From Muribaculaceae bacterium (GTDB taxonomy: Bacteria; Bacteroidota; Bacteroidia; Bacteroidales; Muribaculaceae), in contig JAIEBK010000160.1 in assembly GCA_029070945.1 (NCBI GenBank), positions 8,400 through 51,098 of the forward strand: a stretch of 42,699 nt of DNA, written 5' to 3'. Position 1 is the first letter of the stretch. Every line of letters starts with the position of its first letter. Under the pieces are notes generated by a model. The model was not told the origin of the DNA. It was given only the letters and a program-made list of their open reading frames with translations, and searched no databases. A program made the position numbers and the translations under genes. Below, one piece after another: positions 1 to 42,699 of this stretch.

Positions 1-98
1 TATAGCGGCGTGCCAGCCATCCTGTGGCCCAGCTTTTCCCGACATCCGTTCCGATTCCTGTCACAAAATATTTCATAAATTTTTTGTAAAAATAAAGA

Positions 99-120
99 GG
101 ACGCACGAGCCGTGCGTCCC
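99..120. repeat. REP-like palindrome, single copy (GGACGCACG-AGC-CGTGCGTCC)
   Basis: 9-bp perfect stem with 3-nt loop; same core recurs at 40986-41006 and 41036-41060. Confidence 0.75.
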
Positions 121-145
121 TACCAGGTCTTCTGGTGTCAATAAT

Positions 146-1426
146 TTAGTAGGCGAACATTGGATAGTCGTTCATCATCTCATTCACTTCCTGACGTACT
201 TTTGCTATCTCCTCGGCGTTGTCAGCATTGGAGAGCACGCGGTCGATCAGTTCGGCGATCTTAACCATGAGGTCTTCTTTCGCGCCTCGGGTCGTGATAG
301 CCGCCGTTCCGAAACGGAGTCCTGATGTGAGGAACGGGCTACGTGAGTCGTAAGGCACCATATTTTTATTGGCAGTGATGTCTGCCTCAACGAGCACTCG
401 CTCAGCTTTTTTGCCGCTCATGTCTGGGAACTTAGTACGGAGGTCAACAAGCATACAGTGGTTGTCTGTACCATCTGAAATTATCTTATAGCCGCGCTTT
501 GAAAGTTCTTCAGCAAGCACCTTAGCGTTTTTCTGCACCTGAACGGCATATTCCTTCCACTCGGGCTGAAGGGCCTCTCCGAATGCGACAGCCTTGGCGG
601 CTATGACATGCTCAAGCGGACCACCCTGTACTCCCGGGAATACCGCGCTGTCAAGAATTGCCGACATCTTCTTGATTTCACCTTTTGGTGTCTTCTTACC
701 CCATGGATTGTCAAAGTCCTTACCCATGAGTATCATGCCGCCACGCGGGCCACGAAGGGTCTTGTGGGTTGTTGTAGTTACTATATGAGCATGCTTGACA
801 GGGTTCTCTAACAGTCCTGCGGCTATCAGACCTGCCGGGTGAGCCATATCGACCATGAAGATGGCACCGATCTCGTCGGCGAGTTTGCGGATACGTGCAT
901 AGTCCCATTCGCGACTGTAGGCGCTTGCACCTGCTATGATGAGTTTCGGACGCTCTGCACGTGCCTTTTCCTCCATCTCCTCATAATTGACGCGTCCGTC
1001 TTCCTCCTTTACAGTGTAGCTGATCGGCTCGAATACGAGACCGGAGAAGTTGACGGGGCTGCCATGGCTTAGATGACCACCATGGCTGAGGTCCATTCCC
1101 ATGAATTTATCTCCCGGCTGTAGACATGCCATGAAAACGGCCATATTGGCCTGTGCTCCGGAATGGGGCTGGACATTGACCCATTCGGCGTCGAAGAGTT
1201 TCTTGGCTCTCTCTATTGCTACGTTTTCGGCTTCGTCTACCACCTGGCAACCCCCATAATAGCGTTTTCCGGGATAGCCTTCGGCATATTTGTTGGTCAG
1301 GCAGCTTCCCATGGCGCGCATCACCTCGTCACTGACGAAGTTCTCACTGGCTATCAGTTCTATACCGCGACGCTGGCGAAGGTGCTCACGGTCTATGATA
1401 TCAAATATTTCGTTGTCTCTCTTCAT
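146..1426 (-). CDS. glyA: Serine hydroxymethyltransferase
   Basis: 426 aa; SHMT motifs, e.g. [31 protein letters not shown]-lysine region [15 protein letters not shown]. Confidence 0.97.
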
Positions 1427-1502
1427 CTTGAAAATATGTATTTCTTACAGCTTATAACTTTTAACTCTCTACGTTAACACAACACGCACAACGCGCAAAG
1501 CA

Positions 1503-2780
1503 TTACCCTCCGAAATTATCGTAGTGGATTGATTCCGGCTCGACTCCGAGGTCATACAGCATCTTATTGACTGCATTACTCATCGGGCCCGGACCACACA
1601 TGTAGTATTCTATTTCCTCAGGAGCGTCATGATCCTTGAGGTAAGTATCATACATCACGTTATGCACGAATCCCGGAGTATACTTAACTCCGGCCTTATC
1701 AGCTGCAGGATCCGGACGGTCAAGGGCGAGATGGAAATGGAAGTTGGGGAATTCCTTTTCAAGCTCGAGGAAATCCTTCAGATAGAACACTTCGTTGAGT
1801 GCACGGGCTCCATAGAAATAGTCCATGCGTCGGTCTGTTGTCTTCAGCGTCTTTGTCAGCCACATTATCTGAGCGCGGAGAGGTGCCATTCCGGCTCCAC
1901 CTCCGACCCATATCATCTCCTTGTCTGAATCAAGGATCGGGTGGAAATCGCCGTAAGGACCGGACATCATGACCTTGTCGCCCGGTTTCAGGGTGAAGAT
2001 ATAGCTTGACGCTATGCCGGGAGGCACATCCATGAATCCAACCTGAGGTTTCGGCTTGAAGGGGGGAGTGGCGATACGCACTGTAAGCATGATACGGTCG
2101 CCCTCTTCCGGATAGTTTGCCATTGAATAGGCGCGTACTGTCTCCTCATCATTGGTGCACTTGAGGGTGAAAAGTCCGAACTGTTCCCATGCCGGAAGAT
2201 ATTCAGGACCGATAAGATCCTTGTCTATATCCTTGTCGTAGGTCATTGAGAATTTAGGAATTCGTATCTGGGCGTAGCTGCCCGGGATGAAGTTCATATG
2301 CTCACCCGGCGGAAGGGCGACTATGAATTCCTTGATGAACGTCGCCACATTGCGGTTGCTGATGACTGTGCATTCCCATTCCTTTACATCAAGGGCCGCT
2401 TCGCTTACCCGGATTTCCATGTCGCTCTTTACTTTCACCTGGCATCCCAGGCGCCAGTGGTCTTTTATCTCTTTACGTGTGAAATGCACAGCCTCCGTCG
2501 GAAGCATCTCTCCGCCACCGCTTTCTACCTGACATTTACATTGACCGCAGGAGCCTTTCCCTCCGCAGGCGGACGAAAGATGCACTCCGGCATCGTTTAG
2601 GGTCATAAGCAGGGACTTTCCACTTTTAGTAATCAGGGCTTTCTGTCCGTTGTTGATGCTGATGGTCACGTCGCCGCTTTTCACCAGACGGCTCTTGGCG
2701 AGGAGCAGGATGCCTACGAGCACGAGCACCATCACCAGAAATATCAGGGCGGCCGCTATTACACTATGCCAAACAATCAT
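1503..2780 (-). CDS. nqrF: Na+-translocating NADH:quinone reductase subunit F
   Basis: N-terminal TM, 2Fe-2S ferredoxin motif CGGKGSCGQCKC, FAD/NAD reductase domain, C-terminal YYMCGPGPM; in nqr operon. Confidence 0.97.
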   Translation of the reverse strand: MIVWHSVIAAALIFLVMVLVLVGILLLAKSRLVKSGDVTISINNGQKALITKSGKSLLMTLNDAGVHLSSACGGKGSCGQCKCQVESGGGEMLPTEAVHFTRKEIKDHWRLGCQVKVKSDMEIRVSEAALDVKEWECTVISNRNVATFIKEFIVALPPGEHMNFIPGSYAQIRIPKFSMTYDKDIDKDLIGPEYLPAWEQFGLFTLKCTNDEETVRAYSMANYPEEGDRIMLTVRIATPPFKPKPQVGFMDVPPGIASSYIFTLKPGDKVMMSGPYGDFHPILDSDKEMIWVGGGAGMAPLRAQIMWLTKTLKTTDRRMDYFYGARALNEVFYLKDFLELEKEFPNFHFHLALDRPDPAADKAGVKYTPGFVHNVMYDTYLKDHDAPEEIEYYMCGPGPMSNAVNKMLYDLGVEPESIHYDNFGG

Positions 2781-2849
2781 AATATACTAATTATAAACTT
2801 TTAAATTAATAAAACTTTAAACATCAACTTTCGCGAGCGAAAGTTGAAT

Positions 2850-3464
2850 TTAGAGTTTAATACCGAGGAAACTCATGAAGGCAATGCCCATGAGGCCTGT
2901 GATGATGAAGGTGATGCCTGTACCGCGCAATGGGGCAGGGACAGCCTGTTCGTTCAACCTCTCACGTATGGCCGCCAATGCCACTATGGCGAGCAACCAG
3001 CCTATACCGGAGCCTACGCCGTAGACGGTAGCCGTCCATGCATTGGAGAACTCACGCTGCTGCATGAAGAGCACACCTCCGAGGATAGCACAGTTAACCG
3101 CGATAAGCGGGAGAAAAATGCCGAGACTCGCATAAAGTGAGGGTGAATATTTCTCTATGGCCATTTCAAGAATCTGCACAAGAGCCGCGATCACTGCTAT
3201 GAACATTATCAGGCCCAGAAAACTTAGGTCAGTCTCAGCATATTCCTGACCAAGCCAGGAAAGGGAGCCGGGTTTAAGTATATATTCGTTGATGCACCAG
3301 CATACGGGGAGTGCGATAGTCAGTACGAAAGTGACCGCTACTCCGAGTCCGAAAGCTGTCTTCACATTTTTCGATACAGCCAGGAAACTACACATTCCCA
3401 GGAAGTAGGCAAATATCATGTTGTCGATAAATATCGACCGTATAAACAAATTAAGATTTTCCAT
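2850..3464 (-). CDS. nqrE: Na+-NQR subunit E
   Basis: 204-aa polytopic membrane protein with NqrE-like sequence ([21 protein letters not shown]), in nqr operon. Confidence 0.96.
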
Positions 3465-3499
3465 ATCTTCAGTAACTGTTTCGGATTATAGAAAGCTGA

Positions 3500-4117
3500 T
3501 CATTTCGCCTTACGGTTGTGAACCCATATGATACATGCCACGGTAATCAGTGCCATCGGCGGAAGAATCATCATGCCGTTGTTTTGATATCCGAGGTCGT
3601 ATAGAGCCTGCGGTATCACCTGGAATCCCCATAGAGTGCCGCTTCCGAGGAGTTCACGGAAAAAGGCCACGATCACGAGGATCATGCCGTAGCCGAGAGC
3701 GTTGCCGACTCCGTCAAGGAATGCATTGAAAGGAGTATTGTTGAGGGCGAATGCCTCAAGGCGTCCCATGATGATGCAGTTGGTGATGATAAGGCCTATA
3801 AAGACAGAAAGCTGCTTGCTGACCTCATAGTTCCATGCCTTGAGCACCTGGTCTACCACTACTACGAGAGCAGCTACAACGACAAGCTGCACGATGATTC
3901 GGATGGAAGTGGGGATAGTATTTCGCATCAGGGAGATGATCACATTGGATAGCGCGAGTACGGCCAATACTGAAATCGTCATGACCACTGCCGGCTGTAG
4001 TTTAGCGGTCACCGCAAGCGCCGAGCATATTCCGAGGATCTGAACAATTACCGGATTGTCATTGCTCAGAGGATTAATGAGAGGTTCGAGTCTTTTTCTG
4101 ATATTTCCCATAATCAT
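3500..4117 (-). CDS. nqrD: Na+-NQR subunit D
   Basis: NPVIVQILGICSALAVT; IITNCIIMGRLEAFA; operon context. Confidence 0.96.
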   Translation of the reverse strand: MIMGNIRKRLEPLINPLSNDNPVIVQILGICSALAVTAKLQPAVVMTISVLAVLALSNVIISLMRNTIPTSIRIIVQLVVVAALVVVVDQVLKAWNYEVSKQLSVFIGLIITNCIIMGRLEAFALNNTPFNAFLDGVGNALGYGMILVIVAFFRELLGSGTLWGFQVIPQALYDLGYQNNGMMILPPMALITVACIIWVHNRKAK

Positions 4118-4842
4118 TCTTTATTGGAAGATTCTTTTTCAAGATTTTTGAAAAAAGCAGTGTAAGGTTCGAGAGAAGAGAAAAGCATCTTCTGAACTCC
4201 CTGGCTTGTGATTGTGCCTCCGCTCACCGCGTTCACGTATGCCCGACCTGCCGGTTCCTGACCTTTCTTAACGACGAGAACGGATTCGAACTCCCCGTTG
4301 CTGCCGAAGATAGATTTTCCCTCAAACTGGCTGCTGAAAGCCGGACGTTCGATCTCTGCGCCCAGACCGGGAGTCTCGCCTTGGTGGCCGAAATATGCTC
4401 CGTATATGGTCTTGCCGTCGGAGTTCAAAGCGACATATCCCCAGATCGGTCCCCAGAGGCCTGCACCCGCTACGGGAACGATGTATTTCACCCCTTTGTC
4501 GGTAGAGCACACATATACCGGAAGCACACGCTCGTCAGCCGGTTTCTTTACTTCTGCCGCCATATTGACATCGAATGCCGAGACTCCTTCCACTTTTGTG
4601 CCTTTGCTGTCAACGCAGAAGCTTTCCCGGATATGAGAGTCATATAGCGCGCCGATGTTTTCGTCCGATGTCGGATAGATAAGGGCGGCCGCGAGTATCT
4701 GTTTCTTAGTATCGTTGGCTATGTTCTCGAGCTGTGCCGGACGGAGCGCCTGATAGACGAGGGCAAGCACGAAGCCTACCACAACAACGAGCACAGCGGC
4801 ATAGACCACCGTATATACGTTGTTTTCTTTATTGATTTTCAT
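4114..4842 (-). CDS. nqrC: Na+-NQR subunit C
   Basis: FMN-binding region with SGGTITSQGVQ (flavinylation SGAT-like motif); 4-nt overlap with nqrD. Confidence 0.95.
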   Translation of the reverse strand: MKINKENNVYTVVYAAVLVVVVGFVLALVYQALRPAQLENIANDTKKQILAAALIYPTSDENIGALYDSHIRESFCVDSKGTKVEGVSAFDVNMAAEVKKPADERVLPVYVCSTDKGVKYIVPVAGAGLWGPIWGYVALNSDGKTIYGAYFGHQGETPGLGAEIERPAFSSQFEGKSIFGSNGEFESVLVVKKGQEPAGRAYVNAVSGGTITSQGVQKMLFSSLEPYTAFFKNLEKESSNKE

Positions 4843-4876
4843 CTTGGTCTTATTGAATTAAGCGTTAATAACTCCT

Positions 4877-6058
4877 TCACACAGCCAGCCTCTTCATTCT
4901 GCGACGGATATTGCTGTTGACTACACACCAGTCAATGAGCGGAGCGAAGCAGTTCATAAGAAGCACTGCGAGCATCGCGCCTTCCGGATAGCCGGTGTTG
5001 TAAAATCTTATGGTCATGGCAAGAACTCCTATAAGGAATCCATAGATCCATTTACCTGTCTCCGTGCGGCAGCTTGTCACCGGGTCGGTGGCCATGAAGA
5101 CAATCGCGAACATAAAGCCTCCGAGGCAAAGCTGATCGACTGGATTTACCAGGCTGACAGGATAAGTCGGATTACCGATGGCACAGCCAAGACAGGACAT
5201 CCCGAGTCCTCCAATGAGAGCGGAAAGCATGATCTTCCAGCTCGCCATTCCTGTAGCAAGAAGTATGACGGCTCCGATCAGGATGCAGAATGTCGATGTC
5301 TCTCCCCAGCTGCCGGGTATCGTGCCCCAGAACAGATTGCTCCAGTCGAGAATCTGACCGTCCACACCGTAAATATTCACGTTTTCTCCTGTAGCTGTCG
5401 CGAGCTGTCCGAGAGGTGTCGCACCGGAATATCCGTCGACAGTAGTTGCGTCGCCGAGGCTTACAAACACGCTGTCGCCGCTCATTTTTGAAGGATAGGC
5501 GAAGAAGAGAAATGCACGGGTGACCAGTGCCACGTTAAGGAAATTATAGCCTGTGCCTCCGAATACCTCCTTTGCGAAGATCACCGCAAAGGCAACCGCA
5601 ACGGCAAGCATCCAGCAAGGTGTGCTGACCGGACATATCATAGGAATAAGGATACCTGACACAAGAAAGCCTTCCTGGATCTCATGGCCGCGCATCTGGG
5701 CTACTACGAATTCGATGCCGAGACCTACTATATAGGCTGTCAGTATCTGCGGAAGCACCGCCCAAAGTCCGTAGAGGAACTGTGCTATGAATCCGACGCA
5801 CTCTCCTGTGGCGAGATGATGCTGATAACCGACATTCCACATGCCGAAAAGGCAACAGGGCAGAAGTGCGAGAACGACAGTGATCATGGTGCGCTTGGAG
5901 TCGTTGGAATCATGGATGTGTACGCCCGAGGCTGAAGTCTCGTTGGGCGTATAGAGGAAAGTATAGAAGCCGTCGAAGACTGAGTGGAGGGCATGGTATT
6001 TGCCACCCTTCTCGAACATCGGCTTCATGCTGTCTATTTTTTTCTTTAGATTGCTCAT
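4877..6058 (-). CDS. nqrB: Na+-NQR subunit B
   Basis: Polytopic; DGYSGATPLGQLA flavinylation motif; operon context. Confidence 0.96.
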   Translation of the reverse strand: MSNLKKKIDSMKPMFEKGGKYHALHSVFDGFYTFLYTPNETSASGVHIHDSNDSKRTMITVVLALLPCCLFGMWNVGYQHHLATGECVGFIAQFLYGLWAVLPQILTAYIVGLGIEFVVAQMRGHEIQEGFLVSGILIPMICPVSTPCWMLAVAVAFAVIFAKEVFGGTGYNFLNVALVTRAFLFFAYPSKMSGDSVFVSLGDATTVDGYSGATPLGQLATATGENVNIYGVDGQILDWSNLFWGTIPGSWGETSTFCILIGAVILLATGMASWKIMLSALIGGLGMSCLGCAIGNPTYPVSLVNPVDQLCLGGFMFAIVFMATDPVTSCRTETGKWIYGFLIGVLAMTIRFYNTGYPEGAMLAVLLMNCFAPLIDWCVVNSNIRRRMKRLAV

Positions 6059-6100
6059 AGATTTGTATCTGGATGAAATGAATGCATGCAGGATTATCTA

Positions 6101-7411
6101 TCAACTGTCTTTCCGCAGACGTTCGAGACTCTCGCGGGTCAGCTTCTGAAGTTCATGCTTTGATGTGTCTACGAATTCCGGAAGGGCAAAGTCCTCGGGT
6201 GCCACCTCATAGATTCCGAGTTTTTCCATCCGGTCGAAGTCTCCCGCCATCATGGCCTTGATCAGATATTCGGGATAGATGTCGAAAGGAAAGACCTTGT
6301 CAAGCTCTCCGCTTAATATCATGGCCCGGTGGCCACCTTTGATACGGGCGTCGAAATTGAATGGTTTCTGCAGTCCTCTAAGGAACGCGGGGAAAGTTCG
6401 CTTGATGCTGAATTTCTTCGGGTTCATCGAAGCCCAGCCCATGAACTCATCGGCATGGTCTCCTTCCTCTATTATGGTCACCTGACGGTATGGGAACCGC
6501 AGGAAATCTGTATCCGGATCTACTTTCACGCCCGTAAGCACATTTCCTGAGATCACACGCAGAGATTCTCCTTCTTTAAGTTCTCCCTTAAGAATATCCT
6601 TTAGAGATGCTCCTATTTCCGTAAGAACTTTTTTAGGCTTTATAGCAGCCGGACCTGTGACTGCTACTTCGGCACGATAGTCGCAATAACCTTTCTTGAG
6701 AAGCATTCCGAGTCGGGCTACTGTTCCCGCATCTACAGTCCATACGGTCTCGCTTTTGTTGACCGGTGCGACCGCAGCTATCTGAACGCCTGGATTTCCG
6801 GCGGGATGAGGACCTGTCACGTCAAGCACTGTCGCTGCCCGGGTGCGGAGTCCCTGGCCTGGGCGTACGGCAAGAAATACAGTGCCTTTGGTCAGCTTCT
6901 TCAGTGCTTCGAGTCCGGGCTCAAGATATTCCGCTATATGGTCCGGAATGACATTGCCGGCGAGAGGAGAGGAGTCGAAAGCGGTCACGAAAATATCTCG
7001 TGGTTCCGCTTTGTCGTCCGGCACTACATCGAAAGGACGCTGACGCATCATGGCCCATAGTCCGCTGAGTTTAATTTTTTCGGTGAGGCTGTCAGAGTTT
7101 ATCTGAAAGGTCGCATCTTCGCCAGGCCTTATTGTGACTGCAAGAATCCTGCGTCGTTCGCCTCTTCTGATTTCCTCCACAGTGCCGGCTACCGGCGATA
7201 CAAGTTTGATTCCTTCCGCTTCCTTCGCATGGAAGAGGGGAGAACCCTTGGCAACGGAGTCGCCGGGCTTCACGTCGCATTTCCACGTGTATCCGGGGAA
7301 ATCATCCGGACATATGCCGACAAGTTCTGACTTGATGGGCTCCGGCTTGCCTTCCGCCTTGCCTTCGAGAGGAATGTCGAGGCCCTTTTTGATATTGATT
7401 TCTCTTGCCAT
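6101..7411 (-). CDS. nqrA: Na+-NQR subunit A
   Basis: 436 aa; KKGLDIPLEGK start, NqrA-like throughout; first gene of operon. Confidence 0.95.
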   Translation of the reverse strand: MAREINIKKGLDIPLEGKAEGKPEPIKSELVGICPDDFPGYTWKCDVKPGDSVAKGSPLFHAKEAEGIKLVSPVAGTVEEIRRGERRRILAVTIRPGEDATFQINSDSLTEKIKLSGLWAMMRQRPFDVVPDDKAEPRDIFVTAFDSSPLAGNVIPDHIAEYLEPGLEALKKLTKGTVFLAVRPGQGLRTRAATVLDVTGPHPAGNPGVQIAAVAPVNKSETVWTVDAGTVARLGMLLKKGYCDYRAEVAVTGPAAIKPKKVLTEIGASLKDILKGELKEGESLRVISGNVLTGVKVDPDTDFLRFPYRQVTIIEEGDHADEFMGWASMNPKKFSIKRTFPAFLRGLQKPFNFDARIKGGHRAMILSGELDKVFPFDIYPEYLIKAMMAGDFDRMEKLGIYEVAPEDFALPEFVDTSKHELQKLTRESLERLRKDS

Positions 7412-7480
7412 ACCTGTTTGGTATATAAAATGATTATGAATGTTCTTTTTTTAATCAATCCGATCCTCCTCTGAAAAGTA

Positions 7481-7512
7481 CAAAATTAATTAAAATTCGT
7501 AAAATAAGCAAA
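7481..7512 (-). promoter_or_regulatory. Bacteroidetes-type promoter for nqr operon
   Basis: Minus strand TTTG-N20-TAATTTTG (plus-strand CAAAATTA at 7481, CAAA at 7509). Confidence 0.65.
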
Positions 7513-7532
7513 ATTTATCCTTAAAATAAGAT

Positions 7533-7573
7533 AAAAAAACATTCGGTCTGCACAGGCAAACCGAATGTTTAAA
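7533..7573 (-). terminator. Intrinsic terminator after TPR gene
   Basis: AAACATTCGGT / ACCGAATGTTT hairpin followed by a T-run on the minus strand. Confidence 0.75.
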
Positions 7574-7606
7574 GTGTTGGGGCTATAATTATATACTAAG
7601 CGTCTG

Positions 7607-9250
7607 TTATTCCTTGAGACCTTCTACGAATTTACGATAGCTTTCGTTGTCAGGATCATACTGGAGATACTTATTGAAGTTCTCCTTGGCCTTTGCTACG
7701 TCTTTCTGATCAAGATAGTAGTTGCCGAGGTAGTTGTAGATGTTCTTGGCATCTCTCGCGTATTTTGATGTATCCTCGCTTTTTTCAAGAAGTGAGGCAG
7801 CCTCGCTATACATGGGGAAAGCCGCGGTCTTCACTTCTGCATCTGAAGCTGCACGCTGCATGGCGATGTCACCGTAGATCTTGTAGGGCTTGTAGTTACC
7901 GGGAAGGGCAGCCTCCATCTTGGTGGCATAGTCATAAGCCTTCTTGAAGTAATCTTCTGCTTTTGCGGGATTGTCCTGTTTGTTCTCTACTCCGGCGTAG
8001 AAGCTGAATGTAGCCTGCTGGCTGAAATCGTTGAAGTCAGGCTTCTCAAGTTTTGCAATATATGTCTCGAATGCATCGGATGCTCCTGAGAAATTGTTCG
8101 CTTCAAGATAGGTCATGGCAAGCTGTTTGTTGAAGCTGGCGTTTTCCGGCATCTCCTTCATTGCTTCGTTGAGGACATTGATGGCTTCATCCGTACGCTT
8201 AGCGTTGGTAAACTCCTCAGCGATCAGCGTGAAGTCAATAGGCGCGAACTTATTGGCTGCCGGATTTGCATTGTGTGCGGCCAGAAGTTCCTCAGCCATA
8301 GGTACAAGCTGTTCCTTCATTGCCGGGATATTGGCAGCGTTCATAAACTGGAAGCGGCGCGCTGTGAAGTTGCCCGGATTCTCAGCAAGGAGCTTGCTCG
8401 CATAGTCATAGCCTTTCTGGAACTCGCTGCTTGAGAAGAGCAGAAGCGCATAGCGGTCTTCGTCCTGCTTGAAGTGGTTGGGATTATTCACGTATACACC
8501 GTATTCGCGGGCTGCGTCGGAAAAGTCCTTCTTGTTGTAGTATGCGTTGGCGAGCTCACGCTGGCCGAGTGCGGAAGAAGGATTTACGGAAAGAAGTTCC
8601 TTAAGCATGGTGATAGCATACTGCGGATTGACCTGTGTATAGAGGTTGGCATACTTCACGTAAGCCTCGGTAGCGTTTGCATTGTAGCTCTTTGCCATCT
8701 CATACTTGCCGGCGGCACCACCCCAGTTCTTCTTGTCTTTCTCCTGGTCACCCTCGAAAATATAGATTTCAGGAGCCTGAAGGTTGATCTTACGTGCCTT
8801 GGCTACTTTCTTTTCTATCTCCTTAGCATAAAGCACGGGATCAGCATCATAATATGCGCGGGCGATGGCTATTTCTGCGGCAGCATCCTTTTTGATCAGG
8901 CCTTCTCCTTTTTTGAACTGCTCGTCTGCGGCTTTCTTATCACCTTTCTTCAGGGCAAGGCCTCCAAGACCTATATAGTTATAGCCATACCCGGGATTTG
9001 CCTGAACGCCGGCTTCGAAATACTTCTGAGCTTCGTCAAGTTTATTCTCATCTACTGCTATCTGGCCGAGATAATAGTTGGCGATAGCCTTATCTGTGCC
9101 TGAATTGTTAAGGTTTCGAAGAAGAAGTTCCTTAGCGTTGTCAAGCTGGTCTGCCTTGTAATATTCAGCGCCTTCCAGATGGGTCTGCGCCGATGCGCTC
9201 ACTGCGAATGCGGCAAGTGAAGCAGCGAAAAGAGTTCTGAATTTCATCAT
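7607..9250 (-). CDS. Secreted TPR-repeat protein
   Basis: Signal peptide (FAASLAAFAVSASAQ) and multiple TPR units (e.g. AIANYYLGQIAVDENKLDEAQKYFEAGVQANP). Confidence 0.85.
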   Translation of the reverse strand: MMKFRTLFAASLAAFAVSASAQTHLEGAEYYKADQLDNAKELLLRNLNNSGTDKAIANYYLGQIAVDENKLDEAQKYFEAGVQANPGYGYNYIGLGGLALKKGDKKAADEQFKKGEGLIKKDAAAEIAIARAYYDADPVLYAKEIEKKVAKARKINLQAPEIYIFEGDQEKDKKNWGGAAGKYEMAKSYNANATEAYVKYANLYTQVNPQYAITMLKELLSVNPSSALGQRELANAYYNKKDFSDAAREYGVYVNNPNHFKQDEDRYALLLFSSSEFQKGYDYASKLLAENPGNFTARRFQFMNAANIPAMKEQLVPMAEELLAAHNANPAANKFAPIDFTLIAEEFTNAKRTDEAINVLNEAMKEMPENASFNKQLAMTYLEANNFSGASDAFETYIAKLEKPDFNDFSQQATFSFYAGVENKQDNPAKAEDYFKKAYDYATKMEAALPGNYKPYKIYGDIAMQRAASDAEVKTAAFPMYSEAASLLEKSEDTSKYARDAKNIYNYLGNYYLDQKDVAKAKENFNKYLQYDPDNESYRKFVEGLKE

Positions 9251-9333
9251 TATATGGATTATTGATTATTATTTCGTCAGTTTTAGGTTATATTGTCTCT
9301 TGTGGGAATGGGTATAAACCGCATTCCGAAATG

Positions 9334-9365
9334 CAAATTTAACGAATTTCTATGACGTTGACAAA
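9334..9365 (-). promoter_or_regulatory. Bacteroidetes-type promoter for TPR gene
   Basis: Minus strand TTTG-N20-TAAATTTG. Confidence 0.6.
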
Positions 9366-9433
9366 TATTTTTGGCGTAAGTTTAGTTATCAATACTAAAA
9401 AAACGCAGAAAAAATTGAAAACTCACTTAGTAT

Positions 9434-10555
9434 TTATAGTTTAATCACAATTTTTTTCAGATATAGCGGAAGCCCGGCAAGCCAGCAAATGATTACAAGG
9501 AAGATTGAATAAGCAAGCGAACCGAATTCATTACCTCCGAAAAGGGAGGAGAACCATGACGGGAAATCCAGCTCTCCGATCTTGATCATCCATACAAATT
9601 CCTCGAGAAGATAGCTGAAACAATACAATACAAGAGGATTGAGGCCGAACACGCAAGTTGGCATGACAAGCCACGAAACCTTCATCTTCCTGATGTCAAG
9701 CATCCATAGGAGTATGGCAAGTGTGGTAGCTGCTCCGCCGCATGTGGCGAACACAAAGCTTGGTGTCCATAGATTCTTGTTGATCGGAATCATTGGATTC
9801 AGGAAGAAGCCGAGTATGATCAGGCCTCCCCCTGCAAGAGCGAGCTTGGCGACGACCTTCCATAAGTCATATTTCCCTTTCATTATGAGGTTGCCGCAGA
9901 GCATACCTATAAGCACATGTGCTATTCCCGGCAGGTTAGAGAGGATACCCTCGGGATCGAAACATATTCTGACATCATTGCCTAAGCGTTTATGATACAT
10001 GTGTTCGCAGCCTATTACGGCCCGGTCTATTTTTGCGATTATATTGTCTTCAGCAAGACAGAAACCGTTGAAGAATACAAGAATCGCAGCATATGCAACA
10101 AGGATTACCGTTATAGTGGCTATTAGCTTCTTAGAGGGTCCCATGTATATGTAGATGACAGAGGCAAAGGCATAGCAGATACCGAGACGTACAAGCACCC
10201 CTGTCAGTCTAAGCGTTTCAAACTCGAGGAGTTTCTCAACTCCATGGAGCCCCCTCGCGATCCATGTGAGCAGTATTCCGACTATGATGATTTTAAATCC
10301 TCTGTAAATAGATTTCCATGCGGATTTTGACTTCGATAGTCCTACCTTATTAAGCGAGAATGCGGCGCATACTCCCATGATGAACATGAAGGATGGAAAA
10401 ACGAGATCCGCAAAAGAAAGTCCATCCCACAACACATGGTTGAGGAATGGAAACATTCTGCCGCTTCCGACCTGGTTATTGACCACGATCATCAGCGCTA
10501 TGGTCAGGCCTCGCATCACATCGAGGCTTTGAAGTCTTTGATGTTGATTCGTCAT
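9434..10555 (-). CDS. NagX/DUF5009-like acyltransferase-family membrane protein
   Basis: LQSLDVMRGLTIALMIVVNNQ...FADLVFPSFMFIMGV signature of heparan-alpha-glucosaminide N-acetyltransferase-like proteins; about 10 TM segments. Confidence 0.8.
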   Translation of the reverse strand: MTNQHQRLQSLDVMRGLTIALMIVVNNQVGSGRMFPFLNHVLWDGLSFADLVFPSFMFIMGVCAAFSLNKVGLSKSKSAWKSIYRGFKIIIVGILLTWIARGLHGVEKLLEFETLRLTGVLVRLGICYAFASVIYIYMGPSKKLIATITVILVAYAAILVFFNGFCLAEDNIIAKIDRAVIGCEHMYHKRLGNDVRICFDPEGILSNLPGIAHVLIGMLCGNLIMKGKYDLWKVVAKLALAGGGLIILGFFLNPMIPINKNLWTPSFVFATCGGAATTLAILLWMLDIRKMKVSWLVMPTCVFGLNPLVLYCFSYLLEEFVWMIKIGELDFPSWFSSLFGGNEFGSLAYSIFLVIICWLAGLPLYLKKIVIKL

Positions 10556-10577
10556 GTCTCAGGTGTTCAGTCTGATA

Positions 10578-11597
10578 TCATTTGAGATTTACCATACGGG
10601 TGCTCATATGATAGGGGAGGATACCTGTCTTGGATATTATCTTCTGGCCGATGAATCCTTTGCTGAACTGATAGAAGCTGTTGAGAACGCTGCTTCCTGT
10701 TGCGGTGCTGATCATATACACCTTTCGGTATAATGGATATTCTCCGCTGTTGATATATGCCTGATACGGCATATAGGCGACTGTAGAATAATCATTTTCC
10801 TCCACCGGATTGGCAACCTTCAGTATCTTGACCTCGGTTGTAAGGTTTGTGGCGATTGTATCGTTTTCTACAGCATAATCCTCCATTCTCTTCTCCACAG
10901 GCACGTTTTTGGCTTCCTGCAGGTCTGAGCCAAGCCAGCTGACGCTGATAATGCCGATGGCGTTCTTGTCGTTTTTCACGATATCGAAAACCTCCGCGTT
11001 GTCTTTCTGTGCGAAAGCGTTGGGATTGTCGGAAACTTTTCCACCCTCGCCAAGGAACTTTTCGCGCATGTAGCTGACAGTCGAACTTCCCTGATTGTCG
11101 AAGACCAGTCGGATATTGGCGTCATCCGGCACTGCGAGCTGATTCCATCTGGAGATTTTTCCGCTTATAATTTCTTTTATGTCGGAGAGTGTAAGCGTAT
11201 TTACAGGATTGTCCTTGTTGACGATCAGTGCGACTGCGTCGACAGCAATGCAACTCTGGCGTACGACACGACGGTATTTGTCCTTGATATACTTTATCTG
11301 GTCCTGTGTCAATTCGTGAGTGCCTACTATGAGCTGTGTCTTATTCTCGAGCAACGAGTCCATGGCTGTCTGTTCATCCACATAGAATGGGATAATCGCA
11401 CTGTTGGGATACTGATACTCGAATACTTCTATCTCTTCCTGAAGTATATGGCGGAAGCCGTCATCGCAATACATGGTCGCGCTTCCTTCTGCATATTCCC
11501 CTCTCTTGACGGGGGTACAAGCCACAGCTAATGCCGCAAGGATTACTCCAAGCGACAATGCCTTGATTGACATATGGGAATGAATAAATCTCTTCAT
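10578..11597 (-). CDS. PstS-like phosphate/anion-binding lipoprotein
   Basis: Lipobox-like AALAVAC; PBP motifs (DAVALIVNKDNPVNTLTLSDIKEIISGKISRWNQL, NQGSSTVSYMREKFL). Confidence 0.85.
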   Translation of the reverse strand: MKRFIHSHMSIKALSLGVILAALAVACTPVKRGEYAEGSATMYCDDGFRHILQEEIEVFEYQYPNSAIIPFYVDEQTAMDSLLENKTQLIVGTHELTQDQIKYIKDKYRRVVRQSCIAVDAVALIVNKDNPVNTLTLSDIKEIISGKISRWNQLAVPDDANIRLVFDNQGSSTVSYMREKFLGEGGKVSDNPNAFAQKDNAEVFDIVKNDKNAIGIISVSWLGSDLQEAKNVPVEKRMEDYAVENDTIATNLTTEVKILKVANPVEENDYSTVAYMPYQAYINSGEYPLYRKVYMISTATGSSVLNSFYQFSKGFIGQKIISKTGILPYHMSTRMVNLK

Positions 11598-11641
11598 GGC
11601 GATATTTTTATAGGAGCAGATGCCGGTTGAAGGCCTTTAAG

Positions 11642-11860
11642 CTATTCGTCTTTATTTACAATATACATCCTCACTCCTCTCCAGATACCGTAGGCTATAA
11701 GCAGTCCTCCTACTATATAGCTTATGGTGGTGTCTATACTTTCGAAGAAGCCTGTGATGAAAAGCACACCGACTGCGATATACACTATCATCATGAAGAT
11801 ATTAAAGCCAATGCGAAATCCCTTCGGTTGGCCGGTCTGGGGATCATCTAAATTTTTCAT
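11642..11860 (-). CDS. Small membrane protein (72 aa) in TonB operon
   Basis: Two hydrophobic segments; between tonB and pstS-like gene on the same strand. Confidence 0.6.
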   Translation of the reverse strand: MKNLDDPQTGQPKGFRIGFNIFMMIVYIAVGVLFITGFFESIDTTISYIVGGLLIAYGIWRGVRMYIVNKDE

Positions 11861-11974
11861 GTCTTTTTAGTATTTTAGGGTTTCTTTATTACTTTAACAT
11901 TTATTTCGCCTATTGGTTTACAAATCTAATATAAATTTTTTAACATTTAATTCTATTCGCATAACGTAAAATGC

Positions 11975-12005
11975 AAAAAATCCCGCATCAGCTGATGCGG
12001 GATTC
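11975..12005 (-). terminator. Intrinsic terminator after tonB
   Basis: AATCCCGCATCAGCTGATGCGGGATTTTTTG on the minus strand. Confidence 0.8.
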
Positions 12006-12026
12006 ATTCTTATGCGGGGTAGGGGA

Positions 12027-12887
12027 TTACTGCTGCTGCAGACGGAATTGAACAGGGAGGGTAAAGTAGGAACGCACGGCAACACCGTTGTTCTTACCTG
12101 CCTGCCACTTCGGCATCTTGTTGACGACGCGAAGTGCCTCTTTGTCGAGGTCCTTGTCAACACCCTTCACGATCTGAGCCTGGGAAACCGATCCGTCCTT
12201 CTCTACGATGAACTTCACGACAACACGACCCTGAACGTCATTCTGCTGAGCTGCTTCCGGATAGCGGATGTTGTTGCTTAGCCACTTCATGAGGGCCGGC
12301 ATACCGCCGGGGAACTCAGCCTGCTGCTCTACGGCAACGAAGATTTCCTCTTCCTTGGGAGCGGGTTCGGGCTCTTTTACCACAACCGCTTCCTGTACAG
12401 CCTTAAACTTGTCGGCATCATCGGAACCTTCCTGATTTACGACACCACGGGCGGTGTTGTCTTCTTTCTGGTCTTCCATATCCATCACCTCGTTCTTCAC
12501 TTCGTCTACGATGGCGATCTGGGTCACCTGTACGGTAGCGAGTACTTCCTGAGGAACTTCCGGAATTTCGATTTCGACTTTCTGCTCTTCGGGCTCCGGC
12601 TCTTCTTCTTCCTGCTGCTCCATCTGTTCGAGCTGGGCTGCAAGCATCTTCTCAGCCTGAAGCTTAGCTTCGATAGCTGCTTTCTCAGCCATCTTGTCGG
12701 TATAGATGCCCCAGACGATGATGATGCCTATAAGGGCTACCAGACCGGCGAGGAGGAAGATGAAAGCGCGGTTGTGACGCTTGTCACTCTCCTGACGCAT
12801 TACGTATGCGCCGAAGTCTTTGTTTTTATCGGCAAATACTATGTCGCGCCATTCTTTCGATGTAAGATCTATATTGCTTTTAGCCAT
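12027..12887 (-). CDS. tonB: TonB family energy transducer
   Basis: N-terminal TM, acidic/Pro linker, C-terminal TonB domain (RYPEAAQQNDVQGRVVVKFIVEKDGSVSQAQIVKGVDKDLDKEALRVVNKMPKWQAG). Confidence 0.92.
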   Translation of the reverse strand: MAKSNIDLTSKEWRDIVFADKNKDFGAYVMRQESDKRHNRAFIFLLAGLVALIGIIIVWGIYTDKMAEKAAIEAKLQAEKMLAAQLEQMEQQEEEEPEPEEQKVEIEIPEVPQEVLATVQVTQIAIVDEVKNEVMDMEDQKEDNTARGVVNQEGSDDADKFKAVQEAVVVKEPEPAPKEEEIFVAVEQQAEFPGGMPALMKWLSNNIRYPEAAQQNDVQGRVVVKFIVEKDGSVSQAQIVKGVDKDLDKEALRVVNKMPKWQAGKNNGVAVRSYFTLPVQFRLQQQ

Positions 12888-12922
12888 TTTCTTTTTTGTC
12901 TTAAAGGTTAATAAATCCTACA

Positions 12923-13639
12923 TCAACGGTTCCGGTTCTGGAAATCGATAAGCATCGTCGAGTCCATGCGGCTCATGTTGTCGATCTGATACTTCGATAC
13001 AGAGTTGATCTGCATCTCGTCAAGCATTTCCACGAGTGCTCCGTAAGAAGCTTCGGGTGTCGACTTGATGATGATCACCGGTTTCTTGAGTGTCTCGTCT
13101 TTTCTTACCTCTTTGGCCTTTTCGTCAAACTGCTCCTGAGTGATCTTGCCGTCACGGAAGTCCTTCTTGAGAAGTTCTACCTTTTTCCATACGTCCTTGT
13201 TACGGTCCTGGATGATTCGGCGGATATCTTTGGATTCGTCTTTAGATCCTACGAAATCGGCTTTCTTGAGGTTGTTGTTCTCGGCGTTAGGTATCGCCTC
13301 GCCGTTGCAAGGCTTACCGTCGTAGTAGTAGATCTCATTCACCACGCGGCCGTTGACAGTATCGGGAATAAGGCTTCCCGGCTTCCTCTTGGCGTCGATG
13401 ATGATGGTGATCGCATCGTCTGCAGAGGCCTGGCTCATGTTCTCCTCGTTCTGAACCTTTTCGTTAGAAGGGAGCGCGATGTTGAGGGTCTGAGACTTGA
13501 TCATGGTCGTACACAGCATGAAGAATGTAATAAGCAACATGTTCATGTCGACCATCGGGGTAAAGTCTACCCTAATTGTCATTTTCTTCTGGGCGCCTTT
13601 TTTCTTGCCGCCAGATTCTTTTTGCTGAACTTCTGCCAT
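12923..13639 (-). CDS. exbD: ExbD/TolR biopolymer transporter (paralog 2)
   Basis: VDFTPMVDMNMLLITFFML motif; operon context. Confidence 0.92.
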   Translation of the reverse strand: MAEVQQKESGGKKKGAQKKMTIRVDFTPMVDMNMLLITFFMLCTTMIKSQTLNIALPSNEKVQNEENMSQASADDAITIIIDAKRKPGSLIPDTVNGRVVNEIYYYDGKPCNGEAIPNAENNNLKKADFVGSKDESKDIRRIIQDRNKDVWKKVELLKKDFRDGKITQEQFDEKAKEVRKDETLKKPVIIIKSTPEASYGALVEMLDEMQINSVSKYQIDNMSRMDSTMLIDFQNRNR

Positions 13640-13640
13640 T

Positions 13641-14399
13641 TTATTCTCCTCCTGCTTTTAGAGATGTAAGTAGAGTGAATTTATTCATCTTTATGGTCTG
13701 GAGGTTGTCCATCACCATGTGTACGATGTCAAACGCTGTGTTCTGGTCTGCCTTCAGTGCGACGCCGGAGCCGTCCTTGATGGCGCCAACGAGATTTTCG
13801 TTGTCGCTCTGGCGAAGGGCCTTCATCCAGATCTGGAACTCATCGGGCTGGGCGTCATTCTGATTCCATACCACCGGAATACCGGTGACATGCTTCGGAT
13901 TGTCGTCCTGACCCTGAAGCCATTTGTCCATTTTTGTAGTGCCTTCAGGCTGCGTTGCCAGGTCAAGGAATTCACCCATCTGTGCGAGAGGAACTCCAAA
14001 GGCGCCGAGCTTGCTGAACGCCTGCTTCTGCAGGGGTGTGAAGCTCAGTTTATTCTTATGCGACTCATTGTAGATTTCGGCCACTTTATCGAGCAACGCC
14101 ATTTTCATTTTTTCATTCGACCATTTGTTCGAAGTGTCGTTGTTCATTGTGAGCCATACTTTACCTTCCGTCACACGGCCCTGTGCGTCTCTTTTTGCAT
14201 CAGGACTTACAAGAACCTGAACGAAGTTGGTCTCCTGCACCTTTTCTTCCGATACGGAAGCAGGAGTGATAACCTGAGTAGGTTCCTTTGCAAGGAAGGT
14301 TGAAGTCAACATGAAGAAGGTAAGCAGCAGCACCGTCACGTCACTCATCGCCGTCATGTCGATGAATGTACTTTTCTTTGCTATTTTTACTCTTCCCAT
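13641..14399 (-). CDS. exbD: ExbD/TolR biopolymer transporter (paralog 1)
   Basis: IDMTAMSDVTVLLLTFFMLTSTF motif; operon context. Confidence 0.9.
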   Translation of the reverse strand: MGRVKIAKKSTFIDMTAMSDVTVLLLTFFMLTSTFLAKEPTQVITPASVSEEKVQETNFVQVLVSPDAKRDAQGRVTEGKVWLTMNNDTSNKWSNEKMKMALLDKVAEIYNESHKNKLSFTPLQKQAFSKLGAFGVPLAQMGEFLDLATQPEGTTKMDKWLQGQDDNPKHVTGIPVVWNQNDAQPDEFQIWMKALRQSDNENLVGAIKDGSGVALKADQNTAFDIVHMVMDNLQTIKMNKFTLLTSLKAGGE

Positions 14400-14455
14400 A
14401 TTAGCTATTAACTTATTTCGTTGTTATTGTTTCTTCTTACCTTTAATCCGGCGGA

Positions 14456-15313
14456 TTAGTGGGTAGCGGCAAATGTAGCTACGATAGAGAAACCGATTTC
14501 GTCAATAGCGTAGGAAAGGTTGTCGATCTTGTTGGTGAAGAAGTTGTAGGAGATAACTGCGAATGCACCGGTTGCGATACCGAACGCGGTGTTCACAAGT
14601 GCCTCAGAAATACCGGTTGACAGCTCAGTTGAGTCAGGAGAACCGGAGTTTGCAAGAGCCTGGAATGACTTGATCATACCCATTACAGTACCGAGAAGAC
14701 CGACGAGAGTACCGAGTGTGGTGAGAGTTGCGAGGATGGGGAGGTTCTGGCTGAGTGAAGGCATTTCAAGTGCGGTTGCCTCTTCTACCTCGTTGCGGAG
14801 AGTAGTAAGCTTCTGCTCCTTGCTGAGAACGGTGTTGGCATCCATCTCTTTGTACTTCACGAGAGTGTTGTAGACTACAGATGCTACAGAACCCTTCTGG
14901 TCTTTGCAACGCTTCATTGCTGCGTCAATGTTGTTTGCAGCGAGGTCAGCCTTGATGGCAGCAACAAACTTGGAAGTGTTGCCCTTGCCACTTGCTGATG
15001 AAAGAGCGATCCAGCGCTCGATGGAAAGAGTGATAACTGTGAGAAGAAGAGTCATAAGGATAGGCACGATGAAACCGCCCTTGTAGACTGTACCTGCGAG
15101 GTTGAGGGGATGTCCGTTGGCCGGATCGCCACCTTCGAAGTTCGCGGGGTTACCCATGAGGAACAGGAAGATGCACACACCGCACACGGCGCAGGCGATG
15201 ATTACGAAGAACGCGTTCTTGATGCCGCGGATCTGAGAGATTTTCTCTTCTTTCTTGATCTTAGCCGCAGTTGTAGTTGCTGCTGACTGAGTCTTGGGAT
15301 CGTTAGATGCCAT
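14456..15313 (-). CDS. exbB: MotA/TolQ/ExbB proton channel
   Basis: LATLTTLGTLVGLLGTVMGMIKSF and STGISEALVNTAFGI motifs. Confidence 0.94.
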   Translation of the reverse strand: MASNDPKTQSAATTTAAKIKKEEKISQIRGIKNAFFVIIACAVCGVCIFLFLMGNPANFEGGDPANGHPLNLAGTVYKGGFIVPILMTLLLTVITLSIERWIALSSASGKGNTSKFVAAIKADLAANNIDAAMKRCKDQKGSVASVVYNTLVKYKEMDANTVLSKEQKLTTLRNEVEEATALEMPSLSQNLPILATLTTLGTLVGLLGTVMGMIKSFQALANSGSPDSTELSTGISEALVNTAFGIATGAFAVISYNFFTNKIDNLSYAIDEIGFSIVATFAATH

Positions 15314-15403
15314 AGATGTAATTAGTTTGTGTTGTTATTAATTAAAGATGTTAGTTGATAGTTTTCTTTCCTACTTATTAAGCAATGAAATGACTTAACA
15401 ATG

Positions 15404-15434
15404 CAAAATTACCAAAAATATCAAAAAAAACAAA
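15404..15434 (-). promoter_or_regulatory. Bacteroidetes-type promoter for exbB operon
   Basis: Minus strand TTTG-N19-TAATTTTG. Confidence 0.6.
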
Positions 15435-15607
15435 TCTAAATCGAAAAAAAATTATATGATTTTTTTTATGTCGATAATGTATTATGGTAAAATCCCAAGT
15501 TAATTGCCTATGAATCGTAATCTTATGTGTGCAAGAAAAAATCCGGTCAATACGGGGAGTTTATCAGGTTTATGATATTTAAGGTAGATCGATATAAGTA
15601 TTTAAGT

Positions 15608-15632
15608 CCGGAGTGGCATAAAGCCACTCCGG
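15608..15632 (-). terminator. Hairpin downstream of pgk
   Basis: CCGGAGTGGC-ATAAA-GCCACTCCGG, perfect 10-bp stem; weak T tract. Confidence 0.6.
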
Positions 15633-15642
15633 TTTATATATG

Positions 15643-16893
15643 TTAGCCTTTGATTGCTGCGATGCCTGGAAGGGTCTTTCCTTCGATGGCCTCGAGGAGA
15701 GCACCGCCGCCGGTGGAAACGTAGCTTACGGAATCAGCAAGTCCGAACTTGTTGACGCATGCTACTGAATCACCACCGCCAACAAGAGAGAATGCTCCGT
15801 TGTCGGTCGCCTCAACGATTGCGTCAGCTATAGCGCGGCTACCTGTAGTGAATTTCTCGATCTCAAATACACCTGCAGGACCGTTCCAGAGGATTGTCTT
15901 GGCAGGAAGGATGGCTGCACGGAAAGCTGCGATGCTGTCCGGACCTGCGTCGAGACCTTCCCAGCCTTCAGGTATATTCATCACAGAGCAAATCTGGGTG
16001 TTGGCGTCATTGCTGAAGGCGTCAGCTGCAACGCAGTCTGTACCGAGCACAAGATTGACTCCCTTTTCCTTGGCTTTCTTCATTATGTCGAGAGCCAGAT
16101 CAAGCTTGTCGTTCTCACAGATGGAGTTGCCTACATTGCCACCCTGTGCCTTTGCGAATGTATATGTCATACCGCCGCAAAGAATAAGGTTGTCAACCTT
16201 ATCCATAAGGTTCTCGATGATTCCGATCTTGGTGGAAACCTTAGATCCTCCCATTATGGCGGTAAACGGACGCTTGATGTCCTTAAGGATATTGTCTACT
16301 GCCTGCACCTCTTTCTCCATGAGGTAGCCGAGCATCTTGTCGTTGGCATCGAAATAGTCTGCTATGACTGCAGTGGAAGCGTGCTTGCGGTGAGCTGTAC
16401 CGAAGGCATCGTTTACATATACGTCTGCATAGCTTGCAAGAGTCTTTGCAAATTCCTTCTGGCTTTTCTTCATTTCCTTCTTGGCGTCTTCGTAAGCAGG
16501 ATCGTTCTTGTCGATGCCTACAGGCTTGCCCTCCTCTTCAGGATAGAAACGGAGATTTTCAAGAAGAAGTACTTCTCCGGGTTTCAGTTCTTTTGCTGCT
16601 TCCTGAGCTTTCGCACAGTCAGGAGCGAACTTTACGTCGGCACCTAATGCTTTAGCTACTGCTTCACGGATCTGAGCAAGGCTGAGCTTTTCATTGACTT
16701 TGCCTTTGGGCTTGCCCATGTGGCTCATGAGAATCAGCGAACCTCCGTCAGCAAGAATCTTCTTGAGAGTCGGGAGCGCACCGCGGATACGGGTGTCGTC
16801 GCTGATAGTGCCGTCTTCATTGAGAGGCACGTTGAAGTCTACTCGCACAATCGCCTTCTTTCCGGCGAAATTGTAATTGTCGATTGTTGCCAT
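15643..16893 (-). CDS. pgk: Phosphoglycerate kinase
   Basis: [39 protein letters not shown] motifs. Confidence 0.97.
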
Positions 16894-16990
16894 ATCTAAA
16901 CTACGGGTTAATATATTGTTTCCATTCGATATTCTCCGGTTCAGGCGTTTCCGGGGCTCTTAGCTCGTCAGCATGAATCGGATTTTCACA

Positions 16991-17022
16991 CAAAATTAAG
17001 AAATTCTCACAACTAATCCAAA
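16991..17022 (-). promoter_or_regulatory. Bacteroidetes-type promoter for pgk
   Basis: Minus strand TTTG-N20-TAATTTTG. Confidence 0.6.
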
Positions 17023-17112
17023 TGTTTTTATGAAAAATATGTATTTTTGATTAATTTTGTATTCACTTTTAAGGAGTATTTGATTTTATTAAAATACTGA
17101 ATGCCTTTTTTG

Positions 17113-17313
17113 ATAAGTAGCTGATCAAATTAAACGTATATTCTCTGCGCCGGCGATTCTGAGTCGATTTGGGTGCGGAGTGAGGGAGCGATGCGGGCAT
17201 CGAGACCGAGCGACAAAGCCGAAGCGGCCGGAATCGGCAAGTGGAGGATATACGAGATCATCTACTTTCAGTGAATTTATTATTATATCGTTTTAATTTG
17301 AACAGCTACTTAT
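17113..17313. repeat. Approximately 200-bp element bounded by 28-30 nt imperfect inverted repeats (MITE-like or structured RNA)
   Basis: Left ATAAGTAGCTGATCAAATTAAACGTATA; right reverse complement ATAAGTAGCTGTTCAAATTAAAACGATATA; GC-rich interior with further pairing. Confidence 0.55.
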
Positions 17314-17329
17314 ATTTTATCCTTGAATT

Positions 17330-18736
17330 ATGGATGAGAAAGATATTTTAGATGGGTTGAGGAAAATGGTGTTGTCGTTGACCGGGAACCGGGAAATCAC
17401 AATTCAATCCTTGGCTCAGTCCGGCTCGAACAGACGCTATTATCGGCTGCGTGCCGGGGATGAATCCTTTATAGGCACATTTGTTCCTGATCCTGCCGAA
17501 GGTCTGTGTTTCATTGAACTTGCACGAAATTTTATCCGTGCCGGAAGATCAGTGCCCGCGATATTGTCTGTCTCTTCTGATTGCCGGCTTTATCTTCAGG
17601 AAGATCTGGGTGACACTTCTCTGTTTTCCGTTCTTTCCGGTCCTGAAGCAAAGGAATATTTAAAGGATACGCTTATCAGGCTTGTCGAACTTCAGAAAAC
17701 TCCGGAAGATATGTGGAAGGATGCGTGTCTTTCAGGGGCGTTCAGCAGGCGTCAGGTGCTCTGGGACCTGAATTATTTCAAGTATGAATATATGAAGCCA
17801 CAGGAAATAGTCTTTGATGAGGAGCGTCTGGAAGATGATTTTCAGCTGATTTCAGAGCGATTGACTTCAATCCCGGATGAAGAGTGGGGCTTTATGATGC
17901 GGGATTGCCAAAGCCGCAATGTGATGATCACCGAACGCGGCCCTGTCTTCATTGACTTTCAGGGAGGACGCCGTGGCCCTGTGCTTTATGATGCGGTGTC
18001 GATGCTTTGGCAGGCCCGGGCAGGGTTTGACTCAAAAACCAGAAATGAAATGCTTGATTTCTATTGTGATTCCTTTTGTAACGGGAATGACGGAAAAAAG
18101 CAGTCGATGCTCTCAAGGCTTGACGATACCGTTCTTTTCCGGACGCTGCAGGTGTTAGGGGCCTACGGGTTTAGAGGATTAGTACAGAGAAAGGCACATT
18201 TCCTGATGTCTATACCTGGTGCCCTCGCGAATCTTCGTGACCTTGTGTCATGCGGCGTCCTTGATCGTTATCCTGAGTTGAAAAGATGCGCGTTGGCATT
18301 GACTGGGACAGAGCCTTTTGATATGCCTGCTGACTCGAAAAAACTAACGGTTGAAATTTTTTCATTTTCCTACAAGAAAGGTTATCCTGAAGATTTGAGT
18401 GGAAACGGAGGCGGATTTATGTTTGACTGCCGGGCTCTGCATAATCCCGGACGATATGCCTGCTACAGGTCTTTGACGGGACGAGACCGGCCGGTGATCA
18501 AATTTCTTGAGGAAAGAGGGGAAGTACGCGCATTTCTGAAGGCTGCCTGGACAATGACTGATGCCGCTGTCGAGCGCTATTTGACAAGAGGTTTCACCCG
18601 TCTTCAGATTGGCTTCGGATGTACCGGCGGACAGCATAGATCTGTCTACAGTGCTGAACGAACCGCCGATCATATCAGAGAAATCTTTCCGGAAGTCAAT
18701 GTCCGTCTCATTCACCGGGAACATCCTGAGGCTTAG
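17330..18736 (+). CDS. APH/AmgK-like sugar kinase fused to C-terminal RapZ domain
   Basis: N-terminal kinase motifs (MRDCQSRNVMI...VFIDFQGGRRGPVLYDAVSMLW); C-terminal RapZ-CTD motifs (FDCRALHNPGRY, TGRDRPVIKFL, LQIGFGCTGGQHRSVYSAERTADHI). No Walker A NTPase domain seen. Confidence 0.88.
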   Translation: MDEKDILDGLRKMVLSLTGNREITIQSLAQSGSNRRYYRLRAGDESFIGTFVPDPAEGLCFIELARNFIRAGRSVPAILSVSSDCRLYLQEDLGDTSLFSVLSGPEAKEYLKDTLIRLVELQKTPEDMWKDACLSGAFSRRQVLWDLNYFKYEYMKPQEIVFDEERLEDDFQLISERLTSIPDEEWGFMMRDCQSRNVMITERGPVFIDFQGGRRGPVLYDAVSMLWQARAGFDSKTRNEMLDFYCDSFCNGNDGKKQSMLSRLDDTVLFRTLQVLGAYGFRGLVQRKAHFLMSIPGALANLRDLVSCGVLDRYPELKRCALALTGTEPFDMPADSKKLTVEIFSFSYKKGYPEDLSGNGGGFMFDCRALHNPGRYACYRSLTGRDRPVIKFLEERGEVRAFLKAAWTMTDAAVERYLTRGFTRLQIGFGCTGGQHRSVYSAERTADHIREIFPEVNVRLIHREHPEA

Positions 18737-18778
18737 AAATAAAATACCTTAAGAAAACAGATTGATTAAAATGACATA

Positions 18779-19513
18779 ATGAAGACAATGATACTTTGTG
18801 CCGGTCTCGGCACCCGACTTAAGCCATGGACAGACAGTCATCCTAAGGCACTGGTGCCGGTGGCCGGTGTGCCGATGCTTAAGAGAGTCTCAGATAGACT
18901 TATAGAGCAGGGCTTTGATGAAGTGACCGTCAATGTCCATCATTTTGCAGATCAGATAGTCAGCTTTATCAGGAAAGACAGAACTCTTTCCGAAAAGGTA
19001 AGAATATCATATGAGACGGAGACTCTGCTTGATACCGGGGGCGGGATTCTGCATGCCGAAGAATTTCTTAGAAGTGATCCGAGTCCTTTTCTTGTGCATA
19101 ATGTGGATATCCTTTCCAATGCCGATCTGAAAGCGATTATGGAGGATCATATGAGATCAGGGCGTCATGTGACTCTTCTTGTGTCGGAAAGGACTTCTGA
19201 CAGGAAACTTGTCTTTAATCCGGGTATGAGGCTTAAAGGGTGGCTGAATCTCAAGAGTAGAGAAAAACGACCATCATCGCTTTCAATGACGGCCGATGAC
19301 GAAATGTATGCATTCAGCGGTATTTACGTACTGAGTGTGGATGTTTTTGATATAATGAGAAGTTATGGTTTTAGCGGGGCCTTTCCGATCATGGATTTTT
19401 TCCTTTCCGATATTCCGGAGCTCAAAATAGGCGGATATGTCCAGAAGGATCTTGATATTATAGACATAGGAAAGCCCGATACTTTGCATCGGGCTGAACT
19501 TAAGATTCAATAA
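18779..19513 (+). CDS. MurU-like sugar-phosphate nucleotidyltransferase
   Basis: MILCAGLGTRLKPWTDSHPKALVPVAGVPML signature; adjacent to AmgK-like gene. Confidence 0.88.
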   Translation: MKTMILCAGLGTRLKPWTDSHPKALVPVAGVPMLKRVSDRLIEQGFDEVTVNVHHFADQIVSFIRKDRTLSEKVRISYETETLLDTGGGILHAEEFLRSDPSPFLVHNVDILSNADLKAIMEDHMRSGRHVTLLVSERTSDRKLVFNPGMRLKGWLNLKSREKRPSSLSMTADDEMYAFSGIYVLSVDVFDIMRSYGFSGAFPIMDFFLSDIPELKIGGYVQKDLDIIDIGKPDTLHRAELKIQ

Positions 19514-19692
19514 TATCTGTTGTGGTGAGTTTCCTTCACGACATTGAACTGGAATATACAGCCTCCGATCAGGAAGGCTACTGCAATTCCTCCGAGCCAC
19601 CATGTCAGTGAGATACTTACAGTGAAGCATGAGATCATGAGGAGGATACAGCCTATTGCGTAGGAGATAACGGATAATGTTTTCATAGTCAA
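19507..19692 (-). CDS. Small membrane protein (about 61 aa)
   Basis: Two hydrophobic segments in an otherwise unexplained gap; 7-nt convergent overlap with the nucleotidyltransferase gene. Confidence 0.5.
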   Translation of the reverse strand: MTMKTLSVISYAIGCILLMISCFTVSISLTWWLGGIAVAFLIGGCIFQFNVVKETHHNRYY

Positions 19693-19812
19693 ATTGTTTT
19701 ATGTTAAGGTTTCAGTCTTTGCACATAAAACGTCTTGGAAAGTCTTACGGTTTGCTATGTAAATGATATTTAACAGGAATGAAATATTTGTAACATAATG
19801 ACACTAAATATG

Positions 19813-19870
19813 CAAAAATAAAGATTCGGGACTTCCTTCTTACAAGAGGTAAGTCCCGAATCTTTATTTT
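19813..19870 (-). terminator. Terminator hairpin after LysM/M23 gene (may be bidirectional)
   Basis: AAAATAAAGATTCGGGACTT ... AAGTCCCGAATCTTTATTTT inverted repeat. Confidence 0.75.
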
Positions 19871-19900
19871 GTTTGTTTCAATGTTCAATACATGCCGGCA

Positions 19901-20848
19901 TTATCTCAATTTGAGTTCCTGTCCGATCTTTATGGCGTCTGTATTCTCAAGACCATTGAGTTTTCTCAATGATGTCGCCGACATACCGTGAGCTCTCGCA
20001 ATCTTATTGATTGTATCTCCTTTCTTTACGGTATAGGAGGCTATGTGGCTATTGCCTGACTTATATGTATTCACATCATCAGCTGCCAATTCTCTTTTCG
20101 ATTTGCTGGGAGCGAAGTTCCTTGCCTTGGTATAAGTAGTCTTGGAGAATGTATATTGGTCTGTATGGGTAGTGTGATTCGCGAAGTCAAAGATAGCTGA
20201 TGGATTGATGGCGTAACCCATGAAGCGGGTTTCGAAATGGAGGTGAGGTCCTGTACTTCTGCCTGTGCTTCCGCCGAGACCGATCGGATCACCTGCGCGT
20301 ACCACCTGATCCGGCTTTACAAGATGTTTGTTAAGGTGCCCGTATACAGTCTCAAGCCCATTGGGATGACGTACGATTACATAATTTCCGTAGCCTCTTC
20401 CTTCATAAGCAGTAAGTCTTACCTTGCCGTCAAAAGCCGCATAAATAGTGTCGTTCATCTTGATACCGATATCCACACCCTTGTGCATGCGGCGGAAACG
20501 CTGACGGTAGCCGTATGGGGATGTAAGCGGGCCATTGTGAGGCATTCTGTAGCCTGTCACATCAATGACCTGTGATTCCGGCACATCCTTTTCGTTGAAA
20601 GGATTCACGCTTTTCGAGTTCCATCCTTCCGTATAGATGTCAAGCTCCGGCTCAAGATCATTGTCAAGCAGGTCTATAAAGGTATTCTGTTCAATAAGTT
20701 TGATCTTATCCTTTGAAGAGGCTGCATTTGCGAGAAGCTGCTTGTGTGCTGCTGCGTGCGATGCACCTTTCTTCTGTGCTGTAGAGGCGAACGGCACTAC
20801 TGAAAGAAGAGCGCAACAAAGGATAGTATTGATTTTCTTAATCTTCAT
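19901..20848 (-). CDS. M23 metallopeptidase with C-terminal LysM domain
   Basis: HKGVDIGIKMNDTIYAAFDGKV...GNYVIVRHPNGLETVYGHL...STGRSTGPHLHFE (M23); YTVKKGDTINKIARAHGMSATSLRKLNGL (LysM). Confidence 0.93.
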   Translation of the reverse strand: MKIKKINTILCCALLSVVPFASTAQKKGASHAAAHKQLLANAASSKDKIKLIEQNTFIDLLDNDLEPELDIYTEGWNSKSVNPFNEKDVPESQVIDVTGYRMPHNGPLTSPYGYRQRFRRMHKGVDIGIKMNDTIYAAFDGKVRLTAYEGRGYGNYVIVRHPNGLETVYGHLNKHLVKPDQVVRAGDPIGLGGSTGRSTGPHLHFETRFMGYAINPSAIFDFANHTTHTDQYTFSKTTYTKARNFAPSKSKRELAADDVNTYKSGNSHIASYTVKKGDTINKIARAHGMSATSLRKLNGLENTDAIKIGQELKLR

Positions 20849-20859
20849 TTCTATTTCTA

Positions 20860-21321
20860 TCAGATTTCATCTTCACCATAAAGGAAAGCTACGTTGGAAG
20901 GTGTGTAGTCGAACACTTCCTCCGGCTTAAAGAAACGGGCTATCTCGATCTTCGCATTCTCGACGCTGTCTGAGGCGTGAACGATATTAGCCTGTCCGCT
21001 CATACAGAAGTCTCCGCGAAGTGTGCCCGGTTCGGCATTACGTCCGTTGGTCGATCCTGTCATCTTGCGGAAAACCGACACAACATCCACTCCTTTCAAT
21101 ACCATGCAGATTACCGGGGAAGCAGTCATGGATTCAACGATAGAAGGAAAGAAGGGACGGTCTACGAGATGAGCGTAATGTTCACGGAGGATCGTCTCGT
21201 CAAGCTGCATCATCTTCATGCCTGTGATGATGAGGCCCTTATTCTGAATCCTTGTTATGACTTCTCCTATCAGTCCGCGTTCTACTGCAGAGGGTTTGAG
21301 AATGACGAGTGTCTGTTCCAT
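20860..21321 (-). CDS. ndk: Nucleoside diphosphate kinase
   Basis: MEQTLVILKPSAVERGLIGEVI; GTLRGDFC; NIVHASDSVENAKIEIARFF. Confidence 0.96.
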   Translation of the reverse strand: MEQTLVILKPSAVERGLIGEVITRIQNKGLIITGMKMMQLDETILREHYAHLVDRPFFPSIVESMTASPVICMVLKGVDVVSVFRKMTGSTNGRNAEPGTLRGDFCMSGQANIVHASDSVENAKIEIARFFKPEEVFDYTPSNVAFLYGEDEI

Positions 21322-21650
21322 TATGTTGAAGATTATTTATGTCTTTTATTTTTCGATGCTCAAAATTACAAAAATATTACACAAAATCCTAATTATGACG
21401 TAAAAAATAATTTAATATTTTGTTAAATTTTTTTAAACTAATTATAAGTAATTGGTAATTAGGAGATTTGTATTTATGAAATATTGTTGTATCATTTTTG
21501 TAATACTGCACAAACGGCATAGGCGTGTGCAATGACCGGAATTGAAGTTGGAATATAATGTTTGGGTTGACTTATATATGCGGTTGAACTGTTTGCATTG
21601 TTGGTTGTTTGACTCATATAGCATTTCTCAAACACTCAAAAGATTCCATT

Positions 21651-23066
21651 ATGAATATTACATCATTCCTTTGTGCGATTCCGTCGGAAGTGACGGAGAC
21701 TCTTCCGAAAGTCAGCATGCTGGGGACAGAAGAGGGTACATATGCCGTTGCACGGCTTATTATGTATATGGTTGACTGGATTTTCAATTTATTTGGTCTT
21801 TCACATCATCCTACTCTTGAGCTTTGGATCTACTCTATTCTGGTCTTTGCGATCTCATGGGGTATAGGGTGGGTAACACAGATCATAGTCCTGTTTATCG
21901 TTGAGCAGATCGGTAAGCGTTGGAAGGGAAGTATATATGAAGATCTTACGAAAGCTAAATTCTTTCACAAGATATCACGAATCATTCCTGCCATTTTCTT
22001 CCTTATTTTCATTCAGTTCACCATGCAGGAGCATTCTCTGCTCAGCAACTGGCTCTCAAGAATCACATGGATCTATCTGTCGTTTATCGTCGCCCGTTGT
22101 CTTACCATTGTGGTCAGAGTGGTATGGAAACATCTCGACGAGCGGGAAAATACCAAGCGACTCCCTCTCACCGGACTTGTACAGCTTATATGCGGTGTAA
22201 TCTGGATTCTTTTCGCCATAGTAGCGGTATCGATCATTGTCGATAAGTCTCCGGGAGCTCTTCTTGCAGGTATCGGTGTTTTCGCATCCGTCCTTATGTT
22301 GGTTTTCAAGGATTCGATTCTCGGTCTGGTTGCCGGTGTGCAGCTTTCGGAAAACGATTCAGTCCATGAAGGAGACTGGATTGCCGTGGAGGGTACAAAT
22401 GCTAACGGAACAGTTCTGGAAGTGACATTGACCGAGGTGAAAATACAGAACTGGGACAAGACCGTTTCGTCTGTGCCACCATATAATCTTATAAGCGGCA
22501 CCTTCACCACCTATCGTCCTATGCAGGAAAGCAATACACGCCGCATAGCCCGTACTTATCTCATAGACAGCGAAAGTGTCGTTGAGACAACTCCCGAGAT
22601 GATTGAGAAAATATCGGAAATTCCTCTGATGAAAGACTGGATTGCCAAAAAACAGGCTCAGAAGGCAGCCGGAAAGGAGTATTGCGTGATGAATCCGGAA
22701 GGGCTTGCCGACGGTACGATCGATACGAACCTCGGAATGTTCCGCGCATATATTAAAATGTGGCTTCAGGCAAATCCGAATATCTCTCAGGAAGACGATC
22801 TCTTTGTCAACACTCTTCAGCAGACGGCAAATGGTATTCCTTTCCAGGTGTATTGCTTCACCAGCACCTCAAAGTGGATCCCATATGAAGGCATCCAGTC
22901 AGCTGTCTTCGAACACGTCGCTGTTATGCTTACCAAGTTCGGACTCTTTGTTTATGAGAACGAGTCAAGCCGCGCTACAGTGCTTGAGGGCGTGATGAGC
23001 CGCCAGCTTCCTACGGGCGAAAGTGTTTTCGGACTCCCGACTCCTATGATAATCAAGAATTCCTGA
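21651..23066 (+). CDS. MscS-family mechanosensitive channel (YbdG-like)
   Basis: GALLAGIGVFASVLMLVFKDSILGLVAGVQLSENDSVHEGDWI, MscS pore/beta-domain motif. Start chosen at MNITSF. Confidence 0.9.
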   Translation: MNITSFLCAIPSEVTETLPKVSMLGTEEGTYAVARLIMYMVDWIFNLFGLSHHPTLELWIYSILVFAISWGIGWVTQIIVLFIVEQIGKRWKGSIYEDLTKAKFFHKISRIIPAIFFLIFIQFTMQEHSLLSNWLSRITWIYLSFIVARCLTIVVRVVWKHLDERENTKRLPLTGLVQLICGVIWILFAIVAVSIIVDKSPGALLAGIGVFASVLMLVFKDSILGLVAGVQLSENDSVHEGDWIAVEGTNANGTVLEVTLTEVKIQNWDKTVSSVPPYNLISGTFTTYRPMQESNTRRIARTYLIDSESVVETTPEMIEKISEIPLMKDWIAKKQAQKAAGKEYCVMNPEGLADGTIDTNLGMFRAYIKMWLQANPNISQEDDLFVNTLQQTANGIPFQVYCFTSTSKWIPYEGIQSAVFEHVAVMLTKFGLFVYENESSRATVLEGVMSRQLPTGESVFGLPTPMIIKNS

Positions 23067-23772
23067 GGTCGGAGCAGTCTCCGACCACGTGAGCGGCTAT
23101 AGCCGCGTAGAGGGCAGCCGTCTCCAATCGGAGGCGGCTGCCTCCGAATGTTACGGGGAGGTATCCGCATTCTGCGGCTGTGGCTACTTCTTCAGGTGAG
23201 AAGTCACCTTCCGGTCCGATGAGTATCCTTACATCTCCGCCCATGTATTCCTGAGCGAAATTGCGCAGAGGATATGAGTCATCGCAATAACCGAGACATC
23301 TGAAGCCTGAATATCCGTCGCTGATTATATCCTTGAAGGATATGGGGCCTTCAATTATTGTCTTATTAGTCTTAAGTGACTGGTTCATTGCGGATATAGC
23401 GATTTTTTCGAGCCTGTCTGTACGTAATGTCTTCCGTTCGCTGTGTGCGCATTTCATCAGTGTTATTCTGTTGACCCCGATTTCTACCGCCTTCTCCACA
23501 AGCCATTCCATTCTGTCGGAATTTTTCGGCGGTGCCACACAGAGTTCCAGATTGAAACCCCACCAGGGAGAAAGGTCTTCCCTGGTAAGGATTTCAATGG
23601 CTGTATGCTTTGGATGAGCGTCAAGAATGGCGCACTCAAAACGATGTCCCTGGCCGTCAGTGACAAAGATATGGTCTCCTTCCTTCATTCTGAGCACCCG
23701 GCAGCAATGTCCTGACTCTGACTCGGGAAGAACACCTGTCGATTCTAAATCCGGTGAAAAAAACTGAATCAT
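23053..23772 (-). CDS. rsmE: 16S rRNA (uracil1498-N3)-methyltransferase
   Basis: IGPEGDFSPEEV and LGSRILRLETAAL-like GGSRLRLETAALYAA motifs; RMKEGDHIFVTDGQG. Confidence 0.95.
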   Translation of the reverse strand: MIQFFSPDLESTGVLPESESGHCCRVLRMKEGDHIFVTDGQGHRFECAILDAHPKHTAIEILTREDLSPWWGFNLELCVAPPKNSDRMEWLVEKAVEIGVNRITLMKCAHSERKTLRTDRLEKIAISAMNQSLKTNKTIIEGPISFKDIISDGYSGFRCLGYCDDSYPLRNFAQEYMGGDVRILIGPEGDFSPEEVATAAECGYLPVTFGGSRLRLETAALYAAIAAHVVGDCSDLRNS

Positions 23773-23774
23773 AA

Positions 23775-25118
23775 TCAGATCTGGTCTTTGTCGTCGATTA
23801 TTGATCCGGCGGCGAGTCCAGTCTTGTCTGCTGCCGCGCTTTTAGAAATCTGTTCTTTCTTGTTTTCCTTGAAAATGACAGCAAAGAGAACTCCCACCAC
23901 GAATGCATACGCAGCGAATATAAGCCAGCTTGTATGCCAACCGTCAATCTGAGACATTCCCGCCGGTTTGCTGAAAACAAAGTTCTCAAGAATGGCTCCT
24001 GCGCTAAGCGTTCCTATAGTCGCGCCAAGACCATTGGTCATGATCATGAAAAGACCCTGAGCCGAACTTCTGATGGATGGATCAGTTTCCTGGTCCACGT
24101 ATAGCGATCCTGAAACATTAAAAAAGTCAAAAGCGATGCCATATACAATCATGGAAAGGATGAAAAGCCATACAAGGTCACCCGGATTGCCTATACCGAA
24201 AAAACCGAACCGTCCTACCCATGCGAACATTGACATGAGCATCATGCCTTTTATTCCAATTCTCTTGAGGAAGAATGGAATAAGCAGAATGCAGAATGTT
24301 TCCGACATTTGTGACAGGGAGATCAGCGCATTGGCATTCTGCGCTCCCCATGTATCGGCGAATTCCGCTACGTCTTTAAATGACGTGATGAATATATTGC
24401 CATATCCGTTGGTGATCTGAAGGCTAACACCCAGAAGCATGGAAAAGATGAAGAATACAGCCATTTTCTTCTGTTTGAAAAGGGAGAAGGCCTTTAGTCC
24501 GAGTACGTCGGCGATCGAGCCGGTAGCTGCTTTGTTTGTGGGGCAGTCCGGAAGAGTAAGGGCATATAGGCATAGTACTCCGCTCAATATGCCCGATGTG
24601 ATAAGCTGGCAGTAGTTGGTCTGATACTGTGTGAAGTTGACGAAAAGCATAGCGCAGATGAAACCTACTGTCCCGAATACACGGATCGGCGGAAATTCCT
24701 TGACCGTGTCGAGTCCGGCTTTTGTCAAAGCCGAGTAGGCGACCGAATTGCTCAGTCCTATCGTGGGCATAAAGAAAGCTACAGATATTGTATAGAACCA
24801 GAATATTGTGTGAAACTGCACGGAGTCACCGGCCATCATTCCATATATGCCGGCAGCAGCCATGAATACTCCTGCTATCAGATGGCAGAGACTGAGCATG
24901 CGCTGTGCATGAATCCATCTGTCGGCGATGATGCCTATAATTGCCGGCATGAATATTGACACAATGCCCTGTACTGCGTAAAACCATTTTATGTCAGCCG
25001 CTAATCCTACGCGGCCAAGATAATTGCCGAGCGACGTCAGGTATGCGCCCCAGACGGCAAACTCCAGAAAGCTCATTACGGCAAGCCTGGCCTTGAGTGA
25101 AAAATTTCCGTTGTTCAT
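23775..25118 (-). CDS. Nucleoside:H+ symporter-family MFS transporter (NupG-like)
   Basis: 12-TM MFS protein beginning LKARLAVMSFLEFAVWGAYLTSLGNYL. Confidence 0.85.
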   Translation of the reverse strand: MNNGNFSLKARLAVMSFLEFAVWGAYLTSLGNYLGRVGLAADIKWFYAVQGIVSIFMPAIIGIIADRWIHAQRMLSLCHLIAGVFMAAAGIYGMMAGDSVQFHTIFWFYTISVAFFMPTIGLSNSVAYSALTKAGLDTVKEFPPIRVFGTVGFICAMLFVNFTQYQTNYCQLITSGILSGVLCLYALTLPDCPTNKAATGSIADVLGLKAFSLFKQKKMAVFFIFSMLLGVSLQITNGYGNIFITSFKDVAEFADTWGAQNANALISLSQMSETFCILLIPFFLKRIGIKGMMLMSMFAWVGRFGFFGIGNPGDLVWLFILSMIVYGIAFDFFNVSGSLYVDQETDPSIRSSAQGLFMIMTNGLGATIGTLSAGAILENFVFSKPAGMSQIDGWHTSWLIFAAYAFVVGVLFAVIFKENKKEQISKSAAADKTGLAAGSIIDDKDQI

Positions 25119-25139
25119 GATGTATGGGTTTATATAATA

Positions 25140-26930
25140 TTATTCTATTTTAATAATTTCTCCGTCATAGGCATATTCCACGCCGGGAGGAAGCAGGCCT
25201 GAAATTTCCTCATGTCTGCCAAGGTTATGGCATGCATGGGTAAGATAGCATCGTTTCGGTTTCAGTTCCTCAATAAGTGCGAGAGCCTCCGGAAGTATGA
25301 GATGTGCGAAATGCGGCTGCTTCACACGCAGACAGTTCAGTATAAGCACCTCAAGTCCCTTAAGTTTCTCCTTCTCGCTTTCTGCTATAGTCTTGGCGTC
25401 GGTCACATATGCGAAGTCTCCGATTCTGTATCCGTATATCGGAAGGTTTCCGTGCATGATTTCTATTGGAATGATCTTGAGTCCGTTGATCTTAAACGGA
25501 CGGTTTTCCACTTCGTGCAGATCCAGCTTTGGAACGCCCGGATAAGGATGTTTCCGGAAACAATAGTCCACCCGTACGCGAAGATCATTGGCTGTCTGCT
25601 TGTTGGCGTATATCGGGAGATCGTGTTCGGCGCAGAAAGGCCTTACATCGTCGATGCCTCCAACATGGTCGTAATGCTGGTGGGTGAGAAGTATGGCGTC
25701 GAGTCTGCTGAGTCCGATTCGCAGCGCCTGTTGGCGCAGGTCGGGTGATGCGTCTATCAGTATGCGCATGCCGTGAGTCTCAAGCAGTACTGATGCCCTC
25801 AGTCTCTTGTCTCGGGGATCCGTAGAGATGCATGTGTGGCAGGTGCATCCTATTTCCGGTATTCCTTTGGATGTTCCGGTACCCAGTACGGTTACCTTTA
25901 TCGCAGAGTCGATATAATTGACTTCCGGTTCAAGTTCAATTCCGTACTTCAGCTTTACGGTTTCTACTACGTGGGCGGCGAGCTCAGCCACCTCCTTGCC
26001 TGTGGCCTTTCCGGTGTTTGCTATTACAAGCGGTTGATTTGGCCACACCTCAGCACCTCCTATCCTGGCTCCTTTCAATCCTGCATGATCGATCAGCCAC
26101 GCAGCATGAAGTTTTACCCTTCCTTCCTTCTTCGATGGATGTTCCGATATGTCAGACCCTCGAGGTTTGATCTCCTCCTGAAAGAAATAGGCAGAGGGCT
26201 CGGGATTCCTGAAAAATGACCCTGCGCTTCCTACTTTTTCAGGATCGGGCAGCTTGATTGCCCGAAGACGTTTCACTTCTTCAGCCAGTTCCCGTATTGT
26301 CGGCGTCCTTCCTAAAGACTCCGCGAATGTCTGGAGCGGACGATACGATAGATTACGTGCGTCATTTCCTTTACGCAGACGGTAGCTCACATTCAGGACT
26401 ATGAGTTTACCTTTGGCCTCATGCTTGAATATCGAGTCACGGTAGCCGAAGGAGCATTGTTCCTTCTGAAGTATTATGGTCTTGCGCGACTCCACATCAA
26501 AGCATTTCACCGAATGGATAAAATCTCCTGCTTCTGCTCCGTAGGCGCCAACATTCTGTACGGCTGACGCTCCTACCTCTCCCGGAATACCCGCCATGTT
26601 CTCAAGTCCGGCTATGTTATTGGACAGGCAGTAGTCTACAAGGTCGGTCCACTTTTCCCCGGCCCCTGCGATGATGAAGACTGTTTCCTCATCCTTGCAG
26701 TATTTCGTTATGCCCTTTATTGCAGAATGCAGTACGAGGCCTTTAAAATTATTGATGAAAAGAAGGTTGGAGCCACTGCCGATATGCAGTAACTCGTTCT
26801 CCATGAATTCCTGTGTCCGGCTGAGGGCGAGAAGGTCTTTCTCGCTTTCATATTCCGCATATATTGCAGCCTTGGCCGGAACCCTGAAGGTGGTAAGGTC
26901 TGTCAGATCTTTGTCGTATTCGATTGTCAT
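25140..26930 (-). CDS. murB: Fused MurB (UDP-N-acetylenolpyruvoylglucosamine reductase) and MBL-fold metallohydrolase
   Basis: Residues about 1-343 MurB (IGSGSNLLF, GLENMAGIPGEVGASAVQNVGAYG, GSAGSFFRNP); about 346-596 MBL (VTVLGTGTSKGIPEIGCTC, LLTHQHYDHVGGIDD, THACHNLGRHEE). Confidence 0.93.
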   Translation of the reverse strand: MTIEYDKDLTDLTTFRVPAKAAIYAEYESEKDLLALSRTQEFMENELLHIGSGSNLLFINNFKGLVLHSAIKGITKYCKDEETVFIIAGAGEKWTDLVDYCLSNNIAGLENMAGIPGEVGASAVQNVGAYGAEAGDFIHSVKCFDVESRKTIILQKEQCSFGYRDSIFKHEAKGKLIVLNVSYRLRKGNDARNLSYRPLQTFAESLGRTPTIRELAEEVKRLRAIKLPDPEKVGSAGSFFRNPEPSAYFFQEEIKPRGSDISEHPSKKEGRVKLHAAWLIDHAGLKGARIGGAEVWPNQPLVIANTGKATGKEVAELAAHVVETVKLKYGIELEPEVNYIDSAIKVTVLGTGTSKGIPEIGCTCHTCISTDPRDKRLRASVLLETHGMRILIDASPDLRQQALRIGLSRLDAILLTHQHYDHVGGIDDVRPFCAEHDLPIYANKQTANDLRVRVDYCFRKHPYPGVPKLDLHEVENRPFKINGLKIIPIEIMHGNLPIYGYRIGDFAYVTDAKTIAESEKEKLKGLEVLILNCLRVKQPHFAHLILPEALALIEELKPKRCYLTHACHNLGRHEEISGLLPPGVEYAYDGEIIKIE

Positions 26931-27877
26931 TGTCTGAAATTAGTTAGGAGTCCATCTGTAAACATGAGGTATGTGCCGTCGCTGTATTGCCATATGTCCA
27001 TGGTCTGGGAGCGATTGTGTCCCGAACGTACTTCGTCAGGATTTCCTATGGATAGCTTGCATTCCTCTTTTGTCATGCCGTTACCAACTTTCCCTTGTTG
27101 TATCAAGCTCCAGTTTTCATCTGTGACGTGTGGATATTTATTCTTAGGATCATTCAGAAAGAATATAGCAGCGAAGTTTCTGCTGTCATGGGTGTCTGAT
27201 GTGTAGTTCATATGAAGGTATCCGATCTTTCCGTCAGGGCCTGATATGGCGACGTTGATAGGAAAGTCACCTGTAGCCGGCATCACTTCCTCGACTTTTA
27301 TTTTTGCATATTTCAACCCCGGCAGCCTGTCACCATTGGCATCATACCAAAGATTACTTCTTGTCCAGAATGTCTTTCCGCAGATTTTCTCCTTCCATTG
27401 CTCGATTAACGCCAGATCTGATATAAGAGGAATCTTACTGCTGTCTATTCCCCTGATAGCCTCTTCCGTAGATTTTCCGGTCCTGTATCGAAGTGTTCTT
27501 TTGCCATCGGAGAAAAGGATCACGCATTCTTCCCTCAGGTCAGGATTAATATGACTGTCAAGTCCTATAAATGTGAGTGTCTTGCCCTTAAGGCTTTCAT
27601 TGTCATGAGTGGCATTGAGTCCTGACGGCTCGAAGATATATAGGGTTCGGTCGCTCAAGGCCATAAAGCGTTTCCCTTTCTCCCATGCAGAAAGAGGAAT
27701 ACCCTGAATGCTTTCTGAAAACTCCTGTTCAGGGCTTTTGCTCATAAGCTTGATGTCTTCCTTAGTCATCCGTATCTTCTTGGTGCTTTCAATTCCCGTA
27801 CTGCACGAAGGAAAAAGGGATATTGCGGCTGCCAGAAAGCCTATGGCAATGACTTTTACAGGAATGTGATGTATCAT
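26927..27877 (-). CDS. Lipoprotein with C-terminal BamE/SmpA-like segment
   Basis: Lipobox-like LFPSCSTG; GNGMTKEECKLSIGNPDEVRSG...WQYSDGTYLMFTDGLL; ATGA overlaps on both sides. Confidence 0.65.
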   Translation of the reverse strand: MIHHIPVKVIAIGFLAAAISLFPSCSTGIESTKKIRMTKEDIKLMSKSPEQEFSESIQGIPLSAWEKGKRFMALSDRTLYIFEPSGLNATHDNESLKGKTLTFIGLDSHINPDLREECVILFSDGKRTLRYRTGKSTEEAIRGIDSSKIPLISDLALIEQWKEKICGKTFWTRSNLWYDANGDRLPGLKYAKIKVEEVMPATGDFPINVAISGPDGKIGYLHMNYTSDTHDSRNFAAIFFLNDPKNKYPHVTDENWSLIQQGKVGNGMTKEECKLSIGNPDEVRSGHNRSQTMDIWQYSDGTYLMFTDGLLTNFRQ

Positions 27878-30489
27878 TCAGTTACTTTTGTATAGTTCTT
27901 TTCCAACATCTCTTGAGTGAGGATATCGCATTCAAATGGCTGCACTTCATGCTTGTCGTATTGCATGTCGGCTGTCAGAAGATAATCCTTCAGCACGTCA
28001 GTCCATTCATCGGCACTTATGGAGGCAAGGTCAAGGTAATCAATCTCCCGGTCAGCACCCTTATAGGTCTTTTTATCTTCAGGAGACACTGTCAGACGCA
28101 GACGGTGCATGCTTTTTGAGTTGTCGATGGCAACATTTGACTTGCTTCCTTCCGCTGCTTCTCCTCCGTCGCGGGCCTGAATCCTGTATCTCCATTCTAT
28201 TGCAGGGCTTCCTTCTACTATTTTTCCGAATTTAATCAATGCTCCGAGCTTGCCTTCACTGTATTCCACGCATAATCCACCCGGATAAACCACCACCTGA
28301 TCGACATATTGCTGTTTATTGTTGGCTTCATCATAGATCTCATGAGTCGAGACGTAGATGCTTGGATTTGACATCCGCTTGAGGGCGAAAGGTTTTGATT
28401 TGAACGGCTGAACACTGTTTTTTGAAATGTATTCCGGCTCAGGATTCTGGGCGGCGGGGATGCTTGGATATCTCAGATACCAATCGCCGTCTTCCCTGAT
28501 CTTTATGATCTGGCCTTTATAAGGTGCGGGGATGTCTTTAGTGTCTGTTTTATCAATGTTATAGGTAGGAGCCGGAAAGTTGGTGCCCGGCCCGGAAAAG
28601 ACTGCCGGTTCCTGCACTATTACCTCTCCTGCGAAGTATCCGTCTTCAAACTTGACAGGAATCGGTCTCTTTAAGTTAGGGGAAGATGTGTTTACTCTTT
28701 TTTTTGCTATGTTGGCTGTCTCCGCTTTTCCAGCCGTTCCTGTGCTGATGATTGAGTCGTTTTGCACCTCTTCGTCGGCCACCTTCAGCCTGACGGAAGC
28801 TTTTCCCTTTTTAGTGCATGTGATTTCCAGCGGGAACACGCATGGAGGACATCCGGCTTCTGTCACTATGAATTCCATATCGTAGGTGCCTTCTTCTATA
28901 TATTCAATCTTGCATTTATAGTTCTTGTCAGAGAGTTTCTCACAGGAAGTCTCGAGAACATCTGATTCCAGACTGGCTCCGTAAGGGTATTCCTGCTCTT
29001 CATTCTCCGCCTCGGGGTAGACAATAATGTTGAATTCTGTACTGTTTTTGTTGACAGATAGGTCCTTACTTGCAAATTCAATGGAGTATGGTTTTACATA
29101 TCTTCCTTTTGCTTTGATTTCCATTGGATGAAGCTTGATATTATCGCATACCAGTTCAACAGGACCGAATGTCATGGTGGAGATGCTGTCGGTCAGATCA
29201 GAGGGTACGGAAAGGACACAGTCATAGATTACGTAGTTTCCATCTCTTGTGTCCTTATGATCTCCTGAATCCGGATCGATGGCGCAGCCAGCGACATCAG
29301 TCGAAGCCAGTCTGACATTTCTCGATAGTATGGATTTTGGAAAATCGATACGCATCTGTGTTGGAAAATCTTTATGAGTAAAGGCAATATCCTCTCCATT
29401 GTTGAGACGAATGTCGAATCTTATGTCAGGCACGAATTCCAGTACACCCCATTTCCCTTTGCTCTTTACAAAAGCTTTGGTTCCATATCTGACTCCGATG
29501 CTTTCGAATTGACACGGAATGGAGTCTTTTCCATCGTTTATAAGTCCAAATAGCTGACCGTCACTGTAAGATTCAACGGTTGTTGGGAAATCCGTATTCG
29601 AACCGTCGGCCTTTTGTTTGTCGAAATTTTTTGTCTTTCCGTCGGAGAGAAGTCTCAGTTGATTGTCAAACTCGAAATCTTCTGTCTGGTCTTTGCCGTA
29701 TTTGGTGGAAAATACGAATTTGCTGTCGCCTGTCTCTGCGAAATCCCTTTCTTTGTCTGATATGAGAGAGAGGTGTCTTTTTTTCTCTGATTCTTCTCCC
29801 ATAAGGATTGGAGTGAGCGATGTATCTGAGGCATCAAAACGGTATAGCTTGTTTTTCACTATAGCTATAGCCTTCCCGTCATTATCTACGGCCGACAGGA
29901 ACATGACGTTTTTGGGTTCTAAGGTCTTTTCCTTGTCTTTTTCCCGCAGGATGAAGCTTTCAAGCGGAGATCCGTCTGACTTAATATAGTTGTAGAAAGG
30001 CTTCTTCATTTTTTCCGGGTTTTCATATGCGATGTATACGGCATATCCGTTACTGAAAGGATATAATGCCGTGAGTTCCGGAAGAGGCTGCTCCTTGCCG
30101 TCTTTAGAAAACATTGCGTATTTTCCCTTGCGTTTGGCGACAAGATAGCCGTTTTCGAAATGGGGATGGTTATATGTCGCGCTTATATGAGGCAGTGAAA
30201 TGAAATTTCCGGCAGTATCGACAAAACCGGATATTTCCGAGTTCCCCTTGTTTATAACGGTAGCTATGCCTTCATAGAATTTTGTGAGCCGTTGGTCGGT
30301 GGAATATAAAAGTTTTCCATCCATATTCCATAGTGATATATTTCCTTTTTTATCAGACCGGATTACGGAAGTGCCTTCCATAACGAATATAGTATCATTG
30401 GTCGGTTTGATCTGCCATTTTGGTAATTGGCAAAAGACTGGCAGTGATGATGCCAGAAGGATAATAGATGTAAGTATGGTTCTCATCAT
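27874..30489 (-). CDS. Large secreted protein with WG-repeat-like N-terminus and SH3-like segment
   Basis: Signal peptide; WG/KWG-like repeats (ISGFVDTAGNFI, GKYAMFSKDGKEQPLP, KGKWGVLEF); SH3-like VQEPAVFSGPGTNFPAPT...IIKIREDGDWYLRY. Confidence 0.65.
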   Translation of the reverse strand: MMRTILTSIILLASSLPVFCQLPKWQIKPTNDTIFVMEGTSVIRSDKKGNISLWNMDGKLLYSTDQRLTKFYEGIATVINKGNSEISGFVDTAGNFISLPHISATYNHPHFENGYLVAKRKGKYAMFSKDGKEQPLPELTALYPFSNGYAVYIAYENPEKMKKPFYNYIKSDGSPLESFILREKDKEKTLEPKNVMFLSAVDNDGKAIAIVKNKLYRFDASDTSLTPILMGEESEKKRHLSLISDKERDFAETGDSKFVFSTKYGKDQTEDFEFDNQLRLLSDGKTKNFDKQKADGSNTDFPTTVESYSDGQLFGLINDGKDSIPCQFESIGVRYGTKAFVKSKGKWGVLEFVPDIRFDIRLNNGEDIAFTHKDFPTQMRIDFPKSILSRNVRLASTDVAGCAIDPDSGDHKDTRDGNYVIYDCVLSVPSDLTDSISTMTFGPVELVCDNIKLHPMEIKAKGRYVKPYSIEFASKDLSVNKNSTEFNIIVYPEAENEEQEYPYGASLESDVLETSCEKLSDKNYKCKIEYIEEGTYDMEFIVTEAGCPPCVFPLEITCTKKGKASVRLKVADEEVQNDSIISTGTAGKAETANIAKKRVNTSSPNLKRPIPVKFEDGYFAGEVIVQEPAVFSGPGTNFPAPTYNIDKTDTKDIPAPYKGQIIKIREDGDWYLRYPSIPAAQNPEPEYISKNSVQPFKSKPFALKRMSNPSIYVSTHEIYDEANNKQQYVDQVVVYPGGLCVEYSEGKLGALIKFGKIVEGSPAIEWRYRIQARDGGEAAEGSKSNVAIDNSKSMHRLRLTVSPEDKKTYKGADREIDYLDLASISADEWTDVLKDYLLTADMQYDKHEVQPFECDILTQEMLEKNYTKVTE

Positions 30490-30644
30490 TGTTTGATTAT
30501 GTCTGCGTTCTTTTTATTATAGTCTGAATATTTCTGCTAAAATTGCAAAATTACAAAAAATGCATGAAAAAAGCAAGATTTATTGGATGTAGAACTTGAT
30601 GTCAATTTTAATCCTAATTTTTTTACATAAAAAATGCTGAAAAA

Positions 30645-30676
30645 TTTGGTGGTCTCAAAAAAATGTTGTAACTTTG
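30645..30676 (+). promoter_or_regulatory. Bacteroidetes-type promoter for tRNA(CAU)
   Basis: TTTG-N20-TAACTTTG. Confidence 0.75.
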
Positions 30677-30725
30677 CACTCGCAAATGAGGGAAAGATCC
30701 TGAGTTTGAAAATAACATTGATAAT

Positions 30726-30799
30726 GGCGGGATAGCTCAGTTGGTTAGAGCGTCGGATTCATAACCCGGAGGTCTCGAGTTCAATTCTCGATCCCGCTA
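30726..30799 (+). tRNA. tRNA with CAU anticodon, probably tRNA-Met
   Basis: GGCGGGA/TCCCGCT acceptor arms, GCTC/GAGC D stem, TTCATAA anticodon loop, TCGAG/CTCGA T stem; 74 nt; CCA not encoded. Confidence 0.92.
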
Positions 30800-30803
30800 C
30801 AAA

Positions 30804-30831
30804 AAAAAAGTCGCTTTTAGCGACTTTTTTT
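30804..30831. terminator. Bidirectional terminator shared by tRNA(CAU) and prfA
   Basis: AAAAAAGTCGC-TTTTA-GCGACTTTTTT between convergent genes. Confidence 0.85.
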
Positions 30832-30832
30832 G

Positions 30833-31936
30833 TTATATCTCAGCGGATTTAAGTTTTTCAGCGTTTTCTGCTACTATAAGCTTGTCGATGCATTCCTGTA
30901 TGTCTCCGTCGATAAACGAGCTGAGATTATAGACCGTATAGTTGATTCGGTGATCGGTCATTCGTCCTTGTGGAAAGTTGTAGGTCCGTATCTTGGCAGA
31001 ACGGTCGCCTGTGCTTACCATTGTCTTCCTCTTTGACGCGATGTCGTCAAGATACTTCTGATGTTCGCGATCGTATATGAATGTCCGAAGGCGGGAGAGT
31101 GCCCGTTCCTTATTTTTTGGCTGGTCTCTCGTTTCCGTACATTCAATCAGTATTTCCTCGACGACTCCAGTGTTGGGATTTTTCCAGTTGTAGCGGAGTC
31201 TGACACCGGATTCCACCTTGTTGACGTTCTGTCCGCCTGCGCCTCCGGATCTGAATGTATCCCACTTTATTTCTCCTTCATGGATTTCGACGTCAAACTC
31301 TTCCGCTTCCGGCAGAACTGCTACCGTTGCGGCGGATGTATGCACACGTCCCTGTGTCTCGGTGGCGGGTACTCTCTGCACTCTATGGACACCGCTTTCA
31401 TACTTCATCGTGCCATAGACGGAATCTCCGGTAAGCGTGAATACAATTTCCTTATATCCTCCGGCCGCACCTTCCGAAGTGCTGCTCACAGCCAGTGTCC
31501 AGCCTTTACGCTCGGCATATTTCTGATACATTCGGAAAAGATCTCCGGCAAAGAGTGCTGCCTCGTCGCCACCTGTGCCTCCGCGTATTTCGACAACGCA
31601 GTTTTTGGAATCGTCCGGATCCGGCGGAATCATAAGCATCTTTATTTCCTCTTCAAGTTTCGGTATGCTTGCTTGCGCTTCTTCAAGCTGTTCTCTCGCC
31701 ATTGACCTTAGTTCCTCGTCAGATTCTTCTGACAGCATTGTCCTGGCTTCCTCGATATTTGACAGTGTTGTCCTGTATGTGTCCGCTGCCTTCAGTATCT
31801 TCTCGAGGTCATGGTATTCTTTTGTCAGCCTTACATATCTTTTCTGATCCGCAATCACTGCCGGATCGGTGATAAGAGTTGATATTTCTTCGAATTTTGC
31901 GTCCAGTCCTTCAAGACGTTCAAGTATGGTAGCCAT
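30833..31936 (-). CDS. prfA: Peptide chain release factor 1
   Basis: GGQ motif FRSGGAGGQNVNKVESGVRL; start set at MATILERLEGLD because the longer ORF reads into tRNA-Glu and its terminator. Confidence 0.96.
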   Translation of the reverse strand: MATILERLEGLDAKFEEISTLITDPAVIADQKRYVRLTKEYHDLEKILKAADTYRTTLSNIEEARTMLSEESDEELRSMAREQLEEAQASIPKLEEEIKMLMIPPDPDDSKNCVVEIRGGTGGDEAALFAGDLFRMYQKYAERKGWTLAVSSTSEGAAGGYKEIVFTLTGDSVYGTMKYESGVHRVQRVPATETQGRVHTSAATVAVLPEAEEFDVEIHEGEIKWDTFRSGGAGGQNVNKVESGVRLRYNWKNPNTGVVEEILIECTETRDQPKNKERALSRLRTFIYDREHQKYLDDIASKRKTMVSTGDRSAKIRTYNFPQGRMTDHRINYTVYNLSSFIDGDIQECIDKLIVAENAEKLKSAEI

Positions 31937-31989
31937 ATATGTGGATGATGGTTGATAGTATGATAGGAGAGGGGATAATATGTAAAGAA

Positions 31990-32018
31990 AAGACCAATAC
32001 TCTTCGAGTATTGGTCTT
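31990..32018 (-). terminator. Intrinsic terminator after tRNA-Glu
   Basis: AAGACCAATACT-CGAAG-AGTATTGGTCTT (12-bp stem) followed by TTC-TTT on the minus strand. Confidence 0.85.
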
Positions 32019-32092
32019 GGTAGCCGATCCGGGACTCGAACCCGAGTCTCCACCGTGAGAGGGTGGCGTGCTAACCGCTACACTAATCGGCC
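32018..32092 (-). tRNA. tRNA-Glu (CTC anticodon) with encoded CCA
   Basis: GGCCGATTAGTGTAGCGGTTAGCACGCCACCCTCTCACGGTGGAGACTCGGGTTCGAGTCCCGGATCGGCTA-CCA cloverleaf. Confidence 0.95.
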
Positions 32093-32146
32093 TTCTGTAA
32101 TCATGATGGCCGGAGCCATCATGATGTCTTTCTCATTTTGACGATG

Positions 32147-32178
32147 CAAAGTTAATAAGAAATTTTGAACTGTGCAAA
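32147..32178 (-). promoter_or_regulatory. Bacteroidetes-type promoter for tRNA-Glu
   Basis: Minus strand TTTG-N20-TAACTTTG. Confidence 0.75.
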
Positions 32179-32252
32179 TTTTTCAGCAAAAAAATGCAAT
32201 TTTTTTTTCAGATCAGAATTAAACAGACTTTACATCGGTCGTTACGCTGGGA

Positions 32253-32792
32253 TTACTCTGCTGCCTGCTCTTCAGAAGCTACGGCTTCATTTTCCAGAGC
32301 TTCCTTAGCTGCGGCCTCTGCTGCAGCGAGCTTCTCTGCTTTCTTCTTCGCTACTTCTTCGCCCTTGGCTTTATTCTGGGCTACTTCAGCCTCAAAGCGA
32401 GCCTTTGCGTCTTCAGCGGCCTTAGCCTCTTTCTTAGCCTGGAATGCGTTGGCTACTTTTGCGCGGTCCGCCTTCCATGCATCGAAACGCTTCTGAGCCT
32501 CCTCTTCTGTGAAAGCGCCTTTCTTGACGCCGCCACGGAGATGCTTCATGAGCATTACGCCTTCTTTTGAAAGTATCGAACGAACTGTGTCGGTAGGAAG
32601 AGCACCTACTTCTACCCAATACAAAGCACGGTCGAAGTCTAAACTTATTGTAGCAGGATTAGTGTTCGGATTATAGGAACCTATCCTTTCAATAAATTTA
32701 CCATCACGTGGTGCCCTGCTATCGGCGACTACAATGGGATAATAAGCGTAGCCTTTACGGCCATGACGCTGCAATCTGATTTTTGTTGCCAT
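32253..32792 (-). CDS. rpsP: 30S ribosomal protein bS16 with long Ala/Lys/Glu-rich C-terminal extension
   Basis: [46 protein letters not shown]; start set at MATKIRL. Confidence 0.95.
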
Positions 32793-32876
32793 AAAACTTG
32801 CCGGTTTATTGATATTGAGATTGTTATTCGCCTGCTTTACTACTGTCCGGCAGAACGGTAATTTCACAAGCGACTG

Positions 32877-32908
32877 CAAAGTTACTGCTTTTTGCTGAAT
32901 TACGCAAC
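32877..32908 (-). promoter_or_regulatory. Bacteroidetes-type promoter for rpsP
   Basis: Minus strand GTTG-N20-TAACTTTG. Confidence 0.6.
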
Positions 32909-32945
32909 TTTTTTATGCATTTTTTTCTTCTGCCGTCTTTTTTTC

Positions 32946-34322
32946 TTAGTCAAGAAGGTCCAGTTTTACCGTAAAATGGCGCATCAGTTCCGTTTCCCAT
33001 TTGATTTTGACGCCTCTCTTTATCTCATGACGGCGGTCGTATACATTCTTCAGGGCGGCGGCTATTACGTTCATATGGTTGTCAGTGTATGTTCTTCTGC
33101 AGATGCAAAGACGCAGGAAGTCGTTGCCGTCAAATCTGTTTTCTCTTGTGATCGGATCGCGGTCGGCAAGCATATATCCGATCTCGCAGCCTCTGACACC
33201 AGCCTCCAGATAAAGTTCTATACCCAGACGGACTCCGGGAAATTCTTCTTTAGGCACTTGATCGAGCACTTTATCTGCATCGATGAAGATGGCATGGCCT
33301 CCTACAGGTCTCTGATAGGGAATTCCATATTCATCAAGTTTTGATGCGAGATATTCTACCTGCTTAATTCGGGTCTGAAGCATGTCGAACTCGGTGTTTT
33401 CATCAAGTCCTACAGCAAGAGCTGCCATGTCGCGTCCGTTCATACCTCCGTAGGTGAGGAATCCCTCGAAAGGAATCAGGAATCGTTTTGCTCCTTCGTA
33501 AATGTCCTCGCTGTTTGTCGCAATGAAACCGCCCATATTCACAAGGCCGTCTTTTTTCGAAGACATTGTCATTCCATCCGCGTAAGAGAACATCTCGCGG
33601 CTGATCTCCTTGATGGTTTTATCTTTGAATTCAGGTTCACGTACCTTAATAAAATAGGCGTTCTCTGCAAAACGTGCGCTGTCGAAAAATACCGGTTTCC
33701 CATACTTGTCGGCGATCTTTCTTACTCCGCGCAGGTTTTCCATCGACACAGGCTGGCCTCCGGCAGTGTTGTTTGTTATCGTTACCAATATAAAAGGAAT
33801 GTGGTCGGCATGGCGCTCGAGCTCCGCTTCCAGTTTATTGAGATCAACATTGCCCTTGAACGGGACTTCAAGCTGTGTGTTCTTTGCTTCGTCTACTGTG
33901 CAGTCTACCGCGAAAGCCTTGCGTGATTCGATATGTCCTTTAGTTGTGTCAAAATGGGAGTTTCCGGGCACATAATCTCCTTCCTTCACGAGGTGTGAGA
34001 ACAGCACATTCTCCGCAGCTCGTCCCTGATGGGTCGGAAGAACATAATCAAAACCTGTTATTCTTTTAATAGTGTCTTTCAGTTCGTAGAAGCTGCGGGC
34101 TCCGGCATAAGACTCGTCGCCGGTCATCATCGCTGCCCACTGGCGGTCGCTCATGGCTCCTGTTCCTGAGTCAGTAAGGCAATCTATGTATACATAATCG
34201 CTTTTGAGCATGAAAACGTTATAGTCGGCTTCCTTAAGCCATTTCTCACGCTCTTCACGCGTGCTTTTTCTGATGGGCTCGACCATCTTTATCTTCCATG
34301 ATTCGGCGAAGGGTAGTTCCAT
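32946..34322 (-). CDS. tnaA: Tryptophanase (beta-eliminating lyase family)
   Basis: LTDSGTGAMSDRQWAAMMTGDESYAG, PTHQGRAAENVLF, DSARFAENAYFIK, MTMSSKKDGLVNMGGF (PLP lysine). Confidence 0.9.
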   Translation of the reverse strand: MELPFAESWKIKMVEPIRKSTREEREKWLKEADYNVFMLKSDYVYIDCLTDSGTGAMSDRQWAAMMTGDESYAGARSFYELKDTIKRITGFDYVLPTHQGRAAENVLFSHLVKEGDYVPGNSHFDTTKGHIESRKAFAVDCTVDEAKNTQLEVPFKGNVDLNKLEAELERHADHIPFILVTITNNTAGGQPVSMENLRGVRKIADKYGKPVFFDSARFAENAYFIKVREPEFKDKTIKEISREMFSYADGMTMSSKKDGLVNMGGFIATNSEDIYEGAKRFLIPFEGFLTYGGMNGRDMAALAVGLDENTEFDMLQTRIKQVEYLASKLDEYGIPYQRPVGGHAIFIDADKVLDQVPKEEFPGVRLGIELYLEAGVRGCEIGYMLADRDPITRENRFDGNDFLRLCICRRTYTDNHMNVIAAALKNVYDRRHEIKRGVKIKWETELMRHFTVKLDLLD

Positions 34323-34365
34323 ATATTAATTTTATGTTTAGTGGTTTTGTGTTTTATTACTGGCA

Positions 34366-34397
34366 CAAATTTACACTCTTTTTTTGAGATATGCAAA
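34366..34397 (-). promoter_or_regulatory. Bacteroidetes-type promoter for tnaA
   Basis: Minus strand TTTG-N20-TAAATTTG, about 45 nt upstream of the ATG. Confidence 0.6.
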
Positions 34398-34443
34398 TAA
34401 TATACGTAAAATATGCCATTGTGCGCCCTGAATTTCGGATAAA

Positions 34444-34474
34444 AAAATCCTCCCGACAAAGTCGGAAGGATTTT
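34444..34474 (-). terminator. Intrinsic terminator after tRNA-Cys
   Basis: AAAATCCTTCCGAC-TTT-GTCGGGAGGATTTTTTT on the minus strand. Confidence 0.8.
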
Positions 34475-34476
34475 CG

Positions 34477-34547
34477 AGGTTCCAAGCGGATTCGAACCGC
34501 TGTGAACGGTTTTGCAGACCGGTACCTAACCACTCGGACATGGAACC
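34477..34547 (-). tRNA. tRNA-Cys (GCA anticodon)
   Basis: GGTTCCATGTCCGAGTGGTTAGGTACCGGTCTGCAAAACCGTTCACAGCGGTTCGAATCCGCTTGGAACC-T; U73 discriminator. Confidence 0.95.
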
Positions 34548-34587
34548 ATTTTGCATCGGCCTAAGCCGTATCGTTGCTTTTGCGATG

Positions 34588-34619
34588 CAAAGTTAATGCT
34601 TTTTTTTTAATCCTGCAAA
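34588..34619 (-). promoter_or_regulatory. Bacteroidetes-type promoter for tRNA-Cys
   Basis: Minus strand TTTG-N20-TAACTTTG. Confidence 0.75.
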
Positions 34620-34638
34620 TATTTTCAAATTTTTTTTC

Positions 34639-35877
34639 TCAGATTTTCTTACCGTAACGGGCATATATATCAACTCCCATCTTTTTGGCCTTCTCTACGT
34701 CTTCTTTGTTTGCGGGGTCTACGCCATATTTACTTAGTTGCGGGATAACGACCGGAGTGCCGGGGCGTATCCTGTCCGGATGTCCCAGTTTCGATTTGTT
34801 TTCCTCATAAATATAAGGCCAAAGGTTGAAGTTTCCGTAATGATCCTTCGCCATGGTTGTGAGATAGCGGGTCTTGCCGATAGTGTCGTATACCAGTTCA
34901 TCCGATGGTGCGGTCGGCACTTCGGTGTCTTCATTTATAAAAGCTGAGTCTGCTGTAGTGTCTGCTGCTTCGGCATTGTTAATGAGGCTCGCTTTTTCCG
35001 GTGATTCAGTCATGCTTTCCGCCATATCGTTTTCAGTCAGCTGCATTGTCGTTTCAGCTGCTGTAAGGTGGAGGCGGAATATACGGTTGACGTTGTCTGT
35101 GGCAAATACATACCATATAGTCAGTGTCGCGGCCAGCGCAAATATTGCCGCACCAAGTGATATAGTGGCTATTTTTATCCAGCTCCTCTTTCTTGATGCA
35201 GTCGGGATGAATTCCTGATCATCTTCCGAGTCATCAGTTTCGGCTTCCTGGTTGTCTGAAGAAGTCTCTTCATCGGTGGGATTGACAAATTCCGAGGTTG
35301 TATCGTAAACTTCTCCATGGTTGTCATTCGGTTCCTGAAGCGTTTCATTCCGGGTCTCGTCCGCAGGATCATCAGATTCCTGAGTGTTCTCTGCAAGTGC
35401 CGCTGTCAACGATTCTGTCGGGGTTTCATTTGATATCGGACTGTTTTCTTCAAGGATGTTTCTATCTGAATCTATGTTGCTGTCGAGATGACTGACATCG
35501 GATGGTGTCTGAAGGTCGATCTCGTCTTTTGAGATAAGTTGACTTATGTCGATGTCATCGCTTATCTCTATAGCGGAAAAAGCTTCAAAAGGAGCATTTA
35601 CAGATTCAGCGAATTCTTTTGACGGTAGGAAGACTACTTTTGAATGACCTGATATCTCCATCGGCTGTCCGGTGGTCACGTCTACGCTTTTGCGCGGTTC
35701 AACCCGCGAGAGCCTGAATGTGCCGAGTCCTTTTATTTTAACGCCGTCACCGTTCTCAAGCCTTTCGGTAATGATTGAGAAAAACTCCCGTAGGAAATCT
35801 TCCGAAAACCTCTTTGACCTGCCGGATTTGTCAGCGAGCATGGCTGCAAGCCGGGGAAAAGTAATTTTATCATTCAT
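34639..35877 (-). CDS. HU/IHF-domain protein with acidic linker, single TM helix and C-terminal LysM-like domain
   Basis: N-terminal HU fold (GDGVKIKGLGTFRLSRVEPRKSVDVTTGQPMEISGHSKVVFLPSKEFAESVN); TM IATISLGAAIFALAATLTIWYVFA; C-terminal RYLTTMAKDHYGNFNLWPYIYEENKSKLGHPDRIRPGTPVVIPQL. Confidence 0.85.
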   Translation of the reverse strand: MNDKITFPRLAAMLADKSGRSKRFSEDFLREFFSIITERLENGDGVKIKGLGTFRLSRVEPRKSVDVTTGQPMEISGHSKVVFLPSKEFAESVNAPFEAFSAIEISDDIDISQLISKDEIDLQTPSDVSHLDSNIDSDRNILEENSPISNETPTESLTAALAENTQESDDPADETRNETLQEPNDNHGEVYDTTSEFVNPTDEETSSDNQEAETDDSEDDQEFIPTASRKRSWIKIATISLGAAIFALAATLTIWYVFATDNVNRIFRLHLTAAETTMQLTENDMAESMTESPEKASLINNAEAADTTADSAFINEDTEVPTAPSDELVYDTIGKTRYLTTMAKDHYGNFNLWPYIYEENKSKLGHPDRIRPGTPVVIPQLSKYGVDPANKEDVEKAKKMGVDIYARYGKKI

Positions 35878-36154
35878 GGTGGCGGACTTTCTGTTTTAGC
35901 AATGTTGACGGACGGAATGTCATGGTGATTTTTGGGGGAATCAACATTCGTTTGCCGGTGGAAGGCTGGACGGCTATCCTTTCTATGCGTTTGCGGGGCT
36001 CAAAACTGCCGAACCCGGGAAATGTGACTGAGTCTCCCTCCAACGCAGCATCAGTCAATACCTGGCATAAGGCACTGATCATTTCAGAGGTTTCCTCCTT
36101 TCCGGCATTGACCCTCTGGCTTAAAGTCTCTAAAAATGTCTTGTGGTCCATCAT
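35870..36154 (-). CDS. HU/IHF-family DNA-binding protein
   Basis: GDSVTFPGFGSFEPRKRIERIAVQPSTGKRMLIPPKITMTFRPS. Start set at MMDHKTF because a promoter match predicts a TSS near 36172, downstream of the longer ORF start. Confidence 0.88.
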   Translation of the reverse strand: MMDHKTFLETLSQRVNAGKEETSEMISALCQVLTDAALEGDSVTFPGFGSFEPRKRIERIAVQPSTGKRMLIPPKITMTFRPSTLLKQKVRHHE

Positions 36155-36178
36155 AGGGGCTATTGGATGATTTGAATG

Positions 36179-36209
36179 CAAAAATAACTAATATTTTCCT
36201 TGTGTCAAA
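36179..36209 (-). promoter_or_regulatory. Bacteroidetes-type promoter for HU operon
   Basis: Minus strand TTTG-N19-TATTTTTG. Confidence 0.55.
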
Positions 36210-36287
36210 ATTTTACGGTATTCAGATTTTGAAAACAAACGATTTTTTGATAAAAATCCGTCATTTAAGTCTGAAACCTTCGTTTTT

Positions 36288-36319
36288 TTTGGATTAGTAG
36301 AATTAAATGATTAATTTTG
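36288..36319 (+). promoter_or_regulatory. Bacteroidetes-type promoter for pfp
   Basis: TTTG-N20-TAATTTTG. Confidence 0.65.
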
Positions 36320-36425
36320 CATTCAAAAGCGGATGTTAAGTGTATGTCGCTTCCATAGAGTAGCACAATCTTGTATCCGAATGGCATAGGAATACAGAAT
36401 AACACATTAATAGGTTATATCCAAT

Positions 36426-38081
36426 ATGAAAAAAAGTCCCCTTCAGAGAGTTCGCGCTGAGTATCAGCCTAAACTCCCCAAAGCACTTCAGGGTGCAGTG
36501 AAACTGGAAGTCGGCGCTCCTACAGAATCAGTGGCCGATCAGGAAGAAATCAAGAAACTTTTTCCAAACACATACGGACTTCCCATCGTGGAGTTCAAGC
36601 AGGCTGAAAAAGCTCAGCGTGTGGAAGAACCCTTCAATGTCGGAATCATCCTCTCCGGAGGTCAGGCTCCCGGCGGACACAATGTGGTCAGCGGTATATT
36701 CGACGCACTTAAGAAACTCAATAAGGAATGCCGTCTGTATGGCTTCCTCATGGGTCCTTCCGGTTTTATCGACCATCAGTATATGGAGATCACTGAAGGC
36801 TTCCTCAAGGACTACCGCAACACCGGCGGATTTGACATCATCGGTTCCGGACGTACGAAACTTGAGACTCCCGAACAGTTTGATTCCGGCCTGAAGATCC
36901 TCAAGGAACTCAATATCAAGGCCCTCGTGATCATCGGTGGTGATGACTCCAATACCAACGCATGCGTACTTGCGGAATATTACAAAGCAAATGGTGCGGA
37001 TGTGCAGGTGATCGGTGTGCCAAAGACCATTGACGGCGACCTAAAGAACAAATGGATTGAAACTTCATTCGGTTTCGACACAGCTTGCAAGGTATATTCA
37101 GAGGTGATCGGAAATATCCAGCGTGACTGCAATTCCGCAAAGAAATACTATCATTTCATAAAGCTCATGGGTCGCTCGGCGAGCCACATCGCCCTTGAGT
37201 GCGCTCTTGAGTGCCAGCCCAACTACTGCCTCATATCTGAGGAAGTACAGGCTAAGCGCATGACTCTCGACAACATCGTCAACCAGCTATGCTACATGAT
37301 TGTAGAACGCGCCAAGATGGGTTGGAATTTCGGTACTGTCCTTGTTCCTGAAGGCCTTATCGAGTTCATCCCCTCAATGAAGCTTCTGATAGCTCAGCTC
37401 AACGACATCCTTGCCGAGCATGCCGCCGAGTTGGATCCCCTTAAGGATGAGGAAAAGCTTACTGCCATCGCAAAATATCTTGAGCCGGCAGAAGCCGAGC
37501 TGTTCCTTTCGCTTCCCAAGAACATCGCTCTCCAGCTCAGCCTCGACCGCGACAGCCACGGCAACGTTCAGGTATCGCTCATTGACACCGAGAAACTTCT
37601 TGCCGACATGGTGGGCAAGCGTCTTGCCGAGCTTAAGAAGGACGGTGAATATCATGGCAAATATGCCACCCAGCACCACTTCTTCGGTTATGAAGGCCGT
37701 TGCGCTGACCCGACGAATTTTGACGCAGACTATTGCTACGCTTTGGGTTACAACGCTACAATGCTCATTAACAGCGGCGTGACAGGATATATGAGCTCGG
37801 TACGCAACCTTACCGATAAGCCCGAAAATTGGATTGCGGGCGGTATACCTATCACCATGATGATGAATATGGAAAAGCGCCATGGCCACATGAAGCCTGT
37901 TATTCAGAAGGCTCTTGTTGACCTGAAAGGCAAGCCCTATATGAAGTTTGCGTCCATGCGCGAGACCCTTATGCTCAACACGCTCTATCAGTATCCCGGT
38001 CCTATCCAGTACTTTGGTCCAGCTGAAGTATGCGACCGTCCGTCGATGACTCTTCTTCTTGAGCACGATAAGGAAATTTAA
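36426..38081 (+). CDS. pfp: Diphosphate-fructose-6-phosphate 1-phosphotransferase
   Basis: GIILSGGQAPGGHNVVSG, IIGGDDSNTNACVLAEY, GVPKTIDGDLKN; long (551 aa) PPi-PFK form. Confidence 0.95.
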   Translation: MKKSPLQRVRAEYQPKLPKALQGAVKLEVGAPTESVADQEEIKKLFPNTYGLPIVEFKQAEKAQRVEEPFNVGIILSGGQAPGGHNVVSGIFDALKKLNKECRLYGFLMGPSGFIDHQYMEITEGFLKDYRNTGGFDIIGSGRTKLETPEQFDSGLKILKELNIKALVIIGGDDSNTNACVLAEYYKANGADVQVIGVPKTIDGDLKNKWIETSFGFDTACKVYSEVIGNIQRDCNSAKKYYHFIKLMGRSASHIALECALECQPNYCLISEEVQAKRMTLDNIVNQLCYMIVERAKMGWNFGTVLVPEGLIEFIPSMKLLIAQLNDILAEHAAELDPLKDEEKLTAIAKYLEPAEAELFLSLPKNIALQLSLDRDSHGNVQVSLIDTEKLLADMVGKRLAELKKDGEYHGKYATQHHFFGYEGRCADPTNFDADYCYALGYNATMLINSGVTGYMSSVRNLTDKPENWIAGGIPITMMMNMEKRHGHMKPVIQKALVDLKGKPYMKFASMRETLMLNTLYQYPGPIQYFGPAEVCDRPSMTLLLEHDKEI

Positions 38082-38084
38082 GTC

Positions 38085-39785
38085 ATGGCTGAAAACAAGA
38101 CCGTTTTAAGTGATAAGGCCTGGGCCAGATGGACAGCTTTGCTCCTTCTGGCCATGGCTATGTTCTGCAGCTACATCTTCATGGACGTGATGTCTCCTAT
38201 CAAGAATCTGGTGCAGAGCCAGCTTGGTTGGGACAACACTGCCTTTGGTACGATGCAGGGCAGCGAGACATTTCTCAATGTCTTTATATTCTTCCTGATT
38301 TTTGCCGGTATCATACTCGACAAGATGGGGGTGCGCTTTACCGCGCTCCTTTCCGGTGTCGTGATGCTGATAGGTGCTTCCATCAACTGGTATGCCGTAA
38401 CGGATATGTTTGCCGGAAGCTCCCTCGATGTCTGGTTTACCGAGCATCTCAACTACATTCCTATCTTTGACGAGCTGGGTGTGTCTCCTTTCTATGAGGG
38501 AATGCCTGCCTCGGCCAAATTTTCGGCTATCGGCTTCATGATCTTCGGTTGCGGCGTCGAGATGGCCGGCATCACTGTCAGCCGTGGTATCGTTAAGTGG
38601 TTTAAGGGTCGTGAGATGGCGTTGGCTATGGGTTCGGAGATGGCTCTTGCCCGTCTTGGTGTGGCTACATGTATGATCTTCTCGCCACTCTTCGCTTATA
38701 TGGGCGGCACTCCGAAGGTGAGCAATGCCGTTGCCTTTGGCGTCGTGCTTCTGATGATCGCACTCATCATGTTTATCGTCTATTTCTTCATGGACAGTAA
38801 ACTTGACTCGCAGACCCATGCCGAAGAAGAGAAGGATGATCCGTTCCGTATCAGCGACCTCGGCCAGATTCTCCGTAGCAGCGGTTTCTGGTTGGTGGCG
38901 TTCCTTTGTGTGCTTTACTACTCAGCGATTTTCCCGTTCCAGAAGTATGCGGTCAATATGCTCCAGTGCAATCTTACCTTTACAGAGGTAGATCCCGACA
39001 GCTTCTGGGCATCGGATGCAGAGACCGTTGTGCAGTATATTGTGATGCTTATTGCGGCTGCTGCGGCTTTTGTCAGCAACTTCTCCTCCAACAAGGCAAT
39101 GAAGAGCGGTATGCTCGTGCTTGCGGTTGCGGCGCTTCTCACATATTGCTGGATGGGTTATATGTGTCAGAGCGCGGCGTCCATTTTCGCTGTGTTCCCG
39201 CTTCTTGCAGTCGGAATAACCCCAATTCTCGGCAAATATGTTGACCATAAGGGAAAGGCTGCCTCTATGCTTGTGTTCGGTGCGTTGCTTCTGATCATAT
39301 GCCATCTTACTTTCGCGTTTATCCTTCCCCTGTTCAAGGGTAATGATCTCGGAGGTGTGGTGGTAGCATATCTGACCATTCTCGTGCTCGGGGCATCGTT
39401 CTCGCTGGTTCCGGCTTCCCTCTGGCCTTCGGTTCCAAAGCTTGTCGACGCAAAGATCATCGGATCGGCCTATGCGCTCATCTTCTGGATTCAGAATATC
39501 GGTCTCTGGCTCTTCCCGCTTCTTATCGGTAAGGTGCTCGATAACACTAACCCCGATATCGCCGAGGGTCTTGCCAACGGTACCTTGACCGAGGCTGAGG
39601 CTGCCGTGAGCTACAATTACACCTGGCCCCTTGTGATGCTTGCATGTCTTGGAGTCGCAGCTCTGCTTATAGGAATCTGGCTTAAGATTATCGATAAGAA
39701 GCAGCATCTCGGACTTGAGCTTCCGAACATTCAGAAGAATGCCGCCGAGGTGGAAGAGTCTGAGATTATCGCGGCTGAAGAATGA
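38085..39785 (+). CDS. MFS transporter
   Basis: 12-TM pattern, LDKMGVRFTALLSGVV; 3-nt gap after pfp. Confidence 0.88.
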   Translation: MAENKTVLSDKAWARWTALLLLAMAMFCSYIFMDVMSPIKNLVQSQLGWDNTAFGTMQGSETFLNVFIFFLIFAGIILDKMGVRFTALLSGVVMLIGASINWYAVTDMFAGSSLDVWFTEHLNYIPIFDELGVSPFYEGMPASAKFSAIGFMIFGCGVEMAGITVSRGIVKWFKGREMALAMGSEMALARLGVATCMIFSPLFAYMGGTPKVSNAVAFGVVLLMIALIMFIVYFFMDSKLDSQTHAEEEKDDPFRISDLGQILRSSGFWLVAFLCVLYYSAIFPFQKYAVNMLQCNLTFTEVDPDSFWASDAETVVQYIVMLIAAAAAFVSNFSSNKAMKSGMLVLAVAALLTYCWMGYMCQSAASIFAVFPLLAVGITPILGKYVDHKGKAASMLVFGALLLIICHLTFAFILPLFKGNDLGGVVVAYLTILVLGASFSLVPASLWPSVPKLVDAKIIGSAYALIFWIQNIGLWLFPLLIGKVLDNTNPDIAEGLANGTLTEAEAAVSYNYTWPLVMLACLGVAALLIGIWLKIIDKKQHLGLELPNIQKNAAEVEESEIIAAEE

Positions 39786-39848
39786 TGCTTTTCTGATTTC
39801 TTTGCAGGTCATAATGCACTATCTCGCCTGTTCAGGCGTTATATAGGT

Positions 39849-40682
39849 ATGAGACCGTATAAGAAGATATTGATGACGATGGCTGTCTGTGGGCTTATGC
39901 CTGCCGTCGGCCATCTTCTGCATGCCGAGACCGTAGGTCAGAAGGAGGCTAAGGCTATGGCTCAGAAGTTTTTCAACGAATCACGCAATTTCGTTACGCC
40001 TCCCGTCTCATATGTATATAACGGAAAAGACCTGAGTACGCATCGTCTTTTCACACCGTTTTATGTCTTCAATTCCCCGGCAGGAGGCTTTGTGGTGGTA
40101 TCTGCTGAAAACAAGGCGTTTCCTATTCTCGCGTATTCGCTGAGTGAAAGATTCGATAAGGACCGGATGACAGACATGACAAGAGAGATCCTTACCGATT
40201 TCTCACGTGACATTGAGATGATACGCTATGACAGCCGTATCCCGTCAGACGCCATAGAGCAATGGACCACTTATCCGGAGGTTGTCTTCGATATGCTTAA
40301 GAATCCTGAGAATGACGATTATTATGCAGTCTCGTTTGATGACGGGGAGTCTTTCTGGATGGTGCGCCGTGAGGCAACTGAATTTGATTTTGAGACAAAG
40401 GATCCGGTTGAGTATGCTTTTGCTTCGGATGATACTCTTTCGGTGACTGTTCCGGAGGTCCCGGCTGTCACGTCAAACATAGCAGGTCATTTCGCTTTGT
40501 CGCTGCCTATGGATATTGAAAGGGTGATTGTCTATGATGTAACCGGGATGATGGTGGAGAACAGAAAATTCCGTAATACTAACGTGGCGCATGTTGATCT
40601 ATCTGCCCATCCGAACGGTTTCTATATTGCCTTGGCGATTGATACTGATGGGGTAGGACACGCCGTTAAACTCTACAGATGA
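39849..40682 (+). CDS. Secreted Spi (streptopain prodomain)-like protein with T9SS-like C-terminal domain
   Basis: Signal peptide; LFTPFYVFNSPAGGFVVVSAENKAFPILAYS (Spi/C10 propeptide-like); C-terminal IERVIVYDVTGMMVENRKF...HVDLSAHPNGFYIALAIDTDGVGHAVKLYR. Confidence 0.72.
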   Translation: MRPYKKILMTMAVCGLMPAVGHLLHAETVGQKEAKAMAQKFFNESRNFVTPPVSYVYNGKDLSTHRLFTPFYVFNSPAGGFVVVSAENKAFPILAYSLSERFDKDRMTDMTREILTDFSRDIEMIRYDSRIPSDAIEQWTTYPEVVFDMLKNPENDDYYAVSFDDGESFWMVRREATEFDFETKDPVEYAFASDDTLSVTVPEVPAVTSNIAGHFALSLPMDIERVIVYDVTGMMVENRKFRNTNVAHVDLSAHPNGFYIALAIDTDGVGHAVKLYR

Positions 40683-40960
40683 TGTCTACAACGAAAAAAA
40701 TGTTGCTTGCCTTGCTGGCTCTTATCGTCTCCATTGTCTATATTGCGTTGACATTCCGGTTTCGTAGGGAACTGGGATGGTGGGCCTTTGCGGATTGCTT
40801 TGCCCTTTTCATGACGGTATTCACATGGATGATGTCGATTCTGATATCGAGGATGATTCCTCACTCCGGCAAAGTTCTCTCCAACATCGCTCTAATCTTC
40901 GGCATTATCTTCGTCATCTCTCTCGTAGGCGAATATATAGCTTATTCCGTTATATTCTGA
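40679..40960 (+). CDS. Small membrane protein (93 aa)
   Basis: ATGA overlap with preceding gene; about three hydrophobic segments. Confidence 0.6.
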   Translation: MMSTTKKMLLALLALIVSIVYIALTFRFRRELGWWAFADCFALFMTVFTWMMSILISRMIPHSGKVLSNIALIFGIIFVISLVGEYIAYSVIF

Positions 40961-40980
40961 TTTTACCGTTATTTGGATAT

Positions 40981-41063
40981 TGCAGGGACGTACGGCTCGT
41001 GCGTCCTTTTTTTGTTGCATGGTGAAAAAACGATGAGGGACGCACGAGCCGTGCGTCCCTGCA
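40981..41063. repeat. REPIN-like inverted pair of REP palindromes
   Basis: TGCAGGGACGTACGGCTCGTGCGTCC (40981-41006) is the reverse complement of GGACGCACGAGCCGTGCGTCCCTGCA (41038-41063) with one mismatch; 31-nt spacer. Confidence 0.8.
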
Positions 41064-41090
41064 AAGTTGGAGATTATTTTTTATGGATAA

Positions 41091-42020
41091 TTAGCAGGGG
41101 AGTGCTTCGTTAGTCTTATGCACTGCTGCCGCGCTCTTGGCGAAGAGTTCCTTCTCTTCTTCATTGAGCTCGATCTCACAGATTTTCTTGATGCCGCCTT
41201 TGCCGAGTACACAGGGAACGCCAATGCAGAGATCTTTCTCGCCATACTCGCCATCGAGAAGAGCTGAGCAGGGGATGATGGCGTCCTGATCGTGGATCAC
41301 TGCCTCTACCACCTCAGCTGTTGCTGCGCCGGGAGCATACCATGCGCTTGTGCCGAGAAGCTTGGTCAGTGTTGCGCCACCTACCATTGTGTCAGCTACC
41401 ACCTTGTCCATTGTCTCCTTGTCGAGAAGTGTCTCGCAGGGTATGCCGCGGAGTGTGGCAAAGCGACGCATAGGAATCATTGTGGTGTCGCCGTGGCCGC
41501 CGATCACGAAACCTTCAACTTCGTTGGGGTTTGCGCCGAGTGCCTTGCTCAGATAATATTTGAAACGGCTGCTGTCGAGTGCGCCACCCATGCCGATGAT
41601 ACGGTTCTTGGGAAGACCGGATACCTTGTGGATGAGGTAGGTCATGGTGTCCATAGGATTGGAAACACATACGATCACGGCATTCGGGCTATACTTGAGC
41701 ACGCTTTCTGTCACCTGCTTTACGATGCCTGCATTGACGCCGATCAGTTCCTCACGGGTCATACCGGGCTTACGGGGAATACCTGAGGTAATGACTACAA
41801 CGTCAGAATTGGCGGTTGCCTCGTAGTTGTTGGTCACGCCGCTGATGCGCGTATTCATGTCGAGAAGGTTTGCGGTCTGCATCATATCCATGGCCTTGCC
41901 CTCGGATACACCTTCCTTGATGTCGATCATTACAACTTCATCAGCCACTTCGCGGATAGCCATCACATTGGCGGCAGTAGCACCTACATTGCCTGCGCCT
42001 ACAACTGTTACTTTTGACAT
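41091..42020 (-). CDS. mdh: Malate dehydrogenase
   Basis: VTVVGAGNVGATAANVMA, GIPRKPGMTREELIGVNAGI, VIGGHGDTTMIP. Confidence 0.96.
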   Translation of the reverse strand: MSKVTVVGAGNVGATAANVMAIREVADEVVMIDIKEGVSEGKAMDMMQTANLLDMNTRISGVTNNYEATANSDVVVITSGIPRKPGMTREELIGVNAGIVKQVTESVLKYSPNAVIVCVSNPMDTMTYLIHKVSGLPKNRIIGMGGALDSSRFKYYLSKALGANPNEVEGFVIGGHGDTTMIPMRRFATLRGIPCETLLDKETMDKVVADTMVGGATLTKLLGTSAWYAPGAATAEVVEAVIHDQDAIIPCSALLDGEYGEKDLCIGVPCVLGKGGIKKICEIELNEEEKELFAKSAAAVHKTNEALPC

Positions 42021-42092
42021 ATTTCTATAATTAATAGGGTTATATGTAATATACTATAATTTATATCACTCATTTGTCTTTTGAGAGATACG

Positions 42093-42123
42093 CAAAGTTA
42101 AGAAAAATATGCGAGAGAACAAA
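42093..42123 (-). promoter_or_regulatory. Bacteroidetes-type promoter for mdh
   Basis: Minus strand TTTG-N19-TAACTTTG. Confidence 0.6.
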
Positions 42124-42174
42124 ATAATCCCACAAATTTTTATTCTGCTTATTTTCCCTCCTCATAGTTGATCG

Positions 42175-42699
42175 TTAATCTCGAATGACTGCCGGAGTAT
42201 CTTCCGTACAGTCAATGATTGTAGTCGGAACCGTACCCCCATCTTCCCCTATGACTGCCCCGTCCGCCTTTCCATCATAAGCCTCCATTATCAGTTCCGG
42301 ATTTCTTGCATAGTCATCATCAGTGAATTCTATGGAAGTCGTAAGCAGCGGATTGCCAAGCTTCTCACAGATCATCCTTGCCGTCAGGCAGTCCGGAATG
42401 CGAATCCCGACAGTCTTTCTCTTCTTGAATTCCTTGGGAAGATTCGACTGAGCCTTACATAAGAAGGTGATGGGGCCGGGTGTCTCATTCCTCATCATCT
42501 GATACGTTCGGTCTCCTATTCTTGCATATTCGGCGGCCATGGATATTCCGTCGCAGATTATGGAAAGATTGTTTTTGTCCGGATTGATGTTTTTTAGTTC
42601 GCAGACAGCCCTTACTGCTTTCTGATTGAGTGCATCGCACATTATTCCATACAGGCTGTCGGTGGGGATTATCCATATTTCTCCTGCCTTGAGGCGCTC
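42175..42699 (-). CDS. Sua5/YciO/YrdC-family protein (5' end outside window)
   Basis: Frame stays open to the window edge: ERLKAGEIWIIPTDSLYGIMCDALNQKAV, typical YrdC N-terminus. Confidence 0.9.
   Translation of the reverse strand, partial: ERLKAGEIWIIPTDSLYGIMCDALNQKAVRAVCELKNINPDKNNLSIICDGISMAAEYARIGDRTYQMMRNETPGPITFLCKAQSNLPKEFKKRKTVGIRIPDCLTARMICEKLGNPLLTTSIEFTDDDYARNPELIMEAYDGKADGAVIGEDGGTVPTTIIDCTEDTPAVIRD

What the first reader, a model, noticed from the sequence alone, without database searches (positions are those of the whole stretch)
34639..35877. HU-family DNA-binding domain tethered through a TM helix to a LysM-like domain: candidate chromosome-cell wall linker
Seen: one 412-aa ORF reads, in order, a full HU/IHF fold, a roughly 130-residue acidic Glu/Asp/Ser/Thr linker, a positive KRSWIK patch then one hydrophobic helix, and a LysM-like segment ending RPGTPVVIPQL. 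Known: HU binds DNA in the cytoplasm; LysM binds peptidoglycan glycans; positive-inside predicts N-in/C-out topology. Inference: this could physically connect nucleoid to peptidoglycan, or act as a membrane-anchored DNA organiser or wall-stress sensor. HU proteins are normally small and soluble, so this architecture stands out.
Basis: partly seen in the sequence, partly recalled or inferred. Interest (0 to 1): 0.85.

Follow-up and report, generated by a model that had tools for sequence, protein, structure and literature searches.

The report
Membrane-tethered HU pair with LysM domain
Many gut and environmental Bacteroidota carry a two-gene unit whose products look like the two halves of a DNA-bending HU protein, one half being threaded through the inner membrane to a cell-wall-type (LysM) domain, which makes it a strong but untested candidate for a physical link between chromosome and cell wall.

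Summary
The 412-aa gene lies on the minus strand (34639-35877): HU fold, about 130-residue acidic disordered linker, one transmembrane helix, periplasmic spacer, LysM domain and a helical tail. It is not an assembly artefact: the same single ORF occurs in over 100 distinct sequences, including named Bacteroides and Parabacteroides records, across about 20 Bacteroidales families and one family of another class. A small HU gene (HUc, 35870-36154) overlaps it upstream by 8 nt and accompanies it in essentially every genome. HUc and the tethered HU (HUm) are two ancient, cleanly separated paralogues. They are naturally fused (HUc-HUm-TM-LysM) in several lineages, and where HUm loses its DNA-binding arm HUc usually loses its tip proline. 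The AlphaFold model of a fused form matches engineered single-chain IHF. So the unit is most likely a membrane-anchored heterodimeric HU head with a periplasmic LysM foot. DNA-to-wall tethering remains inference: nothing here shows DNA or peptidoglycan binding. HUm's tip proline is Val in Bacteroidales, and some lineages have lost the arm. Closest known kind (recalled, not read): HU-CCDC81-TM-SPOR proteins of Bacteroidetes. Verdict: a conserved, largely unrecognised new variant of a known kind; function testable.

The parts
34639..35877 (-). HUm-TM-LysM gene, 412 aa (tethered HU subunit)
   Evidence: conserved as one ORF in >100 sequences
35578..35877 (-). HU/IHF domain (residues 1-100); arm tip SVDVTTG, i.e. 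Val where canonical HU has Pro
   Evidence: PF00216 3.7e-19; AlphaFold pLDDT about 94; alignment
35194..35577 (-). acidic disordered cytoplasmic linker (residues 101-228), net charge -36 over residues 101-225
35116..35172 (-). transmembrane helix (residues 236-254), preceded by KRSWIK
   Evidence: hydropathy 2.09; AlphaFold helix 230-277; positive-inside across family
34903..35115 (-). periplasmic spacer (residues 255-325)
   Evidence: pLDDT <50 over most of 282-318
34738..34902 (-). LysM domain (residues 326-380)
   Evidence: PRK11198 1.5e-8; Kbp 7pvc 1.1e-10 with family profile; AlphaFold
34642..34737 (-). conserved C-terminal tail, helix 391-409 (motif KAKxxGxxIYxRY)
35870..36154 (-). HUc, small companion HU/IHF-like gene (94 aa from ATG at 36154; longest ORF from TTG at 36181); tip proline kept (AVQPSTG)
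   Evidence: PF00216 2.2e-20; companion present in 104 of 105 relatives, the exception a contig end
35870..35877 (-). 8-nt overlap of HUc stop and HUm start (ATGAATGA), suggesting translational coupling
   Evidence: overlaps of 4, 8 or 11 nt are the commonest spacings in relatives
36179..36209 (-). Bacteroidales-type promoter-like site TTTG-N19-TATTTTTG, 24 nt upstream of HUc ATG
   Evidence: match to the TTTG/TAnnTTTG consensus is from general knowledge

Best explanation
A two-gene operon makes a heterodimeric HU/IHF-type DNA-binding head. HUc is the soluble subunit with the canonical arm; HUm is the subunit anchored in the inner membrane. A long acidic, flexible linker holds the head away from the membrane, one TM helix crosses it, and a spacer of about 70 residues lets a LysM foot reach peptidoglycan. 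The unit therefore most likely tethers DNA (nucleoid periphery or particular loci) to the envelope, for nucleoid positioning or segregation. SHOWN computationally: the domains, single TM, gene pairing, ancient paralogy, natural fusions, correlated arm/proline loss. INFERRED: heterodimer formation, DNA binding, peptidoglycan binding, tethering role. My confidence: anatomy and topology about 0.95, HUc-HUm heterodimer about 0.85, DNA-to-wall tether about 0.5.
For: HU, TM and LysM in one ORF, conserved across about 60 of 295 sampled Bacteroidales genomes and in family f49 of another class, and in named Bacteroides, Parabacteroides, Phocaeicola and Prevotella records. Companion HUc directly upstream in 104 of 105 sequences, the exception being a contig end. 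HUc and HUm separate perfectly in a tree of 133+133 sequences, support 0.992, with both classes in both clades. Natural HUc-HUm-TM-LysM fusions in families f20, f26 (two genera), f85 and f137. AlphaFold model of one fusion hits engineered single-chain IHF (2iif, 2iie) over both HU domains, E 1.7e-6. Arm loss in HUm goes with loss of HUc tip proline: 6 of 9 against 0 of 124. LysM is extracytoplasmic by positive-inside rule and by the lipoprotein relative. In f49 the tethered HU keeps the canonical NPQTG tip, so DNA binding is the likely ancestral state.
Against: No experiment. In Bacteroidales HUm the tip proline is Val and several arm Arg are lost; nine unfused members and most fusions lack the arm, so the head cannot everywhere wrap DNA as HU does, while TM and LysM stay. 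HUm's mean net charge is about zero. The nearest solved LysM, Kbp, is a potassium-binding protein, so peptidoglycan binding by this LysM is not certain. No ParABS-, division- or SMC-type neighbour was seen to be conserved; apart from the pair itself the flanking genes vary. The arm/proline correlation is not corrected for phylogeny.
Confidence: 0.5

Rival explanations
1. Membrane-bound regulator: the LysM senses peptidoglycan state or turnover in the periplasm and the HU heterodimer changes expression or topology at specific promoters (ToxR/CadC-like logic with an HU head).
For: Single TM with DNA-binding head inside and ligand-type domain outside; a promoter-like site of its own; a Sigma_reg_N match over the TM region exists but only at E 0.22.
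Against: HU-type heads usually have low sequence specificity (general knowledge); no conserved target or neighbour gene; a long disordered linker is a poor signal transducer (inference).
Confidence: 0.2
2. The HU head has become a protein-protein interaction module, as proposed for CCDC81 HU domains, and the unit is an envelope or division scaffold that no longer binds DNA.
For: Arm lost in nine unfused members and most fusions while TM and LysM persist; second HU of fusion L073 resembles HU-CCDC81_bac_2, 24.7 bits, below cut-off; Foldseek of the fused model also matches a chain of the sea-urchin doublet microtubule along its whole length (8snb_1K).
Against: In most pairs (124 of 133) both arms are present and HUc keeps its proline and basic residues; f49 HUm has the canonical tip.
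Confidence: 0.2
3. The two HU genes act in nucleoid packaging near the ribosome/SRP gene cluster and the membrane part only keeps them at sites of co-translational insertion (transertion-type coupling rather than wall tethering).
For: In Bacteroides, Parabacteroides and Prevotella the pair follows rimO, and in the first two ftsY; rimO directly upstream in 22 of 102 pairs.
Against: Synteny is absent in Muribaculaceae and in f49; does not explain the conserved LysM and tail.
Confidence: 0.07
4. Assembly or frameshift artefact joining two genes.
For: Window is a draft assembly, 189 contigs, 82.8% complete.
Against: Same ORF in more than 100 independent assemblies, including isolate records.
Confidence: 0.01

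Closest known systems
HU-CCDC81_bac_1/bac_2-TM-SPOR proteins of Bacteroidetes (Burroughs et al. 2017, recalled; paper not held)
   Same: HU-superfamily domains inside, single TM, peptidoglycan-type domain outside, predicted chromosome-partition role; two HU domains in tandem, as in the natural fusions here
   Different: Window HUm gives no PF18174/PF18175 match; LysM instead of SPOR; HU halves encoded by two overlapping genes; armed HU in most members. The window's genome also holds a separate HU-CCDC81_bac_1+2-TM protein.
HU / IHF (DNABII) nucleoid proteins
   Same: Full HU fold, IHF-like two-subunit design; solved relatives IHF 7.1e-22 and HU 2.7e-14 by profile
   Different: One subunit is membrane-anchored with linker, TM and LysM; tip Pro replaced by Val in Bacteroidales HUm
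E. coli Kbp/YgaU LysM
   Same: Closest LysM by sequence
   Different: Kbp is a soluble BON-LysM potassium-binding protein (general knowledge); here LysM is tethered, periplasmic, with a conserved helical tail
Engineered single-chain IHF (2iie/2iif)
   Same: Two HU-type subunits in one chain; fused homologue L196 has it as its nearest structural match
   Different: Here the fusion is natural, with membrane anchor and LysM; second HU lacks the arm

Membership tests
HU/IHF (DNABII) | HU fold by profile and by structure | tested here: met
   PF00216 3.7e-19 (HUm) and 2.2e-20 (HUc); Foldseek HU/IHF 1.4e-7
HU/IHF (DNABII) | beta-arm with intercalating tip proline | tested here: inconclusive
   HUc keeps Pro; window HUm has an arm but Val at the tip; f49 HUm has NPQTG; nine members lack the HUm arm
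HU/IHF (DNABII) | dimerisation and DNA bending | not testable with these tools
   only indirect: fusions and single-chain IHF match
HU/IHF (DNABII) | small soluble protein | tested here: not met
   HUm is 412 aa with TM; HUc meets it
LysM | beta-alpha-alpha-beta LysM fold and profile | tested here: met
   PRK11198 1.5e-8; Kbp 1.1e-10; model. Pfam PF01476 itself gives no match to the window protein and sub-threshold hits in relatives
LysM | binding of peptidoglycan glycan | not testable with these tools
   no assay possible
HU-CCDC81_bac-TM-SPOR | PF18174 + PF18175 HU domains and SPOR | tested here: not met
   no match at E<=1 in the window protein; a separate protein of the same genome has both HU domains and no SPOR match
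HU-HIG (PF18291) | score above curated cut-off 26.2 bits | tested here: not met
   15.6 bits

The most novel reading that the evidence does not exclude
A dedicated bacterial machine that mechanically links chromosome to peptidoglycan through one membrane-spanning HU heterodimer (a prokaryotic analogue, in layout only, of nucleus-to-envelope linkers), old enough to be shared by two classes of Bacteroidota. In some lineages the pair was fused and lost its arms, and may show how armless tandem HU proteins of the CCDC81 kind arose.
Probability: 0.4. Interest if true: 0.88.

Novelty: new variant of a known kind. Interest (0 to 1): 0.68.

Why it matters
How Bacteroidota, including dominant gut bacteria, position and segregate their chromosome is poorly known. 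This unit offers a concrete candidate whose HU half, linker, TM and LysM can each be deleted separately in tractable commensals. The named records carrying it are annotated only as 'HU family DNA-binding protein', so the membrane and LysM parts are easily overlooked. The natural fusions and paired arm loss also give a rare series from a two-gene HU heterodimer to single-chain armless HU proteins.

Tried and rejected
Literature: nine full-text searches found no paper on this protein; Burroughs 2017 is not held; the LysM proteins named in PMC10434189 and PMC13055991 could not be tied to this family. Assembly/frameshift error rejected. Mobile-element origin: tblastn of plasmid and phage collections gave only partial or HU-only matches, no clear mobile context. 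Conserved gene neighbourhood as functional clue: only the HUc-HUm pair is constant. Ordinary-HU contamination of the survey: the HUm profile leaves a gap in score between long ORFs and ordinary HUs of about 95-140 aa. Count of independent fusion and arm-loss events: Fitch gives about 6 each, but the tree is poorly supported, so I rely only on the cases where an unfused close relative exists (f20, and genus g28 of f26). A true two-chain prediction of HUc+HUm with DNA was not possible with these tools.

Full report
CHECK OF THE OBSERVATION. The ORF is real but on the minus strand: 34639-35877, 412 aa from ATG at 35877. Residues 9-94 match PF00216 at 3.7e-19. Residues 315-380 match the YgaU/Kbp model PRK11198 at 1.5e-8, although Pfam's own LysM model gives no match to this protein. 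One hydrophobic segment lies at 236-254. AlphaFold with 46 homologues gives a confident HU fold (7-97), a disordered stretch (about 115-225), a TM helix (230-277), a LysM beta-alpha-alpha-beta unit (329-378) and a helical tail (391-409). Foldseek returns HU and IHF as best PDB matches for the model. With a profile of the LysM region the best PDB match is Kbp, 1.1e-10.

A SECOND GENE BELONGS TO IT. Directly upstream, overlapping by 8 nt (HUc ends CATGAATGA, HUm starts inside it), is a small HU/IHF-like gene, HUc, 35870-36154, PF00216 2.2e-20. A Bacteroidales-type promoter-like site (TTTG-N19-TATTTTTG) lies 24 nt upstream of its ATG, so the two genes look like one transcription unit. The gene upstream of it, a pyrophosphate-dependent phosphofructokinase-like ORF (named by eye), is divergent.

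CONSERVATION. The same HU-acidic linker-TM-LysM order was found as a single ORF in nearly every relative with enough sequence to tell. Of 105 distinct unfused sequences scored with the HUm profile, LysM was missing only in one cut by the end of its locus and one masked by N. Further exceptions elsewhere are one homologue whose LysM is divergent enough to escape the profile (L200) and one member split by a frame break (L194). By my count about 60 of 295 sampled Bacteroidales genomes carry it (about 20 families). In the phylum sample the HUm profile also finds it in family f49 of another class, in 49 of 147 genomes of that class, all of f49. Named records: Parabacteroides distasonis, Bacteroides finegoldii, Phocaeicola massiliensis, Prevotella oral taxon 299, Dysgonomonas. 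Those with annotation are called 'HU family DNA-binding protein' only.

HUc IS THE LIKELY DIMER PARTNER. (i) 104 of 105 sequences have HUc directly upstream on the same strand; the exception is a contig end. Flanking genes otherwise vary. (ii) In a tree of 133 HUm and 133 HUc sequences the two types separate without a single exception, support 0.992, and both Bacteroidales and f49 occur on both sides: the pair is old. (iii) In families f20, f85, f137 and f26 the two are fused in operon order into one protein, HUc-HUm-linker-TM-LysM; for f20 and for genus g28 of f26 close relatives are unfused, so fusion arose more than once. (iv) The AlphaFold model of one fusion has engineered single-chain IHF as its top PDB match, aligned over both HU domains (TM-score on the target only about 0.46, so the domain arrangement is approximate). 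(v) In 124 of 124 pairs with an arm on HUm, HUc keeps its tip proline; in 6 of 9 pairs where HUm has lost the arm, HUc has lost the proline too (Fisher p 1.2e-8, not corrected for relatedness).

TOPOLOGY. K/R residues are more numerous before than after the TM in 47 of 49 homologues. A related lipoprotein with signal peptide and lipobox (L060, L061) carries the same LysM and tail, so this LysM type works outside the cytoplasm. The spacer between TM and LysM (about 70 residues) has a contour length near 25 nm, enough to reach peptidoglycan (inference).

MECHANISM. The most economical reading is a membrane-anchored HU heterodimer whose LysM foot engages the wall: a DNA-envelope tether. Domain order, pairing and topology are computed results; heterodimerisation is strongly suggested; DNA binding, wall binding and tethering are inference. 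Caution comes from HUm itself: in Bacteroidales the intercalating proline is Val (SV[DN]VxTG) while f49 keeps NPQTG, and arms are gone in some lineages. So DNA binding may rest mainly on HUc, and may have been given up in places. Rivals are a wall-sensing regulator and a CCDC81-like non-DNA scaffold.

RELATION TO KNOWN KINDS. From memory, Burroughs and co-workers (2017) described HU-CCDC81 proteins with TM and SPOR in Bacteroidetes and proposed a role in chromosome partition; I could not read the paper. The window protein does not match those HU models. Its genome has a separate HU-CCDC81_bac_1+2-TM protein without a SPOR match. The LysM system here is therefore a distinct, two-gene variant of the same general idea, and its fused, arm-less forms resemble the tandem CCDC81 layout (one search gives a weak PF18175 hit to the second HU of one fusion). 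Whether that paper already lists the LysM form I cannot say.

VERDICT. Observation confirmed, interpretation partly supported and extended. New variant of a known kind; high interest because it is old, conserved, hidden behind a bland annotation, and directly testable.

Noticed in passing
L060:3212-4276 and L061:839-1900: Lipoprotein (lipobox LLASC) ending in the same LysM plus KAKKLAKEIYARY tail as the HU protein, without HU; no Pfam match for L061. Suggests a second envelope protein sharing this foot.
   Followed up: partly
G000:C53, L197:3460-4215 (+): The window's genome encodes a HU-CCDC81_bac_1+bac_2 protein with one TM and a short periplasmic part without a SPOR match.
   Followed up: partly
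model of L196: Foldseek matches the tandem HU part to a whole chain of a sea-urchin sperm doublet microtubule (8snb_1K) and, with poor superposition for some chains, to chains of the Mycoplasma mobile gliding G1-ATPase (9io5).
   Followed up: no
L064, L094, L102, L111, L112, L186-L188, L203: HUm lacking the whole beta-arm while TM and LysM stay; in the first five the HUc tip HP is changed to DL.
   Followed up: partly
L221, L222, L223 upstream: ftsY-rimO-HUc-HUm gene order in Parabacteroides and Bacteroides, rimO-HUc-HUm in Prevotella; not seen in Muribaculaceae or f49.
   Followed up: partly
L194: In G637 the HUm and TM-LysM parts lie in two overlapping ORFs, a frame break or sequencing error.
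   Followed up: no
window:32946-34322 (-): 458-aa ORF that looks like a tryptophanase/tyrosine phenol-lyase (named by eye), found near the HU pair in many Muribaculaceae but in varying orientation.
   Followed up: partly
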